DNA of 64,000 nucleotides from Eubacteriaceae bacterium. GTDB taxonomy: Bacteria; Bacillota; Clostridia; Peptostreptococcales; Anaerovoracaceae. The stretch is from assembly GCA_902362805.1 (NCBI GenBank), contig CABIXY010000010.1, positions 7,175 to 71,174 on the forward strand. The letters run 5' to 3'. Each line of letters begins with the position of its first letter. Positions within the stretch are counted from its first letter, which is position 1. A program made the translations under genes and the position numbers. A model generated the notes under the pieces. It made no database searches, was not told the DNA's origin, and was given only the letters and a program-made list of their open reading frames with translations. Below, piece by piece: positions 1-64,000 of the stretch.

Positions 1-448
1 GCTTTTCCAGCGATACTTTGCCCGATGAATCTCCCGATTCATACAGAGACATGGGGCGCATGCGCAACTTTGCTATTCGTCCAGCACCACTGTGCAGAAT
101 CCCCTTATGATTTGGCGTTGCCGATTCAGTCAGAATAAACTGTCCTTTTTCACCGGTTTGATCAACCTTATGCCGCACAGCGTCCCAAATTGGCGGTACT
201 TCCTGCCATTCGTCAATAAGCCTGGGGATTTCACCCTCTAACACCAATTCTGGTGACAATTCTGCCAATTTTCGATTTTGAAAGCTTCCAGCTGGATCAC
301 CAATTAAAATTTCACTATTACTATGATAAAAGGACGTCCATGTCTTGCCACACCATTTGGGTCCTTCTATACAGACAGCACCAAAAACCTCTAAGTATTC
401 ATCAATTTTATCTTCTATAATGCGGGGCATGTAATTTTTATTCTTCAT
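1..448 (-). CDS. AAA (AAA_14/DUF4143-type) ATPase, 5' part only
   Basis: Reading the minus strand from 448 gives an open frame that runs off the left edge. It begins MKNKNYMPRIIEDKI and has a P-loop GPKWCGKT at about residues 28-35, then a Walker-B-like LIDEWQEVP near residue 80. This matches the N-terminus of the bacterial AAA_14/DUF4143 ATPases, a widespread accessory family of poorly defined role. An ATG at 454 is also in frame, but GAGGTG at 455-460 spaces better to 448. The C-terminal DUF4143 half lies outside the window. A decayed relative of the C-terminal half sits at 7846-8680. Intactness beyond the edge is unknown. Confidence 0.75.
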   Translation of the reverse strand, partial: MKNKNYMPRIIEDKIDEYLEVFGAVCIEGPKWCGKTWTSFYHSNSEILIGDPAGSFQNRKLAELSPELVLEGEIPRLIDEWQEVPPIWDAVRHKVDQTGEKGQFILTESATPNHKGILHSGAGRIAKLRMRPMSLYESGDSSGKVSLEK

Positions 449-536
449 TTTCATCACCTCTGCCCCTATTATATGCTAATCCGATAGTTTTTCGATTTTC
501 ATCCCGATAAATTTTCTATACCCAATCCGATACAGT

Positions 537-1682
537 TTACCTCTGACTGTTGATCTGCAGCATCTTATCCTTCAATTCTGCCTCCAGCCTGGTAATCTCA
601 ACCTCAGCCTCCTGACGTTTGCGGCGGCCTTCTTCCTGTATGTTCATGACTTCGTCCAAGGTGGAAATCAAGGACTGGTTGGTCGCTTTCAGGGTTTCGA
701 TATCGACGATGCCCCGTTCAGACTCTTTGGCAGTTTCAATCGTTGCCATCTTCAAGGTGTCTGCATTCTTTTTAAGCAGCTCGTTGGTCATATCCGTAAC
801 CTCTCTCTGCGCCTTTGCTGCCTGGGTCGAATGGGCAACACCCAGAGCTAGAACCATCTGGCTTTTCCACAGAGGAATCGTGTTCACCAGGGTAGACTGA
901 ATCTTTTCCGTCATCACGGTATCATTGCCCTGCACCAGCCTGATCTGCGGTGCCGTCTGAATGGAAATCATCCTTGTAAGTTCCAGGTCATGAATCTTTT
1001 TCTCAAAACGCTGGCACATAGAATCCAGGTCTCTCGCTGCCTGGGCGTCTTCTGCCAAGCCAGACTGCTGCGCTTTTGCCAGCATCACCTGAAGCTGTCC
1101 CTCTCTGACTTCTTTCAGCTTTTTCTTGCCAGCGATGATGTACATGGTCAATTCCTTAAAATAAGTCCGATTTAAGTCGTACATCTTATCCAGCAAAGCG
1201 ATATCTTTCATCAACTGCACCTGATGGTTCTCTAGCACCTGGCAAATCTGATTGATATTGGCCTCCGTCTTCGCATATTTAATTTTCATATTCTGAATCT
1301 TGTTACTCTGTTTCTTGAAAAAGCCGAGGAAGCCTTTTTCCTCTTCTTCGTCAAAATTTTTCAGCTCAGAAACCACGCCGCTGAGCAGGTTGCCCACTTC
1401 GCCCAAATCCTTAGTTCTCACGTTTTCGAGAGCCGACTCAGAAAAATCCGCCATCTTTTTCTGCGTACCAATGCCGTACTGCAGAATCATAGACGAATCA
1501 GTAAGGTCGATCTGCTGGGCAAATTGATCTGCCATGCGCCGTTCCTCATCAGATAAAACACTTTCGTCCATTTCCGGCTCCTCCTGTGCTGCCGGAAACT
1601 GCACTTCAGGAACCACAGTTTCTTGAAACGGGTCCAATGTCAGTGATGGTTTCTCCTGCATATCTTTAAAATCCTCTGTCAT
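537..1682 (-). CDS. TelA/YaaN family toxic anion resistance protein
   Basis: 381 residues, predicted soluble, acidic N-terminus followed by long charged helices (roughly residues 120-381) typical of the TelA (PF05816) family, which has been tied to tellurite and other envelope or oxidative stress phenotypes; the biochemical role is not settled. Recognisable family signatures are the DLGEVGNLLSGV segment, the FLGFFKK stretch and the PLWKSQMVLALG motif near residue 275. Its start codon overlaps the stop of the upstream xpaC-like gene by 4 bp (ATGA), so the two are translationally coupled; XpaC-TelA pairs are common in Firmicutes. Nothing odd in length. Confidence 0.9.
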   Translation of the reverse strand: MTEDFKDMQEKPSLTLDPFQETVVPEVQFPAAQEEPEMDESVLSDEERRMADQFAQQIDLTDSSMILQYGIGTQKKMADFSESALENVRTKDLGEVGNLLSGVVSELKNFDEEEEKGFLGFFKKQSNKIQNMKIKYAKTEANINQICQVLENHQVQLMKDIALLDKMYDLNRTYFKELTMYIIAGKKKLKEVREGQLQVMLAKAQQSGLAEDAQAARDLDSMCQRFEKKIHDLELTRMISIQTAPQIRLVQGNDTVMTEKIQSTLVNTIPLWKSQMVLALGVAHSTQAAKAQREVTDMTNELLKKNADTLKMATIETAKESERGIVDIETLKATNQSLISTLDEVMNIQEEGRRKRQEAEVEITRLEAELKDKMLQINSQR

Positions 1683-2908
1683 CGTCTTCCTCCTGTTTTA
1701 AAATCCTTTTCGGTTAGTCCTTCCTGCGCCAGCATGGTCTTCAGCACGGAAACATCTGAAGATACGTCCCACGCTGTATCCTGGAACATATCGTCCAGCA
1801 AAACCTCAAAAGCCCCGTTCAGGGTATCCAAGGTCTCCTCAATTTCTCGCTTTGAGGAGATGATGTTTTCACCCTGCACAGGCTGTGCGTCTAAATCCTT
1901 GTACGCCTCCAGCAGCTTTACGGCTGTCGGAAGATAGTATTCCATCAATCTCCGGATATCACTCACAGTATCTGGCTCTTCTTCCACGCGGGCAAAAATT
2001 CTTCTCGTCAAAGTCTCCATGCGGAAGATCTTTGCTGACACATCTTCACCCGGTATAGCGTCGTTGCAAGCGCGTATCTTTGTGATAAATTCATTTCCTT
2101 TTTCGATAATAGAAAGCACCTGTGGGTCCATAGATTGTTTTCTGCCTCGCTCCGCTTCTGCTGCCGCCGCAGCCCTTTCGGATTCCGCCTTCAACTGTTC
2201 CTCCCGCTGTCTCATCAACCGGCAGTATTCCCTATATGCTGCGTCGGTCGTCATAAGGCAGGTGTTTTTGTCATCCAGATGGCCCTGCAGAAACCACATG
2301 TTCTTCAGCATCCAGTGCAAATCTTTCACCACATACTTGTCCGGCTTCATAATGCGTTTAGCCAGGTCTTTTACATTGCAGTACTGCTCGCCTTTGATCG
2401 TATTCAAGTATAGTTGAAACCTCTTGATTCTCCCCAGACGGCGCGTACCGATTACAGCCATAGCTGCAAATGGCACAATCAGCGCCCCCAATGTGCTGAG
2501 CGCTACATGAAGCAGACTGCCGCCGACCATGGATGAAGATACAGCAGCTGCCAGAAATGCCAGCGCTGTAATCGCGCCCATGCTATATCCGACCGCCGTC
2601 AAAGCGATGGCAAATGCTTTCTTCCCCGCAATTCCCGTATATAGCGCTGTATTTGCCGGAGTTACAGTCTTGCTCCTATCATAATTTGTTTCCTGTTTTC
2701 TATGTTCATAGGTCTTGCGCTTGGATGACGCACCTGTTCCCAGGTCGATATCCGGCGGCGTCGTGCTCTCCATAGCCCCGCCGAAAGCGCTGTTAATGGT
2801 GTTGCGTATGGTCTGGTTGAGGCTGCCGAAATCTTTCGTATCTACAGCGTCCTGGACACTTCGCTTGATATTCTCTCCTAAATTCTCTAAATCCCAATTG
2901 TATCTCAT
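1679..2908 (-). CDS. XpaC-like 5-bromo-4-chloroindolyl phosphate hydrolysis family protein
   Basis: Starting at the ATG at 2908 (preceded by AGGAGA) gives about 409 residues; a longer frame to 3016 exists but lacks a ribosome site. After a hydrophilic N-terminus, two hydrophobic helices at about residues 95-160 (alanine/glycine rich, ending IGTRRLGRIKRF) anchor it in the membrane. The long cytoplasmic C-terminus contains an alanine/glutamate-rich coiled coil around residues 240-260. This order is that of the XpaC family (PF10112), named for indolyl phosphate hydrolysis in Bacillus; true function unknown. It directly precedes and overlaps telA, so the pair probably acts together at the membrane. 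Confidence 0.85.
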   Translation of the reverse strand: MRYNWDLENLGENIKRSVQDAVDTKDFGSLNQTIRNTINSAFGGAMESTTPPDIDLGTGASSKRKTYEHRKQETNYDRSKTVTPANTALYTGIAGKKAFAIALTAVGYSMGAITALAFLAAAVSSSMVGGSLLHVALSTLGALIVPFAAMAVIGTRRLGRIKRFQLYLNTIKGEQYCNVKDLAKRIMKPDKYVVKDLHWMLKNMWFLQGHLDDKNTCLMTTDAAYREYCRLMRQREEQLKAESERAAAAAEAERGRKQSMDPQVLSIIEKGNEFITKIRACNDAIPGEDVSAKIFRMETLTRRIFARVEEEPDTVSDIRRLMEYYLPTAVKLLEAYKDLDAQPVQGENIISSKREIEETLDTLNGAFEVLLDDMFQDTAWDVSSDVSVLKTMLAQEGLTEKDFKTGGRR

Positions 2909-3270
2909 ATTTATTCCTTCTCCTAATAGAGTTGTGTAACGACTGACATTCCTTTGTTCATTATAATCTATCGAAAAGGTCACTTCAAGGTATTTCGCAA
3001 AATTTAGCGCGGTCATCGCAAGATGACAGATCCGCCTCCCGTTACCTCCTGCATATGGAAGTAAATAATCGAAAAATCATCAGCAGCCTCTTGCGGCCGC
3101 CAATGATTTTTTATCCATTTATTTTGTATTTTATGTATAGCTTCTCTGGCGGCAGTTGCCCATCAGCCAGGTTTTGCTTTAAAATCAGAATTTGCAATGA
3201 TAGGTCTTTGTTTCTTTTAAGTCGTGCCTGTGATACAGCATGTTACAGCCGAGCACTTTACCAAAGAGAC

Positions 3271-3936
3271 TCAGCAAATCTTATTGCCGTTAGCTGTCAT
3301 TTTGAACTTCAATCCCAACAGTTCCGCAGCACGTTTGCACATCAGCATCCGCTGGAGAAAAATCTCAAAATAGTCAATCATGGAGCAGATCGACTCATCT
3401 AGCTCAATTTCCAGAGTGATGACCTTCTTTTCCACATTGATCTGCAGATCAGAAGCAAGCGCCGCATAGTTCACCCTGTCGTGTTTGTCAAAGTTTGCCT
3501 TCACCCTGTTGCGGACTCTGTTTCTGCGCACATCAGTTTTGTCAGCAAGAATCAACGCTGCCGATACCGGATCCACAGCTGTGCCGGTGCTTTCGTCGTG
3601 GTTTCCGATGGCACTGATGATGACCGCAATATCCTTTGGCGGAACCTGCCACTCTCTCAGCATCTGGAAAGCCATCAAAGCCCCTGTGTGGGCGTGATCT
3701 GACCGATTAATACTGTTACCCATATCGTGCAGATAACCTGCTATCTTTGCCAATTCAACTAGATGTTGGTCATGGCCCAGTTTCTTGAGAATCATTCCGG
3801 CAATTTCCGCCACCTTGGCCGCATGCTTTTTCGAATGCTCCGTATATCCCAACACGCCAAGCACTTCATTTCCCTGTTCAATATAAGCGTTTACTTCATC
3901 CAAACACTTCACTTCTTTGTACGTAATTTCTTTCAT
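3271..3936 (-). CDS. HD-domain phosphohydrolase
   Basis: 221 residues. The HD metal-site pattern is visible: H at about 34-38 (TEHSKKHAAKV), then YLHDMGNSI near residue 70, H in DHAHTGA near 81, and a later NHDEST near 113, followed by ILADKTD. These proteins are metal-dependent phosphohydrolases; the substrate of this one cannot be deduced. The C-terminal about 70 residues form an additional alpha/beta region (KVITLEIELDES) seen in stand-alone clostridial HD proteins. It is monocistronic by spacing: 254 bp to the upstream gene start on one side and a terminator hairpin at 4051-4102 on the other. Confidence 0.85.
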   Translation of the reverse strand: MKEITYKEVKCLDEVNAYIEQGNEVLGVLGYTEHSKKHAAKVAEIAGMILKKLGHDQHLVELAKIAGYLHDMGNSINRSDHAHTGALMAFQMLREWQVPPKDIAVIISAIGNHDESTGTAVDPVSAALILADKTDVRRNRVRNRVKANFDKHDRVNYAALASDLQINVEKKVITLEIELDESICSMIDYFEIFLQRMLMCKRAAELLGLKFKMTANGNKIC

Positions 3937-4050
3937 TCTACCTCCAGTCTTTTACTTTCCTTTCTATTATATTAGCAAAAAGTCTCCGCTCTCATCTATC
4001 ATGGAATTGCTAAATCTTTGTAAGAATTAGGTAAAGACTGTCAAATTAAT

Positions 4051-4102
4051 AAAAGACTGGTACACCAACCGATAAATCAATGGTCAGTGCACTAGTCTTT
4101 TT
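4051..4102 (-). terminator. Terminator-like hairpin after the ABC-F gene
   Basis: AAAAGACT (4051-4058) pairs with AGTCTTTT (4094-4101) just downstream of the ABC-F stop on the minus strand, giving a hairpin that ends in a T run. Moderate: the loop is long. Confidence 0.45.
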
Positions 4103-4112
4103 ACTTTCATTC

Positions 4113-5699
4113 TTAATTCTCTTCTATATATTCATCATATGTTCCCAGTCTGTCCACCATGGTTCCGTCCGTCTTGAACTCGATGATCCTATTGGCGATG
4201 GTCTGGATGAACTCGTGGTCGTGAGACGCAAAGAGCACGTTCCCCTTAAAGTTCGCAAGTCCTTCGTTGACTGCTGTGATGGACTCCAGATCCAGATGGT
4301 TGGTCGGCTGATCCAGCACAAGCACGTTGGAGCCGTAGAGCATCATGCGGGACAGCATACAGCGGACCTTTTCCCCTCCTGACAGCACCTGCACTTCCTT
4401 GTACACGTCGTCGCCGGAAAAGAGCATCCTGCCCAGGAAACTTCTCATAAAGGACTCCGTGGTCTCTGAAGTATACTGGCTGAGCCAGTCCACCAGATTC
4501 AAGGTGCAGCCGTTGAAATACTCCGAGTTGTCCATCGGGAAGTAAGAGGAAGTGATGGTCACGCCCCACTTGTAACTGCCCTCGTCGGCTTCCATCTCAC
4601 CCATGATGATTTTAAACAGGGTGGTATTTGCAATTTCATTTTCGCCGACAAAAGCGATCTTGTCACCTTTGTTCACACGGAAAGAAACGTTGTCCAGCAC
4701 TTTGACGCCGTCGATGGTCTTTGAAATTCCCTCGACAATCAAAATATCCTTACCAGCTTCGCGATCCATAGTAAAGCCGACAAAAGGATAACGCCTGGAA
4801 GAGGACGGCATCTCCTCTACCGTCAGCTTATCCAGCAGCTTACGACGGCTGGTAGCCTGCTTCGACTTGGATTTATTGGCAGAGAACCGCTGGATAAAAG
4901 CCTGCAGTTCCTTAATTTTATCTTCATTCTTTTTATTCTGATCTTTAACCATCTTTTGAATCATCTGGCTGGACTCATACCAGAACTCGTAGTTGCCGAC
5001 GTACATTTTGATCTTGCCGTAGTCCACGTCCACGATGTTGGTGCAGACCGTATTGAGGAAATGTCTGTCGTGGGAAACCACGATGACCGTGCCTTCGTAC
5101 TCCATCAAAAAATCTTCCAGCCAATTGACGGCTTTGATGTCCAAATGGTTGGTCGGCTCGTCCAGAAGGATGATGCCCGGATTGCCGAAGAGGGCCTGTG
5201 CCAGCAGCACTTTGACCTTCTCTTTACCGCTCAGACTGCCCATCTGATTATAGAGGATGTCCCCTGAAAGCCCCAGCCCCTGAATCAGGCGGCTGACATC
5301 GGATTCCGCCTCCCAGCCGTCCATTTCGGCGAATTCCGCTTCCAGTTCCGCCGCTTTGATGCCATCCTCGTCGCTGAAATCTTCTTTCATATAGATGGCG
5401 TCCTTCTCCTTCATCACGTCGTAAAGACGCTGGTTGCCCATGATGACGGTATCGAGAACAGTATATTCGTCATATTCAAAATGGTCCTGCTTGAGGACGG
5501 ACATTCTGATACCCGGCTTGATGGACACGTTCCCGGTGGTCGGCTCCAGTTCCCCTGAGAGAATGCGCAGAAAGGTGGACTTACCTGCTCCGTTGGCGCC
5601 GATAATGCCGTAGCAGTTGCCCGGCGTAAACTTCAAATCTACATCTTTAAAAAGTGTCTGCCCGCTGAAATTCAGGCTCACGTTCACTACATCTATCAC
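4113..5699 (-). CDS. ABC-F family ATP-binding protein (YkpA/YbiT-like)
   Basis: 528 residues with two fused ABC ATPase domains and no membrane segment, the layout of ABC-F proteins that act at the ribosome. Domain 1: Walker A GANGAGKST near residue 34-42, signature SLSGKEKVK, Walker B LLDEPTNHLD near 181. A charged linker at about 250-300 follows. Domain 2: the P-loop reads GENEIANTT near 353, signature LSGGEKVR near 441, Walker B LDQPTNHLD near 466. Thus the second P-loop has Asn where Lys is expected and the second Walker B has Gln after Asp instead of Glu, so site 2 may bind but not hydrolyse ATP normally. Last gene of the run pgeF, glycosylase, aroK, ABC-F; 15 bp after aroK. Confidence 0.92.
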   Translation of the reverse strand: MIDVVNVSLNFSGQTLFKDVDLKFTPGNCYGIIGANGAGKSTFLRILSGELEPTTGNVSIKPGIRMSVLKQDHFEYDEYTVLDTVIMGNQRLYDVMKEKDAIYMKEDFSDEDGIKAAELEAEFAEMDGWEAESDVSRLIQGLGLSGDILYNQMGSLSGKEKVKVLLAQALFGNPGIILLDEPTNHLDIKAVNWLEDFLMEYEGTVIVVSHDRHFLNTVCTNIVDVDYGKIKMYVGNYEFWYESSQMIQKMVKDQNKKNEDKIKELQAFIQRFSANKSKSKQATSRRKLLDKLTVEEMPSSSRRYPFVGFTMDREAGKDILIVEGISKTIDGVKVLDNVSFRVNKGDKIAFVGENEIANTTLFKIIMGEMEADEGSYKWGVTITSSYFPMDNSEYFNGCTLNLVDWLSQYTSETTESFMRSFLGRMLFSGDDVYKEVQVLSGGEKVRCMLSRMMLYGSNVLVLDQPTNHLDLESITAVNEGLANFKGNVLFASHDHEFIQTIANRIIEFKTDGTMVDRLGTYDEYIEEN

Positions 5700-5714
5700 T
5701 AATTTCTTACTCCT

Positions 5715-6206
5715 TTATATTAATTCAACAATTTTCTCTACAACTTCTTCCACACTGAGGCCGTCTGCCTCTACCACCATATCCGCGTGCTTTTGATAAA
5801 GCGGAATCCGCTGCTCATAAAGGTCTGCGATGGTCTGGCCTTTTTCCAGGGTTACACCTCTGGATTTGATGTTATTCAGCCTCTCTAAGATTGTATCCAG
5901 GGTGACCTTGATGTAAACCACGACGCCCTTTTCCTTGAACTTGTCCATGGCCCGATCAAAATAGATGGCGCTGCCTCCTGTAGCCACCACGTAATTCTCT
6001 CCGTCAAAATCCAGAAGAACTCGTTCCTCCACATGATGGAAATAATCATTGCCTTCTTGATCGATGATCTCCTGCAGCGTTCTGCTCTCCGCCTGCTGGA
6101 TGAGGATGTCCGTATCCACAAATCCTTTGTTCATAGTCTTTGCCAGCACCACTCCTACGGTGCTTTTGCCGCAGGCCGGCATTCCAACTAAAATGACATT
6201 TTTCAT
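5715..6206 (-). CDS. aroK: Shikimate kinase
   Basis: 163 residues, the normal size for shikimate kinase, which phosphorylates shikimate to shikimate-3-phosphate in aromatic amino acid biosynthesis. The P-loop GMPACGKST is at residues 8-16. DTD follows at about residues 32-34 (magnesium and shikimate site). GGSA, corresponding to the GGG substrate loop, lies near 77. The lid arginine appears as KSRGVTLE and the late adenine-site arginine as YEQRIPLY. No other shikimate-pathway gene is in the window, so it is separated from the rest of the pathway. It lies 75 bp after the glycosylase gene and 15 bp before the ABC-F gene. Confidence 0.9.
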   Translation of the reverse strand: MKNVILVGMPACGKSTVGVVLAKTMNKGFVDTDILIQQAESRTLQEIIDQEGNDYFHHVEERVLLDFDGENYVVATGGSAIYFDRAMDKFKEKGVVVYIKVTLDTILERLNNIKSRGVTLEKGQTIADLYEQRIPLYQKHADMVVEADGLSVEEVVEKIVELI

Positions 6207-6281
6207 CTATTCGTACCTCTTACTTTTTTAGTCACATCCTCTATTCTAACATATCCGCGCCGCGATAGCAAAATATAATCT

Positions 6282-6881
6282 TCATTTTTCATCGTTGCAC
6301 GCATAATAATACAGCGATGCGACTGAAGCGAAGGGTGAGTATTTCTTCCGCAGCCGCTCAAATCTCTGCTTACTCAGCGTCTTATAGCCGTGGGCTTTTT
6401 TGATGCCATTCTGCAGTGCCACATCGTCAAAGCTGAAAATATTCAGCCGGCCCAGGGTGAATTCGGCAATCATCTCAGCCGTCCAGCGCCCCACGCCTTT
6501 GATCTGCATCAGATATTTGACCACTTCGTCATCATCCATATCCACTAACAAAATAAAATCGTACTTTCCGTCCTCCACGTCCTGCGCCAACCCTCTGATG
6601 TATTCCGCCTTTCGTTGGGACATGCCGCAGCTTTTGATTTCTTCAACGCTTTTCTGCAAAATCAGCTCCGGTGTGTAATCGCCCACCAGCTGCCGCAGCC
6701 TGCCGTCGATAACGTCAGCCACTTTGTTAGAGAGCATCTGCCCTACGATACTGCTGATTAAAGACGCAAATACATCCTTTCTTTCACCGCCGCCCAAATG
6801 ACCAAAGTGTGCAACCAGCTCTTTCATGACTGGATCTTTTGCAGAGATATAATCCATTTCCGGTTTTGCATATTCTATCAT
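6282..6881 (-). CDS. HhH-GPD DNA glycosylase, AlkA/3-methyladenine type
   Basis: About 199 residues from the ATG at 6881, which has AAAGGTG at good spacing; an alternative TTG at 6911 has poor context. The fold is all helical with a helix-hairpin-helix element (QIKGVGRWTAEM, about residue 130) followed by FSFDDVALQ, whose second Asp is the catalytic acid position of the HhH-GPD superfamily. This points to base-excision repair of alkylated purines. It is shorter than E. coli AlkA because the N-terminal beta domain is missing, as in many bacterial MagIII/AlkA-like proteins. Placed between pgeF and aroK in a minus-strand run. Confidence 0.88.
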   Translation of the reverse strand: MIEYAKPEMDYISAKDPVMKELVAHFGHLGGGERKDVFASLISSIVGQMLSNKVADVIDGRLRQLVGDYTPELILQKSVEEIKSCGMSQRKAEYIRGLAQDVEDGKYDFILLVDMDDDEVVKYLMQIKGVGRWTAEMIAEFTLGRLNIFSFDDVALQNGIKKAHGYKTLSKQRFERLRKKYSPFASVASLYYYACNDEK

Positions 6882-6924
6882 CTTTCGCACCTTTCCCTCG
6901 AATAGAAACAACCTCTGTTGGCGT

Positions 6925-7752
6925 CTACACCAGCATCATTGCAGCGACCATGAGTCCCCGCCTGCCCTGATGCCCGCGATGGGAGAAAAACATCTCCTTA
7001 TTGCATTTGGTGCAAAGTTCCATATCCGACAGATTTCCTTCCGCAAGACCTGCAGCCAGCAAATCATGGTGTATTATCCCCTTCAGGTCAATATGGAACT
7101 TGCAGCCGCGACGGTCAGCAAATTGCCGATAGGCCTCATCTGCGTCAAAGAAAGCCTGCGCCACATCCTCATCCACTTCAAAGCAGTCCTGGCAAAGGGA
7201 CGGTCCGATACCAGTTATGATATCAGATAGCTGGCACCCATATTCGGTCTTCATCTTTGAGACCATAGCCGTGCCGATGCCTGCCAAGGTTCCCCTCCAG
7301 CCCGAATGAGCCAGTCCGATAACTTGTCTAACCGGATCAAAGAAAAAGATGGCGTTGCAGTCCGCATGCCCCGTGATGATGGTCAAATTGCGTTCGTCAG
7401 TCACCAAGCCGTCGATATCCCTGTAATCCCTTTCCCGGACTACGCCTTTGCCCAGGTCTGCCGCTGTCACCACTTTGATATTGGTGGTGTGGGTCTGCGC
7501 TGACGTCACCATTTGATCTGTGTCTGCACCCAGCACCTGTCCGAGAAGTTCAAAGTTCTGCAAGATGTTTTCGTCCGTATCCAGATGCCGTTCGCCGAAA
7601 TTCCAAGTGGCACAAGGCCCCTGGCTCACACCCCCGTGACGTGTAGTGAACAAGTGACGCAGTTCCTCGTAATCGTCCAGCTGCGGAAAGGTCAGATATT
7701 GCCTCTCACCCTCCCTGTGCAGCCGGTAGCTTTCTGTCTTTTCTCTTATCAT
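6925..7752 (-). CDS. pgeF: Peptidoglycan editing factor PgeF (YfiH/laccase-domain family)
   Basis: 275 residues of the single-domain YfiH family (PF02578). Metal and active-site motifs are all present: QTHTT near residue 106, HADCN near 153, HSGWRGT near 173 and GPSLCQDCFEV near 210. In E. coli this protein removes incorrectly incorporated residues from peptidoglycan precursors, and homologues show purine nucleoside activity in vitro. N-terminal RHGGVS and WNFGE segments also match. It is the first gene of the run that continues with the HhH-GPD glycosylase (44 bp gap). Confidence 0.92.
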   Translation of the reverse strand: MIREKTESYRLHREGERQYLTFPQLDDYEELRHLFTTRHGGVSQGPCATWNFGERHLDTDENILQNFELLGQVLGADTDQMVTSAQTHTTNIKVVTAADLGKGVVRERDYRDIDGLVTDERNLTIITGHADCNAIFFFDPVRQVIGLAHSGWRGTLAGIGTAMVSKMKTEYGCQLSDIITGIGPSLCQDCFEVDEDVAQAFFDADEAYRQFADRRGCKFHIDLKGIIHHDLLAAGLAEGNLSDMELCTKCNKEMFFSHRGHQGRRGLMVAAMMLV

Positions 7753-7845
7753 CCCTAACCTCCCCTGATTGCTATGATGATCATATCATAGCACGATTTA
7801 GCTTGTGTGTGCAACCTAAAACAGCGGCACTAAAAAAGTGTCTAT

Positions 7846-8680
7846 TTGTGTAGTTTTCCCTGGTATAAATCTCTTGATTTATGCTTTGATTGCAGTAAGA
7901 GGCAAGAATATAGGAGTGCCATCAAATATCTTGTCGCTGACGGTCGTTACGACTATTTCGAAACTGGTTCCCTCATCTCAATACGAGAGAACGTAAAAGA
8001 CATCCTCATTCCATCAGAAGAAGACCATATCAATATGCATCCCTTTGACTTTGGGGAATTTCTTTGGGCTGCAGGCAATGATCCCATGATGGACTTTATT
8101 AGAGATTGCTACAAAAGAAAGAAGGCGCTCGGTTTGATGAGTATAAAGATGCCATGTTTTGGCGGTCTGACGCAATGATTGTAAATAATTGTTATAACTC
8201 TACCGAGCCAAACACTGGTCTCAGCTTAAACCTGGATCGAACCCTTTTAAAATACTATCTGGGAGATACTGATCTGTTAATCAGCCCCACCTTTAATGAA
8301 TCGGCACAGGCAGTTCTGAAATTTACAAAAAGCTTCTGTTTGATAATTTAGAAGTTAACATAGGTATGATTGTTGAAAACATTGTGGCGCAAATGTTGGC
8401 AGCAAATGACCATAAGCTCTATTTTTACTCCAACCCCTCCTGCGATGATGCTTCCTCCCACATGGAGGTTGACTTCCTTATCGCAAAGAGCAGAATCAGC
8501 AATCGGCACAATATCCCTCCCATAGAGATGAAGTCCGGCAAAAAATACGCCTTGACCTCGCTTAGAAAATTTAAGAACAAATATGCGCAGCAGCTTTATA
8601 TTCTTTATGTCCTTTATACAGGTGACCTAAAAGAAGACAGTATAATCTATCTTCCCCTATATATGACGCCGCTGCTTTGA
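7846..8680 (+). pseudogene. Decayed AAA_14/DUF4143 ATPase
   Basis: Three reading frames in succession carry consecutive pieces of one DUF4143-type ATPase. Frame one (to about 8120) has YDYFETGSLISIRENV and HPFDFGEFLWAAGND. The next frame (about 8120-8310) has DEYKDAMFWRSDAM, NNCYNSTEPNTGL and YYLGDTDLLIS. The last (about 8311-8680) has LLFDNLEV, IVENIVAQML and the nuclease-like tail MEVDFLIAK, IEMKSGK. The N-terminal P-loop region is missing and the FIRDCYKRK segment jumps straight to the later part, so some tens of residues between them are lost relative to the family. Two frameshifts plus deletions mean it cannot be functional. It is probably a remnant of the same family as 1-448. Confidence 0.85.
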
Positions 8681-8737
8681 CTACCATCTCTTCCCAAAAA
8701 TATTACGTGGAATTCGTGTGAATATCTCCTGCCAGCA

Positions 8738-8778
8738 CCCACAGGACTACTCCGTTCTTGCAGGCGCAGTCCTGTGGG
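8738..8778. terminator. Strong inverted repeat, terminator-like
   Basis: CCCACAGGACT (8738-8748) and AGTCCTGTGGG (8768-8778) are perfect 11-bp arms around a 19-base loop. It lies between the decayed ATPase (plus strand) and the end of the SMC-like ATPase (minus strand), so it could stop transcription from either side; the T run is weak. Confidence 0.45.
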
Positions 8779-8849
8779 CTGTATATATAAATTACAATCA
8801 ACGATACGCGCATCTAACCATCGATTTCTTTGAACGCTAAAGCCAATTA

Positions 8850-11099
8850 TTATGTAGTTGCAAACACTCTAACCTCTGCTAATTTTCTTTCAATTGCTTC
8901 TATTTCTTTCTGAAGCGCTGATTTCGTAATATCAATAGCTGGTTGAAAAATATTCATATTACCCTCAAAGTGATTAAATTCGTTAAGAAGTGTCTTTCTG
9001 CTTGTGAAGAATACTCGAAATTCTCTCATACGTTCGCAGTTTGGGTCTGTATTTGGGCACCTAAATGCGTGTAGAATTATTTGATTCAACATTGTCATGT
9101 CATCTGTTTGTATATTAAAAATATCGACCAACTCTTTCTCGACTTTCATACGGAGATGATAATAGACAAGTGTTTGTTCAAGAGTATCTGCAAGTAGCGG
9201 AAAAAGCGTTTTATCTAGAATATCCAAATTATTGAAATCCATGTCAAGAATGTCGGCAACATTTACTATTTCTGTGCCTTCAAATACTTCCCCGAAAAGT
9301 GAATTATAAATTGGAATTACATCTAAACTGCCTGTACTATACCCATGCATAATAGCCGATAATTGTCCAAAGCGATCATCTGGATCCAAACTTATGTGTG
9401 CATATCCACGCATAAATGGAATCATCGCCATAAGGAATTGTCTCCTATCACGAATCGCTTCGATCAGTTCATTATTTTTATTCTGGAAAAGCAAAATAAG
9501 ATGATGAAGATTTATCAGCAACTTCTTTTCTCGCTCTGACACTGGAATAAATCCGTTTGTTCCATCATGCACATTGTTTAAAATATATAGATTAAAACAA
9601 TTATTGAGTTGAACATCTAATAGGCGAATCAAATCTGTATTGTGAGTGAGAATAATCTGTTTCTTGTTCTCCAAGAACTTAATAATGCAAAAGGCAATCT
9701 TATTCTTATATACAGAATCAAAACTGGAAATTGGATCATCCATAACAACATAATTCTTACCAGAATGTCTAGCTAAAAGCAACTCGAATGCTAACGAAAT
9801 GAAGTTTTGCTCACCTGTACTTAATTCCATCTCTTTTCGGTCCGTACCGAGCAGATCTTTATCACCTATCTTTAATTTATAATTCCTATCGTTATCCTCA
9901 TCACGAATAATCGTGATATCTTTACCAATATTTTCGTTAATAACACTCTCAATAAACAAAAGTTCTTCTGAATCAAGCTGTGGTTGTGTTTCTACCAATT
10001 GAGCATGTTCATCAAAATCATTGAAGAAACTTGTACCGTCAAAGCAATGAAATAGAGCATCAATCATCTCATCGATTATATTTTCGACGTATGTTTTTAG
10101 GTCAAGCTGCAGTGCAATTAAATGTGTAGGATCTCCATCTACAATAAACGCACTGACAATCTCTTTGATTTCAAAAGGATCTGAGCTAATTAGAGAATTA
10201 TCCCTAATAATATTGTCAAGAATGTCTTTTGTCTTTTCATCAAGGCTATCATAAATATACCTCCTGTTTTCTTCTTTTGTTTCTAGAAGTGAATCACCAT
10301 CAAACGAACAATTATCGCAAACTACGCAACTGTCAAGCGAATGATATTTTTTCAATATACCAATTGCATCATCATGGCGTTCAATCAAGACTGTATTTTC
10401 ATCAGTTATAATCTCATCCGGCTCAAGGGAAAGAATCTTCTCTATCACTTTAGGCTTTGATAAATCAGCAATTACAAACGATCTTTTTTCATTGTCCATT
10501 TCTGAACCGGATAGTCTATTTTCATCACCTCGAATAAATGACAGAAACTCATCTCTATCAATATCTTTCCCACGCTGTTTGTTATTAACAACACTACGGA
10601 CATATTGAAACGCCATCCGATGGACTGTATCTTGCCCAGACTGCATCTGAACAACAAGAAAATCCTTTACCTTTGACACCTTGAACTCTGTTTTGTATTT
10701 ACTAACAAGGTTATCACACGCATTCTGAAATAATGAATTAATGCGGTCTCTCAATTCATATTCTCTACGAATCTGTGCACCGATTAGATAGTCAGTAGTC
10801 TTTCCATGAATTACATTCCTATTAAGCTGATCCTGTATTACATGAAAAGCCCCGGTCTCCGGTGTAATTGTATTTCCATTCTCGTCAGCAGCTATGAAAG
10901 AATTACTTTCTTCAGCTACCTCCATACCAAGTAATTTGGCTATACTTGTTTTTCCCGTTCCATTTGGAGCATATACAACAGCGATTCCTCCAGATCCTTG
11001 CATATGCTTAAATTCAATCGTTCCATTGCGCTCAGAAAGATGTGAGAACTCTTCTTCAAATATACTATTATTTTTGATTGACGAAAAGATGATTTTCAT
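8850..11099 (-). CDS. SMC-like AAA ATPase with zinc-hook-like cysteines (AAA_13/PrrC-RloC-like), putative defence protein
   Basis: 749 residues. An ABC-type ATPase head is split across the protein: Walker A YAPNGTGKTS (about 43-52), signature LSTGEQNF (about 425), Walker B VVMDDPISSFDS (about 450), H-loop ILTHNTD (about 485). The insert between the two head halves contains CVVCDNC near residue 258, in the place where RloC/Rad50-type proteins carry a zinc hook. The roughly 250-residue C-terminal extension has FMRGYAHIS and LLNEFNHFEG segments. PF13166-like proteins include anticodon nucleases, but I do not see a clear PrrC/RloC Arg-Glu-His triad. Single gene in an AT-rich island with its own promoter at 11161-11189. 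Defence is inferred; the effector activity is unknown. Confidence 0.7.
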   Translation of the reverse strand: MKIIFSSIKNNSIFEEEFSHLSERNGTIEFKHMQGSGGIAVVYAPNGTGKTSIAKLLGMEVAEESNSFIAADENGNTITPETGAFHVIQDQLNRNVIHGKTTDYLIGAQIRREYELRDRINSLFQNACDNLVSKYKTEFKVSKVKDFLVVQMQSGQDTVHRMAFQYVRSVVNNKQRGKDIDRDEFLSFIRGDENRLSGSEMDNEKRSFVIADLSKPKVIEKILSLEPDEIITDENTVLIERHDDAIGILKKYHSLDSCVVCDNCSFDGDSLLETKEENRRYIYDSLDEKTKDILDNIIRDNSLISSDPFEIKEIVSAFIVDGDPTHLIALQLDLKTYVENIIDEMIDALFHCFDGTSFFNDFDEHAQLVETQPQLDSEELLFIESVINENIGKDITIIRDEDNDRNYKLKIGDKDLLGTDRKEMELSTGEQNFISLAFELLLARHSGKNYVVMDDPISSFDSVYKNKIAFCIIKFLENKKQIILTHNTDLIRLLDVQLNNCFNLYILNNVHDGTNGFIPVSEREKKLLINLHHLILLFQNKNNELIEAIRDRRQFLMAMIPFMRGYAHISLDPDDRFGQLSAIMHGYSTGSLDVIPIYNSLFGEVFEGTEIVNVADILDMDFNNLDILDKTLFPLLADTLEQTLVYYHLRMKVEKELVDIFNIQTDDMTMLNQIILHAFRCPNTDPNCERMREFRVFFTSRKTLLNEFNHFEGNMNIFQPAIDITKSALQKEIEAIERKLAEVRVFATT

Positions 11100-11160
11100 T
11101 GATATCCCCCTATTATTTTAGTCAAATGTTTTTCATTGACAATTTTCTATTCCTTACTAC

Positions 11161-11189
11161 ATTATAAACCATTATTTTCGATTTGTCAT
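11161..11189 (-). promoter_or_regulatory. Sigma-A promoter of the SMC-like ATPase
   Basis: On the minus strand ATGACA (11189-11184), a 17-base spacer, then TATAAT (11166-11161). It lies about 60 bases before the ATG at 11099, which has an AGGGGG ribosome site. Confidence 0.6.
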
Positions 11190-11562
11190 ATCCGTTGTCC
11201 ATCAAAAGACATAAAACATTTTCCCTAACAGTTCTACGTCTTTTTTATCCGTATACCTTACTTGCCTTTAATTCACTCTTTTCTTTCTATACTTTAAAAA
11301 TTTCTTATTATTGTAAACAGACTGCTTCTATTTAAAATCTCATCATATTTATTTACATAGGTAATATTATAGTAATCTGTGTGCTAATCAAAAAGATAAA
11401 AGCCTAAAATTAGGTAACAGATTTATTTTATATCTCCGTTGCCATATTATAAGTAATGAAGGTCAAGTGTTTAAATATTTTAGTGATATTCTCTTGTTGC
11501 CCTAGTTACAGGCATCATTTGTAACATATTTTCCCCACTCTGTCATGCTATATCGTGCCCAC
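11190..11562. other. AT-rich gap, no gene seen
   Basis: About 370 bases of very AT-rich sequence between the ATPase promoter and the RelE-like gene terminator. I see no open frame with a ribosome site, no tRNA and no clear repeat. Base composition is like the flanking accessory genes and unlike the rest of the window. Confidence 0.5.
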
Positions 11563-11592
11563 CAAAAAAGCACACCGTTTTCACGATGTGCT
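11563..11592 (-). terminator. Terminator of the toxin-antitoxin operon
   Basis: On the minus strand AGCACATCG (11592-11584) pairs with CGGTGTGCT (11577-11569) with one G-U pair, followed by six T. It sits 22 bases after the toxin stop. Confidence 0.75.
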
Positions 11593-11613
11593 CATTCACT
11601 TATTCCATTTCTA

Positions 11614-11931
11614 TCATATCAAGCTGTGCCGCCTGATCCCTGGCACATAGATTATTGCAGTTACCTGCACTATATTGTTTTCTTCATCAATCCAGAAATA
11701 CACATAATAATTTTTCACTCTCATTCGATGAATACCCTGACTGCGCCACGGTTCTTCTTCCGTAAGTTTGATTCTCTCCGGCATAGTTGACAGGTTCTTT
11801 ATTCCCTTTTTCAGACCAGCTATCGCATTTGCGGCAGCCTCTGGGGCAAGCAGCTCATTCGCAATGTATGATTTGATTCCTCTCAAGTGTTCTCTTGCTT
11901 GTCTGGTAATCCTTACGCTATATGGCTTCAT
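11614..11931 (-). CDS. RelE/ParE family toxin
   Basis: 105 residues with the RelE/ParE small fold: an N-terminal strand YSVRITRQAREHL, two helices, then the strands HRMRVKNYYVYFWID and VQVTAIIYVPG. Family members either cleave mRNA at the ribosome (RelE) or poison gyrase (ParE); which applies here cannot be told from the sequence. Arg and Lys residues at RRH near the C-terminus and RMRVKNYY resemble the RelE catalytic surface. It follows the antitoxin with a 4-bp overlap (ATGA), the usual antitoxin-first order, and is followed by a good terminator. Confidence 0.85.
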   Translation of the reverse strand: MKPYSVRITRQAREHLRGIKSYIANELLAPEAAANAIAGLKKGIKNLSTMPERIKLTEEEPWRSQGIHRMRVKNYYVYFWIDEENNIVQVTAIIYVPGIRRHSLI

Positions 11932-12227
11932 ACACTCGTCTCCAGATCTTTAAATACTTCATCGACATCAAAGGAATCATCGACTTTCGCCTGCTGCAAA
12001 CCTGTAGCCATCATACGATTGAATTCAGCCTTGATCATCTCATCACGTGCAGGTACCGCAGCAGGAAGTGTTACTGAGAATGGAATACCGTTATGTGCTA
12101 TAATCTGACGATAATACATATCAATTGCAACAGAGCGCGGAATCCCAAGTCTTTCAAGAATACGTTCAGCCTGTTGTTTGATATCAGACTGCATCCTTGA
12201 ATTAACATTTGCCGTCTTAGCAGCCAT
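11928..12227 (-). CDS. RelB/DinJ family antitoxin
   Basis: About 99 residues from the ATG at 12227, chosen because AAAGGTGATGG precedes it; a longer frame to 12245 is less likely. The N-terminal ribbon-helix-helix segment (TANVNSRMQSDIKQQAERILERLGI, described here by position 4-28) is characteristic of RelB/DinJ antitoxins that bind operator DNA as dimers. The acidic C-terminus (DDSFDVDEVFKDLE) would wrap the toxin. IPFSVTLP near residue 52 is the conserved DinJ linker. Autoregulation at the promoter 12259-12287 is expected. Confidence 0.88.
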   Translation of the reverse strand: MAAKTANVNSRMQSDIKQQAERILERLGIPRSVAIDMYYRQIIAHNGIPFSVTLPAAVPARDEMIKAEFNRMMATGLQQAKVDDSFDVDEVFKDLETSV

Positions 12228-12258
12228 AATCCCATCACCTTTCATTTTGATTGACTAC

Positions 12259-12287
12259 ATTATAGCCTATCGTGATGCGAAATACAA
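12259..12287 (-). promoter_or_regulatory. Promoter of the toxin-antitoxin operon
   Basis: Minus strand TTGTAT (12287-12282), 17-base spacer, TATAAT (12264-12259), about 30 bases before the antitoxin start. Confidence 0.65.
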
Positions 12288-12429
12288 CACAATAGATACA
12301 CACTACGCCAAGCAAAATGCCCCTTTAATTATGCTTCCTGATTTGAAACGGCAAACTGCATAATATGGCTTTATACGAGATGCAGATCGCCATAAATTTT
12401 TAAAATTTTCAGATTTTTTCGAAATTATA

Positions 12430-12457
12430 TTGTTTTTTTTCTAATACATGATATAAT
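12430..12457 (+). promoter_or_regulatory. Promoter of the secreted-protein gene
   Basis: TTGTTT (12430-12435), 16-base spacer, TATAAT (12452-12457), in a poly-T rich context, about 55 bases before the ATG at 12513; the ribosome site is TTAGGAGG. Confidence 0.55.
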
Positions 12458-12512
12458 GTAAACATAACTTATCACAAGTAAATTTACGTACTATAAGTTA
12501 GGAGGTAAGCTT

Positions 12513-13175
12513 ATGAAACGAAAAATCATCTCTGTTTTGTTAACGCTTACGATGATTCTTGTCTCAACAATGACCGTTGCAGCAGAAACAACATCATCTC
12601 CAAAAAGTTCTATTGAACTTAACACTACTATCACTGAACAGCCCTTCATAACAGAAAACATTGAAGGCACGTTGAAAGTCATGGAAAATGCTGCTTTTAC
12701 AAGAGTAATCGTTTATGACGACACGCAAAGCGTTGTTGCTGATATAACATATTTTGGCGACAATGGGCTATTGCTAAACAATTTAACTGAAGAAATCATT
12801 GACCTAAGCGATGCCACTTTAGCAGTCAGCGCCCCTCCAGGAGTATCTTTTGGAGACGACCATCCTTACAAGGGCACCTACGAAATGACTGGCGTCGCAA
12901 TAAGTGTAGAGGCAGTCTTAATATGCCTGGCACTGGGTATACCAGCTGGAACTGCAGCAGTTGTAAGCATGGTAACCATTGCCGTCTCCTTAGGATTAAG
13001 CCACATATACTGGACAAAGAAAGTCGCATATGGTGAAGATTCTCAATATCTCTATGTGCGCACCAAAACGCAGTTCTACAAAAACTCTTCGCGTACAGCT
13101 AAGATTGGCAGTGAAATTGTAACTTATCAGAAGAAAGCAAAAGGCGGCTCGGTACGCATCGCACCGGTGGCATGA
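12513..13175 (+). CDS. Secreted protein of unknown function with a glycine-rich hydrophobic segment
   Basis: 220 residues, not recognised. The first about 26 residues are a clear signal peptide (KRK, hydrophobic core, cleavage after VAA). The middle part is polar; residues about 130-170 form a hydrophobic glycine/alanine segment (VLICLALGIPAGTAAVV, then VTIAVSLGLS) of the kind seen in bacteriocins and small pore formers. The basic C-terminus is rich in Lys/Arg/Tyr (YLYVRTKTQFYK). It overlaps the next gene by 4 bp. AT-rich like the neighbouring accessory genes. A bacteriocin- or toxin-like role with the next gene as partner is inference only; a secreted protein retained at the membrane is equally possible. 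Confidence 0.65.
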   Translation: MKRKIISVLLTLTMILVSTMTVAAETTSSPKSSIELNTTITEQPFITENIEGTLKVMENAAFTRVIVYDDTQSVVADITYFGDNGLLLNNLTEEIIDLSDATLAVSAPPGVSFGDDHPYKGTYEMTGVAISVEAVLICLALGIPAGTAAVVSMVTIAVSLGLSHIYWTKKVAYGEDSQYLYVRTKTQFYKNSSRTAKIGSEIVTYQKKAKGGSVRIAPVA

Positions 13176-13543
13176 AAAATAAGAATAGCATTCGGATCAC
13201 AGTCATTTTGGGAATGACCGCTCTGTTCTTCTTATCCTATAAGTTCTATGATGAATCATTGCTATACTCGGCAGCTGTCGCTTGCGGTTTATTAATTAGT
13301 TTGCGAAGCATGCGATTAATAAAAATAATTGATGGAGTCTATGAGATTGATGAAGAAGAACATTCTAATCTTTTTCAATATATCCTAGCCCTGTTGTATA
13401 CGTGTGTAGTCAGCCTATGCATATACCAATATTCCCATAAAAGCTTCATCATCGCCATATTAATTTCCATTGCTTATCTTATGTTAGAAATTTGGGTGCT
13501 GATAAAAAGGGGCAATCTGAAGAGAAAACAGAAAAATAAATAA
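13172..13543 (+). CDS. Small integral membrane protein (possible partner or immunity protein)
   Basis: 123 residues, not recognised. Four hydrophobic segments: about residues 7-22 (ITVILGMTALFFLSY), 30-45, 68-85 (YILALLYTCVVSLCIY) and 90-111, with a strongly basic tail (KRGNLKRKQKNK) that should be cytoplasmic. It is translationally coupled to the secreted-protein gene by an ATGA overlap. Small four-helix membrane proteins coupled to a secreted peptide gene are often immunity or anchoring proteins, which is why I suggest that role; nothing in the sequence proves it. Confidence 0.6.
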   Translation: MKNKNSIRITVILGMTALFFLSYKFYDESLLYSAAVACGLLISLRSMRLIKIIDGVYEIDEEEHSNLFQYILALLYTCVVSLCIYQYSHKSFIIAILISIAYLMLEIWVLIKRGNLKRKQKNK

Positions 13544-13600
13544 AATATGCTCCCTTATAGGCAGACAAACGTAGAACTTGTCACTAGAAGGGAGCATATT
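13544..13600. terminator. Nested perfect inverted repeat, bidirectional terminator
   Basis: Thirteen-base arms AATATGCTCCCTT (13544-13556) and AAGGGAGCATATT (13588-13600) are perfectly complementary. Inside them GACAA and TTGTC can form an inner stem. It separates the plus-strand pair from the convergent CpXC gene. Confidence 0.65.
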
Positions 13601-13613
13601 GATGTCATACGAT

Positions 13614-14258
13614 CTACTCCACCACGTCGATTCTCTCTGCCAGCCACTGGTCGTTGACCTCGGCATATTTGTTAGCCGGAATTGCCAAGGCAGATAGATA
13701 GTCATCTTTCAGCTGGTCGTATAATTCATCGTCCACATTGACCGTCAGCTGTTCTCCTGCCGCATTGTCATAGTCCCAGATGATAAAATACTCTTCGCCA
13801 TTATCAAAGAAATACAAGAGGTCTCTGATTTTTACATCAGGCCACTCTTCCTTCATATTTTCCACGATGATGGCCTTGTAAAGTTCTATAATCCGGTCGT
13901 CTCTGCCGCCGTCAGCCAGCAAAATCTTTTCCAGCAGTTCTGCGCTGTTTCCAACCACACGGAAGACGGCTTCTTCGTCCAGATCCCCTTCCGGTACTTC
14001 CAGACTGTTCAGCTGTTCCAGCAGATCCGACTCGTGTTCCGGCGCCATGTAAATCGTCAGCTTCTTGCCCGGATCCATGTACATCACGGGATATTCCACC
14101 AAAGTCTCATCTCCGCATTCAGGGCATTTGATCAGGAAAAACTCCCCGTTCATAATCTGGTCTTTGAACTCCGGATCTGTGGAAACATCCACAAACTCGT
14201 TGAGATTCATCGTAATTTCGTGTTCGCAGTTGGGACACTTAAATTTCTCTTTCTCCAT
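13614..14258 (-). CDS. CpXC-domain protein
   Basis: 214 residues. Two CxxC pairs near the N-terminus, CPNCEHE (8-11) and CPECGDE (about 45-48), build a zinc-ribbon-like CpXC domain (PF14353); the remainder is acidic and alpha/beta without further known motifs. Function of the family is unknown. It is the last gene of the mtnA-EamA-EamA-scpA-scpB operon; its start overlaps the scpB end by 20 bp. Confidence 0.82.
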   Translation of the reverse strand: MEKEKFKCPNCEHEITMNLNEFVDVSTDPEFKDQIMNGEFFLIKCPECGDETLVEYPVMYMDPGKKLTIYMAPEHESDLLEQLNSLEVPEGDLDEEAVFRVVGNSAELLEKILLADGGRDDRIIELYKAIIVENMKEEWPDVKIRDLLYFFDNGEEYFIIWDYDNAAGEQLTVNVDDELYDQLKDDYLSALAIPANKYAEVNDQWLAERIDVVE

Positions 14259-14853
14259 ACTCCACCTCTTCTATTGAAATCTGTTCCATACCGTTATCGT
14301 CGTCCTCCCCTTCTTCCTCAGAAAGGTTGATTACTCCTTCGATATCCTCAATCTCAGGTAAATCCTTCAGACTGGTAAATCCGAAATTCTTCAAAAATGT
14401 ATCAGTGGTACCATAGAGAATCGGCCTGCCAATTCCGTCAGATTTTCCCTTTGGCAAGATCAAGTCTTTCTTTAGAAGACCGTCGATGACCCTGTCGCAC
14501 TTCACACCTCTGATGGCGTCAATCTCCCCTTTTGTTACTGGCTGCTTATAGGCAATGATTGCCAGAACTTCAAGGGCTGACTGCGATAACTTCTTTACTT
14601 TAACTGGTGTGCAGAGCCGTTCTATGAACTCTGCATTCTCAGGCCGGGTCACAAACTGAAAAGATCTTCCCACCTGCCTGATGACGATTCCCCTTCCCTC
14701 CTGCTCATATTCTTCCTGCAGTTCGAGAAAATAGGTCATAGCGTCTTCTTTACTGATATTAAATAAATCTGCACAAGTCTTCACGTCCAGTGGCTGTCCC
14801 CAAATGAACATCATGGACTCAAAGGCAGATTTAATTGTCTTCTTACTATTCAT
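14239..14853 (-). CDS. scpB: Segregation and condensation protein B
   Basis: About 204 residues from the ATG at 14853, which overlaps the scpA stop by 8 bp, the standard scpA-scpB arrangement; a longer upstream frame to 14928 lies inside scpA and is less likely. Two winged-helix domains are visible: residues 1-80 (SAFESMMFIWGQPLDV, then FVTRPENAEF) and 90-165 (LSQSALEVLAIIAYKQPVTKGEI, VDRVIDGLL-like segment and GRPILYGTTDTFL). With ScpA it forms the kleisin complex of SMC needed for chromosome organisation and segregation. The C-terminal tail is strongly acidic (EEEGEDDDN). Confidence 0.93.
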   Translation of the reverse strand: MNSKKTIKSAFESMMFIWGQPLDVKTCADLFNISKEDAMTYFLELQEEYEQEGRGIVIRQVGRSFQFVTRPENAEFIERLCTPVKVKKLSQSALEVLAIIAYKQPVTKGEIDAIRGVKCDRVIDGLLKKDLILPKGKSDGIGRPILYGTTDTFLKNFGFTSLKDLPEIEDIEGVINLSEEEGEDDDNGMEQISIEEVEYGEREI

Positions 14854-15619
14854 CTGCGCCTGCCTCCTCAAATTTTCGCTCACCCGGTACCACTGTAATT
14901 TCCCCATAGACACTTCTTTGGTCTGCATCCAGATACTTGTCCCTTATCATCTGCAGCACAGAGACGAAGGTGACAACAATATCGTAACGATCTTTCTTGT
15001 TGGGAATCAGCTCTTTTAAGTTCAACTTGCGAATTCCTTTCAGAAATACGTTTTTAAAACGGTCTTTGATGTAGACCATGCGGCTTTCTATGGTCGCCTT
15101 TTCTCGCTCAACCTTTGTATAGTGAGCGCGTACCTCTTCTTCCCGCTTTTTCTTTCGCAGGAACTGATCAAAGGCGCTGGCGAATTTTTTGATATCCAAG
15201 TCCAGGTATTCGTCCGGCTGATTGAGATACTCCGATATATCCTCCTGCGGTTTTTCGTAAATCAGGGACATATAATCCTCTCGCTCTTTCAGCTCTTCTG
15301 CCCCCCGCTTATACTTCTTGTATTCCAACAGTCTCTCTACCAGTTCACTTCTAGGATCTTCCTCCAGCAGCACTTCTCCCTCTACCGTCGCCCTAGGCAG
15401 AATCATCTTTGATTTGATATCGATCAAAGTGGCTGCCAGCACCATGAACTCTGTCGCCACATTAAAGTCCATGGCCTTCATGTCTTCGATATACGCGAGA
15501 TACTGTCTTGTAATCTCCGAAATCCGAATATCGTAAATGCTCATCTGAGCGTTCTCTATCAAATACACGAGCAGGTCAAAAGGTCCTTCAAAGGACTGCA
15601 GTCTAACCTTGTAACTCAT
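14846..15619 (-). CDS. scpA: Segregation and condensation protein A (kleisin)
   Basis: 257 residues. The N-terminus VRLQSFEGPFDLLVYLIENAQ with YDIRISEITRQYLAYI is diagnostic of ScpA, the kleisin that bridges the SMC heads. A charged linker follows (residues 85-170), then the C-terminal winged helix (about 180-250: DIVVTFVSVLQMI). The start overlaps the EamA stop by 4 bp and the stop overlaps scpB. No smc gene is in the window. Confidence 0.94.
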   Translation of the reverse strand: MSYKVRLQSFEGPFDLLVYLIENAQMSIYDIRISEITRQYLAYIEDMKAMDFNVATEFMVLAATLIDIKSKMILPRATVEGEVLLEEDPRSELVERLLEYKKYKRGAEELKEREDYMSLIYEKPQEDISEYLNQPDEYLDLDIKKFASAFDQFLRKKKREEEVRAHYTKVEREKATIESRMVYIKDRFKNVFLKGIRKLNLKELIPNKKDRYDIVVTFVSVLQMIRDKYLDADQRSVYGEITVVPGERKFEEAGADE

Positions 15620-16539
15620 ACTTGCTCCTTTTCCTCGGCTTCTTTTTCCGCCAAGCCGGTATAGTAATTATAATACAAAAGTCCGATGACTACAACCGCA
15701 CAGCCGATCATCTGCCAGGATGTCGGAACCTGCCCTAGGAATATCACACCCATGATGATGGCCGAAACACATTCGCCGGATTCCCAAGCCGAGACATAGA
15801 GAGAATCCACATGGCCGAAACAGAGGTTGAACACGGCGTGTGCGCCAATCTGACATACCAAAGTCAGACCGATGATATACACATAGTCCGCCTTTGAATA
15901 TCCGAAGACCGGCGTCTTTGTAGCCACCATACCTACGGCAAAGCAAATCCAGCAGGCGAGGAAGACCAGGAACACATAAGCACTGCCCGATACATCTTTT
16001 CTCACTTCATTTCCGACTGTGAAATACAGTCCCATGAACATCGCCGCCAAAAAGGCCAAAACGTCGCCAGCAAAATTGCTGGCTGACAGTTGTCTGAAAT
16101 CCAGCCCAGCAATCAAAGCACCACCCAGCAAAGCCAGGATGATGCCCATGACCGGGCGTACGCCCACCTTTCTGCGAAAGACGAATATGGTGATGACTAG
16201 CACAATCAGAGGATGCAGGGCCGCCAGCACAGACGCGCTGCCGATATCCGTCAGTTTGACAGCGTTAAACCAGGTAAAAAAGTGGAGGAACAAAAAAGTG
16301 CCTGCCACAAAGGTCCATATGTAATTCTTGATTGAAATTTTCTTCAGCACGTCTCGCTGTTTCAGTAAAACGGGAATTGCAAAGACGGGCATTCCCAGAC
16401 TCAGCCTCCAAAATCCGATGGCCATGGAAGGTGCCTCAATGACACTGCCGAAGATTCCCGACGATGACCCCGCCACCACGGCAAAGACGACGATAATTTT
16501 TACATAGCGGGCTAAAAAGCCCTGTTTCTTATTTTCCAT
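15616..16539 (-). CDS. DMT superfamily EamA transporter
   Basis: 307 residues with ten predicted membrane helices arranged as two EamA repeats (about 10-140 and 155-290), including GSASVLAALHPLIVLVI in repeat one and the GLLYYNYYTG end. Members export amino acids, metabolites or drugs; the substrate is unknown. It follows a second EamA gene by 3 bp and couples to scpA by ATGA. Its placement directly after mtnA suggests, weakly, export or recycling of a methylthio- or amino-acid-like compound. Confidence 0.88.
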   Translation of the reverse strand: MENKKQGFLARYVKIIVVFAVVAGSSSGIFGSVIEAPSMAIGFWRLSLGMPVFAIPVLLKQRDVLKKISIKNYIWTFVAGTFLFLHFFTWFNAVKLTDIGSASVLAALHPLIVLVITIFVFRRKVGVRPVMGIILALLGGALIAGLDFRQLSASNFAGDVLAFLAAMFMGLYFTVGNEVRKDVSGSAYVFLVFLACWICFAVGMVATKTPVFGYSKADYVYIIGLTLVCQIGAHAVFNLCFGHVDSLYVSAWESGECVSAIIMGVIFLGQVPTSWQMIGCAVVVIGLLYYNYYTGLAEKEAEEKEQV

Positions 16540-16542
16540 TCT

Positions 16543-17454
16543 TCACGATTCCTTCTTTGTATTTCCTGCCAGCTGACAGATACAGACCCCTGCGATGATC
16601 AGCGCGGCGGTCAAAATCTTCACTGGCTGTAAGGTTTCTCCTAAAATCAAAGTAGCCAGGGCAAAGGAGAAAATCGGCACCAGATTGATGAATACCGAAG
16701 CCCTGGCCGGTCCGATTTCTTTGATGGCGATCTGCTGTACCAGATAAGAAAAACAGGACGGGAAAATGGCCATAAAAACGACGGCGATGTAAGCCTCTGC
16801 CGATACTCCTGGCAGAAATTCCCATGGTTTTTCCAAAAGCACAAAAGGTATCAGCACCAAGGTACATACCAAAAAACTGTAGTAGGTGATAGCAACCGGG
16901 GAAATCCCTGCACATCTGCTTTTGCTGTAAACGCCGTAAGCCGCCCACACAACTACTGCCAGGCACATGATCAGATCGCCTTTGTTCAAGTCAAATGCTG
17001 CCAGCACCGACAAATCGCCTGCGGTGATAGTCAATACCACGCCAAAAAGCGATAGAACGATACCCAGTGCCTGCTTCAGGGGCAGCTTTTGTTTCAAAAA
17101 AAGCAGTGCCAACAAGGCAGTCACCACCGGATTGGTCGCCCCGATAATCGATGAATTGATCGCAGTGGTATATTTCAGCGACAAGAAGAAAAAGATATGG
17201 TATCCCACCATGCCGACGATACCTGTAAAGAGGAACTTCTTCAAATCCGTCTTCTGAAATATGTATTTTTCCTCTGGATTCTTTGACTCCATGTATTTTT
17301 TGATGAATCCCATAGCGGCAGTCGCCACGACAAATCTCCCAAAGGTCAGCGATACAGTCGGAATGTAGGGTACCGCAAATTTTCCGGCAATAAAAGCGCC
17401 TGACCAGCAAAATGCTGCCAGCACCATCAGTATGTAAATTCTAGTATGCTTCAT
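16543..17454 (-). CDS. DMT superfamily EamA transporter
   Basis: About 303 residues and ten predicted helices in two EamA repeats; typical motifs include FCWSGAFIAGKF at the start, NSSIIGATNPVVTALLALLFL at helix 4 (positions about 85-105) and GPARASVFINLVPIF in repeat two. The start at 17454 gives the normal EamA N-terminus two bases after the mtnA stop; an ATG at 17502 has a better ribosome site (AAGGGA) and would overlap mtnA by 46 bp, so the start is uncertain. The two tandem EamA genes could form a pair or have distinct substrates. Confidence 0.86.
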   Translation of the reverse strand: MKHTRIYILMVLAAFCWSGAFIAGKFAVPYIPTVSLTFGRFVVATAAMGFIKKYMESKNPEEKYIFQKTDLKKFLFTGIVGMVGYHIFFFLSLKYTTAINSSIIGATNPVVTALLALLFLKQKLPLKQALGIVLSLFGVVLTITAGDLSVLAAFDLNKGDLIMCLAVVVWAAYGVYSKSRCAGISPVAITYYSFLVCTLVLIPFVLLEKPWEFLPGVSAEAYIAVVFMAIFPSCFSYLVQQIAIKEIGPARASVFINLVPIFSFALATLILGETLQPVKILTAALIIAGVCICQLAGNTKKES

Positions 17455-17456
17455 AT

Positions 17457-18545
17457 TTATTTGAACAGCGCCGCCAAGCTCTTTTCGTATGGCGGTCTGC
17501 ATATTCCCTTCTCTGTAATGACTGCTGTGATATTGTTTGCCGGTGTCACATCAAAGGATGGATTGTAGGTCTTTACTCCCTCCGGCGCCATCGGCTTTTC
17601 GTACCACATCTTGTAGATTTCTTCACCATCGCGGAGTTCGATATGGATGTCCTCTCCCGTAGGCGTATTCAGATCAATCGTCGAAGTCGGCACGTACATA
17701 TAGAATGGAATGCCATATTCTTTTGCCAAAATTGCCACGCCTGATGTGCCGATTTTGTTGGCTCCATCTCCGTTGGCAGCCATACGGTCACACCCTACGA
17801 CCACGGCATCAATCCAACCGTTTTTCATGACGATAGACGCCATATTATCGCAGATCAAAGTCACATCGATTCCTGATTTACAAAGCTCCCAGCTAGTCAG
17901 CCGCGCTCCCTGCAAGAGCGGCCTCGTCTCGTCAGCAAAAACTTTGAAATCATAACCCCGCTCCTGCCCCAGGTAAATAGGTGCAAGACAAGTTCCATAC
18001 TTTGCTGTTGCAATGGTACCAGCATTACAATGGGTCAGAATCCCCATGCCCGGCTGAAGCAGTGAAAGACCGTATTCTCCCATGGCAAAACAGGCTGCCT
18101 CGTCCTCTTTGCGGATTTGTTCTGCTTCAGCAAAAAGAACCTCCTTGGCTGTTTTCACGTCGAACCCCGTTGCTGCGGTTTTGTCAGATGCAGCCCCAGC
18201 TCCATGAATTTCGCTTACAAACTTGTCCCACATGCGAGAAAGCGCCCAAGCCAAGTTCACCGCTGTGGGTCTGGCTGTCACCAGATAGTCTTTAGCAGTC
18301 TTCAGCTGGAGTGCAAAGTCGTCGATATCTGTGCCCTGGAAATCTCTCACCGACAAGTAGAGACCATAAGCCGCCGCAACACCGATAGCCGGCGCCCCTC
18401 TGACCTTCAGTTTGTAGATAGCCTCCCAAACATCTTCTTTCGTATGCATCTCTTCGTAGATTTCTTCGCCGGGTAAGCGCGTCTGATCTAAAACCAACAT
18501 CTTATTATCTATGTATTTCACTGGTGCGATTTCAAATACTTTCAT
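17457..18545 (-). CDS. mtnA: S-methyl-5-thioribose-1-phosphate isomerase
   Basis: 362 residues, full length. It converts 5-methylthioribose-1-phosphate to the ribulose form in methionine salvage (or a related 5'-deoxyadenosine salvage route). The catalytic Cys is in THCNAGT near residue 173 and the catalytic Asp in GCDRMAANGDGANK near residue 251; the N-terminal KVRGAPAIGV and the ETRPLLQGARLT and PTSTIDL segments are also diagnostic. No other mtn gene is nearby, so the pathway is either split or shortened. It leads a six-gene minus-strand operon. GGTGGAGAA precedes the ATG. Confidence 0.95.
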   Translation of the reverse strand: MKVFEIAPVKYIDNKMLVLDQTRLPGEEIYEEMHTKEDVWEAIYKLKVRGAPAIGVAAAYGLYLSVRDFQGTDIDDFALQLKTAKDYLVTARPTAVNLAWALSRMWDKFVSEIHGAGAASDKTAATGFDVKTAKEVLFAEAEQIRKEDEAACFAMGEYGLSLLQPGMGILTHCNAGTIATAKYGTCLAPIYLGQERGYDFKVFADETRPLLQGARLTSWELCKSGIDVTLICDNMASIVMKNGWIDAVVVGCDRMAANGDGANKIGTSGVAILAKEYGIPFYMYVPTSTIDLNTPTGEDIHIELRDGEEIYKMWYEKPMAPEGVKTYNPSFDVTPANNITAVITEKGICRPPYEKSLAALFK

Positions 18546-18694
18546 TTCTCCACCTGCCTGTAATTGTAATCTAACGCATGTCTCCCTGCGGTAACGTATT
18601 ACTTGCCCAATATGCCTTCAGTCACTTCCGCTCCTCTCGCTGTCTGTTTTGCCTAGCCGAACAAGCTTGGAGTAAAAAGACAAGGCTGTCTTGA

Positions 18695-18805
18695 TTATAG
18701 CGTCCATTATACCGTGCGCATTCCTCTAAATATAGAATAGAAGCGCATGATTCAATGGACGCTTCCTTGCAGTGAAACTGTCTGGGTTATAGCGTCCATT
18801 ATACC
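18695..18805. repeat. 19-bp direct repeat with an inverted copy of its core, upstream of mtnA
   Basis: TTATAGCGTCCATTATACC occurs at 18695-18713 and again at 18787-18805. Between them AATGGACGCT (18754-18763) is the reverse complement of the core AGCGTCCATT, so either copy can pair with it in RNA. The repeat read on the minus strand also contains TATAAT. About 400 bases (18546-18945) here hold no gene. Confidence 0.7.
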
Positions 18806-18827
18806 ATTAATCTTACCTTCTCTGCAA
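18798..18827 (-). promoter_or_regulatory. Candidate promoter for mtnA operon
   Basis: Minus strand TTGCAG (18827-18822), 18-base spacer, TATAAT (18803-18798). A second TATAAT (18711-18706) in the other copy of the direct repeat lacks a convincing -35. Confidence 0.4.
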
Positions 18828-18945
18828 GGGAAATAGCCCTGTTGTTTGCTTATAAAACAGCTGTTTCTAAGGGGAGGGCGCGACATCTTTGCTCCACTCA
18901 TGCCTTGTAACGCAATTTCACGACAACTCCCCCTTTCTACATAAT

Positions 18946-19587
18946 TTACCCTATACTTCTACTGAAATGGAGTTCAATATATTTTTTAACATCATCGTGG
19001 TTTCCCTCTTGAATCGCCCGTAAAATCTGCTCATGCTCAAGAATATTCTCATCCCTGTCAACATCATAATTTTGATGGTCGTATAAAACTACAAGGAAAA
19101 GAAGATTAAAAAATGCAGCATACAATCGTTCCAAAGTAGTATTTCTCAGTATCTTTATGAGGCTGACATCGAATTCAATAGCGATTTGGGCAAATCGATA
19201 ATCACTTTCAATCGAATGCTCTTTACTAAGGTTTTTCTGCTGTGCAATAAAGTCCCTCATCAGCGTAATCAAATCAGGAATTAGATTCTTTTTGATGCAT
19301 TGTTCATAGCTTCCTACCAACAAAATCTTTGCCGTATCCTGTACTTCATTAAAAAGTGATTGATCAATCTCGACCACCCGAGGCCCTGCATGAGGAGTAA
19401 ACGTCACCAGGCCTTCGCTTTCCAAAATGGACAGAGCCTCTCTGACGGGCGAATTGCTGATTTCTAATTCCTTAGCCAATTCAAGCATATTTATTTTTTC
19501 TCCAAGCTGATAAGTTTGGTCGAGAATTCGACCTTTGATCAAATCATAGACCTGGTCTTTGATGGAAATTTTTTTTAAGACACTCAT
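18946..19587 (-). CDS. GntR family (FCD-type) transcriptional regulator, paralogue 1
   Basis: 213 residues. N-terminal winged helix (about 5-70) with ISNSPVREALSILESEGLV, the classic GntR recognition segment, and a helical FCD-like ligand domain (about 80-213). The ligand domain is divergent from FadR but shares EQILRAIQEGN and the FxRxF-like FDVSLIKI with the two paralogues at 26984 and 32377, so the three form one subfamily. It is divergently placed from the amino-acid dehydrogenase at 19819, which it probably controls, likely via the TGCACA sites between the genes. The ligand is unknown, perhaps the amino acid or its keto acid. Confidence 0.88.
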   Translation of the reverse strand: MSVLKKISIKDQVYDLIKGRILDQTYQLGEKINMLELAKELEISNSPVREALSILESEGLVTFTPHAGPRVVEIDQSLFNEVQDTAKILLVGSYEQCIKKNLIPDLITLMRDFIAQQKNLSKEHSIESDYRFAQIAIEFDVSLIKILRNTTLERLYAAFFNLLFLVVLYDHQNYDVDRDENILEHEQILRAIQEGNHDDVKKYIELHFSRSIG

Positions 19588-19718
19588 GAAGTCACCTGCC
19601 TTCTCTATTTTGGGATAACATCTTTTTACTTACTATTATAGGAAACAATGAATTGGCTGTCAAATCTTTTATGTTTTATGCACAATGGACTATAGATTTC
19701 CGAATTTTTAATTTTTTA

Positions 19719-19746
19719 TTGACAAATAAATTTATGGCGGTATAAT
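19719..19746 (+). promoter_or_regulatory. Promoter of the first amino-acid dehydrogenase
   Basis: TTGACA (19719-19724), 16-base spacer, TATAAT (19741-19746): a near-consensus sigma-A promoter about 70 bases before the ATG at 19819. Confidence 0.75.
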
Positions 19747-19770
19747 ATAAGCAGGATTATCGATTATGGA

Positions 19771-19782
19771 TTATGCACAATA
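19771..19782. promoter_or_regulatory. TGCACA operator-like site downstream of the promoter
   Basis: TTATGCACAATA (19771-19782) lies about 25 bases after the predicted start of transcription; the nearly identical TTATGCACAATG is at 19676-19687 upstream of the -35. Similar cores occur at 24291, 30472 and 32346, each next to a promoter of a related gene. Confidence 0.45.
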
Positions 19783-19818
19783 TATCAAACTTATAAAAGG
19801 ATAGAAAGGAATGTAAAA

Positions 19819-21144
19819 ATGAGAAGTTTATTTACCCCTTTAAAAGAGGAAGGGCTCACAACTCTTAGAATCAGGCACGACTTTAAGGACGGCAGTTTCA
19901 AACTCTATGTCGCAAAGGAATGGGAAAAAGAGTTTGATTTCTCAAAGTACAACAAAGAATTCTATCTAGATGGAATTTTCACAGAGAATGCCCGATACTT
20001 AAACACGCAACAAGTAAGAGCACTGTACAAAAAATACAATCTGGAAGACTATCTGGATGAAATCCTCGATTTGATCAGGCAGGGGCGGCATTTTGGTATC
20101 GACGCCTACTACAACGACAAATACGATATCCGTTTCATGATGCACGAACACAGCAGACGTCTGGGCGTACTCAATAAAAGTCATGCCATCATGGCTGGCG
20201 GTATCCGAAGGCATTTTCCAGAAGAAGACGAAAAAGAGGTCATTATCGACGGATTAAATCTAGGACGCGGTATGAGTTTTAAAAACATTGCCGGCAGTCT
20301 GCCCTTTGGCGGTTGTAAAGCAACAGTACAAATGCAAGAGCTCGACATGACCAACATGGAGGTCATGGGATTTCTTGCGTATGCCTTGGATAGCACTAGA
20401 GACATGACTGGTCCGGATATGAATTTCCCAACCGAAATGTCTGATGTCATGATAAAGGAAGGCTATTCCGTGCAGTTTACTGGCGGTCCGAATGCCAAAA
20501 CAGGTGAAACAGGAAAACCGACAGCTTACGGCGTATATCTGTCCATGAAACAGGCTGTAAAATTTAAAGAAGGCAGCGAAAGCCTGGATGGCAAAAGTAT
20601 TGCCCTCATCGGTCTAGGTGCTGTCGGCTGGTATATGGGAGAATATCTCTTGCAGGAAGACGTGACCCTTTATATAGCAGATATAAATCAAAACCGTGCG
20701 CAAGAATTTGTCGATACCCATCCTGGAGCGGATGTACAGACAGTTGATGTAGAAGCAGCTCTTTATATGGAGGTTGACATCGTATGCCCATGTGCAATCG
20801 GCGGCATTCTCTACGACGAAAATATCCCGCAGCTCAAGTGCAAATACATATGGGGGTCTGCCAACAATCAGTTGAAAGCGTCCAGTCAGGAAGAGGAATA
20901 CAGGCTTGCCAAGCTATTAGACTCACAGGATATCTTGTTTCAGTCAGAGTGGTGGCACAATACGGCAGGTGTCATCTGTGGTGCCGAAGAGTATCTCTAT
21001 AACGGAGATGAAGATTCACTGAAGAAAAAGGTAGAGGCAATTTTGCCAATAAATACATGGAAAAATCTAAACCGCGCCAAAGAATTAGGTATTACACCTA
21101 CAGAATCCTGCTACTCCCTTTGTGACAGTCTTCTCTACGATTAA
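19819..21144 (+). CDS. Glu/Leu/Phe/Val dehydrogenase family enzyme, paralogue 1
   Basis: 441 residues, the normal size for NAD(P)-dependent amino-acid dehydrogenases that oxidatively deaminate an L-amino acid to the keto acid and ammonium. The N-terminal catalytic domain has LPFGGCKATV (about 170-179, Lys of the substrate/catalytic site) and GPDMNFPTEMSD (about 200). The NAD domain has the Rossmann GLGAVGWYMGEY near 262, CPCAIGG near 325 and SANNQLK. A long N-terminal extension of about 60 residues (MRSLFTPLKEEGLTTL) is shared with the paralogue at 29101 and is unusual for leucine or glutamate dehydrogenases. Substrate is not determined. Terminator at 21165-21204. Confidence 0.88.
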   Translation: MRSLFTPLKEEGLTTLRIRHDFKDGSFKLYVAKEWEKEFDFSKYNKEFYLDGIFTENARYLNTQQVRALYKKYNLEDYLDEILDLIRQGRHFGIDAYYNDKYDIRFMMHEHSRRLGVLNKSHAIMAGGIRRHFPEEDEKEVIIDGLNLGRGMSFKNIAGSLPFGGCKATVQMQELDMTNMEVMGFLAYALDSTRDMTGPDMNFPTEMSDVMIKEGYSVQFTGGPNAKTGETGKPTAYGVYLSMKQAVKFKEGSESLDGKSIALIGLGAVGWYMGEYLLQEDVTLYIADINQNRAQEFVDTHPGADVQTVDVEAALYMEVDIVCPCAIGGILYDENIPQLKCKYIWGSANNQLKASSQEEEYRLAKLLDSQDILFQSEWWHNTAGVICGAEEYLYNGDEDSLKKKVEAILPINTWKNLNRAKELGITPTESCYSLCDSLLYD

Positions 21145-21164
21145 TGGATACCACTAATTTGCCC

Positions 21165-21204
21165 ATAAAAGATCCCTGACGATTCATCGCCAGGGATCTT
21201 TTAT
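21165..21204. terminator. Bidirectional terminator
   Basis: ATAAAAGATCCCTG (21165-21178) and CAGGGATCTTTTAT (21191-21204) are perfect 14-base arms with A/T runs at both ends, between the convergent dehydrogenase and MttB-like genes. Confidence 0.85.
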
Positions 21205-21210
21205 AAGTAT

Positions 21211-22647
21211 TTAAGCTTCCTTATTCTCTGCTTCCGCTTCCTCTATGATCTTATCAATTGTCTTCACTACGTCTGCGGCAAGCGGCTCAGCTTGGTGATG
21301 TTCAAGAATATATCTCACCTTTTCTGCTGCTTTCATACCATAATCCTTTGCTCCATCGCTTTCCCACGCTTCATAAGATCTGCGCTCCACTAAATCTGCT
21401 ATCAAATGTTCCTTCTTAAAATACTGATAAGTGTGTTTAGTGGAAAGAAAATTACCGCCAGGTCCTACCTCAGCAATGGTGTCCAACCCGATCAGCGCAT
21501 CGCTGACATCGATACCTTCGGCAATTCTTTTTGCTATGCCGACCATTTCGTTGCACGCAACAAGGTGTGTTAGGGATCCTGTCAGACCGATATCGATAAA
21601 TCCGCTATCATGAATCAGATTTCCCCCGCCTAGTAGTGAAATCAGAATTCCAAACATTCCCTCCATACCAGCTTGTGCGTCAACTGTCTTTGCCTCTGTG
21701 GCTCCCGCCAAATCAAAGCCCGGTATTCCTAGATATCTTGTAATTTCATTAGATGCGCTTTCTAGCATGTTACCTTCTGGCGTACCATATGGAGCCTGCA
21801 TGGTCTTCATATCCAACGGACTTGCTCCAACACCACCGATAAAAGGTGCACCCGGTGCTGTCAGTTGATGAATGACAAGGCCCGTCAAAGACTCTGCAAA
21901 ACCTATTGTCAAACAGCCTGCCACGCTGGTCGGCCCCGCTGCACCCATGATAATTCCCGGTGTATAAACACAAGGGACATAATGTTCTGCAGCTGTCATC
22001 AGCTTTTCAATAGCATCTTTAGTGTGGGTCAAAGGCGTTGTCGGTTCACTATATACAATTAGGAAAGGCCTTTCTTTAAAAGCCTCCGCCCCGCCTGCAA
22101 CGGCTTCACACATTTCAAAGATTCTCTCCAGATTTTTCTTTGTAAAGGCCCAAGTAGCAATTGGCTTCGTTGTATTGCGAAGCATTGCATCAACTTCATG
22201 AAGGTCAGCCAGTTTTTCAGTCTGATCGCCAATCATAACCAAAGACATGGCAAAATCCATATGCTCTAAGGCATCCACGACTTTTGCCGTATTCGCAGCG
22301 TCTTCTTTACGAGAAAGTCTCCGCTCTCCAGTTTGTGGGTCAATAAAATTACAGCAGGTAGGCCCTGATCCGAAATAAGAATTTCTATCTCCCAGCAACA
22401 TGGTTTCTTTCCCCCGTCTATCATAAATCCGAACCATCTCAGGCGCTGACTCAATGCACTCCTCTACTAAAGTTCTAGGGATTTTTACCCGGATACCATC
22501 GACAACACAGCCAGCGGTCTGCAAAAGTTCCACTGCTTTGGGACAGTGAATATCTGCACCAACAGTTTCCATGACAGTGTACACGGCCTCCATGATTTTT
22601 TTAATCTTCTCTTCCCCTAGGAATGTAAGCTTTATATTACTTTTCAT
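21211..22647 (-). CDS. MttB-family trimethylamine-type methyltransferase, non-pyrrolysine
   Basis: 478 residues with no in-frame amber codon, so it belongs to the non-pyrrolysine MttB superfamily (COG5598), whose characterised members demethylate quaternary amines (glycine betaine MtgB, proline betaine MtpB, carnitine MtcB, gamma-butyrobetaine MtyB), passing the methyl group to a corrinoid protein. Family segments: FGSGPTCCNFID near residue 95, YSEPTTPLTHT near 215, IGGVGASPLDMKTMQ near 288 and the EVGPGGNFLSTKHTYQYF end near 410. It overlaps the stop of the BCCT transporter gene by 11 bp with GGAGG before the ATG, so import and demethylation are coupled. No corrinoid protein or activase is in the window. 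Exact substrate unknown. Confidence 0.9.
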   Translation of the reverse strand: MKSNIKLTFLGEEKIKKIMEAVYTVMETVGADIHCPKAVELLQTAGCVVDGIRVKIPRTLVEECIESAPEMVRIYDRRGKETMLLGDRNSYFGSGPTCCNFIDPQTGERRLSRKEDAANTAKVVDALEHMDFAMSLVMIGDQTEKLADLHEVDAMLRNTTKPIATWAFTKKNLERIFEMCEAVAGGAEAFKERPFLIVYSEPTTPLTHTKDAIEKLMTAAEHYVPCVYTPGIIMGAAGPTSVAGCLTIGFAESLTGLVIHQLTAPGAPFIGGVGASPLDMKTMQAPYGTPEGNMLESASNEITRYLGIPGFDLAGATEAKTVDAQAGMEGMFGILISLLGGGNLIHDSGFIDIGLTGSLTHLVACNEMVGIAKRIAEGIDVSDALIGLDTIAEVGPGGNFLSTKHTYQYFKKEHLIADLVERRSYEAWESDGAKDYGMKAAEKVRYILEHHQAEPLAADVVKTIDKIIEEAEAENKEA

Positions 22648-24175
22648 TTTTCTTTTCCTCCTGCAGAATTCTATTCATTCCTCTAATACTGGAGAAGAGG
22701 AATATGATGACAATGAATAATATCGGAAAGGTTGCCAGTGTCGCCAGCATCTTTGTACCATCTACCCCGGCAAAGCAGATCATAACCCAGGCCAATGTAC
22801 CCATGATAATTCCCCACATCACTTTCTGATACAGCGGCGGCTCATTGTCTTCAACGGCAAACCCCGAGGTGGTTAATATTGCAATACTGGAGGTCATTGA
22901 GTCGGCCGTGGTGATAAATGATATGATAATAATAATTAGAAATACCACGATTAAAATACTCCCTAGTGGTAACCCTTTAAAAAATTCAAATACTGCTGAT
23001 TCCAAGCCTTTCACATTTAAGGCATCAGCGATGTCCACAGTGCCTGAAAGCTGCATGTTTATGGCCGTACCACCAAAGATGGTAAACCATAAGATACCGA
23101 AAATTGCTGGTGCAATCATATTGACCAGCAGAAACTCCTTAATCGTCCGTCCATAAGATATCCTAGTCAAAAAGATTCCCGCAACCGGGGCGTAAGAGAA
23201 CCATACGGCCCAATAGAAAACAGTCCACCAATCCGCCCAATCCTCTCCTTTATGGTCTACGCCTAAATAAGTATGTAGGTGGAAAAAGTTCTGTATATAT
23301 TCCCCTGTTCCCTGCACGCCCAACTTCAAAATATATGAAGTTGGACCGACAATCAAGATAAAGATCATCACGATAAGGTACAACTTCACATTTTGGCTGG
23401 ACAACCAGTTCATTCCTTTATCCAGACCCGTTGCAGAGGAGATGGTGAACGCAATGACAATCCCTGCGGCTACGAGAAGCCAGACAAAGGTAGAAGGTTC
23501 TATGGGAGATATGTATCCAAAGCCCGATGTGATCTGCATAATTCCCTGCCCCATAGATGTGGCAATTCCTCCTGCCAAAGCGAACACACATAGCGCATCA
23601 ATCAATTTTGCAATATTACCTTTGCTCATTTTTTCCCCTAATAGAAAATACAAGCCCGAGCCAATGGTCATATTCTGCTTATAGTTATATACAGCAAGCC
23701 CAATTGGAATTGCTGCTATAATATAAATTGCATAAATAGTAAAAGTCCAATGCAGATATGTATTGGACATAGAAAACATCACTGCCTCTCCAGAAAACGC
23801 CTCAATTTCTTCAGCTGGTGCAGACAATAACTGAATCGGCTCAGCGACACCCCAAAACACAATGCCAATACCGATGCTAGAGCACAGAGACATGGTGAAC
23901 CACTGCCAAATTGAAAACTTAGGTTTTGCGTCCCTGCCTCCAAATCTGATATTTCGCCAAGGACTGCAGAGTGCAATGATTAAGATGACTACACAGGCCA
24001 GTGCGACTAGTAAATATAACCAATCAAACCAATGTGCAATCCACCCATAGGCAGCGTTTACAGCTTTGGTAAACGCCGAATTATTCACCAGACTCAAAAT
24101 TAGAGCGCCGACTAAGACAATAAACGGAGGCCAAAAGACCACATGGTTTATCCTGTTCTTTTTCTTCCCATTCAT
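22637..24175 (-). CDS. BCCT family betaine/carnitine/choline transporter
   Basis: About 512 residues from the ATG at 24175 (AAAGGA nine bases upstream); an in-frame upstream extension to 24280 is not needed. Twelve predicted helices. Family motifs: FSIWQWFTMSLCSSIGIGIVFWGVAEP in helix 3-4 (positions about 88-114) and DWWTVFYWAVWFSYAPVAGIFLTRISYGRT in helix 8 (about 315-345), the tryptophan-rich segment that binds the quaternary ammonium group. It should import a betaine, carnitine or gamma-butyrobetaine-like substrate. First gene of an operon with the MttB-like methyltransferase. Confidence 0.93.
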   Translation of the reverse strand: MNGKKKNRINHVVFWPPFIVLVGALILSLVNNSAFTKAVNAAYGWIAHWFDWLYLLVALACVVILIIALCSPWRNIRFGGRDAKPKFSIWQWFTMSLCSSIGIGIVFWGVAEPIQLLSAPAEEIEAFSGEAVMFSMSNTYLHWTFTIYAIYIIAAIPIGLAVYNYKQNMTIGSGLYFLLGEKMSKGNIAKLIDALCVFALAGGIATSMGQGIMQITSGFGYISPIEPSTFVWLLVAAGIVIAFTISSATGLDKGMNWLSSQNVKLYLIVMIFILIVGPTSYILKLGVQGTGEYIQNFFHLHTYLGVDHKGEDWADWWTVFYWAVWFSYAPVAGIFLTRISYGRTIKEFLLVNMIAPAIFGILWFTIFGGTAINMQLSGTVDIADALNVKGLESAVFEFFKGLPLGSILIVVFLIIIIISFITTADSMTSSIAILTTSGFAVEDNEPPLYQKVMWGIIMGTLAWVMICFAGVDGTKMLATLATFPILFIVIIFLFSSIRGMNRILQEEKKNEK

Positions 24176-24282
24176 TTTTCCATTCCTTTTTTCTTTCCAT
24201 ATAGACAGCCTGCTTATATGGACTTTCAGTTTGTCTTTATTAAATAGACAAACTTTTGTATACGGTTTGAAGATTAACAATT

Positions 24283-24342
24283 ATACATCGTGCACAATCG
24301 ATTATGTATATAAAATATACTCCCCTATTCGCAAATTGTCAA
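24283..24342 (-). promoter_or_regulatory. Promoter and operator-like site of the BCCT-MttB operon
   Basis: Minus strand TTGACA (24342-24337), 17-base spacer, TATATT (24319-24314). Immediately downstream the sequence ATACATCGTGCACAATCGA (24283-24301) carries the TGCAC core shared with the dehydrogenase and GntR promoters, placed at about +10 to +20. Confidence 0.65.
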
Positions 24343-24371
24343 CTTCTATTCGCAAATTTTCTGATAATTTT

Positions 24372-25139
24372 TTACTGCTTCCTCTGAAAGGCTCTGACTG
24401 ACAGGACATAAAACGCCGCCAACAGAAACACGCACCACAACATGGCAGTCAGCGTGATATCCGCCTGCAGTGCTTTTCCCTGCAGGGCATCCCGCAAGGT
24501 GTCGATAATCGGTGTCATAGGCTGGTGCTCGGCAAAAATCCGCAAAACCTGCGGCATCGTATCTGTCGGAACAAAACCAGAGCTTATGTATGGCAGGACG
24601 ATGGCGAATACAGAAAAGGCGCCTGCCCCTTCTGGGCTTTTGGCGATGATGCCAAAGAAGATGGAACACCACGAAATTGTCTGGATATATAGACAGAGGA
24701 TCAGTATCGCCACCAGCCAGCCTGCAAAATTCGCTTCTGGCCTAAAACCGACAAGAAAAGCAACCGCCACTACCAGCGCAGTCGTCAGTCCGTTTCTAGC
24801 AAAGGATTCCCAAAGATGACCGGATAATATAGCGGATTTTTTGATAGGCATCGTGCAGAAGCGATCAATGATGCCCGTCTTTATATCGGTGCTTACACTG
24901 ATTGCCGTGGTCGTCGCACACTGTCCCAAGCTCTGCAGTATAATGCCTGGAACAATATAGTTGACGTAAGAGGTACTGCCTACGTTCATTGCTCCGCCGA
25001 GAACATAGACGAAGAGAATCATCATCAGTACAGGTGCTACAAAGCTGGTCAAAATCATATCGGGATTTCGTTTCGTTAATAATAAACATCGACCGGTCAT
25101 GGTTTTTGTATCGTAAAACGAGCTAACAAGTTTCTTCAT
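24372..25139 (-). CDS. ABC-2 type transporter permease
   Basis: 255 residues, six predicted helices, ABC-2/DrrB-type layout: cytoplasmic N-terminus with RCLLLTKRNPD, first helix FVAPVLMMILFVYVLGG (about 35-51), YVNYIVPGIILQSLGQ, then the PLPYISSGFVP-like segment LPYISSGFVPTDTMP near 185. It exports drugs or lipophilic compounds together with the ATPase encoded upstream, whose stop it overlaps by 17 bp. Both lie under a TetR regulator at 26189. Confidence 0.88.
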   Translation of the reverse strand: MKKLVSSFYDTKTMTGRCLLLTKRNPDMILTSFVAPVLMMILFVYVLGGAMNVGSTSYVNYIVPGIILQSLGQCATTTAISVSTDIKTGIIDRFCTMPIKKSAILSGHLWESFARNGLTTALVVAVAFLVGFRPEANFAGWLVAILILCLYIQTISWCSIFFGIIAKSPEGAGAFSVFAIVLPYISSGFVPTDTMPQVLRIFAEHQPMTPIIDTLRDALQGKALQADITLTAMLWCVFLLAAFYVLSVRAFQRKQ

Positions 25140-26079
25140 TTTTTATACCTTCCTTTTCTCCAATCAGCGTTAAAAAGACATCCTCAAGGGTGGGCTGCTT
25201 CTGCGTGAATTCTTTGATTCCTCCCCCGTTAGAAGCAAACTTCTGGAACAGCTGGGACAGCATATTTGCTGTTCCGTCAGTATAGATTGTCAGCTTATTC
25301 TCTTCCTGCGTCTCCATCGTTTCAAATTCACTGACAAGCCTGCAAGCCCGCGCAAAGTCTTCTTCATCGGCAAAGGTGAACTCTGCCACACCTTGGGGAA
25401 GCATGTTTTTCAGTTCTCGTGCCGTTCCCTCGACGAGGATAGACCCTTTGTCCAGAATGCCGATTTTATCGGCTAACTGCTCAGCTTCCTCCAAATATTG
25501 TGTAGTTAAAAAGATCGTCACCCCGGAATCTTTCAGTTCCCGAATAATCTTCCACATGCTATGACGGCTTTGCGGATCAAGACCCGTTGTCGGTTCGTCT
25601 AAGAAGATCATCTCAGGTCTGTTGACCAAACTCATGGCGATATCCAATTTTCTCTTCATTCCTCCAGAATAGGTCGATACAAAACGATTAGCGGAATCCG
25701 TCAAGTTGAAATAGGCTAACAGTTCGTCAGCTCTCTCTTTTGGACCTGCGATATGATTGAGTTTTCCTATCAGCAATAGGTTCTCTCGACCGGTCAGCGA
25801 TTCGTCCACGCTTGCAAACTGCCCTGTCAAGCTGATCACTTCCCGCACTTTTTCCGGCTCTCTTATCACATCATGACCACTTACCCGCAATTCCCCTACA
25901 TCCGGTCTTAGCAATGTCGTCAGCATCTTGGTGGTCGTCGTTTTCCCTGCGCCGTTGGAGCCCAAAAGAGAGTAAACTGTTCCCCGCTCCACCTCAAAGT
26001 TCACATCTGTTAACACTGATTTGTCTTGATAACTTTTATACAGCCCTTTTACAGAAATAGCTCGATCTGTCTTTTTCAT
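25123..26079 (-). CDS. ABC transporter ATP-binding protein, DrrA-type
   Basis: About 318 residues from the ATG at 26079, preceded by AAGGAGG. Walker A LLGSNGAGKTTTTKM (about 39-53), signature YSGGMKRKLDIAMSL (about 140-154), Walker B MIFLDEPTTGLDP (about 160), H-loop-like IFLTTQYLEEAEQLAD. The TQY in place of the usual TTH at the switch position is the DrrA-type pattern. The C-terminal about 80 residues are the DUF4162-like domain. It energises the permease at 24372. An operator-like 17-mer (26100-26116) sits just ahead of the ribosome site. Confidence 0.92.
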   Translation of the reverse strand: MKKTDRAISVKGLYKSYQDKSVLTDVNFEVERGTVYSLLGSNGAGKTTTTKMLTTLLRPDVGELRVSGHDVIREPEKVREVISLTGQFASVDESLTGRENLLLIGKLNHIAGPKERADELLAYFNLTDSANRFVSTYSGGMKRKLDIAMSLVNRPEMIFLDEPTTGLDPQSRHSMWKIIRELKDSGVTIFLTTQYLEEAEQLADKIGILDKGSILVEGTARELKNMLPQGVAEFTFADEEDFARACRLVSEFETMETQEENKLTIYTDGTANMLSQLFQKFASNGGGIKEFTQKQPTLEDVFLTLIGEKEGIKNEETC

Positions 26080-26099
26080 AATCATCCTCCTTTTTATAT

Positions 26100-26116
26100 A
26101 CATGGTGTCTGTATGT
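26100..26116. promoter_or_regulatory. Putative TetR operator before the ABC exporter
   Basis: ACATGGTGTCTGTATGT fits the pattern ACAT-N9-(A/T)TGT that also occurs twice upstream of the TetR gene (26854-26870, 26884-26900). Extended outward it reads ATACAT-N9-ATGTAT. Confidence 0.55.
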
Positions 26117-26188
26117 ATTTTGATGAAAAAAATGCCCTTGCCCTCCTCGTTCATGTTGCGAGGAGGGTTTCCGGGAATCTCATTGCTT

Positions 26189-26836
26189 CTATTCTATTGT
26201 AAGGCGCTCCACTTGCTGTAAAGACCCCTGTAGGATTTCTTCATCAATGATGGGAATTCCCATGCCCTCAAATAATTCTTTGACGAAGTAAAGCTTCTCT
26301 GCCAGTTCTTCTTTGCTGCATGGAAAAATGGAAGGAATCATCCATACGTCTACAATCATCGTAAAAAAACTAGCTAGGGCTTTCGGGTATTTTACGTCTT
26401 TAATGGAGCCATCCTCTATGGCTTCTTGAAAAAGCTCCTCAAAATACGCTGCGGTTACATTCTGCTGATTCTGCAAAAAATCAGCTAAAATCCGCGGATT
26501 ATTTAGCAAGTGAATAGACATGGCGTTCACTTCCTGCATTTCCTGGTTTTGAAACTGCAGTTTGATGACTTTCTTCATCTTTTCCAGACCGGTCAGATCT
26601 TTTTCCTTTTTCACCTTTTCAAAAGGGTTATTATCAAAGAACATTTTGTCCCCTAAGGCGTCGAGAACCTCTTCTTTTGACTTAAAGTGATGATAAAAAG
26701 CCCCCCTTGTCAATCCTCCGAGATGATCTACGATATCTAAGACCGTCGTCTCCTCATACCCTTTCTCAAGAAAGAGCTTCAGAGAAGCATCCAGTATTTT
26801 CTGCACTGTTTCTTCCGGATATTTATTGCGCGGCAT
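26189..26836 (-). CDS. TetR/AcrR family transcriptional regulator
   Basis: About 215 residues from the ATG at 26836, preceded by GAGGTG. The N-terminal helix-turn-helix (ILDASLKLFLEKGYEETTVLDIV, then LTRGAFYHHFKSKEEVLDAL; positions about 12-60) is the standard TetR signature. The C-terminal domain is the ligand-binding part. It lies upstream of, and transcribed toward, the ABC exporter, and should repress both itself and the exporter through the three 17-mers described nearby. Ligand unknown. Confidence 0.92.
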   Translation of the reverse strand: MPRNKYPEETVQKILDASLKLFLEKGYEETTVLDIVDHLGGLTRGAFYHHFKSKEEVLDALGDKMFFDNNPFEKVKKEKDLTGLEKMKKVIKLQFQNQEMQEVNAMSIHLLNNPRILADFLQNQQNVTAAYFEELFQEAIEDGSIKDVKYPKALASFFTMIVDVWMIPSIFPCSKEELAEKLYFVKELFEGMGIPIIDEEILQGSLQQVERLTIE

Positions 26837-26853
26837 CTCGCACCTCCTCAAAT

Positions 26854-26900
26854 ACATACACCGTGTTTGTAAATACAAATATAACATGTACTGTGTATGT
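26854..26900. promoter_or_regulatory. Two putative TetR operators
   Basis: ACATACACCGTGTTTGT (26854-26870) and ACATGTACTGTGTATGT (26884-26900) share ACAT-N9-(A/T)TGT with centres 30 bp apart, in the promoter region of the TetR gene. Confidence 0.6.
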
Positions 26901-26929
26901 TGTCAACAAAAGTGCCATCGAAAATCTAG

Positions 26930-26958
26930 TTAACTTTATCTGCCAAATAGTGTATAAT
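26930..26958 (+). promoter_or_regulatory. Promoter of GntR paralogue 2
   Basis: TTAACT (26930-26935), 17-base spacer, TATAAT (26953-26958); the ribosome site GGGAGGGA follows and the ATG is at 26984. Confidence 0.65.
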
Positions 26959-26983
26959 TGTAGTGAAACAGGGAGGGACAGAT

Positions 26984-27619
26984 ATGACGGCAATTACAAA
27001 GACCAGCATGAAAGACCAGGTTTACCAAATCATTAAAGAGAAAATCTTCTCGCTGGAGTACGACTTCGGCGACACGATCAATATTTCTGCGCTGAGCAAC
27101 GAGCTGGGCGTCAGCAACACGCCGATTCGCGAGGCGCTTTCTCGTTTAGAGGTGGAAGGTCTGGTGACTTCCACGCTGAATTCCAAAGTCCAAGTCATCG
27201 ATATCACCGAGGATTTATATAAAGATATCGATCATACCTTTTTTTCCATTATTTCCGGCTGCTACACCACGTGCTATTTAGAGGATAGAATCGAATATCT
27301 TTTAGAGTTGATGGATAACGCGATTCTCGCACAGGAGCGCGCTCTCAAGGAGCGGGAATATATGAATTACGCATTTAAGGCTATCGAGTTTGATCGATGC
27401 TTTGTCGCCGCGACAGGCAACGATTATCTGCTCAACACATTCGATACCAAGTCCCCGATTCTTTATCTACTGACCCGCTACACCCACCAGCATCCTGAAC
27501 CTAACCGGGAATTCAATCTGGGTGAGCACCAGCAGATTCTCGATGCGGTCAGGAAGAACAACTTCATGGGAGCCCAGAAACTCATCTATATTCATTACGA
27601 CAAACATTTTGAATACTAA
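26984..27619 (+). CDS. GntR family (FCD-type) transcriptional regulator, paralogue 2
   Basis: About 211 residues from the ATG at 26984. The winged helix (5-70) contains NISALSNELGVSNTPIREALSRLEVEGLV (described by position about 32-60), almost the same as paralogue 3 at 32377. The ligand domain shares FDRCFV, ILYLLTRY and the EHQQILDAVR motif with the other two. It is convergent with the dehydrogenase-symporter operon at 27779-30432 and is the likely regulator of that operon or of the wider module. No TGCAC site is seen at its own promoter. Confidence 0.88.
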   Translation: MTAITKTSMKDQVYQIIKEKIFSLEYDFGDTINISALSNELGVSNTPIREALSRLEVEGLVTSTLNSKVQVIDITEDLYKDIDHTFFSIISGCYTTCYLEDRIEYLLELMDNAILAQERALKEREYMNYAFKAIEFDRCFVAATGNDYLLNTFDTKSPILYLLTRYTHQHPEPNREFNLGEHQQILDAVRKNNFMGAQKLIYIHYDKHFEY

Positions 27620-27655
27620 AAATATGTCCTTCAGACGATATTTTTATGTGATAAA

Positions 27656-27696
27656 AGAACACTGTCAGACGAATTCGTCCGGCAGTGTTCTTCTAT
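27656..27696 (+). terminator. Terminator after GntR paralogue 2
   Basis: GAACACTG (27657-27664) pairs with CAGTGTTC (27683-27690) around an inner palindrome GACGAATTCGTC (27668-27679), followed by TTCTATTT. Confidence 0.7.
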
Positions 27697-27778
27697 TTCA
27701 AAGTGCTGCAAACAGCACTTCACTTGCAAGCAATGAATTGCTCTTGCGGCAAGCATCCATGTAATGCCGCCATTGATG

Positions 27779-29086
27779 TTATAGAAAATTACCGATGAAA
27801 ATGATCAGTATTGCTACTGGACACAGATATTTGACTGAAATCCTCAGCCAGGTGCGCTGGACTTTGTTTTGTACGTTGATAGAATCGAGGAAGTTGTCAA
27901 TTCCCCAAATCCACCCTACAAAGATAGAAATCAGCAGCCCGCTGACGACCAGCAGATAATTACTGGTAATGACGTCCACGGTGTCCAGGAAGCCTGGAAT
28001 CAGAATAGAGCAGCTGCCGATGACCACGGCGAACGCCATGACAATGGCGACAGCTTTCTTCCTATTTATGTGAAAGCCATCCATGACCACTGCTACGATG
28101 GCTTCACCGATGCCGATGGCAGAAGACAGTGCGGCAAAGTAGAAGCCTACATAGAACAAAGTACCGATGATTCTCCCGCCAGAAATATAATTGAAGACAT
28201 TTGGCAAAGTGATCATAGTCAGGCCGACGCCTGCCCCTGGTTCTAAACCGAAAGCAAATACCATCGGGAAGATCATCAGTCCGGCGGCGATTCCGGCTGC
28301 TACGATGGAAGTGCTGACGATTGCAGCCTGCTTCAATATATTTTCCTTCTTATTTTTGATATAGCTACCAAAGATCATGGAGGCCAACATGCCAATGCCG
28401 ATGGCAAAGAATGCCTGCCCCACTGCCGAGGTTACAGCGTCAAAAGAAAATGTGCTTATATCCGGCTTGAACATGTATGCCAGCCCTTTTGACGCCCCTT
28501 CCACGTTGAGGCCGATTACGATGCATACCACCATGATGACAGCCAATGCCGGCAACAGGAACTTATTCACCTTCTCCACGCCCTTCTGCACGCCGCCGCT
28601 GATGATGACAGCGATGATCACCCAGTTGACGACGGCAAAGAGAAACATAGTTTTGGGATCGCTGGTCAGTGCCGCAAAAGAGTCTGCGATGCCTGCCGCA
28701 TCCATACCAGAAAAGAAACCCGTCGCCGTCCTCCAGATATAGGCCAGAACCCATACATAGATAGGAACGGTATAGCAGAAGACCAGCAGTGCCACCAGAA
28801 TATGGAGATAGCTGGAAGTGTACCATTTTGTTCCCGGCCTCAGAGTCTGGTAAGCGCCGACTGCGGTTTTCTGCGTTACGTAACCCATGGAAATCTCCGC
28901 TGTCAAAAGGGGAATTCCGATCAGCACGATGACCAGTACGTAGGTGATGATAAACAGCGCGCCACCGTTGGTTCCGCACACATATGGAAAACGCCAGAGG
29001 CTCCCTACGCCTACAGCAAAACCGATGGTTGTGAGGAGAAAGCCCAGAATCGAGCTGAATCCCTCGTTTTGTTTTTTCTCTGACAT
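27779..29086 (-). CDS. NSS family sodium-dependent amino acid/amine symporter, paralogue 1
   Basis: About 435 residues, 11-12 predicted helices, the short bacterial NSS (LeuT/TnaT/MhsT-type) layout. Helix 1 carries the sodium/substrate signature IGFAVGVGSLWRFPYVCGTNGG (about 16-37), with Ser where many members have Asn. It should import an amino acid or aromatic amine with sodium. It sits 14 bp after the dehydrogenase stop at 29101 in the same direction, so uptake and oxidative deamination are co-expressed. Nearly the same protein is encoded at 30882-32192. Start chosen as the second of two tandem ATG codons, matching the paralogue. Confidence 0.92.
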   Translation of the reverse strand: MSEKKQNEGFSSILGFLLTTIGFAVGVGSLWRFPYVCGTNGGALFIITYVLVIVLIGIPLLTAEISMGYVTQKTAVGAYQTLRPGTKWYTSSYLHILVALLVFCYTVPIYVWVLAYIWRTATGFFSGMDAAGIADSFAALTSDPKTMFLFAVVNWVIIAVIISGGVQKGVEKVNKFLLPALAVIMVVCIVIGLNVEGASKGLAYMFKPDISTFSFDAVTSAVGQAFFAIGIGMLASMIFGSYIKNKKENILKQAAIVSTSIVAAGIAAGLMIFPMVFAFGLEPGAGVGLTMITLPNVFNYISGGRIIGTLFYVGFYFAALSSAIGIGEAIVAVVMDGFHINRKKAVAIVMAFAVVIGSCSILIPGFLDTVDVITSNYLLVVSGLLISIFVGWIWGIDNFLDSINVQNKVQRTWLRISVKYLCPVAILIIFIGNFL

Positions 29087-29100
29087 CATGTCCTCCCCGG

Positions 29101-30432
29101 TTATCTACCGTATATCACGTCCTGGCAAGTCCTGTAAACGTTCTCACACGGCGTAATTCCTAAAGCCTCGGCCTTGGTCAGGTTATCCCAAGTCTGCTTC
29201 GGCATTGTTGCATCGATGACCTTGGTCAGTTTTTCATAGCTTGCATTCTCGCCTTCCATGTATTCCTGCGCTCCGCAGATGACGCCAGCGGTGTTGTGCC
29301 ACCACTCTGTCTGGAAGAGGATGTCTCTGTCAGCCAGCAGCTTGGCTATACGGATTTCTTCTTCCTGGCTTGAAGCGCGCAACTGGTTGTTGGCCGATCC
29401 CCAGATCATCTTACATCTCAGCTTTGGAATGTTGTCGTCGTAGAGGATGCCGCCGATGGCGCAAGGGCTGACAATATCCACATCCATATATAAAGCCTCA
29501 TCCAGGGATACGATTTCTATGTCTTTGCCAGGATTTTCGTTTATAAATTTCTGTGCAGTTTCCTGATTCAAGTCCGCTATGTAAAGCTTGACGTTTTCCT
29601 GCAGCAGATATTCTCCCAAATACCAGCCCACGGCGCCGAGACCGATCAAAGTGATGGTCTTTCCGTCCAGGCTGTCGGTTCCTTCCTTGAATCTGACGGC
29701 CTGCTTCATGGTCACATAGACCCCATAAGCTGTCGGTTTTCCCGTCTCGCCCAGAGGAGAGTTTGGTCCGCTGGTGTAATTCATAGAGAAATTGGCATTT
29801 TCTACGTCAGCCATCTCCGTCGGGAAGTTCATATCCGGACCCGTCATGGTTCTGCAGTTGTCGATGGCAAAACCGAGGAACCCCATAACCTCCATATTGT
29901 CCAGATCCAGTTCCTCCATCTGTACCGTCGTTTTACAGCCTCCAAACGCCAGGTTACCGGCCACGTTCTTGAAGCTCATGCCTCTTCCCAGATTCAGTCC
30001 ATCGATGATGACTTCTTTTTCGTCTTCGTTTACATCATGACGTCTGATGCCGCCTGCCAAAGTGGCGTGCAGCCGGTTGTTGACACCCAGCTTGCGGCTG
30101 TGCTGGTGGCACATGAACCGGATATTATACTTGTCGTTATAATAGCACTCGATTCCAAAGTGTCTGCCCTGTCTGATCAAGTCGAGAATTTCATCCAGGT
30201 AATCCTCCAGGTCGTATTTCTTGTACAGTGCTCTCACCTGTTTTGTGTTCAGGTAGACCACGTCTTCTGTCAAAATGCTTTCCACGTAGAATTCTTTGTT
30301 GTACTTGCTGAAATCCAGATCCTGCTCCCACTGCTTCATGGCTTCCATCCAGAACTGATCTTTCTTCCAGTCATATCTGATCTTTAATGTGGTAAGGCCC
30401 TCCGCCTTCATCGGTGTGCATAAACTTCTCAT
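29101..30432 (-). CDS. Glu/Leu/Phe/Val dehydrogenase family enzyme, paralogue 2
   Basis: 443 residues, closely similar throughout to the enzyme at 19819. The shared N-terminal segment (RSLCTPMKAEGLTTLKIRYD), the LAFGGCKTTV lysine loop (about 169), GPDMNFPTEMAD (about 200), the Rossmann GLGAVGWYLGEY (about 263), SPCAIGG and the EWWHNTAGVICGAQEY end are all present. Two tandem ATG codons follow TGAGGAGG; the second is used here. It is co-transcribed with the NSS symporter. Differences from paralogue 1 are spread evenly, consistent with an old duplication and perhaps different amino-acid preference. Confidence 0.88.
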   Translation of the reverse strand: MRSLCTPMKAEGLTTLKIRYDWKKDQFWMEAMKQWEQDLDFSKYNKEFYVESILTEDVVYLNTKQVRALYKKYDLEDYLDEILDLIRQGRHFGIECYYNDKYNIRFMCHQHSRKLGVNNRLHATLAGGIRRHDVNEDEKEVIIDGLNLGRGMSFKNVAGNLAFGGCKTTVQMEELDLDNMEVMGFLGFAIDNCRTMTGPDMNFPTEMADVENANFSMNYTSGPNSPLGETGKPTAYGVYVTMKQAVRFKEGTDSLDGKTITLIGLGAVGWYLGEYLLQENVKLYIADLNQETAQKFINENPGKDIEIVSLDEALYMDVDIVSPCAIGGILYDDNIPKLRCKMIWGSANNQLRASSQEEEIRIAKLLADRDILFQTEWWHNTAGVICGAQEYMEGENASYEKLTKVIDATMPKQTWDNLTKAEALGITPCENVYRTCQDVIYGR

Positions 30433-30461
30433 CATATTCCTCCTCAGTTTTTCTTATAAAC

Positions 30462-30524
30462 ATATGCATCGTGCACTATGCATATTTTCTAGTTTTATTG
30501 TACTCCTCTAAAATGTTTTGTCAA
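30462..30524 (-). promoter_or_regulatory. Promoter and palindromic operator of the dehydrogenase-symporter operon
   Basis: Minus strand TTGACA (30524-30519), 16-base spacer, TACAAT (30502-30497). Just downstream ATATGCAT (30462-30469) and ATGCATAT (30478-30485) form a perfect 8-base palindrome around CGTGCACT, containing the TGCAC core seen at the other module promoters. Confidence 0.65.
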
Positions 30525-30579
30525 GGGGAAATTTTCAAAATTCTTAGAAATTATCGTCACGTCCGGCGTACTCCCCATT

Positions 30580-30776
30580 CTGCGTAACACGACAGCTAGA
30601 CGTACCGGGACCGTTACGCAGATTCAGTTAAAAACTGCAAAAAGTTAAGAAACAGACCCCGAACCTCTTCTCGCTGCGTAACTGGCAAGCGTGGCTCGCC
30701 AAGCGGTTACGCGGATTCAGCTTAAAACCTGAAAAAGTCTATCTGGCAGGCCAATAATACACCTAAAATGCGTAAC
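30580..30776. repeat. Tandem intergenic hairpin repeat with GCGTAAC/GTTACGC arms
   Basis: Two units each have arms TGCGTAAC and GTTACGC (30581-30588 with 30613-30619; 30675-30682 with 30706-30712), each followed by GATTCAG, then TTAAAA and CTG, a short A-rich run and AGT. A third left arm TGCGTAAC is at 30769-30776. They fill most of the 450-base gap between two minus-strand transcription units and encode nothing. Confidence 0.65.
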
Positions 30777-30806
30777 CCTCAAACAAGGGAGGGCAGCAAA
30801 CATGAC

Positions 30807-30856
30807 AAAAAGCCGCCATGCTGCTGATTCGGCGATCAACAGCATGGCGGCTTTTT
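30807..30856 (-). terminator. Terminator of NSS paralogue 2
   Basis: AAAAAGCCGCCATGCTG (30807-30823) and CAGCATGGCGGCTTTTT (30840-30856) are perfect 17-base arms, 26 bases after the symporter stop. Confidence 0.9.
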
Positions 30857-30881
30857 AGAAGACTTATAATGAAATTAGAAT

Positions 30882-32192
30882 TTACTGTAAGAAATTTCCC
30901 ACTAGAATGATAACAATGGCAATCGGGCAGAGATATTTTACTGAGACCTTGAGCCAGATGCGCAGTGCTTTCTTTTCCACGTGAATCGCGTCGAGGAAGT
31001 TATCCGCGCCCCAAATCCAGGCTACAAAGATGTCAATTAAAAGTCCGCTGATGACTAACAAGTAATTACCCGTGATGATATCCACTGTGTCCAGGAATCC
31101 CGGAATTAAAATGGAGCAGCTGCCGATGACCACGGCAAAGGCCATAACCAAAGCGACGGCCTTTTTTCTGCTGATGTGGAAAAGATCCATGAAGACAGCA
31201 GCAATGGCTTCACCGATACCGATTGCAGAAGACAAGGCTGCGAAGTAAAAACCAACATAGAACAGTGTTCCGATAATTCTGCCCCCAGTGATATAGTTGA
31301 ACACATTAGGCAGCGTGATCATGGTTAAGCCCGTGCCCGCGCCTGGTTCCAGACCAAAGGCAAATACCATCGGAAAGATCATCATGCCCGCCGCCAGACC
31401 AGCCGCTACGATAGAGCCGCTGACAATCGTAGCCTGCTTCAGAATATTGGCCTTTTTATCTTTGATGTAACTGCCGAAAATCATAGACCCCAGCATAGCC
31501 AGGCCCAAGGCGAAAAATGCCTGGCCGGTAGCAGCTGTTACCGCGTCAAAGGAAAAAGACGAGAGATCTGGTTTGAACATATACGCAAGCCCTTTTGACG
31601 ATCCCTCCACATTGAGCCCGATGACGATACAGACAACCATGATAACGGCCAATGCGGGAAGCAGAAACTTGTTGACTTTTTCTACGCCTTTCTGCACTCC
31701 TCCGCTGACGATAATGGCGATTAACGCCCAGTTAATAATTGCGAATATAAACATGGTTTTCGGATCGCCGGACAGAGCCTCAAAAGACTGCGCGATGCCT
31801 TCTGCATCTAACCCCGCAAAAAATCCCGTAGCTGTTCTCCATATATAGGCCAGAACCCATACGTAAATCGGCACTGTGTAGCAGAAAATCAACAGTGCCA
31901 CGACGATATGCAGGTAGCTGGCAGTATACCATTTGCTGCCAGGCTTTAGAGTCTTGTACGCTCCAATGGCTGTTTTCTGCGAAACATATCCCATCGAGAT
32001 TTCTGCAGTTAACAAAGGGATACCGACGAGGACAATGACCAGCACATATGTAAGGATAAACAACGCACCCCCATTGGTTCCACAGACATAAGGGAAACGC
32101 CAAAGGCTGCCTACGCCGACGGCAAAACCGATTACCGTGAGCAGGAACCCGAAGAGCGAACTGAATCCCTCATTTTGTTTTTTCTCAGACAT
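30882..32192 (-). CDS. NSS family sodium-dependent amino acid/amine symporter, paralogue 2
   Basis: 436 residues and 11-12 predicted helices, very similar to paralogue 1 over the whole length (by eye well over three quarters identical), including the helix-1 signature VGSLWRFPYVCGTNGG and the ASAIGIGEAI stretch near 310. It stands alone with its own promoter, divergent from GntR paralogue 3, and has a strong terminator. The duplication of symporter, dehydrogenase and regulator in the same 14 kb suggests expansion around one substrate class. Confidence 0.92.
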   Translation of the reverse strand: MSEKKQNEGFSSLFGFLLTVIGFAVGVGSLWRFPYVCGTNGGALFILTYVLVIVLVGIPLLTAEISMGYVSQKTAIGAYKTLKPGSKWYTASYLHIVVALLIFCYTVPIYVWVLAYIWRTATGFFAGLDAEGIAQSFEALSGDPKTMFIFAIINWALIAIIVSGGVQKGVEKVNKFLLPALAVIMVVCIVIGLNVEGSSKGLAYMFKPDLSSFSFDAVTAATGQAFFALGLAMLGSMIFGSYIKDKKANILKQATIVSGSIVAAGLAAGMMIFPMVFAFGLEPGAGTGLTMITLPNVFNYITGGRIIGTLFYVGFYFAALSSAIGIGEAIAAVFMDLFHISRKKAVALVMAFAVVIGSCSILIPGFLDTVDIITGNYLLVISGLLIDIFVAWIWGADNFLDAIHVEKKALRIWLKVSVKYLCPIAIVIILVGNFLQ

Positions 32193-32235
32193 GATAACAT
32201 CCTCCTATTTTGCTTGCGCAAAGTATGCCCACAAT

Positions 32236-32351
32236 AGTATGCATACTTTAAATTGTTATTATCATTTTACACTCTGTGCGAAATTTGTCAAGCTGTTTTC
32301 ACAATTGTTTGACATTTCTTTCTGATTGTATTAAAATATGTACTGTGCACA
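32236..32351. promoter_or_regulatory. Divergent promoters and operator-like sites between NSS2 and GntR3
   Basis: Minus promoter: TTGACA (32291-32286), 16-base spacer, TAAAAT (32269-32264), followed by the perfect palindrome AGTATGCATACT (32236-32247). Plus promoter: TTGACA (32309-32314), 17-base spacer, TAAAAT (32332-32337), followed by TGTGCACA (32344-32351) at the expected transcription start. Confidence 0.7.
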
Positions 32352-32376
32352 CTATTTATCAAAGGAGAACGAACCC

Positions 32377-33006
32377 ATGTTACAGTTAAACAAGGTCAGC
32401 ATGAGGACGCAGGTCTATGAAATAATAAAACAAAAGATTCTGTCTCAAGAATACGATTGGGGAGATCAGATCAGAATTCTGCCCCTCTGCAAGGAACTGG
32501 GCGTCAGCAATACGCCGGTGAGAGAAGCGCTTTCTCTCTTAGAAATGGAAGGCCTGGTGACCTCTTCCCTCAATTCCAGAGTAAAGGTCGTCGAAATGAC
32601 CGAGAGCCTCAACAACGAAATGAATCAGATCTTTCTTGTTCTCATATCAGGCTCCTATCAGCTCTGCGTGGTCAAAAATATAACCAGTAAACTGCGCATC
32701 ATGTTAGAAAAAGCTTTGGAGAAACAGCAAAAGAGCCTGGATAAAGATATCGCAACTTCCATCCATGCCGCCCTGGCTTTTGATCGCTGTTTTGTCGACG
32801 TCATCGGCAATGAAAAGCTATCCAGAGCCTTTGAGGAGCAATACACCCTGCTCTTTCTTCTTGCGCGGTACAACTATCAGAAAGCCGCTCTGAACCGAGA
32901 AGACAACATCAAAGAACACGTACAGATCCTCGACGCCATCAGAGCCTGCGAGCACGAACTGGTTCACCAGCTGCTGATTCAGCATTTCGATAAACATGTG
33001 GACTAA
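32377..33006 (+). CDS. GntR family (FCD-type) transcriptional regulator, paralogue 3
   Basis: About 209 residues from the ATG at 32377, which has AAAGGAG upstream. The DNA-binding winged helix contains CKELGVSNTPVREALSLLEM (about 34-53); the helical C-terminal domain has FDRCFVDVIGN and HVQILDAIRACEH like the other two paralogues. Divergent from NSS paralogue 2. A TGTGCACA palindrome at its own predicted start site suggests autoregulation. A 23-base-arm terminator follows. Confidence 0.88.
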   Translation: MLQLNKVSMRTQVYEIIKQKILSQEYDWGDQIRILPLCKELGVSNTPVREALSLLEMEGLVTSSLNSRVKVVEMTESLNNEMNQIFLVLISGSYQLCVVKNITSKLRIMLEKALEKQQKSLDKDIATSIHAALAFDRCFVDVIGNEKLSRAFEEQYTLLFLLARYNYQKAALNREDNIKEHVQILDAIRACEHELVHQLLIQHFDKHVD

Positions 33007-33010
33007 ATAA

Positions 33011-33068
33011 AGAATTTAAAAGACGCCGGGGAAAGCAAACCTGCCTTCCCCGGCGTCTTTTAAATTCT
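33011..33068. terminator. Very long-arm bidirectional terminator
   Basis: Perfect 23-base arms at 33011-33033 and 33046-33068 (core GACGCCGGGGAA / TTCCCCGGCGTC) with a 12-base loop and flanking A/T runs, between convergent GntR3 and the transglycosylase gene. Confidence 0.92.
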
Positions 33069-33102
33069 ATTTACATGCTAGTGCCGTAAATATAAGCCTT
33101 AA

Positions 33103-33750
33103 TTAAATATAGTTATTTCTCTCAAGATACTTTCTGATCTGTACTCTGGTGTTCAACAGCTTCTTGGCAATCTTTGTAGAATAGTTCCCTGACTTTACCG
33201 TTCCTGAACCGTAAGCATACGCAGAAAGCGCTTTGGTATAAGTATTGAATTCGTTTTTCATGGCTCTTAGATATCTGGCTCCCACTTCAATACTCACCTG
33301 TGCCTTGTATAGGCTGGAAGGCTTATAACCGTACTGTCTCGCCAATGCATCGCTGGTCTGCATCAGTCCCTTGTATCCATAAGGACTCCTCGCGTTAGTA
33401 TAGAATGTGCTTTCGTTCTGAGCAATAGCCATTAAGACTTTAGCGTCCAAATTGTACTTCTTTCCCTTTGAGATAAAATAACCTGCCATATTCAATGATT
33501 TCGTTTTACTTACATTGGGGTTGATTTTTCTAATGTAAGCAGCCAATCCCTTTTTATACTTAGAATTTGTTTTTGTAGATGAGCTCTGAACTTTGACTGT
33601 AGTATCCGTCGCTGGTTCCGCATTCTCTGTCGTCGCTGTAGCTTTAGCTTCTGTTGTTTCAATTTGATTCGTGTCTGTAGCATAAATGGAAATTGATGAG
33701 CAAGCGATGATGGTAATCGTTAAAAGCGCTGTAACTAGCTTTTTCGCCAT
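33103..33750 (-). CDS. Secreted lytic transglycosylase (SLT domain), paralogue A
   Basis: 215 residues: signal peptide 1-24 (AKKLVTALLTITIIACSSISIYA), a Thr/Ala/Glu-rich linker to about 70, then a soluble-lytic-transglycosylase-like domain. Catalytic Glu is in AIAQNESTFY (about 119), followed by YGYKGLMQTS and IEVGARYL, ending with the YAYGSGTV motif. It cleaves peptidoglycan glycan strands with 1,6-anhydro product. Similar in build to the gene at 34073. GAGGAG precedes the ATG. Confidence 0.9.
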   Translation of the reverse strand: MAKKLVTALLTITIIACSSISIYATDTNQIETTEAKATATTENAEPATDTTVKVQSSSTKTNSKYKKGLAAYIRKINPNVSKTKSLNMAGYFISKGKKYNLDAKVLMAIAQNESTFYTNARSPYGYKGLMQTSDALARQYGYKPSSLYKAQVSIEVGARYLRAMKNEFNTYTKALSAYAYGSGTVKSGNYSTKIAKKLLNTRVQIRKYLERNNYI

Positions 33751-33964
33751 TTCTTTCTTCTCCTCTTTTTCTCTATATTTTTATTGTGCGGCAGGGATTT
33801 CTTTCCTGCTGCTTTATTTATTATAAACAATGTGCAAGGCTTTTTCTTAAGAAATTCTTATATTTCACAGGCTTTTCACAAAGGTTTTCGGTTCTTTGGT
33901 GATGCAGCCCATATTTTTCTTTTATTACTTGTTGTTTATCTACAAATGAATACAATTTCCAGCG

Positions 33965-33992
33965 GTAATTCTTAAGATTTCTTAAGAATTAC
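33965..33992. repeat. Perfect 12-base inverted repeat
   Basis: GTAATTCTTAAG (33965-33976) and CTTAAGAATTAC (33981-33992) with a four-base loop, directly next to the terminator at 33995-34038 in the 320-base gap between the two transglycosylase genes. AT-rich; could be an operator or part of the terminator region. Confidence 0.6.
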
Positions 33993-33994
33993 AA

Positions 33995-34038
33995 AAAGCA
34001 GTCAGCGGCCGGGAAACTCCCCGGCCGCTGACTGCTTT
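33995..34038 (-). terminator. Terminator of transglycosylase B
   Basis: AAAGCAGTCAGCGGCCGGG (33995-34013) and its reverse complement (34020-34038), six-base loop, 34 bases after the stop at 34073 on the minus strand. Confidence 0.9.
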
Positions 34039-34072
34039 CTATTAAATGCTCTCAAATTAGTCTAATGATTTT

Positions 34073-34783
34073 TTATTCAACATATCCGTTCTCTTCAAGG
34101 TAGTCTTCCATGGCGGCAGTCCTTGCCATAGCAAGCTCTGCGTAACCGGTAGAATAGTTTCCCGAGTGAACGGAACCTGAACCCTGATTGTATGCGGTAA
34201 GTGCGAGACTGACGTCTCCAAACTCATCCAGCTTCATGCTGATATACCTCGCACCAACCTTGATGCTCACGGCAGGATTAAATAATTCCTGCGGATCATA
34301 CCCAGCATTTCTTGCCAGTCCGTCTCCAGTCTGCATGAGACCCTTAAAGTCTTCACAGCTGACTGCATCGCTGTAATAACAGCTTTCGTTCTGAGCGATT
34401 GCCATGACAATCTTCTCATCAACTCCATATTTTTCAGCATATTTTACAAAACTCTCTGCCATATCCATCGACTCCTGCTTGCCGACATTGCGGTTCACAT
34501 GGCGGATGTACGAGGACAGGCCTTCTAAATATTCTTTGTCTTCTAATTTACTTCTGACGGCAGTAGCTTTTACTGCCATGGCAGTTTCCAGTTTTTCTGG
34601 TTCTGTCTTTGTGCGGCTTTCTTTTTCCTCTTTTACGCTATTCGCGTCCTCCTCATTGACTTTCATCAACGGGGTCTTTGGAATAAAAAAATCTCCTTGT
34701 GTCTGTTCTGTAGCATAAATAGAAATCGATGAGAACGTTACCATGGTGATCAAGAGCCACACAACAAATAGCTTCTTTGCCAT
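34073..34783 (-). CDS. Secreted lytic transglycosylase (SLT domain), paralogue B
   Basis: About 236 residues from the ATG at 34783 (GAGGAGAAACAAGA upstream); upstream in-frame sequence is unlikely to be used. Signal peptide about 1-25 with the same MAKKL start and SSISIYA end as paralogue A, a Glu/Lys-rich linker to about 95, then the SLT domain with catalytic Glu in AIAQNESCYY (about 144), DFKGLMQTGDGL and YNQGSGSVHSG. Contains cysteines near the active site (SCYY, SCEDF) absent from paralogue A. The pair looks like a local duplication. Confidence 0.9.
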   Translation of the reverse strand: MAKKLFVVWLLITMVTFSSISIYATEQTQGDFFIPKTPLMKVNEEDANSVKEEKESRTKTEPEKLETAMAVKATAVRSKLEDKEYLEGLSSYIRHVNRNVGKQESMDMAESFVKYAEKYGVDEKIVMAIAQNESCYYSDAVSCEDFKGLMQTGDGLARNAGYDPQELFNPAVSIKVGARYISMKLDEFGDVSLALTAYNQGSGSVHSGNYSTGYAELAMARTAAMEDYLEENGYVE

Positions 34784-34991
34784 ATTCTTGTTTCTCCTCT
34801 TTTTCTGTTTTAAATTTGTCACTTGTTTTAAGCGACTCTACTATTATAAGCATCCTAATTGTCGAATACACCCGAAGCCAATAGTTTTCACATTTATTTC
34901 ACACGGCGTCGCACAAAATTGTGTTTCATTAATAAATTTTATCATTGTTTATTGTTTCGTTAACACTATTATGTGCAATTTATTTTACTTC

Positions 34992-35020
34992 TTGCTAAAA
35001 AAAAGGTTTTACAATATACT
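34992..35020 (+). promoter_or_regulatory. Promoter of the PhzF-like gene
   Basis: TTGCTA (34992-34997), 17-base spacer, TATACT (35015-35020), with TTAGGAGG before the ATG at 35075. Confidence 0.6.
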
Positions 35021-35074
35021 ATAGTTATTGAAGTTTGTCGTACGATTATTGAATAAATTAGGAGGACCAATCAT

Positions 35075-35950
35075 ATGAAATTTTTAATTGTCGATGCGTT
35101 TACAGAGACAGCTTTCGGCGGAAATCCTGCCGGAGTAGTCGTTCTGTCAGAGAGTGCCGATTTTCCATCCGACGAGGTCATGGTAAAAACCGCCGCAGAA
35201 CTCCGCTACTCTGAGACCGCATTTATCAAAAAACTAGCTGAAAACGAATTTAAAATCAGATATTTTACGCCTGCAGCAGAAGTGGACCTCTGCGGTCATG
35301 CAACCATCGGTTCCTTCTGCGCTTTGATGCATATGGGGATTGTCAGCGAAAATTGCCACTGCATCAACCACACCCTTGCAGGTGATCTGAACATTAACAT
35401 AAAAGACGGTTTTGTCATGATGGATATGGCTTCTCCAGTGGAAATAGCCACAATCGAAGACGAAGCCGCAATCAGAGAGCTTTACGACGTCATGGGTGCC
35501 GCTTACAATCCAACAAACATCGAACTCTTGCCAAAGCTGATTTCCACTGGACTGCCCGACATCATGATGCCTTTGGCTTCGCAAGCTGATCTGAACGCCA
35601 TGGAGCCCGATATGAAGGCTCTGTCAGACCTATCAGCACGCTACAAGGTTACAGGTGTTCACGCCTTCACTCTGGATGCTGAAGACGGTGTGACGGCTCA
35701 TACGAGAAACTTTGCGCCACTGTATGACATCGACGAAGAAGCGGCAACAGGCACTTCCAACGGCGCGCTTACTTACTACTTCTATCTCAACAATATCGTA
35801 CAGGCCAAAGACCACTGCAAGATCATCCAGGGTGAGAAAATGGAACGTCCATCTATCATCTTGACGGAAATCAATGCCGAAGGAGAAGACTGCCTGATCA
35901 AAGTCGGCGGCAGCGCTGTAATTCTAGCTGAAGGCGAAATCAACATTTAA
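35075..35950 (+). CDS. PhzF family isomerase
   Basis: 291 residues, full-length PhzF-like protein with two mirrored hot-dog-like barrels. The N-terminal FTETAFGGNPAGVVVL, the catalytic Glu in RYSETAFI (about residue 47), and the DLCGHATIGS substrate loop (about 71-80) are diagnostic, as is the EEAATGTSNGAL motif near 223. Named for phenazine biosynthesis but most members act as isomerases of unknown substrate; no phenazine genes are present here. Single gene with its own promoter and terminator. Confidence 0.9.
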   Translation: MKFLIVDAFTETAFGGNPAGVVVLSESADFPSDEVMVKTAAELRYSETAFIKKLAENEFKIRYFTPAAEVDLCGHATIGSFCALMHMGIVSENCHCINHTLAGDLNINIKDGFVMMDMASPVEIATIEDEAAIRELYDVMGAAYNPTNIELLPKLISTGLPDIMMPLASQADLNAMEPDMKALSDLSARYKVTGVHAFTLDAEDGVTAHTRNFAPLYDIDEEAATGTSNGALTYYFYLNNIVQAKDHCKIIQGEKMERPSIILTEINAEGEDCLIKVGGSAVILAEGEINI

Positions 35951-35985
35951 CATAAGCCTCTACGGCTCCATCCCTCACTTCAACA

Positions 35986-36018
35986 AAAAACTGCGAACCA
36001 TTTTCGGTCCGCAGTTTT
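35986..36018. terminator. Shared terminator, PhzF-like and subtilase genes
   Basis: AAAAACTGCGAACC pairs with GGTCCGCAGTTTTT across a TTTTC loop region with one mismatch; A/T runs on both sides serve the convergent genes. Confidence 0.75.
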
Positions 36019-36032
36019 TATAATATATGTTC

Positions 36033-37871
36033 TTATTTCACCACAATCTTGCATTTCGCAGTCAAACCATTTTCAGTCTTTGCAGTAATCGTTGTAATTC
36101 CCTTTTTCTTTGCCGTCACCTTTCCATTGCTGGATACCGTGGCGACAGATTTCTTAGATGAGGTATAAGTCACCTTTCGGCCATAAGTTCCGCTCTTTGA
36201 CAGCGTCGTCTTCAGCTTGTAAGTTTTCCCTTGTTTGACGGTTTTTTTGATGTAATTCAGCTTGATACTTTTCACAGCATCGGCTGTGCATTCCACCTGA
36301 TACAGCACGTCGTTTCCAGAGGAATCCACAGCATAAATCGAATAAACCGACGGTACTGCCATGGTCTTAGAACCGGTATTGTCTTCGTCCAGATTCACGT
36401 CATAGCCCTTGCCGCCTCTGAAGTAGGCCAGCGTCTTATCGCCCCTTACATATCTTACCTCTGGTGTTTCCCCGCTGTCATCGGTAGCCGTAATGACTAA
36501 CTTCTGCTTATAAGAGCCTTCGATGTCCACCACGGAAGCCGTAACTACAGGTGCCGTCTCATCTGGTTTGAAGGCATCTGAATCATAGGCGGACAGAGGT
36601 TCGTAAGCGTTAAGATAACCGCTGGTCTCCGTTCTCCCCCGCAGGTTCTGCGAATAAGTGGTGTGTTCAATAATCAGCTGACGCATCTGCGCCGCGCTGA
36701 TTCCATTATAATAGGAATGCAGTAAAGCTGCGACCCCGCTCACATAAGGCGTGGCCATAGACGTACCACTCATGTTTCTATATTTGTCTCCCGGCACGGT
36801 GCTGTAGATTTCTGTTCCCGGCGCCGCCAGTTCTACATACCTGCTGCTGTAATTAGAGAGCCGATTCAGCGTTCCGTTGGATTTCATATTGGCTACACAG
36901 ATAACGTTGTCCAAGTCATAGCTGCCAGGATAGACACGCATGTTATCCAGATTCCTCCCATCGTTACCTGCGGCGCAGACGAAGAGCATTTTAGATTTTG
37001 CGATAGCAGTGTAGAGGGCCGTATCATTGCCATAAGAACCCATACTCAGATTGCAGATATCTGCACCGTTGTTTTCCGCATACTTGATGGCACGAATCAG
37101 GTTAAAAGAAGAACCCTCGCCGTCGTTTCCAGCCAGCACCTTTAGATTCATCAGCTGAACCTTGTCAGTGATGGAGGCGATGCCCGTGATGCCGATGTTG
37201 TTGTTGCTGACCGCACCGATGATGCCCGCACAATGGGTGCCGTGTTCATATTCACTGCTCGTAGGCCGCATTGTCACGGATGAACTGGAAGAAAAATCGT
37301 AACCGTATGTATCGTCCACATATCCGTTTCCGTCGTCATCCTTGCCGTTGCCGGGAATTTCATCCTTGTTAATCCACACGTTATCCACCAGGTCATTATG
37401 TGTAAAGTCAAAACCCGTGTCGATGACTGCCACAACAGTCTTTTTCAGCATCGGTTTTTTAGACTCGATAAAATTCTGCGCCTCTTCAAATCCGATATCC
37501 ACGCCGCCAGCCGTATTGAGTAGTCCCCACTGCAGATCGTAGTAAGGATCGTTGACGCTGGTAGTCTCGTATACATAGTTGGGTTGGACAGTCAGGTCAG
37601 GAAATTGATCGGTCAACATCTGCCGTGCTTTATCCAAATTGGCCGCACTGTCCAATTTGATTAAGGCTGTATGGCTGTCCGCAAGAATGACGTCGACGAT
37701 ATGTCCCTCTTCCTTTACGGCCGATAAATCTCCACTGGACGTGATGATATATTCTTTTTTGATGGTCTCCGGCTGTTCGTCGCCATATGCCGTCACCGGT
37801 ATTGAAACGGCCATCAGCGTCACAATGGTGATCATCAAAATCACTCTTTTAAAATTTGTTAATCTTTGCAT
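36033..37871 (-). CDS. Secreted subtilisin-like (S8) serine protease with C-terminal Ig-like domain
   Basis: 612 residues. Signal peptide 1-29 (ending VTAYG), propeptide to about 110 (inhibitor-I9-like, ALIKLDSAAN), then the S8 catalytic domain: Asp in VIDTGFDFTH (about 150), His in HGTHCAGI (about 212), Ser in SGTSMATPYVSG (about 367). A middle beta domain (about 440-520) is followed by a bacterial Ig-like (BIG2) repeat with SVATVSSNGKVTAKKKG (about 580-600). Exported and probably cell-surface associated. Last gene of the minus-strand run that starts at yhbY; 15 bp after the MATE gene. Confidence 0.93.
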   Translation of the reverse strand: MQRLTNFKRVILMITIVTLMAVSIPVTAYGDEQPETIKKEYIITSSGDLSAVKEEGHIVDVILADSHTALIKLDSAANLDKARQMLTDQFPDLTVQPNYVYETTSVNDPYYDLQWGLLNTAGGVDIGFEEAQNFIESKKPMLKKTVVAVIDTGFDFTHNDLVDNVWINKDEIPGNGKDDDGNGYVDDTYGYDFSSSSSVTMRPTSSEYEHGTHCAGIIGAVSNNNIGITGIASITDKVQLMNLKVLAGNDGEGSSFNLIRAIKYAENNGADICNLSMGSYGNDTALYTAIAKSKMLFVCAAGNDGRNLDNMRVYPGSYDLDNVICVANMKSNGTLNRLSNYSSRYVELAAPGTEIYSTVPGDKYRNMSGTSMATPYVSGVAALLHSYYNGISAAQMRQLIIEHTTYSQNLRGRTETSGYLNAYEPLSAYDSDAFKPDETAPVVTASVVDIEGSYKQKLVITATDDSGETPEVRYVRGDKTLAYFRGGKGYDVNLDEDNTGSKTMAVPSVYSIYAVDSSGNDVLYQVECTADAVKSIKLNYIKKTVKQGKTYKLKTTLSKSGTYGRKVTYTSSKKSVATVSSNGKVTAKKKGITTITAKTENGLTAKCKIVVK

Positions 37872-37886
37872 GTAAATATCCCCCTA

Positions 37887-39260
37887 TTAAAGTCCTGTAA
37901 TTACGTTGTTTACCCACTTTTTTGATATAAAACGTTTTGTCAGAATGACGCACTTGACCACTTCCTCTGCTTTGATCATCAAAACAGCGATAAAAATTGG
38001 CACGTGCAGCACCTGAGATGCCAGAAACGCCAGCGGTACAGCCACGATCCATACGCAGCTGCATTCCGCGACCATGGCAAAGCGCGTGTCACCACCGCCG
38101 CGCAGGGTTCCGGTGATGTTAATCCCGTTATACAAATTCAAGCCCATGCACAGGCCGTAAATAACTAAAATTCGAAAGGCGTAAGTCTTGCCCAGAGCTG
38201 TAAGACTGAAAAATCCCACCAACGGTTTTGCTGCCAAAACTAGCAGAATTCCCACGATAATGCCCAAAACCGTGCCGATTTTCAGCAGCTTCTTTCCCAG
38301 TAGATAGGTCTGCTCTCCCTCGCCCTCTCCCAGCTTTTCGCCCACCAAAATTAGCGCTGCATCCCCTACGCTGAAAGCAGCAAAGGAAAAGATGCTGTTG
38401 ATGGAAGCTGCCGCCTGGTAGGCCGCATAGGCCGTCGTGCCGATTCTGGAAAAAGCGGCTACATACATAGACTGTCCTACGCTCCAAAGCAGTTCATTAA
38501 GTGTGGTCGGCATGGAATTCTTGACGATTCTGAGCACCATCTCTTTTTTCCAGCCGAAGAACTCGCTGTAAGACCCGTGAAAGCAGTTGCTCTTCCTGTG
38601 GGCGAAGATCAAACTGATCAAAACCTCGAGAAATCTGGCAATGGCTGTCGCCAGTGCAGCCCCCGCTACACCCATAGCCGGTGCGCCAAATTTGCCGAAG
38701 ATAAATATGTAATTCAAGCACGTATTGGTGCTGAAAACGACAGTGCTGACAATCAGCGGCACCCTGGTCTGCTGCGTCGCCTTAAAAGCCATTTCCAAAG
38801 GCACGGAAACGGCCAGGAAAAAGAAATTGGCCGTGCCGATTTTCACATAGGGACGAGCCATTTCTATAATACGCGGATCATTAGAATAGATACCCAAAAT
38901 TTTGTCCGTGAAAAAAAATCCAGCAGTAAAAAAAATGATTGCAATACAGAGGGCGACGACGATGGAAAAGCCGACGACTTTTCGGATGTTCTTGTAATCC
39001 TTCGCCCCATAGAATTGCGCCGTAAAAGTCGCTGTCCCACTAGTAAACCCGTAGAGGATCAGATAATGGATAAAATAGATCTGTGATGCGATGCCCACGG
39101 CTGCAAGATCAGCTTCTCCTAGAAATCCGACCATCAGATTGTCAATCAAATTCAGCGTTGCAGAAACCACTCCCTGGATGGAGATGGGAACCGCTATCCG
39201 GGCCAGCTTCCTATAAAGCTGGCTGTTATCAATCTCTATTCTTCCTTCTCTTCTTGACAC
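37887..39260 (-). CDS. MATE family multidrug/sodium antiporter
   Basis: 457 residues, 12 predicted helices in two homologous halves; typical MATE segments are IAVPISIQGVVSATLNLIDNLMVGFLG (about 18-44), GTATFTAQFYGAKD, and SMPTTLNELLWSVGQSMYVAAF (about 246-267). Exports cationic drugs or metabolites using a sodium or proton gradient. Its start overlaps the end of the TagO-like gene by 25 bp. Confidence 0.92.
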   Translation of the reverse strand: MSRREGRIEIDNSQLYRKLARIAVPISIQGVVSATLNLIDNLMVGFLGEADLAAVGIASQIYFIHYLILYGFTSGTATFTAQFYGAKDYKNIRKVVGFSIVVALCIAIIFFTAGFFFTDKILGIYSNDPRIIEMARPYVKIGTANFFFLAVSVPLEMAFKATQQTRVPLIVSTVVFSTNTCLNYIFIFGKFGAPAMGVAGAALATAIARFLEVLISLIFAHRKSNCFHGSYSEFFGWKKEMVLRIVKNSMPTTLNELLWSVGQSMYVAAFSRIGTTAYAAYQAAASINSIFSFAAFSVGDAALILVGEKLGEGEGEQTYLLGKKLLKIGTVLGIIVGILLVLAAKPLVGFFSLTALGKTYAFRILVIYGLCMGLNLYNGINITGTLRGGGDTRFAMVAECSCVWIVAVPLAFLASQVLHVPIFIAVLMIKAEEVVKCVILTKRFISKKWVNNVITGL

Positions 39261-40357
39261 CTTGGCTCCTGTTTCTCTTCTTTTCGTTCTTCTTTTGCTA
39301 TATTGACTGCCTTGATCTGCGGCATCTTGTGGTTAGGATCCGTCAGGAACACATAGAGATAAATTGCCGCAATTGCCACCAGGACAAAGGAATCCTTATA
39401 TAACTCGCGGCTGATCAGAACTGCCGCCATGCCCATGATGGCGCTGATACCATACAGCATCAGAACCGCTCTCCGCTGCCCGTAACCAGAAGCCATCAGC
39501 TTGTGATGCAGATGTCCTTTGTCGGCCTCCATAATCGGCCTTTTGTTGATCAATCTGCGAAAAATGGCAAAAAAGGTATCGAAAATGGGAATCCCCAGGA
39601 CGATGACTGGCACTACCACGGCGATGACCGTAGAACGTTTTAGGGGTCCGACCACAGAGAGGGCCGCCATCATAAAGCCCAGAAACAGCGAACCGCCATC
39701 ACCCATAAAAATCTTGGCCGGATAAAAGTTGAACGGCAGAAATCCAATACAGCCGCCTGCCAATGCCAGCATGGCCAGGCAGACCACCATCATTCCGTAT
39801 TCGTCACCGTGGATGTACGCCACGTATGCGATACAGAGGGCGGCAATAGAAGCTGTTCCCGCCGCCAGACCGTCTAAACCGTCAATCAGATTGATGGTGT
39901 TAGTGATTCCCACAATCCATAAAATCGTAACGATGAAGCACATCGCCGTACCGAAGTGCAGCGCACCTTCCCCAAAATAATTGCTGATAAATTTAATCTG
40001 CAGTCCCATGTAATACATGAGAACCGCCACCAGGAGCTGACCTGCAAACTTGATCTTTGCGTCCAGATTGATCAGGTCGTCCACAATGCCCAATAGATAG
40101 ATCAAAGTGCCGCCTACGGCGACCGCGATGATTTTTTCGTTATTGCCGGCATAAATCAGGAGGGAGGCGATTGTCCCCAGATAGATGGCTAGTCCGCCAA
40201 ATCGCGGCATGGCCTTCGTATGCATTCTCCTGCCATCCTTTGGTATATCCATAGCCCCGATTTTGGGCGCCAATTTCATTGCTACCGGCGAAAAAATCAG
40301 TGCCAGCACCAGAGATGTAACAAAGGCAGCCAGTAATGTTATCCTAGTAATTTCCAT
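39236..40357 (-). CDS. Undecaprenyl-phosphate N-acetylhexosamine 1-phosphate transferase (TagO/WecA-like)
   Basis: 373 residues, about eleven helices of the MraY/WecA/TagO family, which loads GlcNAc-1-phosphate (or a relative) onto undecaprenyl phosphate to start teichoic acid or other surface polymer synthesis. Motifs: MPRFGGLAIYLG, LGIVDDLINLDAKIKF (Asp-Asp, metal site, about 90-105), NLIDGLDGLAAG (about 160), MGDGGSLFLGF (about 216) and the cytoplasmic HLHHKLMASG (about 285). The C-terminus is a charged Lys/Glu tail. 28 bp after the deaminase gene. Confidence 0.9.
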   Translation of the reverse strand: MEITRITLLAAFVTSLVLALIFSPVAMKLAPKIGAMDIPKDGRRMHTKAMPRFGGLAIYLGTIASLLIYAGNNEKIIAVAVGGTLIYLLGIVDDLINLDAKIKFAGQLLVAVLMYYMGLQIKFISNYFGEGALHFGTAMCFIVTILWIVGITNTINLIDGLDGLAAGTASIAALCIAYVAYIHGDEYGMMVVCLAMLALAGGCIGFLPFNFYPAKIFMGDGGSLFLGFMMAALSVVGPLKRSTVIAVVVPVIVLGIPIFDTFFAIFRRLINKRPIMEADKGHLHHKLMASGYGQRRAVLMLYGISAIMGMAAVLISRELYKDSFVLVAIAAIYLYVFLTDPNHKMPQIKAVNIAKEERKEEKQEPRCQEEKEE

Positions 40358-40385
40358 AATCTTCTTTCAACATCTCCTAGTCTGT

Positions 40386-40871
40386 CTATTTGTTCAGCAT
40401 GACAATTTTCAGTCCTGCCTCATCCAGAATTTCTACTGAAAGGTCATCTGGATACCCTTCTTTTACTACGATTCTCTTTAATCCTGCGTTAATGATCATC
40501 TTTGCACAAATTGCACAAGGCTGATGGGTGATATAGATCGTTCCGTCCTCTATGCTTTGTCCCAGCGTCGCCGCCTGTATGATTGCATTCTGCTCCGCAT
40601 GAAGGGCTCTGCAGAGTTCATGTCTCTGACCTGAGGGAATTTTCAGTTTCTCTCTCAGGCAGCCGCCTAGTTCAACGCAGTGCTTAAGCCCCCGCGGCGC
40701 TCCATTATAGCCAGTGGCGATAATATGCTTGTCCTTGACAATCACCGCCCCCACTTTTCTGCGCAGACAAGTGGATCTCTGTGCGGTCAGCTGTGCCATC
40801 TGCATAAAATACTCGTCCCAGCTGGGTCTGTCGTCAACAATCTGAACCATCTCTTCATGCCTCTCTTTCAT
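40386..40871 (-). CDS. dCMP deaminase family protein
   Basis: About 161 residues from the ATG at 40871 (GGAG five bases upstream); ATG at 40883 is an alternative. Zinc-dependent cytidine/deoxycytidylate deaminase signature: HAEQN (about 92-96) with the proton-shuttling Glu, and PCAICAKMI (about 117-125) with two zinc cysteines. [14 protein letters not shown] is the substrate loop of dCMP deaminases (ComEB-like), which convert dCMP to dUMP for thymidylate synthesis. Start lies inside the end of truA. Confidence 0.9.
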
Positions 40872-41649
40872 AAAACTCTCCATAATAAATTTCTACTAGA
40901 TATAACCCTTCTGGCGGGGCAGTATGTCCCGCTCGTTGTCTTTCCTTACTCATAATGACAGCTGAAATCTCCTGGGGGTTTATTTTCCCCTGTCCGACTT
41001 CGACCAGTGTCCCTGCAATAATCCTCACCATGTTGTAGAGGAATCCATCGCCAGTGATTTCGATGACAATATGCCCATCTTCTCTGCGGAAAACATCCAG
41101 GCCGAAAACAGTCCTCACCGTAGTCTCTCTGGGATTGCTGCCTGCAGCTTGGAAGCAGGCGAAATCGTGTGTGCCGACGATCAAAGAGGCCGCTTGCCGC
41201 ATGGCCGCAAGGTCCAGCGGTGTTTTTACCTGATAACAGTAATTGCGTGCGAAGACATCCATTTCTCGGCTGTTTCTGATGATATAACGGTATTTCTTCC
41301 CTCTGGCGTCAAAACGGGCATGAAAGTCTGGCGCCATTTCTTTCACCTCGCGGATACACACATCAGAGCATTTGCCTCTGACGTTCATGCCGCCACAGAG
41401 CAAATTGTTGGCCGCCAGCATGATTCTGTCTGTGGGAATGCCAAACTCCCCTTTAAACGAAGCCCGCTGTCCCAGAGCGTGCACCCCGGCATCAGTGCGG
41501 CTGGTTCCGTTCAACTTGATTTCTTTGCCGCAGACCTTGCTCAGAGCCTGTTCCAACTCGCCCTGCACCGTGCGCACGCCTGGCTGTCGCTGCCAGCCGC
41601 AGAAGTTGGTGCCGTCATATTCTATTGTCAGCAGAATATTTCTCTCCAT
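40855..41649 (-). CDS. truA: tRNA pseudouridine(38-40) synthase
   Basis: 264 residues. The catalytic Asp is in [15 protein letters not shown] (about residue 54), the hallmark of TruA, which forms pseudouridine at positions 38-40 of tRNA anticodon stems. Other motifs: [17 protein letters not shown] (about 110-126), [17 protein letters not shown] (about 205-221) and [11 protein letters not shown] near the end. Two bp after yhbY; full length. Confidence 0.95.
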
Positions 41650-41651
41650 CT

Positions 41652-41948
41652 CTATTTCTTTGGCAGCTCAATCTGCTTATTATCCTTAGATTCTCTGTAT
41701 AAGACAAATTTTCTGCCGATTGCCTGTACAAATTCGGCCTTCAATTTTTCTGCCATCTCGTTGGCCACATCCTTGGGCTCCAGGTCAGCGCCTTCCTGCA
41801 GCTTGACCTTCACAAGTTCGCGACATGTCAGACCAGTGTCAATTTCCTTGACTACATTCTCTGTCAGTCCCTGTTTTCCAATATATACAGTAGGGTCGAC
41901 CTGTTGTGCAAGCCCCCTCAAATAGCTTCTCTGTTTGCTTGATATCAT
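41652..41948 (-). CDS. yhbY: YhbY family ribosome-associated RNA-binding protein
   Basis: About 98 residues from the ATG at 41948, chosen for GAGGA seven bases upstream (an earlier ATG at 41966 exists). A single CRM domain: SKQRSYLRGLAQQVDPTVYIGKQGL, with the GxxG-like loop YIGKQG, and CRELVKVKL, then IGRKFVLYRES. YhbY proteins bind pre-50S particles. First gene of the run yhbY, truA, dCMP deaminase, TagO-like, MATE, subtilase. Confidence 0.92.
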   Translation of the reverse strand: MISSKQRSYLRGLAQQVDPTVYIGKQGLTENVVKEIDTGLTCRELVKVKLQEGADLEPKDVANEMAEKLKAEFVQAIGRKFVLYRESKDNKQIELPKK

Positions 41949-42067
41949 ATTCAAATCCTCTTTCATCTTATTTCTAGTTATAATCCATTATAGTATACCA
42001 TAAATCACTGTTTTTTTCTCTAAATAATTACTGATTACACAGATTTTTGACATCAGCGCCAAAGAAA

Positions 42068-42090
42068 AGAGACGGTCTGCAGCCGTCTCT
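42068..42090 (-). terminator. Terminator of the diguanylate cyclase gene
   Basis: AGAGACGG (42068-42075) and CCGTCTCT (42083-42090), seven-base loop, then a T-rich run on the minus strand, just after the stop at 42096. Confidence 0.75.
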
Positions 42091-42095
42091 TGTTT

Positions 42096-43754
42096 TCACT
42101 TCTTGTATTTTTGTTTATCCTGATACATGTTCAAATCAGCTTTTTTCTGCAGTTCTTTCAAATCGCTGCAGTCGTCTCCTCTCGCAGAGGCAAAACCAAA
42201 AGCCAGTGTAAACGGGTATTTCGTCTTTTGATTGTTCTTTTCAATTTCTGCGCTCAGCTTCTCCTGATAATGCTGACCATCCACATCGCTCCCTTCGATA
42301 ATCACCAAAAACTCATCACCACCGATGCGGTATACATCGCCTACGTTCTGAAAGATCGTTTTGATACACCTGGCAGCTTCGACCAGGACCTGATCGCCTG
42401 CATTATGACCATAAGTATCGTTGATTTTCTTGAGGTCGTTGAGATCAAGCAGAACGAGAGACAAATTCCCCCCTTTTACATCCAAGTCGGCCTTATCGTC
42501 CAAAAACCGCTCATAGGCGGATCGATTGCCGGTTTTGGTCATGATGTCCATAAAAGCCAGCTTGCTGAGGACACGGTTCTGCTCCCACTCTTCCAGGAAA
42601 GCGCCCATTCGTTTGATATTCGCCACAATCAGAAGAAGGACGAAAATGACGATACCCCAGCGGTAATAGAGACTGTTGTTATTGCTGCTGCCAGAAACGT
42701 AAAAGTCTGTCAGCGCGACAAGGCCGAAGAGAATTAATACGAGGATAGCAAACAAGATGTCATTTGCAAATCTGGCTTCGCTGCTCCTGGAATCCTTGAG
42801 CAAGGCGTAGACAATGCATCCCAATGTAAACACTAAAATGGCGTGGGTTGCCAGCAGCATCTGCGGGAAATCGGCCAAGTTCAACATATAGAGCAGGGTC
42901 TGACCGATCATATTGAGAAAGATGGCCATTTCAGCTGTATGCAGACCTTTTTTCCCATACCGGCATAAATCATCGACTAAGTGAATGACAGGAATGGGCA
43001 TGGCCATAAAAGCCCAGAAAGACAACACTGTAATGATGATTGTGTTGCCAAAGAGAAATTGAGGCAATAGAGAGTCTGTAAATATCCAGATAGCTCCAAT
43101 CAAGGAAACGAATCCTAAGTGAAGGAACAACTTGTAGTCGTATTTGAATTTCTTTGACTTCTGCACCAGATACAAAACGAACATGGCAAGGGAAAGGAGG
43201 GACATCAACAAGGTGCATGCCAGCACTCCAACGTTGGTTTTCGCATAGTAGAATCGAATTTCACTGCCAGAACCTAATAATATCTCTTCTACTTTAAAGC
43301 TGGTAAAATCATACTTTTTCTCTAAGTGAATGGAAAGAGTTTTTCCACTATACTGTCCTTTCAGGGGCACATTGCAAGACAAATTGCCCAGCATGGATCC
43401 GAAAGGTGCCGTCGTCTCTTCTCCGTAGTCAAAGATTTTCACACCGTCCACGAAAACCTGGCAGCCGGCATATTGATTGGCAAAGGACAAATATTCGCTG
43501 CCGTCAAGATGCGGGAGCTTTACCGTCAAAATCAGACGATCTGCCTTTCCTTTTTCAACAAGCGGAAAACTGTCCACTGTGCCCTGCCTGGCACCGATCT
43601 GGTACGTCCAGCCTTTTTCAAAGGTCGGATCCGTCCTCTGTGGGATCTTTTCATTAGGAAAGTCGTTCATCTGCATGACTCCCACAGAGCAAATAACAGC
43701 ACATAGTAGGAAAATTGCTATCATCAAATTTTTCAGGCTGCATTTTCTCTTCAT
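42096..43754 (-). CDS. Membrane diguanylate cyclase (GGDEF) with extracytoplasmic sensor
   Basis: 552 residues. N-terminal helix (10-27), an extracytoplasmic domain of about 150 residues with beta strands (LILTVKLPHLDGSEYL), then about seven helices (180-385) in the 7TM sensor style, a short coiled segment and a GGDEF domain. The active-site loop RIGGDEFLV is intact at about 474-482, and the upstream FMDIMTKTGNRSAYERF and DLNDLKKINDTYGHNAGD motifs are present, so it should make cyclic di-GMP. No EAL domain. Single gene. Confidence 0.93.
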   Translation of the reverse strand: MKRKCSLKNLMIAIFLLCAVICSVGVMQMNDFPNEKIPQRTDPTFEKGWTYQIGARQGTVDSFPLVEKGKADRLILTVKLPHLDGSEYLSFANQYAGCQVFVDGVKIFDYGEETTAPFGSMLGNLSCNVPLKGQYSGKTLSIHLEKKYDFTSFKVEEILLGSGSEIRFYYAKTNVGVLACTLLMSLLSLAMFVLYLVQKSKKFKYDYKLFLHLGFVSLIGAIWIFTDSLLPQFLFGNTIIITVLSFWAFMAMPIPVIHLVDDLCRYGKKGLHTAEMAIFLNMIGQTLLYMLNLADFPQMLLATHAILVFTLGCIVYALLKDSRSSEARFANDILFAILVLILFGLVALTDFYVSGSSNNNSLYYRWGIVIFVLLLIVANIKRMGAFLEEWEQNRVLSKLAFMDIMTKTGNRSAYERFLDDKADLDVKGGNLSLVLLDLNDLKKINDTYGHNAGDQVLVEAARCIKTIFQNVGDVYRIGGDEFLVIIEGSDVDGQHYQEKLSAEIEKNNQKTKYPFTLAFGFASARGDDCSDLKELQKKADLNMYQDKQKYKK

Positions 43755-43843
43755 AGATTAATCGTACCACGCTTTCTCTCTTTATATATTAAACTTATCA
43801 TTTAGGCAAGCATATGTCAATTGAACATTCTTTTTCTGTACAA

Positions 43844-43890
43844 AAAAATCAGTGCCGTGTCTTCAAATAAAGACACATGCCCTGATTTTT
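43844..43890 (-). terminator. Terminator of the LVIVD-repeat gene cluster
   Basis: AAAAATCAG with an inner GTGTCTT (43844-43863) pairs with AAGACAC and CTGATTTTT (43870-43890), flanked by A/T runs. Confidence 0.75.
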
Positions 43891-43906
43891 CAGAATGAAT
43901 GGATTG

Positions 43907-45301
43907 TTACTTGTCTTCTTTCATCTTTAAGATATAAAATCCGTCATCGAGGGCATCGATGATGATGTTTCCTCTATCATCTACGATGCAGTCTTCTGTG
44001 GTCGCGTTGCGCGGACCTGGAAATCCAGGGAAATAAGACGCTTCCGGCTCTTTGCCTGGATTTGGCGGAATGAAGTAGGCGATTTCTTTAATATAATATG
44101 GATCGCTGACATCGTAAACTCTGAGACCTGCATGGAAGTAGCAGCAGTAGACTCTGTCGCCCCTCTGTTCCAGCCATGGTTTTCCGTCCATCGGCTCGTG
44201 AAGGTTATGAGGCCCGAAAGGTCCGGCATTGACTCTCTGCATTACATTAAAGTTCTGATAAGGGAAGTTTTCAGGAACCTCCGGATAGGGGAACTCTGCA
44301 ATGAGTGTCGGCCGGGTCGGGTCGCTGACGTCGACCATGTGGATGTTGTTCATAGCCTGCGGTTTCAGCACCTTATCCTGCGGGAAGAACTGGAATCGCT
44401 CTCCTTCGTTGGTTACAACTACCAAATCTCTTCCCGGCAGCGGCAATGCTGTATGGGTTCTCGCGCCCGCCAGTTCGCTGCTGAAGGCCGGCATAAACCG
44501 CAGATTGCCTAAGCACTTAGGACGAGTCATATCCTCTACATCTAAAACGTAGAGTCCGTCTCCACAGTAACCTAAGTAGGCTTTGCCATCTCTGACAAAA
44601 GGAGGTCCGTGCATCCATCCTTTGTCCATGAAAGCCGGCACATGCGGAGCCGTGTGATCCACAGTCCTGCCCGGATAGCCGTCTGCAAACTGCTCCGGCG
44701 ACCACCAGTTACCCACTTCTACCGGATGGGTCGGATCTGCAATATCGACAATTCTATAGATCATTCCTTCAAAACGATCCGATTCGCAGGAAAGATGTAC
44801 ATATCTGCCTCCGTTATACATGAACCGATGTACACCAATGGAATGGGGTACCCCGCAGTCCCAATAACCCAGGAATTCCGGGTTGAGGGGATCTTTCTTG
44901 AGGCTGTAAATCCTGATGCCTACCTCGCACTTCATATCCTTCAGTTCTGACTGATCCACCAGGGCGTCAGGGCCAGAACCTGCGCTCATGGCGCAGATCA
45001 TCAGATCGTCTGCAATCTGCAGCTTTGGCGTGGTCGTCGTCGGATATTCCTGCGGGTCTACCAGCTGAAAATGTTTGATAAATTCCGGATTTTGCGGATC
45101 AGTCACATCACTGATCATGACGCCGTTCTTAGTGCCGCCGAAGCAGGCGCCGTAAAGATAGTATTTACCCTCTTCTGTCTTATATAAAGCCATCTGGAAC
45201 ATGCCGCATTCGCCATCCAGATTGCAGAAGGACTGGACTTCCAGATTCTTGATGAACCCTTCGTTGCCAGGTCCTTTTGCGTAGAATTTTTCTTCTGCCA
45301 T
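43907..45301 (-). CDS. LVIVD-repeat beta-propeller-like protein
   Basis: About 464 residues from the ATG at 45301 (AAAGGAG upstream). No signal peptide. Repeated blocks of the type (V/I)YD-VSDP-(Y/T)-x-P occur through the chain: MISDVTDPQNPEF, RIVDIADPTHPVEVG, VLDVEDMTRPKCLG, MVDVSDPTRPTLIAEF, VYDVSDPYYIKEI. These are LVIVD repeats, predicted to fold as a beta propeller. Conserved histidines appear in DHTAPHVP, GARTHTALP and GPHNLHEP, resembling metal-binding positions of selenium-binding-protein-like propellers, so an enzymatic role is possible but unproven. Last gene of the cluster; separated from the gene before it by the tandem repeat array at 45367-45740. Confidence 0.8.
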   Translation of the reverse strand: MAEEKFYAKGPGNEGFIKNLEVQSFCNLDGECGMFQMALYKTEEGKYYLYGACFGGTKNGVMISDVTDPQNPEFIKHFQLVDPQEYPTTTTPKLQIADDLMICAMSAGSGPDALVDQSELKDMKCEVGIRIYSLKKDPLNPEFLGYWDCGVPHSIGVHRFMYNGGRYVHLSCESDRFEGMIYRIVDIADPTHPVEVGNWWSPEQFADGYPGRTVDHTAPHVPAFMDKGWMHGPPFVRDGKAYLGYCGDGLYVLDVEDMTRPKCLGNLRFMPAFSSELAGARTHTALPLPGRDLVVVTNEGERFQFFPQDKVLKPQAMNNIHMVDVSDPTRPTLIAEFPYPEVPENFPYQNFNVMQRVNAGPFGPHNLHEPMDGKPWLEQRGDRVYCCYFHAGLRVYDVSDPYYIKEIAYFIPPNPGKEPEASYFPGFPGPRNATTEDCIVDDRGNIIIDALDDGFYILKMKEDK

Positions 45302-45366
45302 ATTGTCTCCTTTCTGTCTCAAATAGGCGAAAGACTGGCCGGCGAGGCCAGTCTCTAACCATGAAA

Positions 45367-45740
45367 AGTCTGTCTGCCAATTTGTCCCTACAAATTGGGA
45401 CCAGAATCATTATACGACTCGCTCCTCACCAATCGAGCTTCTCTTCGTTCGTCCTCTTGGGGTGCGAAAGCATAAGGTCTGTTTGCCAATTTGTTCCTAC
45501 AAATTGGGACCAGAACCATTATACGACTCGCTCCTCACCAATCGAGCTTCTCTTCGCTCGCTCTCTTGGGGTGCGAAAGCATAAGGTCTGTCTGCCAATT
45601 TGTCCCTACAAATTGGGACCAGAACCATTATACGACTCGCTCCTCACCAATCGAGCTTCTCTTCGTTCGTCCTCTTGGGGTGCGAAAGCATAAGGTCTGT
45701 TTGCCAATTTGTTCCTACAAATTGGGACCAGAACCATTAT
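45367..45740 (-). repeat. Tandem array of a 109-bp structured repeat (four copies)
   Basis: CCAATTTGT-N4-ACAAATTGG hairpins begin at 45377, 45486, 45595 and 45704, a strict 109-base period; the last copy is partial. Copies 1 and 3 share one set of variants (GTCCCT, TTCGTTCGTCC) and 2 and 4 another (GTTCCT), so the array may have grown as a 218-base dimer. Read on the minus strand each unit has the hairpin, CTTATGCTTT, a second stem-loop, AGTCGTATAATGGTTCTG. The array starts at the stop codon of the 45737 gene (TAATGG). Single related copies lie at 47561-47660 and 52539-52650. Confidence 0.9.
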
Positions 45741-46591
45741 CTCATTGTAACATATCCGTTGTACTGTGTCATGTTGTCTGATCTTGCGATATCTGACAGG
45801 AAGATGCTGGAGATACCGTAGGACTGTGTCAGGTATGGGAAGTCCTCTGTTTCGAACCAGGCAGGTCTGCGTACCTTCTTTGCAGCCTTGCCTACCGCGG
45901 CTTTCCAGGCACTCGGTCCTTCAAACCACATTTCAACCACTCTGTCAAATTCACAGCCGTTAGCTTCTTTAATGACTTTGCTGGACAAAATTCTCGTCGT
46001 CTCTTCGCATTCTACAAAGGCCGGAATGAATTCATCGCGCAGCCACTTGTCTCCGGTGTCCTTGGCATCATCCGGGAATTTGATGACCATCTGCCATCTA
46101 TAATTCGGTCCATCCTCAATGGTCCTGCCCGCTCCTTTGTAATCTTCCTCCCACCAAACTGGTACGAAAGCAAAGATGAAAGGGACTGTTCCCTTTGACG
46201 CGTCGCCTTTGACGGCTCTAGCCTCATCACCCTCTACATTCTCGCACTGGAAGTCTTCGTCCGGCAGATTGCCCTGCCATTTAAGCACGTCTGGCGGAAA
46301 ATACTCTGTCAAAGCCTTGTGGTGGTCAAACTGAGCGATGTTATTAGGGTTCGCCAGCCAGTAGTGCTCTGTCAGCTGCATTTTGATGGCGCCAAAACGT
46401 TCCCCGCCTTCTGGCACAGGCAGCGCCTGGTAAAACGCGTATTTCGATACATAAGGTCCGAACTGAGAAATGCTGTCTGGAATGTGATACTTATACAGCC
46501 AGTTCTCCAATTTTACTCTGTAGTCTTCTTTTGCTACATCAACATAAATCAAGCTTCTCATCGGCTCAAAGCCAAGCATATTCTTCGTCAT
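45737..46591 (-). CDS. Conserved hypothetical protein, tandem ferredoxin-like (EthD/dimeric barrel-like) folds
   Basis: 284 residues, not firmly recognised. Two halves of about 140 residues each start with beta-strand segments (RSLIYVDVAKEDYRVKLENWLYKYHIPD, about 11-38; FIFAFVPVWWEEDYKG, about 139-154) followed by helices and an amphipathic end (VVEMWFEGPSAWK). This pattern resembles EthD-type dimeric alpha-beta barrel proteins, which often take part in oxidation of organic compounds. Soluble, no signal peptide. It lies 20 bp after the flavodoxin-like gene in the same direction, with the repeat array beginning at its stop codon. Function inferred only from the company it keeps. Confidence 0.6.
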   Translation of the reverse strand: MTKNMLGFEPMRSLIYVDVAKEDYRVKLENWLYKYHIPDSISQFGPYVSKYAFYQALPVPEGGERFGAIKMQLTEHYWLANPNNIAQFDHHKALTEYFPPDVLKWQGNLPDEDFQCENVEGDEARAVKGDASKGTVPFIFAFVPVWWEEDYKGAGRTIEDGPNYRWQMVIKFPDDAKDTGDKWLRDEFIPAFVECEETTRILSSKVIKEANGCEFDRVVEMWFEGPSAWKAAVGKAAKKVRRPAWFETEDFPYLTQSYGISSIFLSDIARSDNMTQYNGYVTMR

Positions 46592-46611
46592 GATGCACTC
46601 ATCTCCTATTC

Positions 46612-47547
46612 TTATTTTGCCGGTTTGCTGGAAGAAATGAAGTCGATATAAGCCTGCTTCTTCTGCTTGAATTCATCGGTCTTCTTCCATTCCATCAGTT
46701 TGCCTTCGTTTTCTTTGATATCGTCCACGTGGATGAACTTGCCGGACAGAAGGTCGTGTGCGTGATGTTCTGTCTCTGGATCAAAGTGGAAAGATACCTT
46801 TCCGTCTGTAACCTTGATTTCGCCCTCTAATCCGCAAGCGCAGCAGACAGCTTTTGTCGCGTCGTCATTGAGGTAGAAGTTTCTGCAGTGGCAGTGCGGG
46901 CAGATTCCAGGATCGCCGATCCACTTTGCATTCTCGATATCCTTCGCCGCATTGGCAAGGTCTGCGCCGATCTGATGACTTCTCTTCACCTTCTCATCTT
47001 CCATGACGATGCATTTTGACCAAGGGAACACTTCTGTGTCCACAACAGTCCAAGCTGGAGTCAGAGCCTGGTTGAAGAAGTCACATTGGATTCTCGTTGA
47101 CCAGTCAGATCCGCCGATGCCGATGTAGGAAACGACTTTTTCTTTCAGCATTCTCTGATCAGGCATGGTTCCGCCGCTCTCTTCCGCAATCTTGCTGCCG
47201 ACGATGATCATCGCCTTGTCGTTTCTAGGTCCCATTCTGTCTGTAATCGTTCTGAACAGTCCGGATGCACCTTTCTCAAAGATTGGAATCGCCCAAACGA
47301 TACCGTCTGCATCCATCATCTTATCTCTCAGCCATTCAAAATCGTCTTTGACCGGACAGGCTCCGCCTTTGCCGCTCATCAGACTCATGACGCAGGCTGT
47401 GCAGCCTGTGCAATGCTCGATATGTAATTCGTTCAGGTTGATAAACTCAACTTCAGCGCCTGCTTCCTTTGCGCCCATGAGAGCTTCTTTACACATAGCG
47501 TCGTTGTTGCCGTTTTTGCTTCCGCCAGAAATTCCTAAAATCTTCAT
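46612..47547 (-). CDS. Flavodoxin-like NAD(P)H-dependent oxidoreductase with C-terminal zinc ribbon
   Basis: 311 residues. The N-terminal flavodoxin-like fold binds FMN (GISGGSKNGNND, about 5-16; CTGCTACV, about 46-53, typical of iron-sulfur flavoprotein-like reductases; AIPIFEKGASGLFRTITDR, about 89-107). After residue about 190 a zinc ribbon follows (CPHCHC near 222 and CCACG near 240). NADPH-dependent FMN reductases of this type reduce quinones, aromatic or unsaturated compounds. It lies downstream of the MFS gene, with a copy of the 100-bp repeat between them. Confidence 0.82.
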   Translation of the reverse strand: MKILGISGGSKNGNNDAMCKEALMGAKEAGAEVEFINLNELHIEHCTGCTACVMSLMSGKGGACPVKDDFEWLRDKMMDADGIVWAIPIFEKGASGLFRTITDRMGPRNDKAMIIVGSKIAEESGGTMPDQRMLKEKVVSYIGIGGSDWSTRIQCDFFNQALTPAWTVVDTEVFPWSKCIVMEDEKVKRSHQIGADLANAAKDIENAKWIGDPGICPHCHCRNFYLNDDATKAVCCACGLEGEIKVTDGKVSFHFDPETEHHAHDLLSGKFIHVDDIKENEGKLMEWKKTDEFKQKKQAYIDFISSSKPAK

Positions 47548-47560
47548 TTTTTAACTCCTT

Positions 47561-47660
47561 AATGGTTCTCGCCCCAATTTCTTGTAGAGAAATTGCTGGG
47601 GAGACCTTATGCTTTAAACGCCCAAATCTATGATTTGGCTGCGTTTAGTCGTATAACTCT
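47561..47660 (+). repeat. Single copy of the structured repeat
   Basis: ATGGTTCTCGCCCCAATTT, a hairpin closing with AAATTGCTGGGG, then CTTATGCTTT, a second stem AAACGCCCAAATC/ATTTGGCTGCGTTT, then AGTCGTATAA. Same order of elements as the tandem array but on the opposite strand, between the MFS and flavodoxin-like genes. Confidence 0.85.
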
Positions 47661-47701
47661 AACTTTTCTTTATTTTTCTCAAGGGGCAAATGCCCTTTTG
47701 G

Positions 47702-49003
47702 TTATGCTGCTTTGTTGATATCGTCCTCAGTTCTTCCGATGTAGGTGTCCGGCGTAACCATCATGACTATCAACGCCAGTGCTGCCAACACTCCCAGAAC
47801 ACCGTATGCGATGACGTAAGAGAAAGTCTGACCGATAATTCCTGTAATCGCTACACCGCAGGCTCCCACTAAAGCGACCATCGGTTTCAGCACCTTGTAT
47901 GCCATCGGGAAGTCATAACGTCCCCAGATGGTATTGGCCAGGGAAACCAGGTAGTTGGATGCGCCACCCAGCATCATAGCCAGGAACGGCAGTGACAGGT
48001 ACTGTGTCGGTCTCGTCGGAATCAGGTTCAATATGATAGCGACGATGGCGATAACTTGTGTAATCAGGATTGCTTTCTTCGATCCTACATGGGCGTCAAG
48101 CTGTCCGCAGAGGTAGCTTCCTAAGCATGCCAGCAGACCTGCAATAGCTAACATCTTGATGACTTCGACTTTATCATAACCTGCCTGTAAAAATCTTGGC
48201 ATGAAGTTGGTCATGATGCCCAGGGATAGCAGTTCGAGAACGCCCAGTGAAAATGCCATCTTCCATACGGTAGCGGTTTTGAAAAGCTTGCCCGGCTTCC
48301 ATACAGAAGTCTTCATGTATTCCAGACCCTTGGCAAGTTCTCTGTCAGCTTCTTCTTTGGAGTAAGACTTGTCGTTGTCAGGGTAACAGCCTGCCTGCTC
48401 CGGATAGTCTCTGATGAAAGCGAAGGCGATAACTGCAAAGACTGCCGCTACAACTGCATATACGGTGTAGACTCTTTCCAGTCCGCCAGATTCCAGTATA
48501 CCTGTCATCAGCGGTGTGGTGATGGATGCGGAAAGAGGGAATCCGATGGTGACCCATCCCATGGCGATTCCTTTTTTCTTAGGAAACCAGTTGGAAATCA
48601 CGTTCATGTTTGCGATATAGCAGAATGCCATGCCGCAGATCGTGGAAACTGCCAGGCAGATAAAGTAAATGGTGCTGCTCTGTGCTCTGCCCCAGAAGAA
48701 ACAGGCTACTGCCGTGATGGCAAGGGAGATGCCCCATGCAAATCTGATGTTGGTCTTGTTTGTGACAAATCCCCAGAAGGCCGCGCCCAGGACGGAGATT
48801 GCCGAACATATTGATGAGAATGCGTAAAGTGAATTGGTGCTCCATCCTCTGGTCTGCGCAAAAGGTTCAATTACGACATTCAGTGAGTCGTTGATCAATG
48901 AACTCTGCAGCAGGATACACAGGAACGAAAAGATAATGACGAACCAGCCCTTGGAGCCGAAATTGCTCTTGCTGGCTTTGACTGTGGTAGTTTGGTTGCT
49001 CAT
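47702..49003 (-). CDS. MFS transporter
   Basis: 433 residues with twelve predicted helices of the major facilitator superfamily, OFA-like: N-terminal GWFVIIFSFLCILLQSS, loop motif VTNKTNIRFAWG between helices 2 and 3 (about 80-91), SNWFPKKKGIAMGWVTIGFPL (about 137-157) which is the typical OFA/monocarboxylate motif. A large cytoplasmic loop follows helix 6 (YPDNDKSYSKEEADRELAKG). It probably imports or exports the substrate of the cluster. First gene of the run transporter, flavodoxin-like, double-barrel protein, LVIVD protein. Confidence 0.9.
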   Translation of the reverse strand: MSNQTTTVKASKSNFGSKGWFVIIFSFLCILLQSSLINDSLNVVIEPFAQTRGWSTNSLYAFSSICSAISVLGAAFWGFVTNKTNIRFAWGISLAITAVACFFWGRAQSSTIYFICLAVSTICGMAFCYIANMNVISNWFPKKKGIAMGWVTIGFPLSASITTPLMTGILESGGLERVYTVYAVVAAVFAVIAFAFIRDYPEQAGCYPDNDKSYSKEEADRELAKGLEYMKTSVWKPGKLFKTATVWKMAFSLGVLELLSLGIMTNFMPRFLQAGYDKVEVIKMLAIAGLLACLGSYLCGQLDAHVGSKKAILITQVIAIVAIILNLIPTRPTQYLSLPFLAMMLGGASNYLVSLANTIWGRYDFPMAYKVLKPMVALVGACGVAITGIIGQTFSYVIAYGVLGVLAALALIVMMVTPDTYIGRTEDDINKAA

Positions 49004-49125
49004 AAATAATTCCTCCGATACTTAAGTTTGTTTTGTGTAGATCACGTTTCAAATAAGTCCGTTAATTTTCTGTCAATTACAAGATACCAAATAATTCGCC
49101 CGCCGTAAAATTCAAAAAATTTATG

Positions 49126-49150
49126 TGCCCATAACCTCAGGTTATGGGCA
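49126..49150. terminator. Hairpin between LysR gene and MFS gene
   Basis: TGCCCATAACC (49126-49136) and GGTTATGGGCA (49140-49150), three-base loop, perfect. It lies after the LysR stop on the minus strand and ahead of the MFS promoter region; no long T run, so it may also be an operator. Confidence 0.6.
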
Positions 49151-49167
49151 TAATGCAATACGTCTGA

Positions 49168-50076
49168 CTATTCTGTTTTGTTTTTTTGGTAGATTTCTTC
49201 ATACATGTTGTGATAGAAAGTGATGATCGGATTGAGATTATCCTTTTTCCAGGCAGCCACCAATCTGACCTTTCCCAGTTCTTCACTTCTATAATATTTG
49301 ACGTTGGGGCTTCTGGTCACCATGGTGTCTTCCCTGGCAATGCTGATTCCCCGTCCCATCTCCGCCATCATGTTCATGTGATTCAGATCCACCGCTTGGA
49401 TCTCTTGAGGCACAAACCCTTCCAGCATGCATAATTCCCTAAAATGATCGTAAATCGCAAAGGTCTCTTTTTCGTCCGGGAAAATAATCCTCTGTTTTTC
49501 CAAATCCCGAATTTTGATAGTGCGCTTACGCGTCAGAGGATGTCCCTTCGGGATTAAAAAACCCAGTGGCGTCTCAGCCACTTCCTCATAAAGAACGCCT
49601 TTCACCAACTGCGCTTCTTCCTCATACGTCACTACCATATCCGCTGTGCCATCCTCCAGCCAGCCGCGCAAGTCGCGAAAGCCGCCTGTCAGCTTCTCAA
49701 TTTCAATCTTCGGGTAACTATCATCGATATGGTTTAGGACTTCCCGCGTGATTTCATTGAAAATCTGACCGAAGAGCAAACCGATGGTCAGATGTCCCTC
49801 CTGACCCGATTCTGCCCGGCGGGCTTTGTCGATAACGCCATCTAAAATCTCTTCCATCTTCTGAAATTCACAGAGCATCACTGCTCCCGCCGGCGTCAGT
49901 TTCACCTTGCTGCGCTTAGTATCGCGGAAAAAAAGCTTCATGCCGCACTCTTCTTCCAAAGCGGCGATGTTTTTGGACAGCGCTGGCTGTGAAATATACA
50001 GTTTCTCCGCCGCTCTCGTGAAGTTCAGGCATTTTGCTGCTTCCATAAAGCACTGAGATTTCATATCTATAAACAT
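49168..50076 (-). CDS. LysR family transcriptional regulator
   Basis: 302 residues, standard LysR length. N-terminal helix-turn-helix: CLNFTRAAEKLYISQPALSKNIAALEEECGMKLF (positions about 17-50). The effector domain begins about residue 90 with HLTIGLLFGQIF and contains two Rossmann-like lobes with ADMVVTYEE and GFLIPKGHPL. It is transcribed in the same direction as, and upstream of, the MFS-led cluster, the usual position of a LysR activator when the target lies downstream. A hairpin at 49126-49150 separates them. Ligand unknown, probably the cluster substrate. Confidence 0.92.
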   Translation of the reverse strand: MFIDMKSQCFMEAAKCLNFTRAAEKLYISQPALSKNIAALEEECGMKLFFRDTKRSKVKLTPAGAVMLCEFQKMEEILDGVIDKARRAESGQEGHLTIGLLFGQIFNEITREVLNHIDDSYPKIEIEKLTGGFRDLRGWLEDGTADMVVTYEEEAQLVKGVLYEEVAETPLGFLIPKGHPLTRKRTIKIRDLEKQRIIFPDEKETFAIYDHFRELCMLEGFVPQEIQAVDLNHMNMMAEMGRGISIAREDTMVTRSPNVKYYRSEELGKVRLVAAWKKDNLNPIITFYHNMYEEIYQKNKTE

Positions 50077-50231
50077 ACTGTCACCTCTCCGCTATCTCTG
50101 AAAAAAGGAATCCGTCAATCCGGCACAAATCCTCTATTTTTAATACCTGAGCGCCGGATTGGCGCACTGTTAAACCAACTTCAACAGTACAGCCATACTT
50201 TATATGTAATAAAGCAGCCTCTGCCAAATAT

Positions 50232-50939
50232 CTAAAGCAGCAGCACGTCGAAGCTTCCCCACAGAAACACCAGATAAACACCCGCCGCGCCTGAGATATA
50301 GGGAACCATGGCTATGGTATCGCTGCGTTTGATTTTTTTACGAGCTAAAAGCCAGATCAAATGGGCTGCGCTGAACAATGTCGTCATCACGAAGATGACC
50401 AAAATGCCGCTGGTTCCCGCAATCAGACCCAGACTGGCAAAAAGCTTAATGTCTCCGCCGCCCAAGGTCTCCCGCTTGTAGGCCATCTTGCCCAGAATGG
50501 CGACAAACCCCATGATGCCAAAGCCCAAAGCGCCGCCGATTAGACAATCCAGCCAGCTGCCGTGAAAAGGAATAAACCCTAACGCAGTCAAAGCCAGGAG
50601 AATAATTAACTGATCCGGTACGATACGGTATTTCTGATCTGCAATAGCCATTTCCAGCAACAGCCAAAGTGCGCAGATTCCTGCTACAGCGAACTGCCAG
50701 TCATCTATGACCATTTTAATCCCCAATACGACAAAAAGCATGGTAAAAATAAATTTCCACGGATAGCTTTTCACTCTCTGCGTATAAGGGTCGAGCAATT
50801 CCTGCGATGGTTTTTCCCCATAGTCACAAAGCCACGCGGCTGGCATCTTATTAAAAAAGTACACAGCGCCATTGCCGGCAAAAATTCCCACCAGAATTGC
50901 CGACAGGCACTTGATTCCAATTAGCAATGCATCCGTCAT
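50232..50939 (-). CDS. Prepilin peptidase (A24 family aspartyl protease)
   Basis: 235 residues, seven to eight helices. The two catalytic Asp are in AIADQKYRIVPD (about 102-113) and LGGGDIK (about 159-165), the TadV/GspO-type active site. The N-terminal methylase/zinc region of GspO is reduced to a short cytoplasmic stretch (WLCDYGEKPSQ). It processes prepilin or pseudopilin leader peptides, yet no pilin or Tad/Com gene is in the window, so it acts on substrates encoded elsewhere. Confidence 0.88.
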   Translation of the reverse strand: MTDALLIGIKCLSAILVGIFAGNGAVYFFNKMPAAWLCDYGEKPSQELLDPYTQRVKSYPWKFIFTMLFVVLGIKMVIDDWQFAVAGICALWLLLEMAIADQKYRIVPDQLIILLALTALGFIPFHGSWLDCLIGGALGFGIMGFVAILGKMAYKRETLGGGDIKLFASLGLIAGTSGILVIFVMTTLFSAAHLIWLLARKKIKRSDTIAMVPYISGAAGVYLVFLWGSFDVLLL

Positions 50940-51058
50940 CTCTAAACCCTTCCTCTTATATCTCCTTTTGTTATCACCATTATGCTACCATATTTTTACA
51001 TGTTATACAACCGGAATATACAAAAAATAAACAAATGTACAAGTTTTCAATCTGTCAC

Positions 51059-51091
51059 GGGGGTTGTAACCCCCTCCTATTGCTATATAAT
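51059..51091 (+). promoter_or_regulatory. Promoter with GGGGGTT/AACCCCC palindrome, AspT-like transporter
   Basis: GGGGGTTGTAACCCCC (51059-51074) is a perfect 7-2-7 palindrome overlapping TTGTAA (51064-51069), which with a 16-base spacer precedes TATAAT (51086-51091). GGGAGGA is the ribosome site before the ATG at 51132. Confidence 0.6.
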
Positions 51092-51131
51092 TGACCATAG
51101 TGTTGAAAAATAACTACAATGGGAGGACGGA

Positions 51132-52541
51132 ATGGATTTTATTCACTTTGACTACATGAGTCTGCTATTTAACCCCTTTGTGCTGATGTTCGTCACCATC
51201 GCTTTGGGTCTGCTATTCGGTAAAATCAAGTTTGGCAAGTTTAGCTTTGGTGCATCGGGCGCTTTATTTGTAGGTCTGGTCATCGGCTGGATTGTTTACA
51301 AATACGCAAACGGCGCCTATGAATCGGGCGACGAAAGTGCGGCAGGTTTTGCCGCAGCGGCCACCATTTTCTCTGGAAACGGCGGCAAACTGATTCACAC
51401 CAACTTCTTTTCTACCTCTTTGATTTTCTTCGTAGCGGCAGTAGGCCTGCTGGCAGCAAAGGATTTGGGCATCGTTCTCAGAAAATATGGTGCCAAGTTC
51501 GTCATACTAGGTCTGGTAATCACTTTAGTCGGTGCCGGTGCCACTTACGGCGCGACAGCCATCGTCAAAGGAACCAACGCCTATGCGGTATCCGGCGTCT
51601 ACACCGGCGCTTTGACCAGTTCTCCCGGCCTCGCTTCTGCACTGGAAACGTCAGAAAAGCATGCAGAAGATGTGGCTTCAGACTACGAGACTTTGTCTGC
51701 GGAGGAAAAAGCTGCCGTCATCGACGTTATCAATATCAGCGACGATTATAATCTGAAGGCCTCTGAAGTTAAAACTTTGGATGAAGGTATGACAGCTGCC
51801 TATGCATCCAATGCCGCCGGGCAGGTGGGCATGGGGTACGCCGTCGGTTACCCTTTTGGTGTCATTGTCGTTATCTTAGCAGTCAACTTTCTAAATGTCA
51901 TCTTCCGTTTTGATGTGGAGGAAGAAAAGCGAAGGTACGCCTTGGAGATGGCGCAAGCGAAAAAAGACATCAAGGTCAAGGAGATTCCAACGACGCCTTT
52001 CAATATTCTGTCCTTCGCCATCGTATGTTTTGCAGGCTACCTGCTGGGGAACCTGAATATCTATATGGGTCCTCTGGGTTATGTCAGCCTGGAATCCACC
52101 GGCGGTGTTCTTATCGCCTCTCTGGCTCTCGGATACATCGGCAAAATCGGTCCCCTTTCTTTTAGGATGGATCCGAAAACTCTGGCCACGGTCAGAGAAC
52201 TGGGGCTGGTTTTCTTCCTGTCCATCGTAGGTCTCAACTACGGTTACGGCGCAATCACCGCCTTAGCTGGTGCAGGCCTGACTCTCGCCATCGTATCTAT
52301 TATTGTCGGACTGCTGGCAATTCTGGTCGGATTCGTTCTGGGACGCTACGTATTTAAACTCAATTGGGTAATGCTCTGCGGTGCAATCTGCGGGGGCATG
52401 ACCTCCACTCCAGGGCTGGGTGCTGCCACTGATGCACTGGGCAGCGACGATCCCGGCGCAGGCTACGGTGCAACTTATCCGTTCGCCTTGTTCGGTATGA
52501 TCATCTTTACCATTATCATGTTCAAACTGCCAATCTTATAA
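51132..52541 (+). CDS. AspT/YidE family putative transporter (aspartate:alanine exchanger type)
   Basis: 469 residues with about ten to eleven helices in two inverted Asp-Al_Ex repeats. Each repeat has the signature of the family: GALTSSPGLASAL (about 160-172) and GGMTSTPGLGAATDAL (about 423-438). The central RCK/TrkA_C regulatory domains found in AspT and YidE are missing; instead there is a soluble insert at about 175-235 rich in Glu/Asp/Ala (SEKHAEDVASDYETL). Characterised relatives exchange aspartate/alanine or succinate; substrate here is unknown. Its stop codon is the first bases of a copy of the structured repeat. Confidence 0.85.
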   Translation: MDFIHFDYMSLLFNPFVLMFVTIALGLLFGKIKFGKFSFGASGALFVGLVIGWIVYKYANGAYESGDESAAGFAAAATIFSGNGGKLIHTNFFSTSLIFFVAAVGLLAAKDLGIVLRKYGAKFVILGLVITLVGAGATYGATAIVKGTNAYAVSGVYTGALTSSPGLASALETSEKHAEDVASDYETLSAEEKAAVIDVINISDDYNLKASEVKTLDEGMTAAYASNAAGQVGMGYAVGYPFGVIVVILAVNFLNVIFRFDVEEEKRRYALEMAQAKKDIKVKEIPTTPFNILSFAIVCFAGYLLGNLNIYMGPLGYVSLESTGGVLIASLALGYIGKIGPLSFRMDPKTLATVRELGLVFFLSIVGLNYGYGAITALAGAGLTLAIVSIIVGLLAILVGFVLGRYVFKLNWVMLCGAICGGMTSTPGLGAATDALGSDDPGAGYGATYPFALFGMIIFTIIMFKLPIL

Positions 52542-52650
52542 TGGAGTTGCCCCAATTTGCGAAGCTAATTGCTGGGAACTCTTTATGCTTTAGCGTCCCG
52601 CAAGCGTCAGCAAGTGGCTAGACGCTAGTCGTATCATGGTTCTGTCCTAA
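52539..52650 (+). repeat. Single copy of the structured repeat at the transporter stop codon
   Basis: TAATGGAGTTGCCCCAATTT begins at the transporter stop codon; then AATTGCTGGGA, CTTTATGCTTT, a second stem GCGTCCCGC...GACGCT, AGTCGTATCATGGTTCTGTCC. Same arrangement as the array at 45367-45740, here in sense with the upstream gene. It may serve as the 3' hairpin of the transcript. Confidence 0.85.
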
Positions 52651-53202
52651 ATCTTTGAAAACACAAACACATCTTGAGAATGCTTTCATTCAAAAGATGT
52701 GTTTTTTATTAGGTCTTTCGTTTCAGCAAAGACCGCGAAGACAGTTCACTATACCCCGTCCAGGTATGTCACAAGGTGTGGATCACAAAAATGCCATATT
52801 TCACTATTTTTTTGCGAGTTCTGGCGAATTTTTGCATCTATTCCATGGTTACAGACACCTACGTACCGCAATACGCTCAGCTCAGCAGGAAAAATCATCA
52901 AAATTCATATAGTTCATTCTTATTATATGCGTTACCTGGCTATTTTTTTATGAATTTTTGCCTATTTGAGGACCAATATGCCCCTGATCTCTTTTAACAT
53001 CTGCCATATTTCCTTATTTTTTTGAGTTTTATGGCAGATTTGATAATCTGGGGCAGTATCCTCTCGATGCCTCTTGCGCAATCACAAGCGACACACTAAT
53101 CTTTGACATACTTATCGATTACCTTCTGCGTTTTTTTTCGAGTCATCATGTACTCTGATGATTTCCAGGATCAAAGCCGCATAGTTGCAGATGCAGACCT
53201 CC
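52651..53202. other. Non-coding gap with imperfect TGCCATATTT repeats
   Basis: About 550 bases with no convincing gene. Two imperfect copies of TGCCATATTTC-N-CTATTTTTTTG (52792-52827 and 53002-53037) occur; the second is enclosed by CTGCCATA (53001-53008) and TATGGCAG (53030-53037). A third weaker relative (CTATTTTTTTATGAATTTTTGCC) lies near 52941. Short open frames here overlap one another and lack ribosome sites. Confidence 0.5.
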
Positions 53203-53799
53203 TCAATGGCTGCTTTCTTCCATCACATCTGCCAGACGATTGACGAAAATCGCTGCCTCTTCGTCCAGGTTCGGCAATAGTTTGCGTGCCAGTGCCTCGA
53301 TTTCAAGTAGCTCAGCCTTCTCCTGATGATTCGACGTAGCATTAATCGCATAGTTTCTGTAAAGGTGGATATAGCGATTGACCAGGCATTTCCAAAATCG
53401 TTTTTCTTTTGCGGTGTGCACCGTCTGGTCATAATCACTGTGCATATACAAGGCGGTGATAAAGCTATGGGCGTAACACAATTTAGCAGTAATTTCTATA
53501 TCTGCCTCCTGCCCCTTGTCCAATTCTGCAAAGTGATCCAGGGCATACTGCAGGCAGTCAGTGACCTCTTCAACGCATTGCGCCCTGTCTTCCGGGTTTT
53601 TCTTAAGCTGCCGGAAAGTCTCCAGGGCATCTCCATCTGCCTTCTCCTGCATCTTCCACTCAGCTTTCACACGCCGGTTATAATATTCGTCGTCCAGAAT
53701 TTCTTTCTTTTCTATGTCATAGCCGATGGTAATGCGCACGATGACCAAAACCAATACTGCAATCAGCGCCACCATGGAAAAAATAATTTGTTTCTTCAT
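53203..53799 (-). CDS. Membrane-anchored hypothetical protein
   Basis: 198 residues, not recognised. One N-terminal hydrophobic helix (about 5-26: IIFSMVALIAVLVLVIVRITIG) anchors it, the rest is a charged, helical extracytoplasmic or cytoplasmic domain with three cysteines and many Glu/Lys. Located 36 bp after the M1-type peptidase stop in the same direction, so the two are probably co-transcribed. Confidence 0.7.
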   Translation of the reverse strand: MKKQIIFSMVALIAVLVLVIVRITIGYDIEKKEILDDEYYNRRVKAEWKMQEKADGDALETFRQLKKNPEDRAQCVEEVTDCLQYALDHFAELDKGQEADIEITAKLCYAHSFITALYMHSDYDQTVHTAKEKRFWKCLVNRYIHLYRNYAINATSNHQEKAELLEIEALARKLLPNLDEEAAIFVNRLADVMEESSH

Positions 53800-53834
53800 C
53801 CAATCCGTCTCCTTCTGACTATAGGATACCGCCT

Positions 53835-55379
53835 TTAGCTGGAGGTTTCAATGTATTTGTCTATTACCTTCTGGGTTTTAGCAGAGTCGTCATACTTCTT
53901 GATGATTTTTAAGAAGTCTTCTCCCGTAGCGATTTTAAGACAGTAAGTCCTATAATATTCCTTCATCGCTTCGTAGAAGTTTTCCTCGCCCATAGATTTT
54001 TTCAATTCGTAGAGGAACAGCGCTCCATCCTGATAAACAGTCCATGAGTAATCGTCAGGTTCCTTGTACTCATCATAGGCTTTATTGATCGGAAACTGAT
54101 CCTCATCTGCATATTGCAGATGCTCCTCGACGTCTTTTTCCGTTTCGTAAAAGATAACCGAACTGCCGTAATCCTGAAACCGTTTTTCATCTGATGCCAT
54201 GGCGTTCTTCAAGCTATCTGGTCGCGAGAGTCCGAAAACCATGCTTTCGCAGAATTCGGCAAAGCTTTCATCCAGCCACGGTTCCTCAAACTGATCGTTT
54301 CCCACTGCCCCGTAGAACCACTGGTGCGCTGTTTCATGCGCGACCAAAAGGCATAGCTCGCTGTAGCCTCCATTTTTATCAAGCTGAGACACGATGTCTT
54401 CCGCCGGAGCGATATCCGGCAGACCAACCAGAATCAATCCCGGATATTCCATTCCTCCTTCGTCAAAGCACTGAACCATATCCAGTTCCTCGTAAGGATA
54501 TTTACCGAACCTTTCCGTAAACAGCTTTACTGCATCCTTCGCCGCCTTCATGGCATAGTCGTTATATCTCCCAGCTCCGTCGTACTGCAAGGTATAATGA
54601 TTGATTTTCACGCCTTCTGCCGTTTCTGTTTTCACATCCATGTTATTGGAAGCCGTAATGACCATATCCCGCATGTTTTCTGCCGTAATCGTCGTAATCC
54701 CGTCCTCCGTCTTCTCTTCACCGCTGGCAGCGATCATAAAGTCTTTTTCTGTTTCCAGTCGCACCCGGTAGTCGGTGACGTTGTTGCAGGTGGATTCTGC
54801 GCCAGAAATATATGGCGGTGTCTTCCATTTTCCGGCCTCATACATTGCAAGCTGCGGAAAGCAGAAAGACAATAGGTAGTTCTGCCGCTTTCCCGCCTGA
54901 TAATAACCGAATCGATCTCTGACCTTCGGTATGTCGGTCAGGTAATCCACCTTTAGAGAGATGGACTGGCCCGGTTTCAATTTTTTATCCTGAAGCTTCA
55001 CATAAATCACAGAAGGGTCTCTCGCAACAGAAGATTCCATCTGGTTACCGTTCACAGTTACGCTGTGGATTTCACTCTTTCCCTTTTTCTGTTCTTTCAG
55101 AATGGACGCAGCATAATTGCGGATGCAGATGTCGGGAATCGTCTCTTTCGTATGGTTAGTCAAATCTATGATTACAGTTCCCGACAAGGTCTTTTTCTCC
55201 GTATCTAATTTTAAATCCATAGTATACTTGTCCACATCAACACCTGTCCCCTTTTGGCTGACGGGGTGACTTTCTCCCTCGCTGCTTTTTGCTGTGTTAT
55301 CACCGCTGCAGCCAGCTATAGCCATTGTAAACAGACAGGCAGAGACTACCAACAGCAGAATTTTTCGATTCCTATTCAT
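53835..55379 (-). CDS. M1 family metallopeptidase lipoprotein
   Basis: About 514 residues from the ATG at 55379 (AAAGGAG upstream, overlapping an in-frame GTG). A lipoprotein signal ends in the lipobox IAGC at about residue 23. The N-terminal beta domain (45-220) is followed by the catalytic domain with HETAHQW (zinc ligands His-His, catalytic Glu, about 348-354) and the third zinc ligand Glu in WLDESFAEF (about 370). GMEYPG (about 305) replaces the GAMEN exopeptidase motif of classical M1 aminopeptidases. Surface-anchored aminopeptidase activity is likely; exact specificity unknown. Confidence 0.9.
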   Translation of the reverse strand: MNRNRKILLLVVSACLFTMAIAGCSGDNTAKSSEGESHPVSQKGTGVDVDKYTMDLKLDTEKKTLSGTVIIDLTNHTKETIPDICIRNYAASILKEQKKGKSEIHSVTVNGNQMESSVARDPSVIYVKLQDKKLKPGQSISLKVDYLTDIPKVRDRFGYYQAGKRQNYLLSFCFPQLAMYEAGKWKTPPYISGAESTCNNVTDYRVRLETEKDFMIAASGEEKTEDGITTITAENMRDMVITASNNMDVKTETAEGVKINHYTLQYDGAGRYNDYAMKAAKDAVKLFTERFGKYPYEELDMVQCFDEGGMEYPGLILVGLPDIAPAEDIVSQLDKNGGYSELCLLVAHETAHQWFYGAVGNDQFEEPWLDESFAEFCESMVFGLSRPDSLKNAMASDEKRFQDYGSSVIFYETEKDVEEHLQYADEDQFPINKAYDEYKEPDDYSWTVYQDGALFLYELKKSMGEENFYEAMKEYYRTYCLKIATGEDFLKIIKKYDDSAKTQKVIDKYIETSS

Positions 55380-55513
55380 TTTAAACACTCCTTTCTTTCT
55401 CTTATTTTACCTCATAACTGCGGTCTCTGCCTTTTGATGTTGTAAACAGCAAAGTTAAATGTAGTAAATCGGTAAAAAATATGATAAGATACCCCTATAA
55501 AAGGAGAACTGTG

Positions 55514-56236
55514 ATGCTGAATATCGCCATTTGTGACGACGTCAGAGCAATCTGTCACTTTATCGAAAATGCGCTGATTCAATACACGCAAGCAAACAAA
55601 ATACGCGCAGAGATTGAAGTCTTCTATGACGGCACCGATCTTTACGATTTTATCTGCCGGGAACACGGTTTTGACCTGATCTATCTGGATATCGAAATGC
55701 CTTCCCTCAGCGGCATAGAACTGAGTCGGAACATCCGCAGCGTCCTCTGCGACAGCGATACCGAGATTGTCTTTGTATCGGGAACGACGCAATACGACCG
55801 ACAGCTTTTCGATGTGCAGCCCCTCCACTTCATCGCAAAACCAATTGATCCGCAGTTGGTCATCAAGGATTTGGAACTTGCAAGAAGGAGATGCGGCGAT
55901 TTGGAGAAAACCCATATCTTTCAGATTGGAAGAGACACCTTCCGAATTCCCTACAATCAGATTCTCTACTTCGAGAGCCGCAATCGCAAAATCACTGTCG
56001 TCACAGAAACGAACCTCTTTACCTACTACGGCCAGCTGCAGAAAATCATTCCCTCCCTGCCCATTCAATTTTGTCGGATTCACAAATCCTACATCATCAA
56101 CCTGCGCCGGGTCATGGAGTTTCACGCAGCTGCCGTCACGATGTCAGACGGTGCGGTTTTGTCCATCGGAGAGACTTATAAGCAAAGTTTCAAAGAGCAC
56201 AAAAAAAGGCAATTACTCGAGGAGGAAGATGTATGA
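55514..56236 (+). CDS. LytTR-type response regulator (AgrA-like)
   Basis: About 240 residues from the ATG at 55514 (AAAGGAGAACTGTG). Receiver domain 1-120 with the acidic pair in AICDD (about 7-8), phospho-acceptor Asp in IYLDIEMP (about 59) and the late Lys in FIAKPID (about 108). LytTR DNA-binding domain about 135-235 (IPYNQILYFESRNRKITVVT; FCRIHKSYIINLRRV). Translationally coupled to the histidine kinase (ATGA). No AgrB/AgrD homologue is in the window. Confidence 0.92.
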   Translation: MLNIAICDDVRAICHFIENALIQYTQANKIRAEIEVFYDGTDLYDFICREHGFDLIYLDIEMPSLSGIELSRNIRSVLCDSDTEIVFVSGTTQYDRQLFDVQPLHFIAKPIDPQLVIKDLELARRRCGDLEKTHIFQIGRDTFRIPYNQILYFESRNRKITVVTETNLFTYYGQLQKIIPSLPIQFCRIHKSYIINLRRVMEFHAAAVTMSDGAVLSIGETYKQSFKEHKKRQLLEEEDV

Positions 56237-57588
56237 TATATCTCTATCTGCTTGTATCTGTTCTGACAGACGGATTTCTGACCTATCTAATTTATCAGTA
56301 TTACCATCTGCTGTATCCCGTCGCGAATCTGAGCAAAAGGTTCGAACTCTCTACTTATGTTTTGTTTTGGTGCGTCTCCACCCTTCTGCCCCTCCTTCAC
56401 GTCAATTACTACGTCGGTTGGGGCCTTAAGCTGCTGCTCTGCCTTGGTCTGACTTTTATCTACCAATCAAAAACTGCCCGCAGAGTTTTATCCACAATCC
56501 TTCTAATTACGGTAATGCTGGCAGTAGAATATTTTTTGATCCGCCTATCCGGACGAATCCATCTGGGACTGTTCACGCCGCCAAGGTTCAACGCCACCTT
56601 TGGCCTGATTCTCTATGCCGTCATTCTCTGGCTGTTGTTTCTGCCCATTTCATTCTTAACAGAATACCGACAAAATCACCAGACTGCCTGGATTCGCTGG
56701 ATTTCCAGCCTAATGACGCCAATTTCCATTTTGCTGCTGGTGGGTTTCTCCCTGCTAGTTGATATCAACGTCCTTTCGCGAGGTTCTAAGCTTCAGAATA
56801 TTCCCCTATTTGCTGAGGTAAACGACTTGGATCTCACCTTTTATATCGGTTCTGCGATTCTTCTCCTTCTGAATGTAATTTTGTTCTTCCTCTACGACCG
56901 CTCTACCCGCGTTTCGCGTCTGCAGATGGAAAACAACATGATTGTGCAGCAGAACGACTCCTACCAAAAACAGCTTGAGATACTGCAAAATTCTGGTGCT
57001 GCAGTCAAAAGCACTCGTCACGACATGAAAAATCATCTAACCGTTATTCAGGGGTTGATTCAAAAGGGACGTCACGAAGAGGTTCATGACTATATGGAAA
57101 GAATTCTAGCAAATCTCAATTCCAGTGATGAAATATCTGCAAGCGGCTATCCCGTCATCGATAGCCTGATCAATTACAAGTTTTTCCACGTTGGGGACGA
57201 AGGAATCTCCTTTAATCACCAGATTCAGATTCCCGCTGACCTTCATTTTGATGCTTACAACCTGACTTTAGTCCTGGGAAACCTGATTGACAACGCCCTG
57301 GAAGCAGTTAGAAAAGAGGGCTGCTCTAACAAAGAAATTCATTTATCCATCGCCTACAAACAGGGGTGTCTGATCATTAAAATAAAAAACACCTATGACG
57401 GCATCGTCAAAACCGTCGGCGACCGTCTTGCGACCACCAAGTCAAACCCAGGTGTTCACGGCCTGGGACTGCGCAACGTGGAGGACATCGTCCAAAAAAG
57501 CGGCGGCATCTTTGACGTCAGATACGATGAAGAGTGGTTTTCCGTTTCTGTAGCTCTTAATTGTAACGCAAATTACGTTACAATTTAG
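56233..57588 (+). CDS. Sensor histidine kinase, GHKL type (AgrC-like)
   Basis: 451 residues. Six to seven helices occupy about 1-225, then a coiled region and a DHp-like motif TRHDMKNHLTVIQG (His about 263), followed by a GHKL ATPase domain: N-box LVLGNLIDNALEAV (about 355) and G-box GVHGLGLRNVEDIV (about 415). Such kinases sense peptides or membrane-soluble signals and phosphorylate LytTR regulators. Partner is the regulator just upstream. Confidence 0.92.
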   Translation: MIYLYLLVSVLTDGFLTYLIYQYYHLLYPVANLSKRFELSTYVLFWCVSTLLPLLHVNYYVGWGLKLLLCLGLTFIYQSKTARRVLSTILLITVMLAVEYFLIRLSGRIHLGLFTPPRFNATFGLILYAVILWLLFLPISFLTEYRQNHQTAWIRWISSLMTPISILLLVGFSLLVDINVLSRGSKLQNIPLFAEVNDLDLTFYIGSAILLLLNVILFFLYDRSTRVSRLQMENNMIVQQNDSYQKQLEILQNSGAAVKSTRHDMKNHLTVIQGLIQKGRHEEVHDYMERILANLNSSDEISASGYPVIDSLINYKFFHVGDEGISFNHQIQIPADLHFDAYNLTLVLGNLIDNALEAVRKEGCSNKEIHLSIAYKQGCLIIKIKNTYDGIVKTVGDRLATTKSNPGVHGLGLRNVEDIVQKSGGIFDVRYDEEWFSVSVALNCNANYVTI

Positions 57589-57674
57589 CAGTATCTCCAT
57601 TTATTTCCCATGTATAATTTTCTCCGTCTCACTCATATTAATACTATCTTTATTTACAAGCGAGGACACAAATT

Positions 57675-59096
57675 ATGAGTGAACGTCAAGGCCTGGGCCT
57701 TTTTAAATTAACTTGTTTCGCCATAGGAACAACCCTGGCAAGCGGGGTTTTCAGCAGTTTTGCGGATATGGCAAACAATGGAGCCGGAACACTGGCCGTA
57801 CTCATCGGCTGGGCCATCGCCGGCATCGGCATGTACTGTCTGGCTATGTGCTTCAATAGGTTGAGCATTGTAAAACCAAATTTAAAGAGCGGCATCTTCG
57901 CCTACGCCAAAGAAGGCTTTGGTGAATATATCGGCTTCAACGCCGCCTGGGGATATTGGATCAGCGCCATCCTCTCCCAGGTGTCCTTTGCTACGTTATT
58001 ATTTGCAGCTTTGGGGCAATTCATGCCTGTGTTCGGTGACGGCAACAACCTGGCCTCTATCATCGGCGCTTCCATTCTGATCTGGGTCTTTACCATTTTG
58101 ATCATGGGCGGCGTGCAGGAAGCGGTTACCATAAATGCCGTTATCGTCATCGCCAAAATTGTCCCGATTTTCGCTTTTATCATCTTCATCATTTTCTTGG
58201 GTGCTTTCGACTTTGATATCTTTTTGGATAATTTCCTCGGGCAGGACACCGGTCTTTCCCTCGGCAAGCAGGTCCTCGAAACTACCTATACGACAGTCTG
58301 GATTTTCACAGGTATCGAGGGAGCCGTGGTCATCTCCGGCAGAGCAAAAAATACAGCAGTTGCTGGCAAAGCTACGGAACTGTCCTTTCTTTTCTTGCTG
58401 GTACTCTATGTGTTAATCTCCGTCCTCAGCATGGGCGTGATGCCGAGAAGCGAACTGGCTGCGCTGGGAAATCCCGCTATGGCAACTTTGCTGGCCAGCG
58501 TCGTCGGTCCTTGGGGTGCAACACTGATCAACATCGGCGTCATCATTTCCATTGCCGGCGCCATGTTCTCCTATACCATCGTAACTGCTGACAGCGCTTT
58601 TGCCCCCGCTCTGCACGGCTGCTTCCCTAAATTTCTCACTGGCGAAAACAGAAAAAAAGCACCCGTAGCCGCTTTGATACTGACAGCTGCCGTGGTGCAA
58701 GTGCTGCTGATCGTCGTATATTTTCAATCATCCACCTATCAGGCTATGTACACTCTGGCCACCAGTGCCATTATGATACCATTTGTATTATCAGCTCTGT
58801 ACTGCCTGAAAGTCACCATTCATGATAACAGGCTGGGGCAAAATAATGTCAGCTTCAAGGTGTGGCTGGTTTCCATCTTGGGAACCATTTACGGATTTTG
58901 GCTGCTCTTTGCAACAGGTATCAGCAATATCATCATATCCGCGCTGATGTTTGCACCGGGATTTTTCTTCTACGCTTGGAGCAGGCTGCAGCATCATCAA
59001 AAGATTTTCGACTCCATGGCGGACATCATCACATTTGTCGTCATCGCAGCCGGCTTCATCTTCTCCGTCATCATGGGCGGCAACCTGTTGGCATAA
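57675..59096 (+). CDS. APC family amino acid antiporter, basic amino acid/polyamine type
   Basis: 473 residues, twelve to thirteen predicted helices. The APC helix-1 signature ACFAIGTTLASGVFS-like (TCFAIGTTLASGVFS, about 10-24) and IFTGIEGAVVISGRAKN (about 210-226) match arginine/ornithine-type antiporters (ArcD/LysP group). It lies 86 bp after the histidine kinase, in the same direction, so the two-component system may control it. A perfect 17-base-arm terminator follows. Confidence 0.88.
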   Translation: MSERQGLGLFKLTCFAIGTTLASGVFSSFADMANNGAGTLAVLIGWAIAGIGMYCLAMCFNRLSIVKPNLKSGIFAYAKEGFGEYIGFNAAWGYWISAILSQVSFATLLFAALGQFMPVFGDGNNLASIIGASILIWVFTILIMGGVQEAVTINAVIVIAKIVPIFAFIIFIIFLGAFDFDIFLDNFLGQDTGLSLGKQVLETTYTTVWIFTGIEGAVVISGRAKNTAVAGKATELSFLFLLVLYVLISVLSMGVMPRSELAALGNPAMATLLASVVGPWGATLINIGVIISIAGAMFSYTIVTADSAFAPALHGCFPKFLTGENRKKAPVAALILTAAVVQVLLIVVYFQSSTYQAMYTLATSAIMIPFVLSALYCLKVTIHDNRLGQNNVSFKVWLVSILGTIYGFWLLFATGISNIIISALMFAPGFFFYAWSRLQHHQKIFDSMADIITFVVIAAGFIFSVIMGGNLLA

Positions 59097-59109
59097 TCTA
59101 CATCTAACG

Positions 59110-59149
59110 CCAAACTGAATTAGTCCTAGTTCGGACTAATTCAGTTTGG
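59110..59149 (+). terminator. Terminator of the APC antiporter gene
   Basis: CCAAACTGAATTAGTCC (59110-59126) and GGACTAATTCAGTTTGG (59133-59149), perfect arms, six-base loop. Confidence 0.75.
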
Positions 59150-59210
59150 CCTCCCGACATATAGACACCAATCGGACAAAATGGCCTGAAAAGGTCGTTT
59201 TTATATAAAT

Positions 59211-59246
59211 CGGCCGGAGGGCAAGGTTTTCCTTGTACTCCGGCCG
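59211..59246 (-). terminator. Terminator of the hyp operon
   Basis: CGGCCGGAG (59211-59219) and CTCCGGCCG (59238-59246) with an inner CAAGG/CCTTG stem, just after the hypA stop on the minus strand; an A/T stretch follows. Confidence 0.75.
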
Positions 59247-59252
59247 TTATAA

Positions 59253-59597
59253 TCAGCAGCCTTCTATCTCTTTGATGTTAAATTCATCACCGGATACCAA
59301 TTCTGTCATGAATCCGCCGCAGTGGGGACACTGCTTCTTGCCCTCCAGGGTCGGATAGGTCTTCTTGCAGTCCAGACAGATGGATACCGCCGGCAGCTTC
59401 TCTATTTTCAGCTCTGCATCGGCAAGAACATCAGATTTCTTATGCAGATACTGCCATGCATCCACGATGTAGTCTGGCAATACCGAACTAACTTCGCCGA
59501 TTTCCAAGGTGACGCTGGCAATCTCGCCCAGATCATTTTCCACCGCCAGTTTTTCCAGTGTATCCACCACGTGGACTACGATTCCAAATTCATGCAT
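59253..59597 (-). CDS. hypA: HypA-type nickel chaperone
   Basis: 114 residues. The N-terminal MHE provides the nickel-binding His2, and the zinc site is CLDC (about 74-77) with CPHCGG (about 91-96). HypA hands nickel to hydrogenase or other nickel enzyme precursors together with HypB. It follows the large oxidoreductase by 2 bp in the operon hypB-oxidoreductase-hypA, but no hydrogenase structural gene is in the window. Confidence 0.92.
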   Translation of the reverse strand: MHEFGIVVHVVDTLEKLAVENDLGEIASVTLEIGEVSSVLPDYIVDAWQYLHKKSDVLADAELKIEKLPAVSICLDCKKTYPTLEGKKQCPHCGGFMTELVSGDEFNIKEIEGC

Positions 59598-59599
59598 AA

Positions 59600-62305
59600 T
59601 CAGCGCCCCTTATTTGCCTTCTTGTTTCTCATGATCTTGATCTGGCGTTTTGCGGCATATGGCAGAATGGCCTTCATCTTGTCTTCACTTCTCATCATCT
59701 TGCTAGCCTCCAGCTCCCTATTCAGATGGATAGCGTCGAACTCACACTTTGTCGTACAGACACCGCAGCCGATGCATCGATTGTAATCGACCACAGAAGC
59801 GCCGCATCCCAGACACCGTGCAGTTTCAATGGCAATCTGTTCCTCGGTCAAAGGCTTGCGCAGATCGCGGAAAGTGGACTTCGCATCCTCACCGTTCCTG
59901 CCCGGTACCTGGCGGCTGGAATTGTCGTAACTATCCTCGGCAATATCCAGGTTCTTCTTATCCAACTCGATGTATTGGCGCAGGTTTCTGCCGATGGTCA
60001 GGCTCTGTCCCTCGTGGACAAAGCGGTGAATTGACACGGAGGCTTCTTTTCCTGCTGCGATGGCATCGATGGCAAACTTCGGTCCGGTGTAGACGTCACC
60101 GCCCACAAAGATATCCGGCTCTGCCGTCTGATAGGTCACGGGGTCTGCCATTGCACCGTTTCCGCGCCCCAGTTCAACCTTGCTGCCCTCCAGGAGACCG
60201 CCCCACTGGATGCTCTGACCCACACTGAGAAGCACGTTTTCACATTCCACTGTGATGGTGTTATTTTCGTCGTAAACCGGTGCAAATCGACCGTTATCGT
60301 CAAATACCGATACACATTTCTTGAATACGACTGCCTTCACTTTGCCCTCTTCTGTCAAAATCTCCGCCGGTCCCCAGCTGTTGCCCACTTTGATGCCTTC
60401 TTCTTCCGCTTCTGCCACCTCGTCATCTGCCGCCGGCATGATGTCGCGGCTTTCCAGGCAATACATAGATACTTCAGATGAGCCGCATCTAACCGCCGCT
60501 CTAGCTACGTCTACAGCGACGTTGCCGCCGCCTATGACCACGGTGCGTCCTGAAAGCTTGATATCTGTGGCGCTGTTTACTTTGTATAAAAACTCGACTC
60601 CCGTGTCCACGCCTTCTGCCTCTTCGCCCGGTACGCCGATTTTGCGTCCGCCCTGGCAGCCGATGGCTATGTAAAAGGCTTTGTATCCTTCTTCCCGCAG
60701 CTTATCGATGGTCAAATCTTTTCCCACCTCGATGCCGCATTGAAACTCTACGCCCATCTGACGCAGCACGTCGATTTCTGCTTCGATGACGTCCTTTTCC
60801 AGCCTGAAGGAAGGAATGCCGTGCATCAGCATGCCGCCCGGTCTGTCGGCTTTCTCAAAGATGGTGACAGGATAACCCTTCTGCGCCAGATAGAAGGCAC
60901 AACTCATGCCTGCAGGTCCCGCGCCGATGACAGCAATCTTTTCTGCAAAAGGTTTGTTCAGTTGATTGAGCATCTGCGGCACATAACGTGACTCTGCCTT
61001 CAGTTCCTGCTGCGCGATAAAATCTTTGATATCGTCAATTGCCACTGGATCGTCGATTTCACCTCTGGTACAGGCATCTTCACAGCGGCGGTTACAGATT
61101 CGCCCGCAGACTGCCGGGAACGGATTCTCTTTTTTAATCAACTTGAGAGCGTCCATGTATTTTCCCTGAGCAGCCATTTTGATGTATCCCTGCACGGCAA
61201 TATGCGCCGGGCAGTTGGTCTTACAAGGAGAAGTTCCCGTATCATAGCAGTTGATCTGATTTTCGTCTCTGTAATCAGGGCTCCACTTCTCAGGCCCCCA
61301 TTTAACCGCGTCAGGCAGCTCCCGCACCGGATATTCGATAGGCTCCTTGGTGCAGAGTTTCTGCCCCAGCTTGACGGCTCCCGCCGGACAGTATTCCACG
61401 CATTGCCCGCAGGCTACGCACTTTTCTGTGTCCACTTTGGCGATGTAGCTGGATCTGGACATGTTGGGCGTATTGAAATACTGTGATGTACGCAGGGCAT
61501 AACAGGAACAGACACAGCAGTTACAGATGGCGAAGATTTTGTCCTCTCCGTCGATGTTGGTAATCTGATGTACAAAACCGTTGTCCTCGGCTCGCTGCAG
61601 AATCTCCATCACTTCATCGATATCGATGTAGCGTCCTTTGCCCGTCTCCACGATGTAGTCCGCCATATCGCCGACGCCGATACACATGTCGTCTTCCAGA
61701 TGGCCGCAGCCCTCACCCAAAATGCGCCTGGAACGACGGCAGGAACAGGCGCCTACTGCATATTTGCCTTCATATTTTTTCAGCCAGTGGGAAATATGCT
61801 CGATGCTGAGGGACTTCTGTTCTGTCGGGATGGCCTTTTCTACCGGAATGACATGCATGCCGACGCCAGCTCCTCCCGGCGGAATCATCGGCGTAATCTT
61901 CTCAAGAGGCAGGAAAGACATCCGCTCGAACATCCTCGCCACTTCCGGATGGGTCTCCACCTGCTCTTTGTTCATATTCATAAATTCCGCACAGCCAGGA
62001 ACGAACATCGGCAAAACGTACTGCTTGTGATGATCCGCGTTTTCCCAGTTGTATTCCAAAAGACCGATGACGCTCATCTCTTCCATCAGTTCATGGGTGC
62101 GCTCTGCGCTTTTGCCGCATTTCTTTGCAATGGCCTCTGGCGTGGTCGGCACTCTGACTTTCATGGCCAAAGCCACCTCCGCCATCTCGTCGGTTACCAC
62201 ACAGGCCAGGCCGTAGTATTCCGGGTCGTCTGCCGTAACCTTGTGGCCGATGCGGTCCGTAATCTTCTGCCCCAGCTTTATAATCAATTCTCTCTCTTGT
62301 GCCAT
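59600..62305 (-). CDS. Large Fe-S/FAD pyridine-nucleotide oxidoreductase (GltD-like, multi-ferredoxin)
   Basis: 901 residues. N-terminal about 280 residues: winged-helix-like helices (VPTTPEAIAKKCGKSAERTHELMEEM) and two cysteine clusters (GACSCRRSRR near 185, CNCCVCSCYALR near 260). Then a 4Fe-4S ferredoxin CVACGQCVEYCPAG (about 292-305), a GltD-type Fe-S segment (CKTNCPAHI, then CGRICNRRCEDAC, about 350-415), FAD site GAGPAGMSCAFYLAQKG (about 460), NAD(P) site GGGNVAVDVARA (about 590), and a C-terminal ferredoxin CIGCGVCTTKCEFDAI (about 838-853). Resembles NfnB/GltD-type bifurcating subunits. Sandwiched between hypB and hypA. It may pass electrons between ferredoxin and NAD(P)H for an enzyme encoded elsewhere. 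Confidence 0.82.
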   Translation of the reverse strand: MAQERELIIKLGQKITDRIGHKVTADDPEYYGLACVVTDEMAEVALAMKVRVPTTPEAIAKKCGKSAERTHELMEEMSVIGLLEYNWENADHHKQYVLPMFVPGCAEFMNMNKEQVETHPEVARMFERMSFLPLEKITPMIPPGGAGVGMHVIPVEKAIPTEQKSLSIEHISHWLKKYEGKYAVGACSCRRSRRILGEGCGHLEDDMCIGVGDMADYIVETGKGRYIDIDEVMEILQRAEDNGFVHQITNIDGEDKIFAICNCCVCSCYALRTSQYFNTPNMSRSSYIAKVDTEKCVACGQCVEYCPAGAVKLGQKLCTKEPIEYPVRELPDAVKWGPEKWSPDYRDENQINCYDTGTSPCKTNCPAHIAVQGYIKMAAQGKYMDALKLIKKENPFPAVCGRICNRRCEDACTRGEIDDPVAIDDIKDFIAQQELKAESRYVPQMLNQLNKPFAEKIAVIGAGPAGMSCAFYLAQKGYPVTIFEKADRPGGMLMHGIPSFRLEKDVIEAEIDVLRQMGVEFQCGIEVGKDLTIDKLREEGYKAFYIAIGCQGGRKIGVPGEEAEGVDTGVEFLYKVNSATDIKLSGRTVVIGGGNVAVDVARAAVRCGSSEVSMYCLESRDIMPAADDEVAEAEEEGIKVGNSWGPAEILTEEGKVKAVVFKKCVSVFDDNGRFAPVYDENNTITVECENVLLSVGQSIQWGGLLEGSKVELGRGNGAMADPVTYQTAEPDIFVGGDVYTGPKFAIDAIAAGKEASVSIHRFVHEGQSLTIGRNLRQYIELDKKNLDIAEDSYDNSSRQVPGRNGEDAKSTFRDLRKPLTEEQIAIETARCLGCGASVVDYNRCIGCGVCTTKCEFDAIHLNRELEASKMMRSEDKMKAILPYAAKRQIKIMRNKKANKGR

Positions 62306-62316
62306 ATCATTCCCTC

Positions 62317-62988
62317 CTATCTATTCCAACCTGCAGCTTCACGTCTCAGCCAGTCGGTCCAGGCGTCAAAGCCTTCGCCGGTCTTTGCCGATATGTAAAA
62401 CACTTCTGCCTTCGGGTTCAGTTTGTGAATCCGCTCCCTGACAGCCTCCGTATCAAAATCATCAAAGACATGCAGGGTATCGCATTTGTTGATCAAAACC
62501 ACGTCACTAATCTGGAACATCAGCGGATATTTCAGCGGTTTATCATCGCCCTCCGGTACAGACAAAATCATCGCATTCTTGACGCTGCCTGTATCAAACT
62601 CAGCCGGGCAGACCAGATTGCCGACGTTCTCCAGAACCACCAGATCTAAATCTTTTGCGTTCAGCTGCTCTATGCCCTGCCGGGTCATATCTGCATCCAG
62701 ATGACACATGCCGCCGGTGTGAAGCTGAATGGTCTTCGCTCCCGTTTCTGAGATGGCTTTGGCATCTACATCGGAATCGATATCCGCCTCCATGACGCCG
62801 ATTTTCATCTCGCCTGCGAGCATGGCGATGGTCCTCTTCAGGGTCGTCGTCTTACCTGCTCCGGGAGACGACATCAGGTTCAAGAGGAAGGTTTTCTCCT
62901 CCTTTAACTGCTGTCTCAGCTTTTCTGCGTCCGCGTCGTTATCTGCAAATACGCTTTGCTTTACCTCAATGATCTTGAAATCTTTCAT
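62317..62988 (-). CDS. hypB: HypB-type nickel-insertion GTPase
   Basis: About 223 residues from the ATG at 62988 (AAGGTGG upstream). G1 SSPGAGKTT (about 40-48), MEADIDSDVDA switch region, ENVGNLVCPAEFD (about 125-137) with the conserved Cys of the metal site, NKCD G4 motif (about 170). The N-terminal CxxCGC high-affinity nickel site of E. coli HypB is absent, as in many clostridia. First gene of the operon; the promoter is controlled with the divergent GntR gene. Confidence 0.93.
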   Translation of the reverse strand: MKDFKIIEVKQSVFADNDADAEKLRQQLKEEKTFLLNLMSSPGAGKTTTLKRTIAMLAGEMKIGVMEADIDSDVDAKAISETGAKTIQLHTGGMCHLDADMTRQGIEQLNAKDLDLVVLENVGNLVCPAEFDTGSVKNAMILSVPEGDDKPLKYPLMFQISDVVLINKCDTLHVFDDFDTEAVRERIHKLNPKAEVFYISAKTGEGFDAWTDWLRREAAGWNR

Positions 62989-63019
62989 ATTCTTACCACC
63001 TTGCAAATTCCTGTCTGTT

Positions 63020-63141
63020 TGGTCAGACCAAATACCATAACGATTGTTATACTATTAACATACATGATGAACTGCCTTTTGTCAACCGATTAGGAGAATC
63101 TTTACAAATATTCTGAATTGTGCTATCATATGGTCAGACCA
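63020..63141. promoter_or_regulatory. Divergent promoters with two identical FadR-type operators
   Basis: TGGTCAGACCA occurs at 63020-63030 and at 63131-63141, an exact palindrome matching the TGGTNNNACCA pattern of FCD/FadR regulators. Minus promoter: TTGACA (63085-63080), 17-base spacer, TATGTT (63062-63057). Plus promoter: TTTACA (63101-63106), 17-base spacer, TATCAT (63124-63129). Each operator sits just downstream of one promoter. Confidence 0.75.
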
Positions 63142-63163
63142 GAATAACATGGAGGTACGCATT

Positions 63164-63889
63164 TTGAAATTCGAAAGCTTGAAAAGACCTACAATCAAAG
63201 AAATGTTTATCAATAAGATGGAGTCCATGATTCTCTCAGGAGAACTGCCCGTAGGAGAAAAACTGCCCTCGGAACGGGCCATGGCAGAAGAAATGAATAT
63301 CAGTAAAACCGCCGTACACGACGGTCTGAAGGATCTGGAGCGTTTCGGCTTTGTGAAATCGACTCCGAAGCAGGGAACTGTCGTAACCGATTATGTGGAG
63401 ACCGGCTCTCTAGAGACTTTGACAGAAATCATCAAATACAACAATAACAGGATGGATGCACAGACCTATCGATCGATTCTGGAACTGCGTTTGGTGCTGG
63501 AGCCCCTGACATTTGAGCGGTTTGTGCAGAGAGCCACACCAGCAGACTACGAAAAACTGCAGGAACTCTTTGCTATCGCGGAGAAGATTCCGGCGGACTC
63601 ACAGCATGCCGGCCAGTGGGCTGACGCGCTTTTTGCCTACCATCACTTTATCTATATCAAGTCAGGTAACAACCTGTTCTCCCTGATTTACCATACATTC
63701 AAGCAGGTGTCCCTCCTCCACTTCAAAAAGTATTGTGAGACTCGCGGCAGCCAGGCTTCTGCCTCTGTGACTTCCATTCACAGATACCTTCTGGCAGGCG
63801 ACGGAAATGCAGCCGGCTCGATTTTGACGGAGGAGATTCACTGTTACTGCCAGATGACCGGATTGCAGCTGTACGAAGAAACGCACTAA
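63164..63889 (+). CDS. GntR/FadR-type (FCD) transcriptional regulator of the hyp operon
   Basis: About 241 residues. The likely start is the TTG at 63164, because GGAGGT lies seven bases ahead; an in-frame ATG at 63149 would sit inside that ribosome site. Winged helix 10-75 with GEKLPSERAMAEEMNISKTAVHDGLKDLERFG (positions about 32-64) and FCD ligand domain about 95-230 (TYRSILELRLVLEPLT; ADALFAYHHFIYIKSGN with metal-type His residues). Not closely related to the three GntR proteins in the 19-33 kb module. The two TGGTCAGACCA sites flank the divergent promoters, so it should repress itself and hypB. Confidence 0.9.
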   Translation: MKFESLKRPTIKEMFINKMESMILSGELPVGEKLPSERAMAEEMNISKTAVHDGLKDLERFGFVKSTPKQGTVVTDYVETGSLETLTEIIKYNNNRMDAQTYRSILELRLVLEPLTFERFVQRATPADYEKLQELFAIAEKIPADSQHAGQWADALFAYHHFIYIKSGNNLFSLIYHTFKQVSLLHFKKYCETRGSQASASVTSIHRYLLAGDGNAAGSILTEEIHCYCQMTGLQLYEETH

Positions 63890-63890
63890 A

Positions 63891-63920
63891 AAAACGGCGG
63901 GTAGGGTCACCCGCCGTTTT
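63891..63920 (+). terminator. Terminator of the GntR gene
   Basis: AAAACGGCGGGT (63891-63902) and ACCCGCCGTTTT (63909-63920), perfect arms, six-base loop. Confidence 0.85.
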
Positions 63921-64000
63921 CGTATGACATTCTGCCCAAAGAGCCGCTGGCGATTTGCCTGGCAGAATTTATGCTGGCGTTCCCCGGCCTATGGCTGGTT

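Follow-up and report, generated by a model that had tools for sequence, protein, structure and literature searches.

Results

The window, a 64,000-nucleotide stretch of contig CABIXY010000010.1 from a Eubacteriaceae bacterium that probably belongs to the genus Emergencia, holds an element of about 100 bases (family 1) at three loci: a tandem array and two single copies, s1 and s2 (Table 1). Each element consists of two consecutive hairpins, both with an unpaired bulge on the 3' side, and the motif order given in a preliminary description of this DNA (TAATGG, hairpin 1, TTATGCTTT, hairpin 2, AGTCGTAT(A/C)A) was recovered unchanged. Conserved ends in family 1 read TAATGG, TTATGC, and GTCGTAT; the ends of the element form no inverted repeats, and the bases 3' of GTCGTAT differ from copy to copy. 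Hairpin 2 is divergent in sequence between copies with its pairing kept, as had been proposed, giving fold z-scores of -5.95, -1.86, -2.01, and -3.19 in four copies.

Table 1. Elements, hairpins, and adjoining gene signals in the window
Feature	Position	Strand	Remark
Array unit 4	45367..45412	-	Cut, hairpin 1 only
Array unit 3	45410..45521	-	
Array unit 2	45519..45630	-	R1 match, E 3.9e-14
Array unit 1	45628..45739	-	Nearest to stop codon 45737-45739 of the chalcone-isomerase-domain gene
Gene with chalcone isomerase N-terminal domain	45737..46591	-	TAA stop is the array's first three bases
Shine-Dalgarno sequence of gene 46612-47547	47555..47559	-	AGGAG on the minus strand, directly adjoining s1
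s1, single family-1 element	47560..47656	+	R1 match, E 4e-15
s1 hairpin 1	47564-47606	+	
s1 hairpin 2	47607-47656	+	
Gene with Asp-Al_Ex permease domain	51132..52541	+	s2 begins with its TAA stop
s2, single family-1 element	52539..52636	+	R1 match, E 2.6e-21
s2 hairpin 1	52543-52582	+	
s2 hairpin 2	52585-52634	+	
Cut second unit behind s2	52637..52645	+	First bases TGGTTCTG, read from sequence

The array, previously described as four copies, does have the reported period of 109, with adjacent units overlapping by 3 bases; it comprises three complete units and one cut unit, so the "four copies" are to be read in this way. Overlapping neighbor units were suppressed in the R1 search, which reported unit 2. 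Of 109 positions, a single one separates complete units 1 and 3, compared with 6 between 1 and 2 and 5 between 2 and 3, and cut unit 4 and unit 2 both carry the TTTGTTCC variant by eye; units 1 to 3 thus support the suggested alternation of two variants and growth as a dimer. The single copies first placed at 47561-47660 and 52539-52650 are present within the refined limits of Table 1. Family-1 tandem units stand in direct orientation, the whole unit being repeated, and their number varies: the array locus has one unit in Emergencia timonensis SN18 against three and a part in the window, and another locus (L045) carries nine at a period of 96. Peptide coding was rejected because unit periods of 96, 109, and 111 are incompatible with any common reading frame.

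The proposed covariance model search, using a model built from ten copies, extended the family far beyond the six copies initially listed, into many copies across Emergencia gut bacteria and their relatives: E. timonensis SN18 gave 71 matches, and four other genomes gave 10, 16, 22, and 3. At E<=1e-6, 7 of 13 genomes in the genus carried copies, and a related family (family 2) matched in 57 of the 297 sampled genomes of the order. In a pattern search of five genomes, the true pattern gave 22, 1, 5, 5, and 0 matches and the reversed control pattern none in all five, which, together with the 71 model matches in E. timonensis, shows that the repeat is not a product of chance and that the dispersed family of about 100 bp is real. 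A genome scan gave 23 stretches, seven of which (L025, L029, L036, L038, L040, L042, and L047, from unrelated taxa) lack both the start motif and hairpin 1; these seven were taken for chance matches and excluded from subsequent counts. A viral or plasmid origin was also rejected. Scanning viral contigs with a loose pattern gave 24 stretches, and reading of their flanks and folds found hairpin 1 in none. Phage records queried with one array unit and plasmid records queried with s1 returned no match. Searches against Rfam yielded no match at gathering score in the window, tRNAs only at 12 further loci, and three weak unrelated matches with E up to 5, and literature searches retrieved no described repeat family, REP and MITE families included, with a matching description. 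As far as our searches reach, the repeat family is undescribed.

Two of the three window loci start exactly at a stop codon (the TAA of genes 51132-52541 and 45737-46591), as had been stated, whereas s1 adjoins the Shine-Dalgarno sequence of the opposite-strand gene 46612-47547. The emphasis on stop codons was right and yet half of the story, since the Shine-Dalgarno sequence is the commoner neighbor in E. timonensis. Among 41 non-tandem family-1 copies, the start lies directly against an opposite-strand Shine-Dalgarno sequence in 25 and shares bases with an in-frame TAA stop in 10, so that 35/41 starts lie at one of these signals, compared with 12/265 controls (2 Shine-Dalgarno, 10 stop). The usual position in Emergencia is exactly at the border of a gene's start or stop signal. 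This count took copies starting with TAATGG; 28 inner tandem units were left out, and 4 of 45 regex matches (L152:15255, L159:7478, L172:13457, and L173:14180) were dropped after being judged by eye to be non-elements. Copies occur in both orientations relative to genes, so an mRNA contains the element strand in one mode of placement but the complementary strand in the other. The left neighbor is not the same in the Shine-Dalgarno and stop modes, which share no fixed left-hand target. Mixed housekeeping genes flank the copies. Replication-strand bias was rejected because orientation tracks the neighboring gene and not GC skew, the gene rule being kept against the skew at L166, L169, L138, L145, L163, and s2. 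Family-2 starts (n=55, counted without a control) are looser: 39 lie at neither signal, 12 within 6 nt of a stop codon, and 6 near a Shine-Dalgarno sequence and gene start. Elements occupy the same place before a Lon gene in three genomes, and four family-2 copies share a place before an S8-like gene, a position that looks more like retention. Two of the four S8-side genomes (G265 and G358) belong to the genus of G001.

Both s1 and s2 are absent from the orthologous places in SN18. At the rsfS, relA, L148:7948, L031, and L156 loci, the element is present in one species but missing from another, and L171 and L155 are orthologous loci with and without the element. Family-2 copies are nested in the hairpin-1 loop of family-1 copies (L212, L032, and L175) or behind TTATGCT(T) of family-1 hairpin 2 (L206, L207, L214, and L215), and nesting of this kind also occurs in SN18 at the locus of the window array. 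A TAA target duplication, suggested by TAATGG...GTATAA, was rejected, as the bases behind GTCGTAT vary and the relA and L148:7948 sites rejoin best without one; at the sites read, a few between species whose intergenic DNA has drifted, any duplication amounts to about 1 bp at most. Judged from these sequence comparisons, the filled and empty orthologous loci and the nested families indicate that the repeats are mobile, without target duplication beyond about 1 bp.

Covariation was strong, with double changes at all 33 modelled pairs. In an alignment that was itself fitted to the model, 93.3% of cells were paired, compared with 67.5% after shuffling and 33-43% after sliding; in family 2, double changes appeared at 20 of 30 pairs (MAFFT alignment, 15 copies). 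Family-1 stems picked without a structure model contained 655 Watson-Crick, 9 G.T, 9 A.C, and 23 other pairs (6 of 84 hairpin-1 candidates with fewer than four Watson-Crick pairs having been dropped), while control tRNA acceptor stems contained 234, 15 G.T, and 3 A.C. In model-fitted alignments, G.T exceeded A.C (130 versus 39, 144 versus 36, and 105 versus 11), an excess due in part to two positions at which family 1 mostly has G.T/T.G. The family-2 alignment held 8 wobble cells against 3 A.C/C.A, with one fixed G.T position excluded; the family-2 regex for stem counts matched 3 copies, which were left out of the counts. The nearly pure Watson-Crick composition hints that family-1 stems are maintained at the DNA level, a pattern that family 2 shows less clearly. 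Such stems might be renewed by copying one arm from the other through template switching, or by exchange between copies, which would keep them Watson-Crick despite their differing sequences. In the sections of PMC8794818 cited here, template switching accounts for simultaneous change in both arms of a stem; it is put forward there for RNA genes and not for mobile repeats.

Discussion

These repeats are dispersed in many copies, are present or absent at orthologous loci, occur nested, grow in tandem, and, in family 1, sit mostly at a gene edge. They probably constitute a new family of small non-autonomous mobile elements made of two consecutive hairpins, working in the manner of REPINs, MITEs, or BOX elements and inserting at operon junctions. 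The element may be recognized as a folded strand by an enzyme acting in trans and would insert as about AATGG...GTCGTAT between T and the next base, without real target duplication. Junctions of stop codons and Shine-Dalgarno sequences would be its preferred targets, in either orientation, and inserted units could then multiply or shrink in tandem by slippage or unequal exchange. Many copies should then appear in transcripts, as hairpins of the 5' leader or 3' tail, and an influence on expression, if there is one, would be a by-product or a later use. Against this reading count the failure to find a mobilizing enzyme among 15 carriers, ends that are not inverted repeats, the few sites on which the lack of a target duplication rests, the loose placement of family 2, the G.T excess in fitted alignments, the wobble cells of family 2, and the retention-like place of four family-2 copies before an S8-like gene; moreover, two different translation signals in opposite orientation are odd for a simple transposon target. 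The narrower proposal that this is mobile DNA aimed at translation signals, its folded strand entering operon junctions either just 5' of A(A)GGAG or after the T of the stop codon, ahead of its AA, and colonizing operons while sparing genes, is tentative. Targeting might then proceed via single-stranded DNA at transcribed operons, via mRNA, or via the ribosomal anti-Shine-Dalgarno sequence.

Neither outcome that the preliminary description had named as refuting it came about: the family is not confined to the listed copies and does co-vary, and no match to Rfam or a described REP/MITE emerged from the searches made. That description had left the choice between a structured RNA and a hairpin-dependent mobile element; empty orthologous sites and nested copies uphold mobility, and a dedicated RNA is less supported. 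A cis-acting RNA, its hairpins selected as an mRNA leader before the Shine-Dalgarno sequence or a tail behind the stop that tunes translation or protects the message, with spread old or incidental, would suit the exact seat at these signals, the strong covariation, the shared places before the Lon and S8-like genes, and the G.T excess over A.C in fitted alignments. It appears improbable given that messages carry either the element strand or its complement, that family-1 stems picked without a model are nearly wobble-free, and that the neighbors are mixed housekeeping genes, to which are added filled and empty sites, nested copies, and arrays of up to nine units.

No candidate mobilizer covers all carriers, and Y1, IS110, and reverse transcriptase were rejected in this role: among the 15 carrier genomes, several of which are fragmentary, Y1_Tnp (PF01797) was absent from 7 and present in 8, any IS110 match was absent from 6, and RVT_1 was absent from 8. 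These figures bear on a further, quite unlikely, origin as a MITE of an IS200/IS605-like single-strand transposon, the hairpins being its former left and right ends and its mover a Y1 transposase that some genomes lack or have lost. Bulged hairpins at the two ends, insertion into hairpin loops, the lack of a visible target duplication, and the eight Y1-positive carriers agree with such a derivation; PF01797 had no match, however, in E. timonensis, the richest family-1 genome, or in G025, G044, G068, G265, G197, and G353, and the left neighbor differs between the two placement modes instead of providing one fixed target. Least probable is that the copies are immobile remains of an old spread, reshaped by recombination between copies, slippage, and palindrome correction and left at gene edges as survivors of selection, for despite the array locus common to SN18, the paired yet unrelated stems at shared places, and the lack of a mobilizer, filled and empty sites occur within one genus and nested insertions are exact.

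An abundant repeat family in a common group of gut Clostridia, E. timonensis among them, is of interest beyond its origin. The family-1 seat at Shine-Dalgarno and stop signals raises the question of whether a mobile element can pick translation signals as its target, and array length is a possible strain marker. The nearly wobble-free stems of family 1 also advise caution in RNA discovery, where strong compensatory change may stem from palindrome upkeep at the DNA level.

Among known systems, REPs are small extragenic hairpins, often found immediately after a coding region; in the GTAG family the REP end frequently provides the stop codon, and CGTC REPs, like the repeats here, have no known transposase (PMC3733652, sections cited). 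Our repeats resemble REPs and REPINs as small extragenic hairpins at gene ends, but each unit spans about 100 bases, compared with 20-40 bases for a REP, and joins two different hairpins head to tail; it carries no GTAG/CGTC tag at its end, where a REP has one at the foot of a single short hairpin. The commonest family-1 neighbor is the Shine-Dalgarno sequence; a Y1 tyrosine transposase, flanked by the repeats in RAYT-mobilized REP systems, is matched in 8/15 carriers and not in E. timonensis; and the family-1 tandem units are direct, whereas REPINs are inverted dimers. The pneumococcal BOX, RUP, and SPRITE repeats, described in part of PMC3049150 as small interspersed repeats with variable tandem modules and mutual insertion, share the dispersal, variable tandem number, and insertion into one another seen here; in BOX, however, the inner module of boxA-boxB(n)-boxC is repeated rather than the whole unit, and our element has no terminal inverted repeats, shows at most about 1 bp of duplication at the sites read, and has neither an Rfam match nor any other. 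ERIC/RU and Correia-type MITEs (<200 bp) are likewise short, non-coding, dispersed, and foldable as RNA, yet most, according to the cited portion of PMC2229807, have terminal inverted repeats, TA ends, and target duplications, in place of which our element has two successive hairpins. The terminal inverted repeats and fixed-length target duplication of a DDE-type MITE are also lacking. Integron attC sites are folded sites of variable sequence and conserved structure with conserved ends, a GTTRRRY core, and cassettes between them; our repeats share the variable sequence with conserved fold and ends, whereas their units adjoin directly without cassettes and the conserved GTCGTAT is not that core. 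What the family shares with small mobile hairpin repeats in general is a dispersed, multicopy presence and orthologous sites both filled and empty.

Repeat unit, host and spread

One repeat (family 1) occupied three loci within the window. Its units followed the order TAATGG, hairpin 1, TTATGCTTT, hairpin 2 and AGTCGTAT(A/C)A, and folding of the window copies yielded two hairpins, with an unpaired bulge typically on the 3' side. The tandem array with a period of 109 noted in the preliminary description was recovered, but only three of its four reported units were complete, the fourth being cut. Units 1 and 3 differed at 1 of 109 positions, compared with 6 between units 1 and 2 and 5 between units 2 and 3, a pattern that fits the proposed growth by a two-unit step.

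Coordinates of the repeats and neighboring features (window positions unless a locus from another genome is named)
Feature	Position	Strand	Family
Single copy s1	47560-47656	+	1
Single copy s2	52539-52636	+	1
Array with a period of 109: three complete units plus a cut one	45367-45739	-	1
Inverted repeat resembling a terminator, with T after it, downstream of s2	52665-52704		
Different 40-base AT-rich repeat (TGCCATATTT...ATTTTTTTG), three copies, 68-80% identity, downstream of s2	52792-53041		
Genes for LVIVD-repeat protein, chalcone-isomerase domain, FMN reductase and MFS transporter	43907-49003		
Copies with a terminator-like palindrome (A and T runs) in the hairpin-1 loop	L180:614-734, L181:1501-1621, L187:662-781, L196:1501-1604		2
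Copies directly behind the CCA end of an apparent tRNA gene	L111:1504-1593, L117:1501-1602		

Given the terminator-like repeat, s2 would fall within the transcript of the gene at 51132-52541. The gene order at 43907-49003 is conserved in Emergencia timonensis SN18, and these genes possibly form a flavonoid-related cluster.

When genomes were scanned for a pattern covering hairpins 1 and 2, 23 stretches matched, of which 16 contained a recognizable unit or a real hairpin 1; these originated from SN18 (8), two further Emergencia genomes, an uncultured Eubacterium and a Bacillota MAG. Because the aligned parts of 37669-59008 shared 78-88% identity with SN18, the window probably comes from a different Emergencia species. 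A covariance-model search, as suggested in the preliminary description, with model R1 (built from 10 copies) returned 71, 10, 16, 22 and 3 matches in these five source genomes (E ≤ 0.001; best 150 candidates of each scored). Within the genus, R1 matched 7 of 13 genomes (E ≤ 1e-6); in a sample of 119 genomes from the family it matched 11, all of these weakly except G001. The Rfam search of the tested sources matched tRNAs and otherwise nothing.

Distant R1 matches constituted a second family with a common plan and other conserved bases, closing hairpin 1 with CCTAACC...GGTAGG and hairpin 2 with CAGG...CTACGG. Its model, R2, matched 57 genomes in a sample of 297 from the order and 10 of 391 from the class (E ≤ 1e-5 for the latter), as well as, weakly, s1 (E 5e-4) and s2 (E 4e-6). 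Three of the four palindrome-loop copies begin at a stop codon or within 4 nt of one, suggesting that this form of the element may act as a terminator of the adjoining gene. Copies also lay near tRNA genes at L118 and L200, where the tRNAs matched Rfam. In one genome, a hairpin, CTGGATTCCCG...CGGGAATGACAG, resembling CGTC REPs stood directly upstream of the family-2 copy at L119, L124 and L127.

Filled and empty sites

Both s1 and s2 were absent from the orthologous places in SN18, and the array locus there held one unit only, interrupted by a family-2 copy. Among SN18, 1XD21-10 and SUG182, the rsfS, relA, L148:7948, L031, L156 and purH-purD loci were filled in one genome and empty in another; in the purH-purD spacer (L171 versus L155), SN18 lacked the copy at the stop but carried one on the other strand. 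Rejoining the flanks at relA and L148:7948 as T|AA or TA|AGGGAG restored the stop codon, which indicates an element of AATGG...GTCGTAT without duplication beyond ~1 bp. Family-2 copies were nested in the hairpin-1 loop of family-1 copies at TT^TC (L212, L032; L175 differing by one base) and in family-1 hairpin 2 behind TTATGCT(T) (L206, L207, L214, L215), with no target duplication at these nested insertions. Some loci carried head-to-tail arrays, reaching nine units at L045.

Placement at gene edges

The census covered every TAATGG in 703 kb drawn from SN18, 1XD21-10 and the window, a non-random sample fetched around R1 matches. Of 41 non-tandem family-1 starts, 25 directly adjoined an opposite-strand Shine-Dalgarno sequence with the start codon 9-14 nt away (CCATT|A(A)GGAG...ATG on the gene strand), and at 10 the TAA was the in-frame stop of the preceding gene; the corresponding numbers for 265 other TAATGG were 2 and 10. 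The remaining six starts were L174, which lies four bases from a Shine-Dalgarno sequence; L137, where that sequence is weak; L152:6954, with CCCCCT but no recognized gene; L139:7934, the second of two paired units; L140; and L156. GC skew was rejected as an orientation guide, family-1 orientation tracking the gene.

Among 30 neighbor proteins tested (23 of 26 of the Shine-Dalgarno type, 7 of 9 of the stop type), 28 had a Pfam domain, in most cases one tied to basic functions, including phosphofructokinase, Lon, MurG-like glycosyltransferase, EF-Ts, RelA, RNase J and MreB; given this mixture, no regulon is apparent. Family 2 followed a much looser rule, with 12 of 55 starts near a stop and 39 at neither signal (counts without a control). 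Its copies L178, L179, L182 and L194, from four genomes, share a place before an S8-like gene, which by eye we take to encode ribosomal protein S8, and their hairpin-2 stems are unrelated yet paired. This shared seat could reflect retention, insertion that recurred there, or sequence exchange among copies.

Pairing of the stems

In the model-fitted alignment of 67 distinct copies, standard pairs filled 93.3% of cells (67.5% when shuffled, 33-43% when slid), and all 33 modeled pairs had changed on both sides. Family-1 hairpin 2, chosen by flanks alone without a structure model (63 sequences, 38 distinct arm pairs), gave 203 Watson-Crick, 3 G.T, 3 A.C and 19 other pairs, against 99.6, 21.5, 22.0 and 84.8 for shuffled arms. 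The foot of hairpin 1 gave 452, 6, 6 and 4 (78 of 84 candidates; best of three bulge positions for each). Acceptor stems of 36 tRNAs from the fetched loci gave 234 Watson-Crick, 15 G.T and 3 A.C. The wobble share was lower in the element than in these stems (p = 0.0003), and the G.T-to-A.C contrast was only suggestive (p = 0.075), both values being rough for related copies.

An RNA under selection would be expected to go through G.U intermediates on its own strand. In family 1, wobble pairs are nearly absent, which is consistent with arm-to-arm copying at the DNA level or exchange between copies; PMC8794818 proposes such copying for RNA hairpins. Against this near absence, G.T exceeded A.C in model-fitted alignments (130 vs 39, 144 vs 36, 105 vs 11), partly owing to two positions at the hairpin-2 foot that are mostly G.T or T.G, and family 2 keeps some excess (8 vs 3 cells once one fixed position is set aside). 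A near-constant G.T pair in the otherwise Watson-Crick foot of family-1 hairpin 2 (TATGC with GTATA; columns 82-224) is possibly a recognition mark.

Mobility and known systems

The data show dispersed copies, orthologous sites that lack them, nested copies, growth in tandem and the placement; both families are most likely non-autonomous hairpin repeats mobilized in trans. The element would be recognized as a folded strand, insertion would choose operon junctions, and the stems would be maintained at the DNA level. A leader or tail RNA acting in cis, the leading rival, accounts better for the placement than for the opposite orientations or the wobble count of family 1. Among 15 carrier genomes tested, whose fragmentary state may hide genes, Y1_Tnp was not found in 7 (SN18 included), IS110 had no match of any kind in 6, and RVT_1 was not found in 8; six genomes without an R2 match, tested alongside, had Y1 in 5, IS110 in 5 and RVT_1 in 4.

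We found no prior description of these repeats in the open-licence papers searched. REP elements are nearest in behavior: according to PMC3733652, they often adjoin coding ends, stop codons are often provided by the ends of GTAG REPs, and for one superfamily no transposase is known. The repeats described here differ in having no GTAG/CGTC tag, single short hairpin, inverted pairing or Y1 link. BOX/RUP elements (PMC3049150) and other MITEs (PMC2229807, PMC10969869) are of similar size and likewise cluster and nest, but most of them carry inverted ends and duplications. Gene-edge placement of this kind did not appear in the open-licence descriptions compared, and we place the repeats among the small mobile hairpin repeats.
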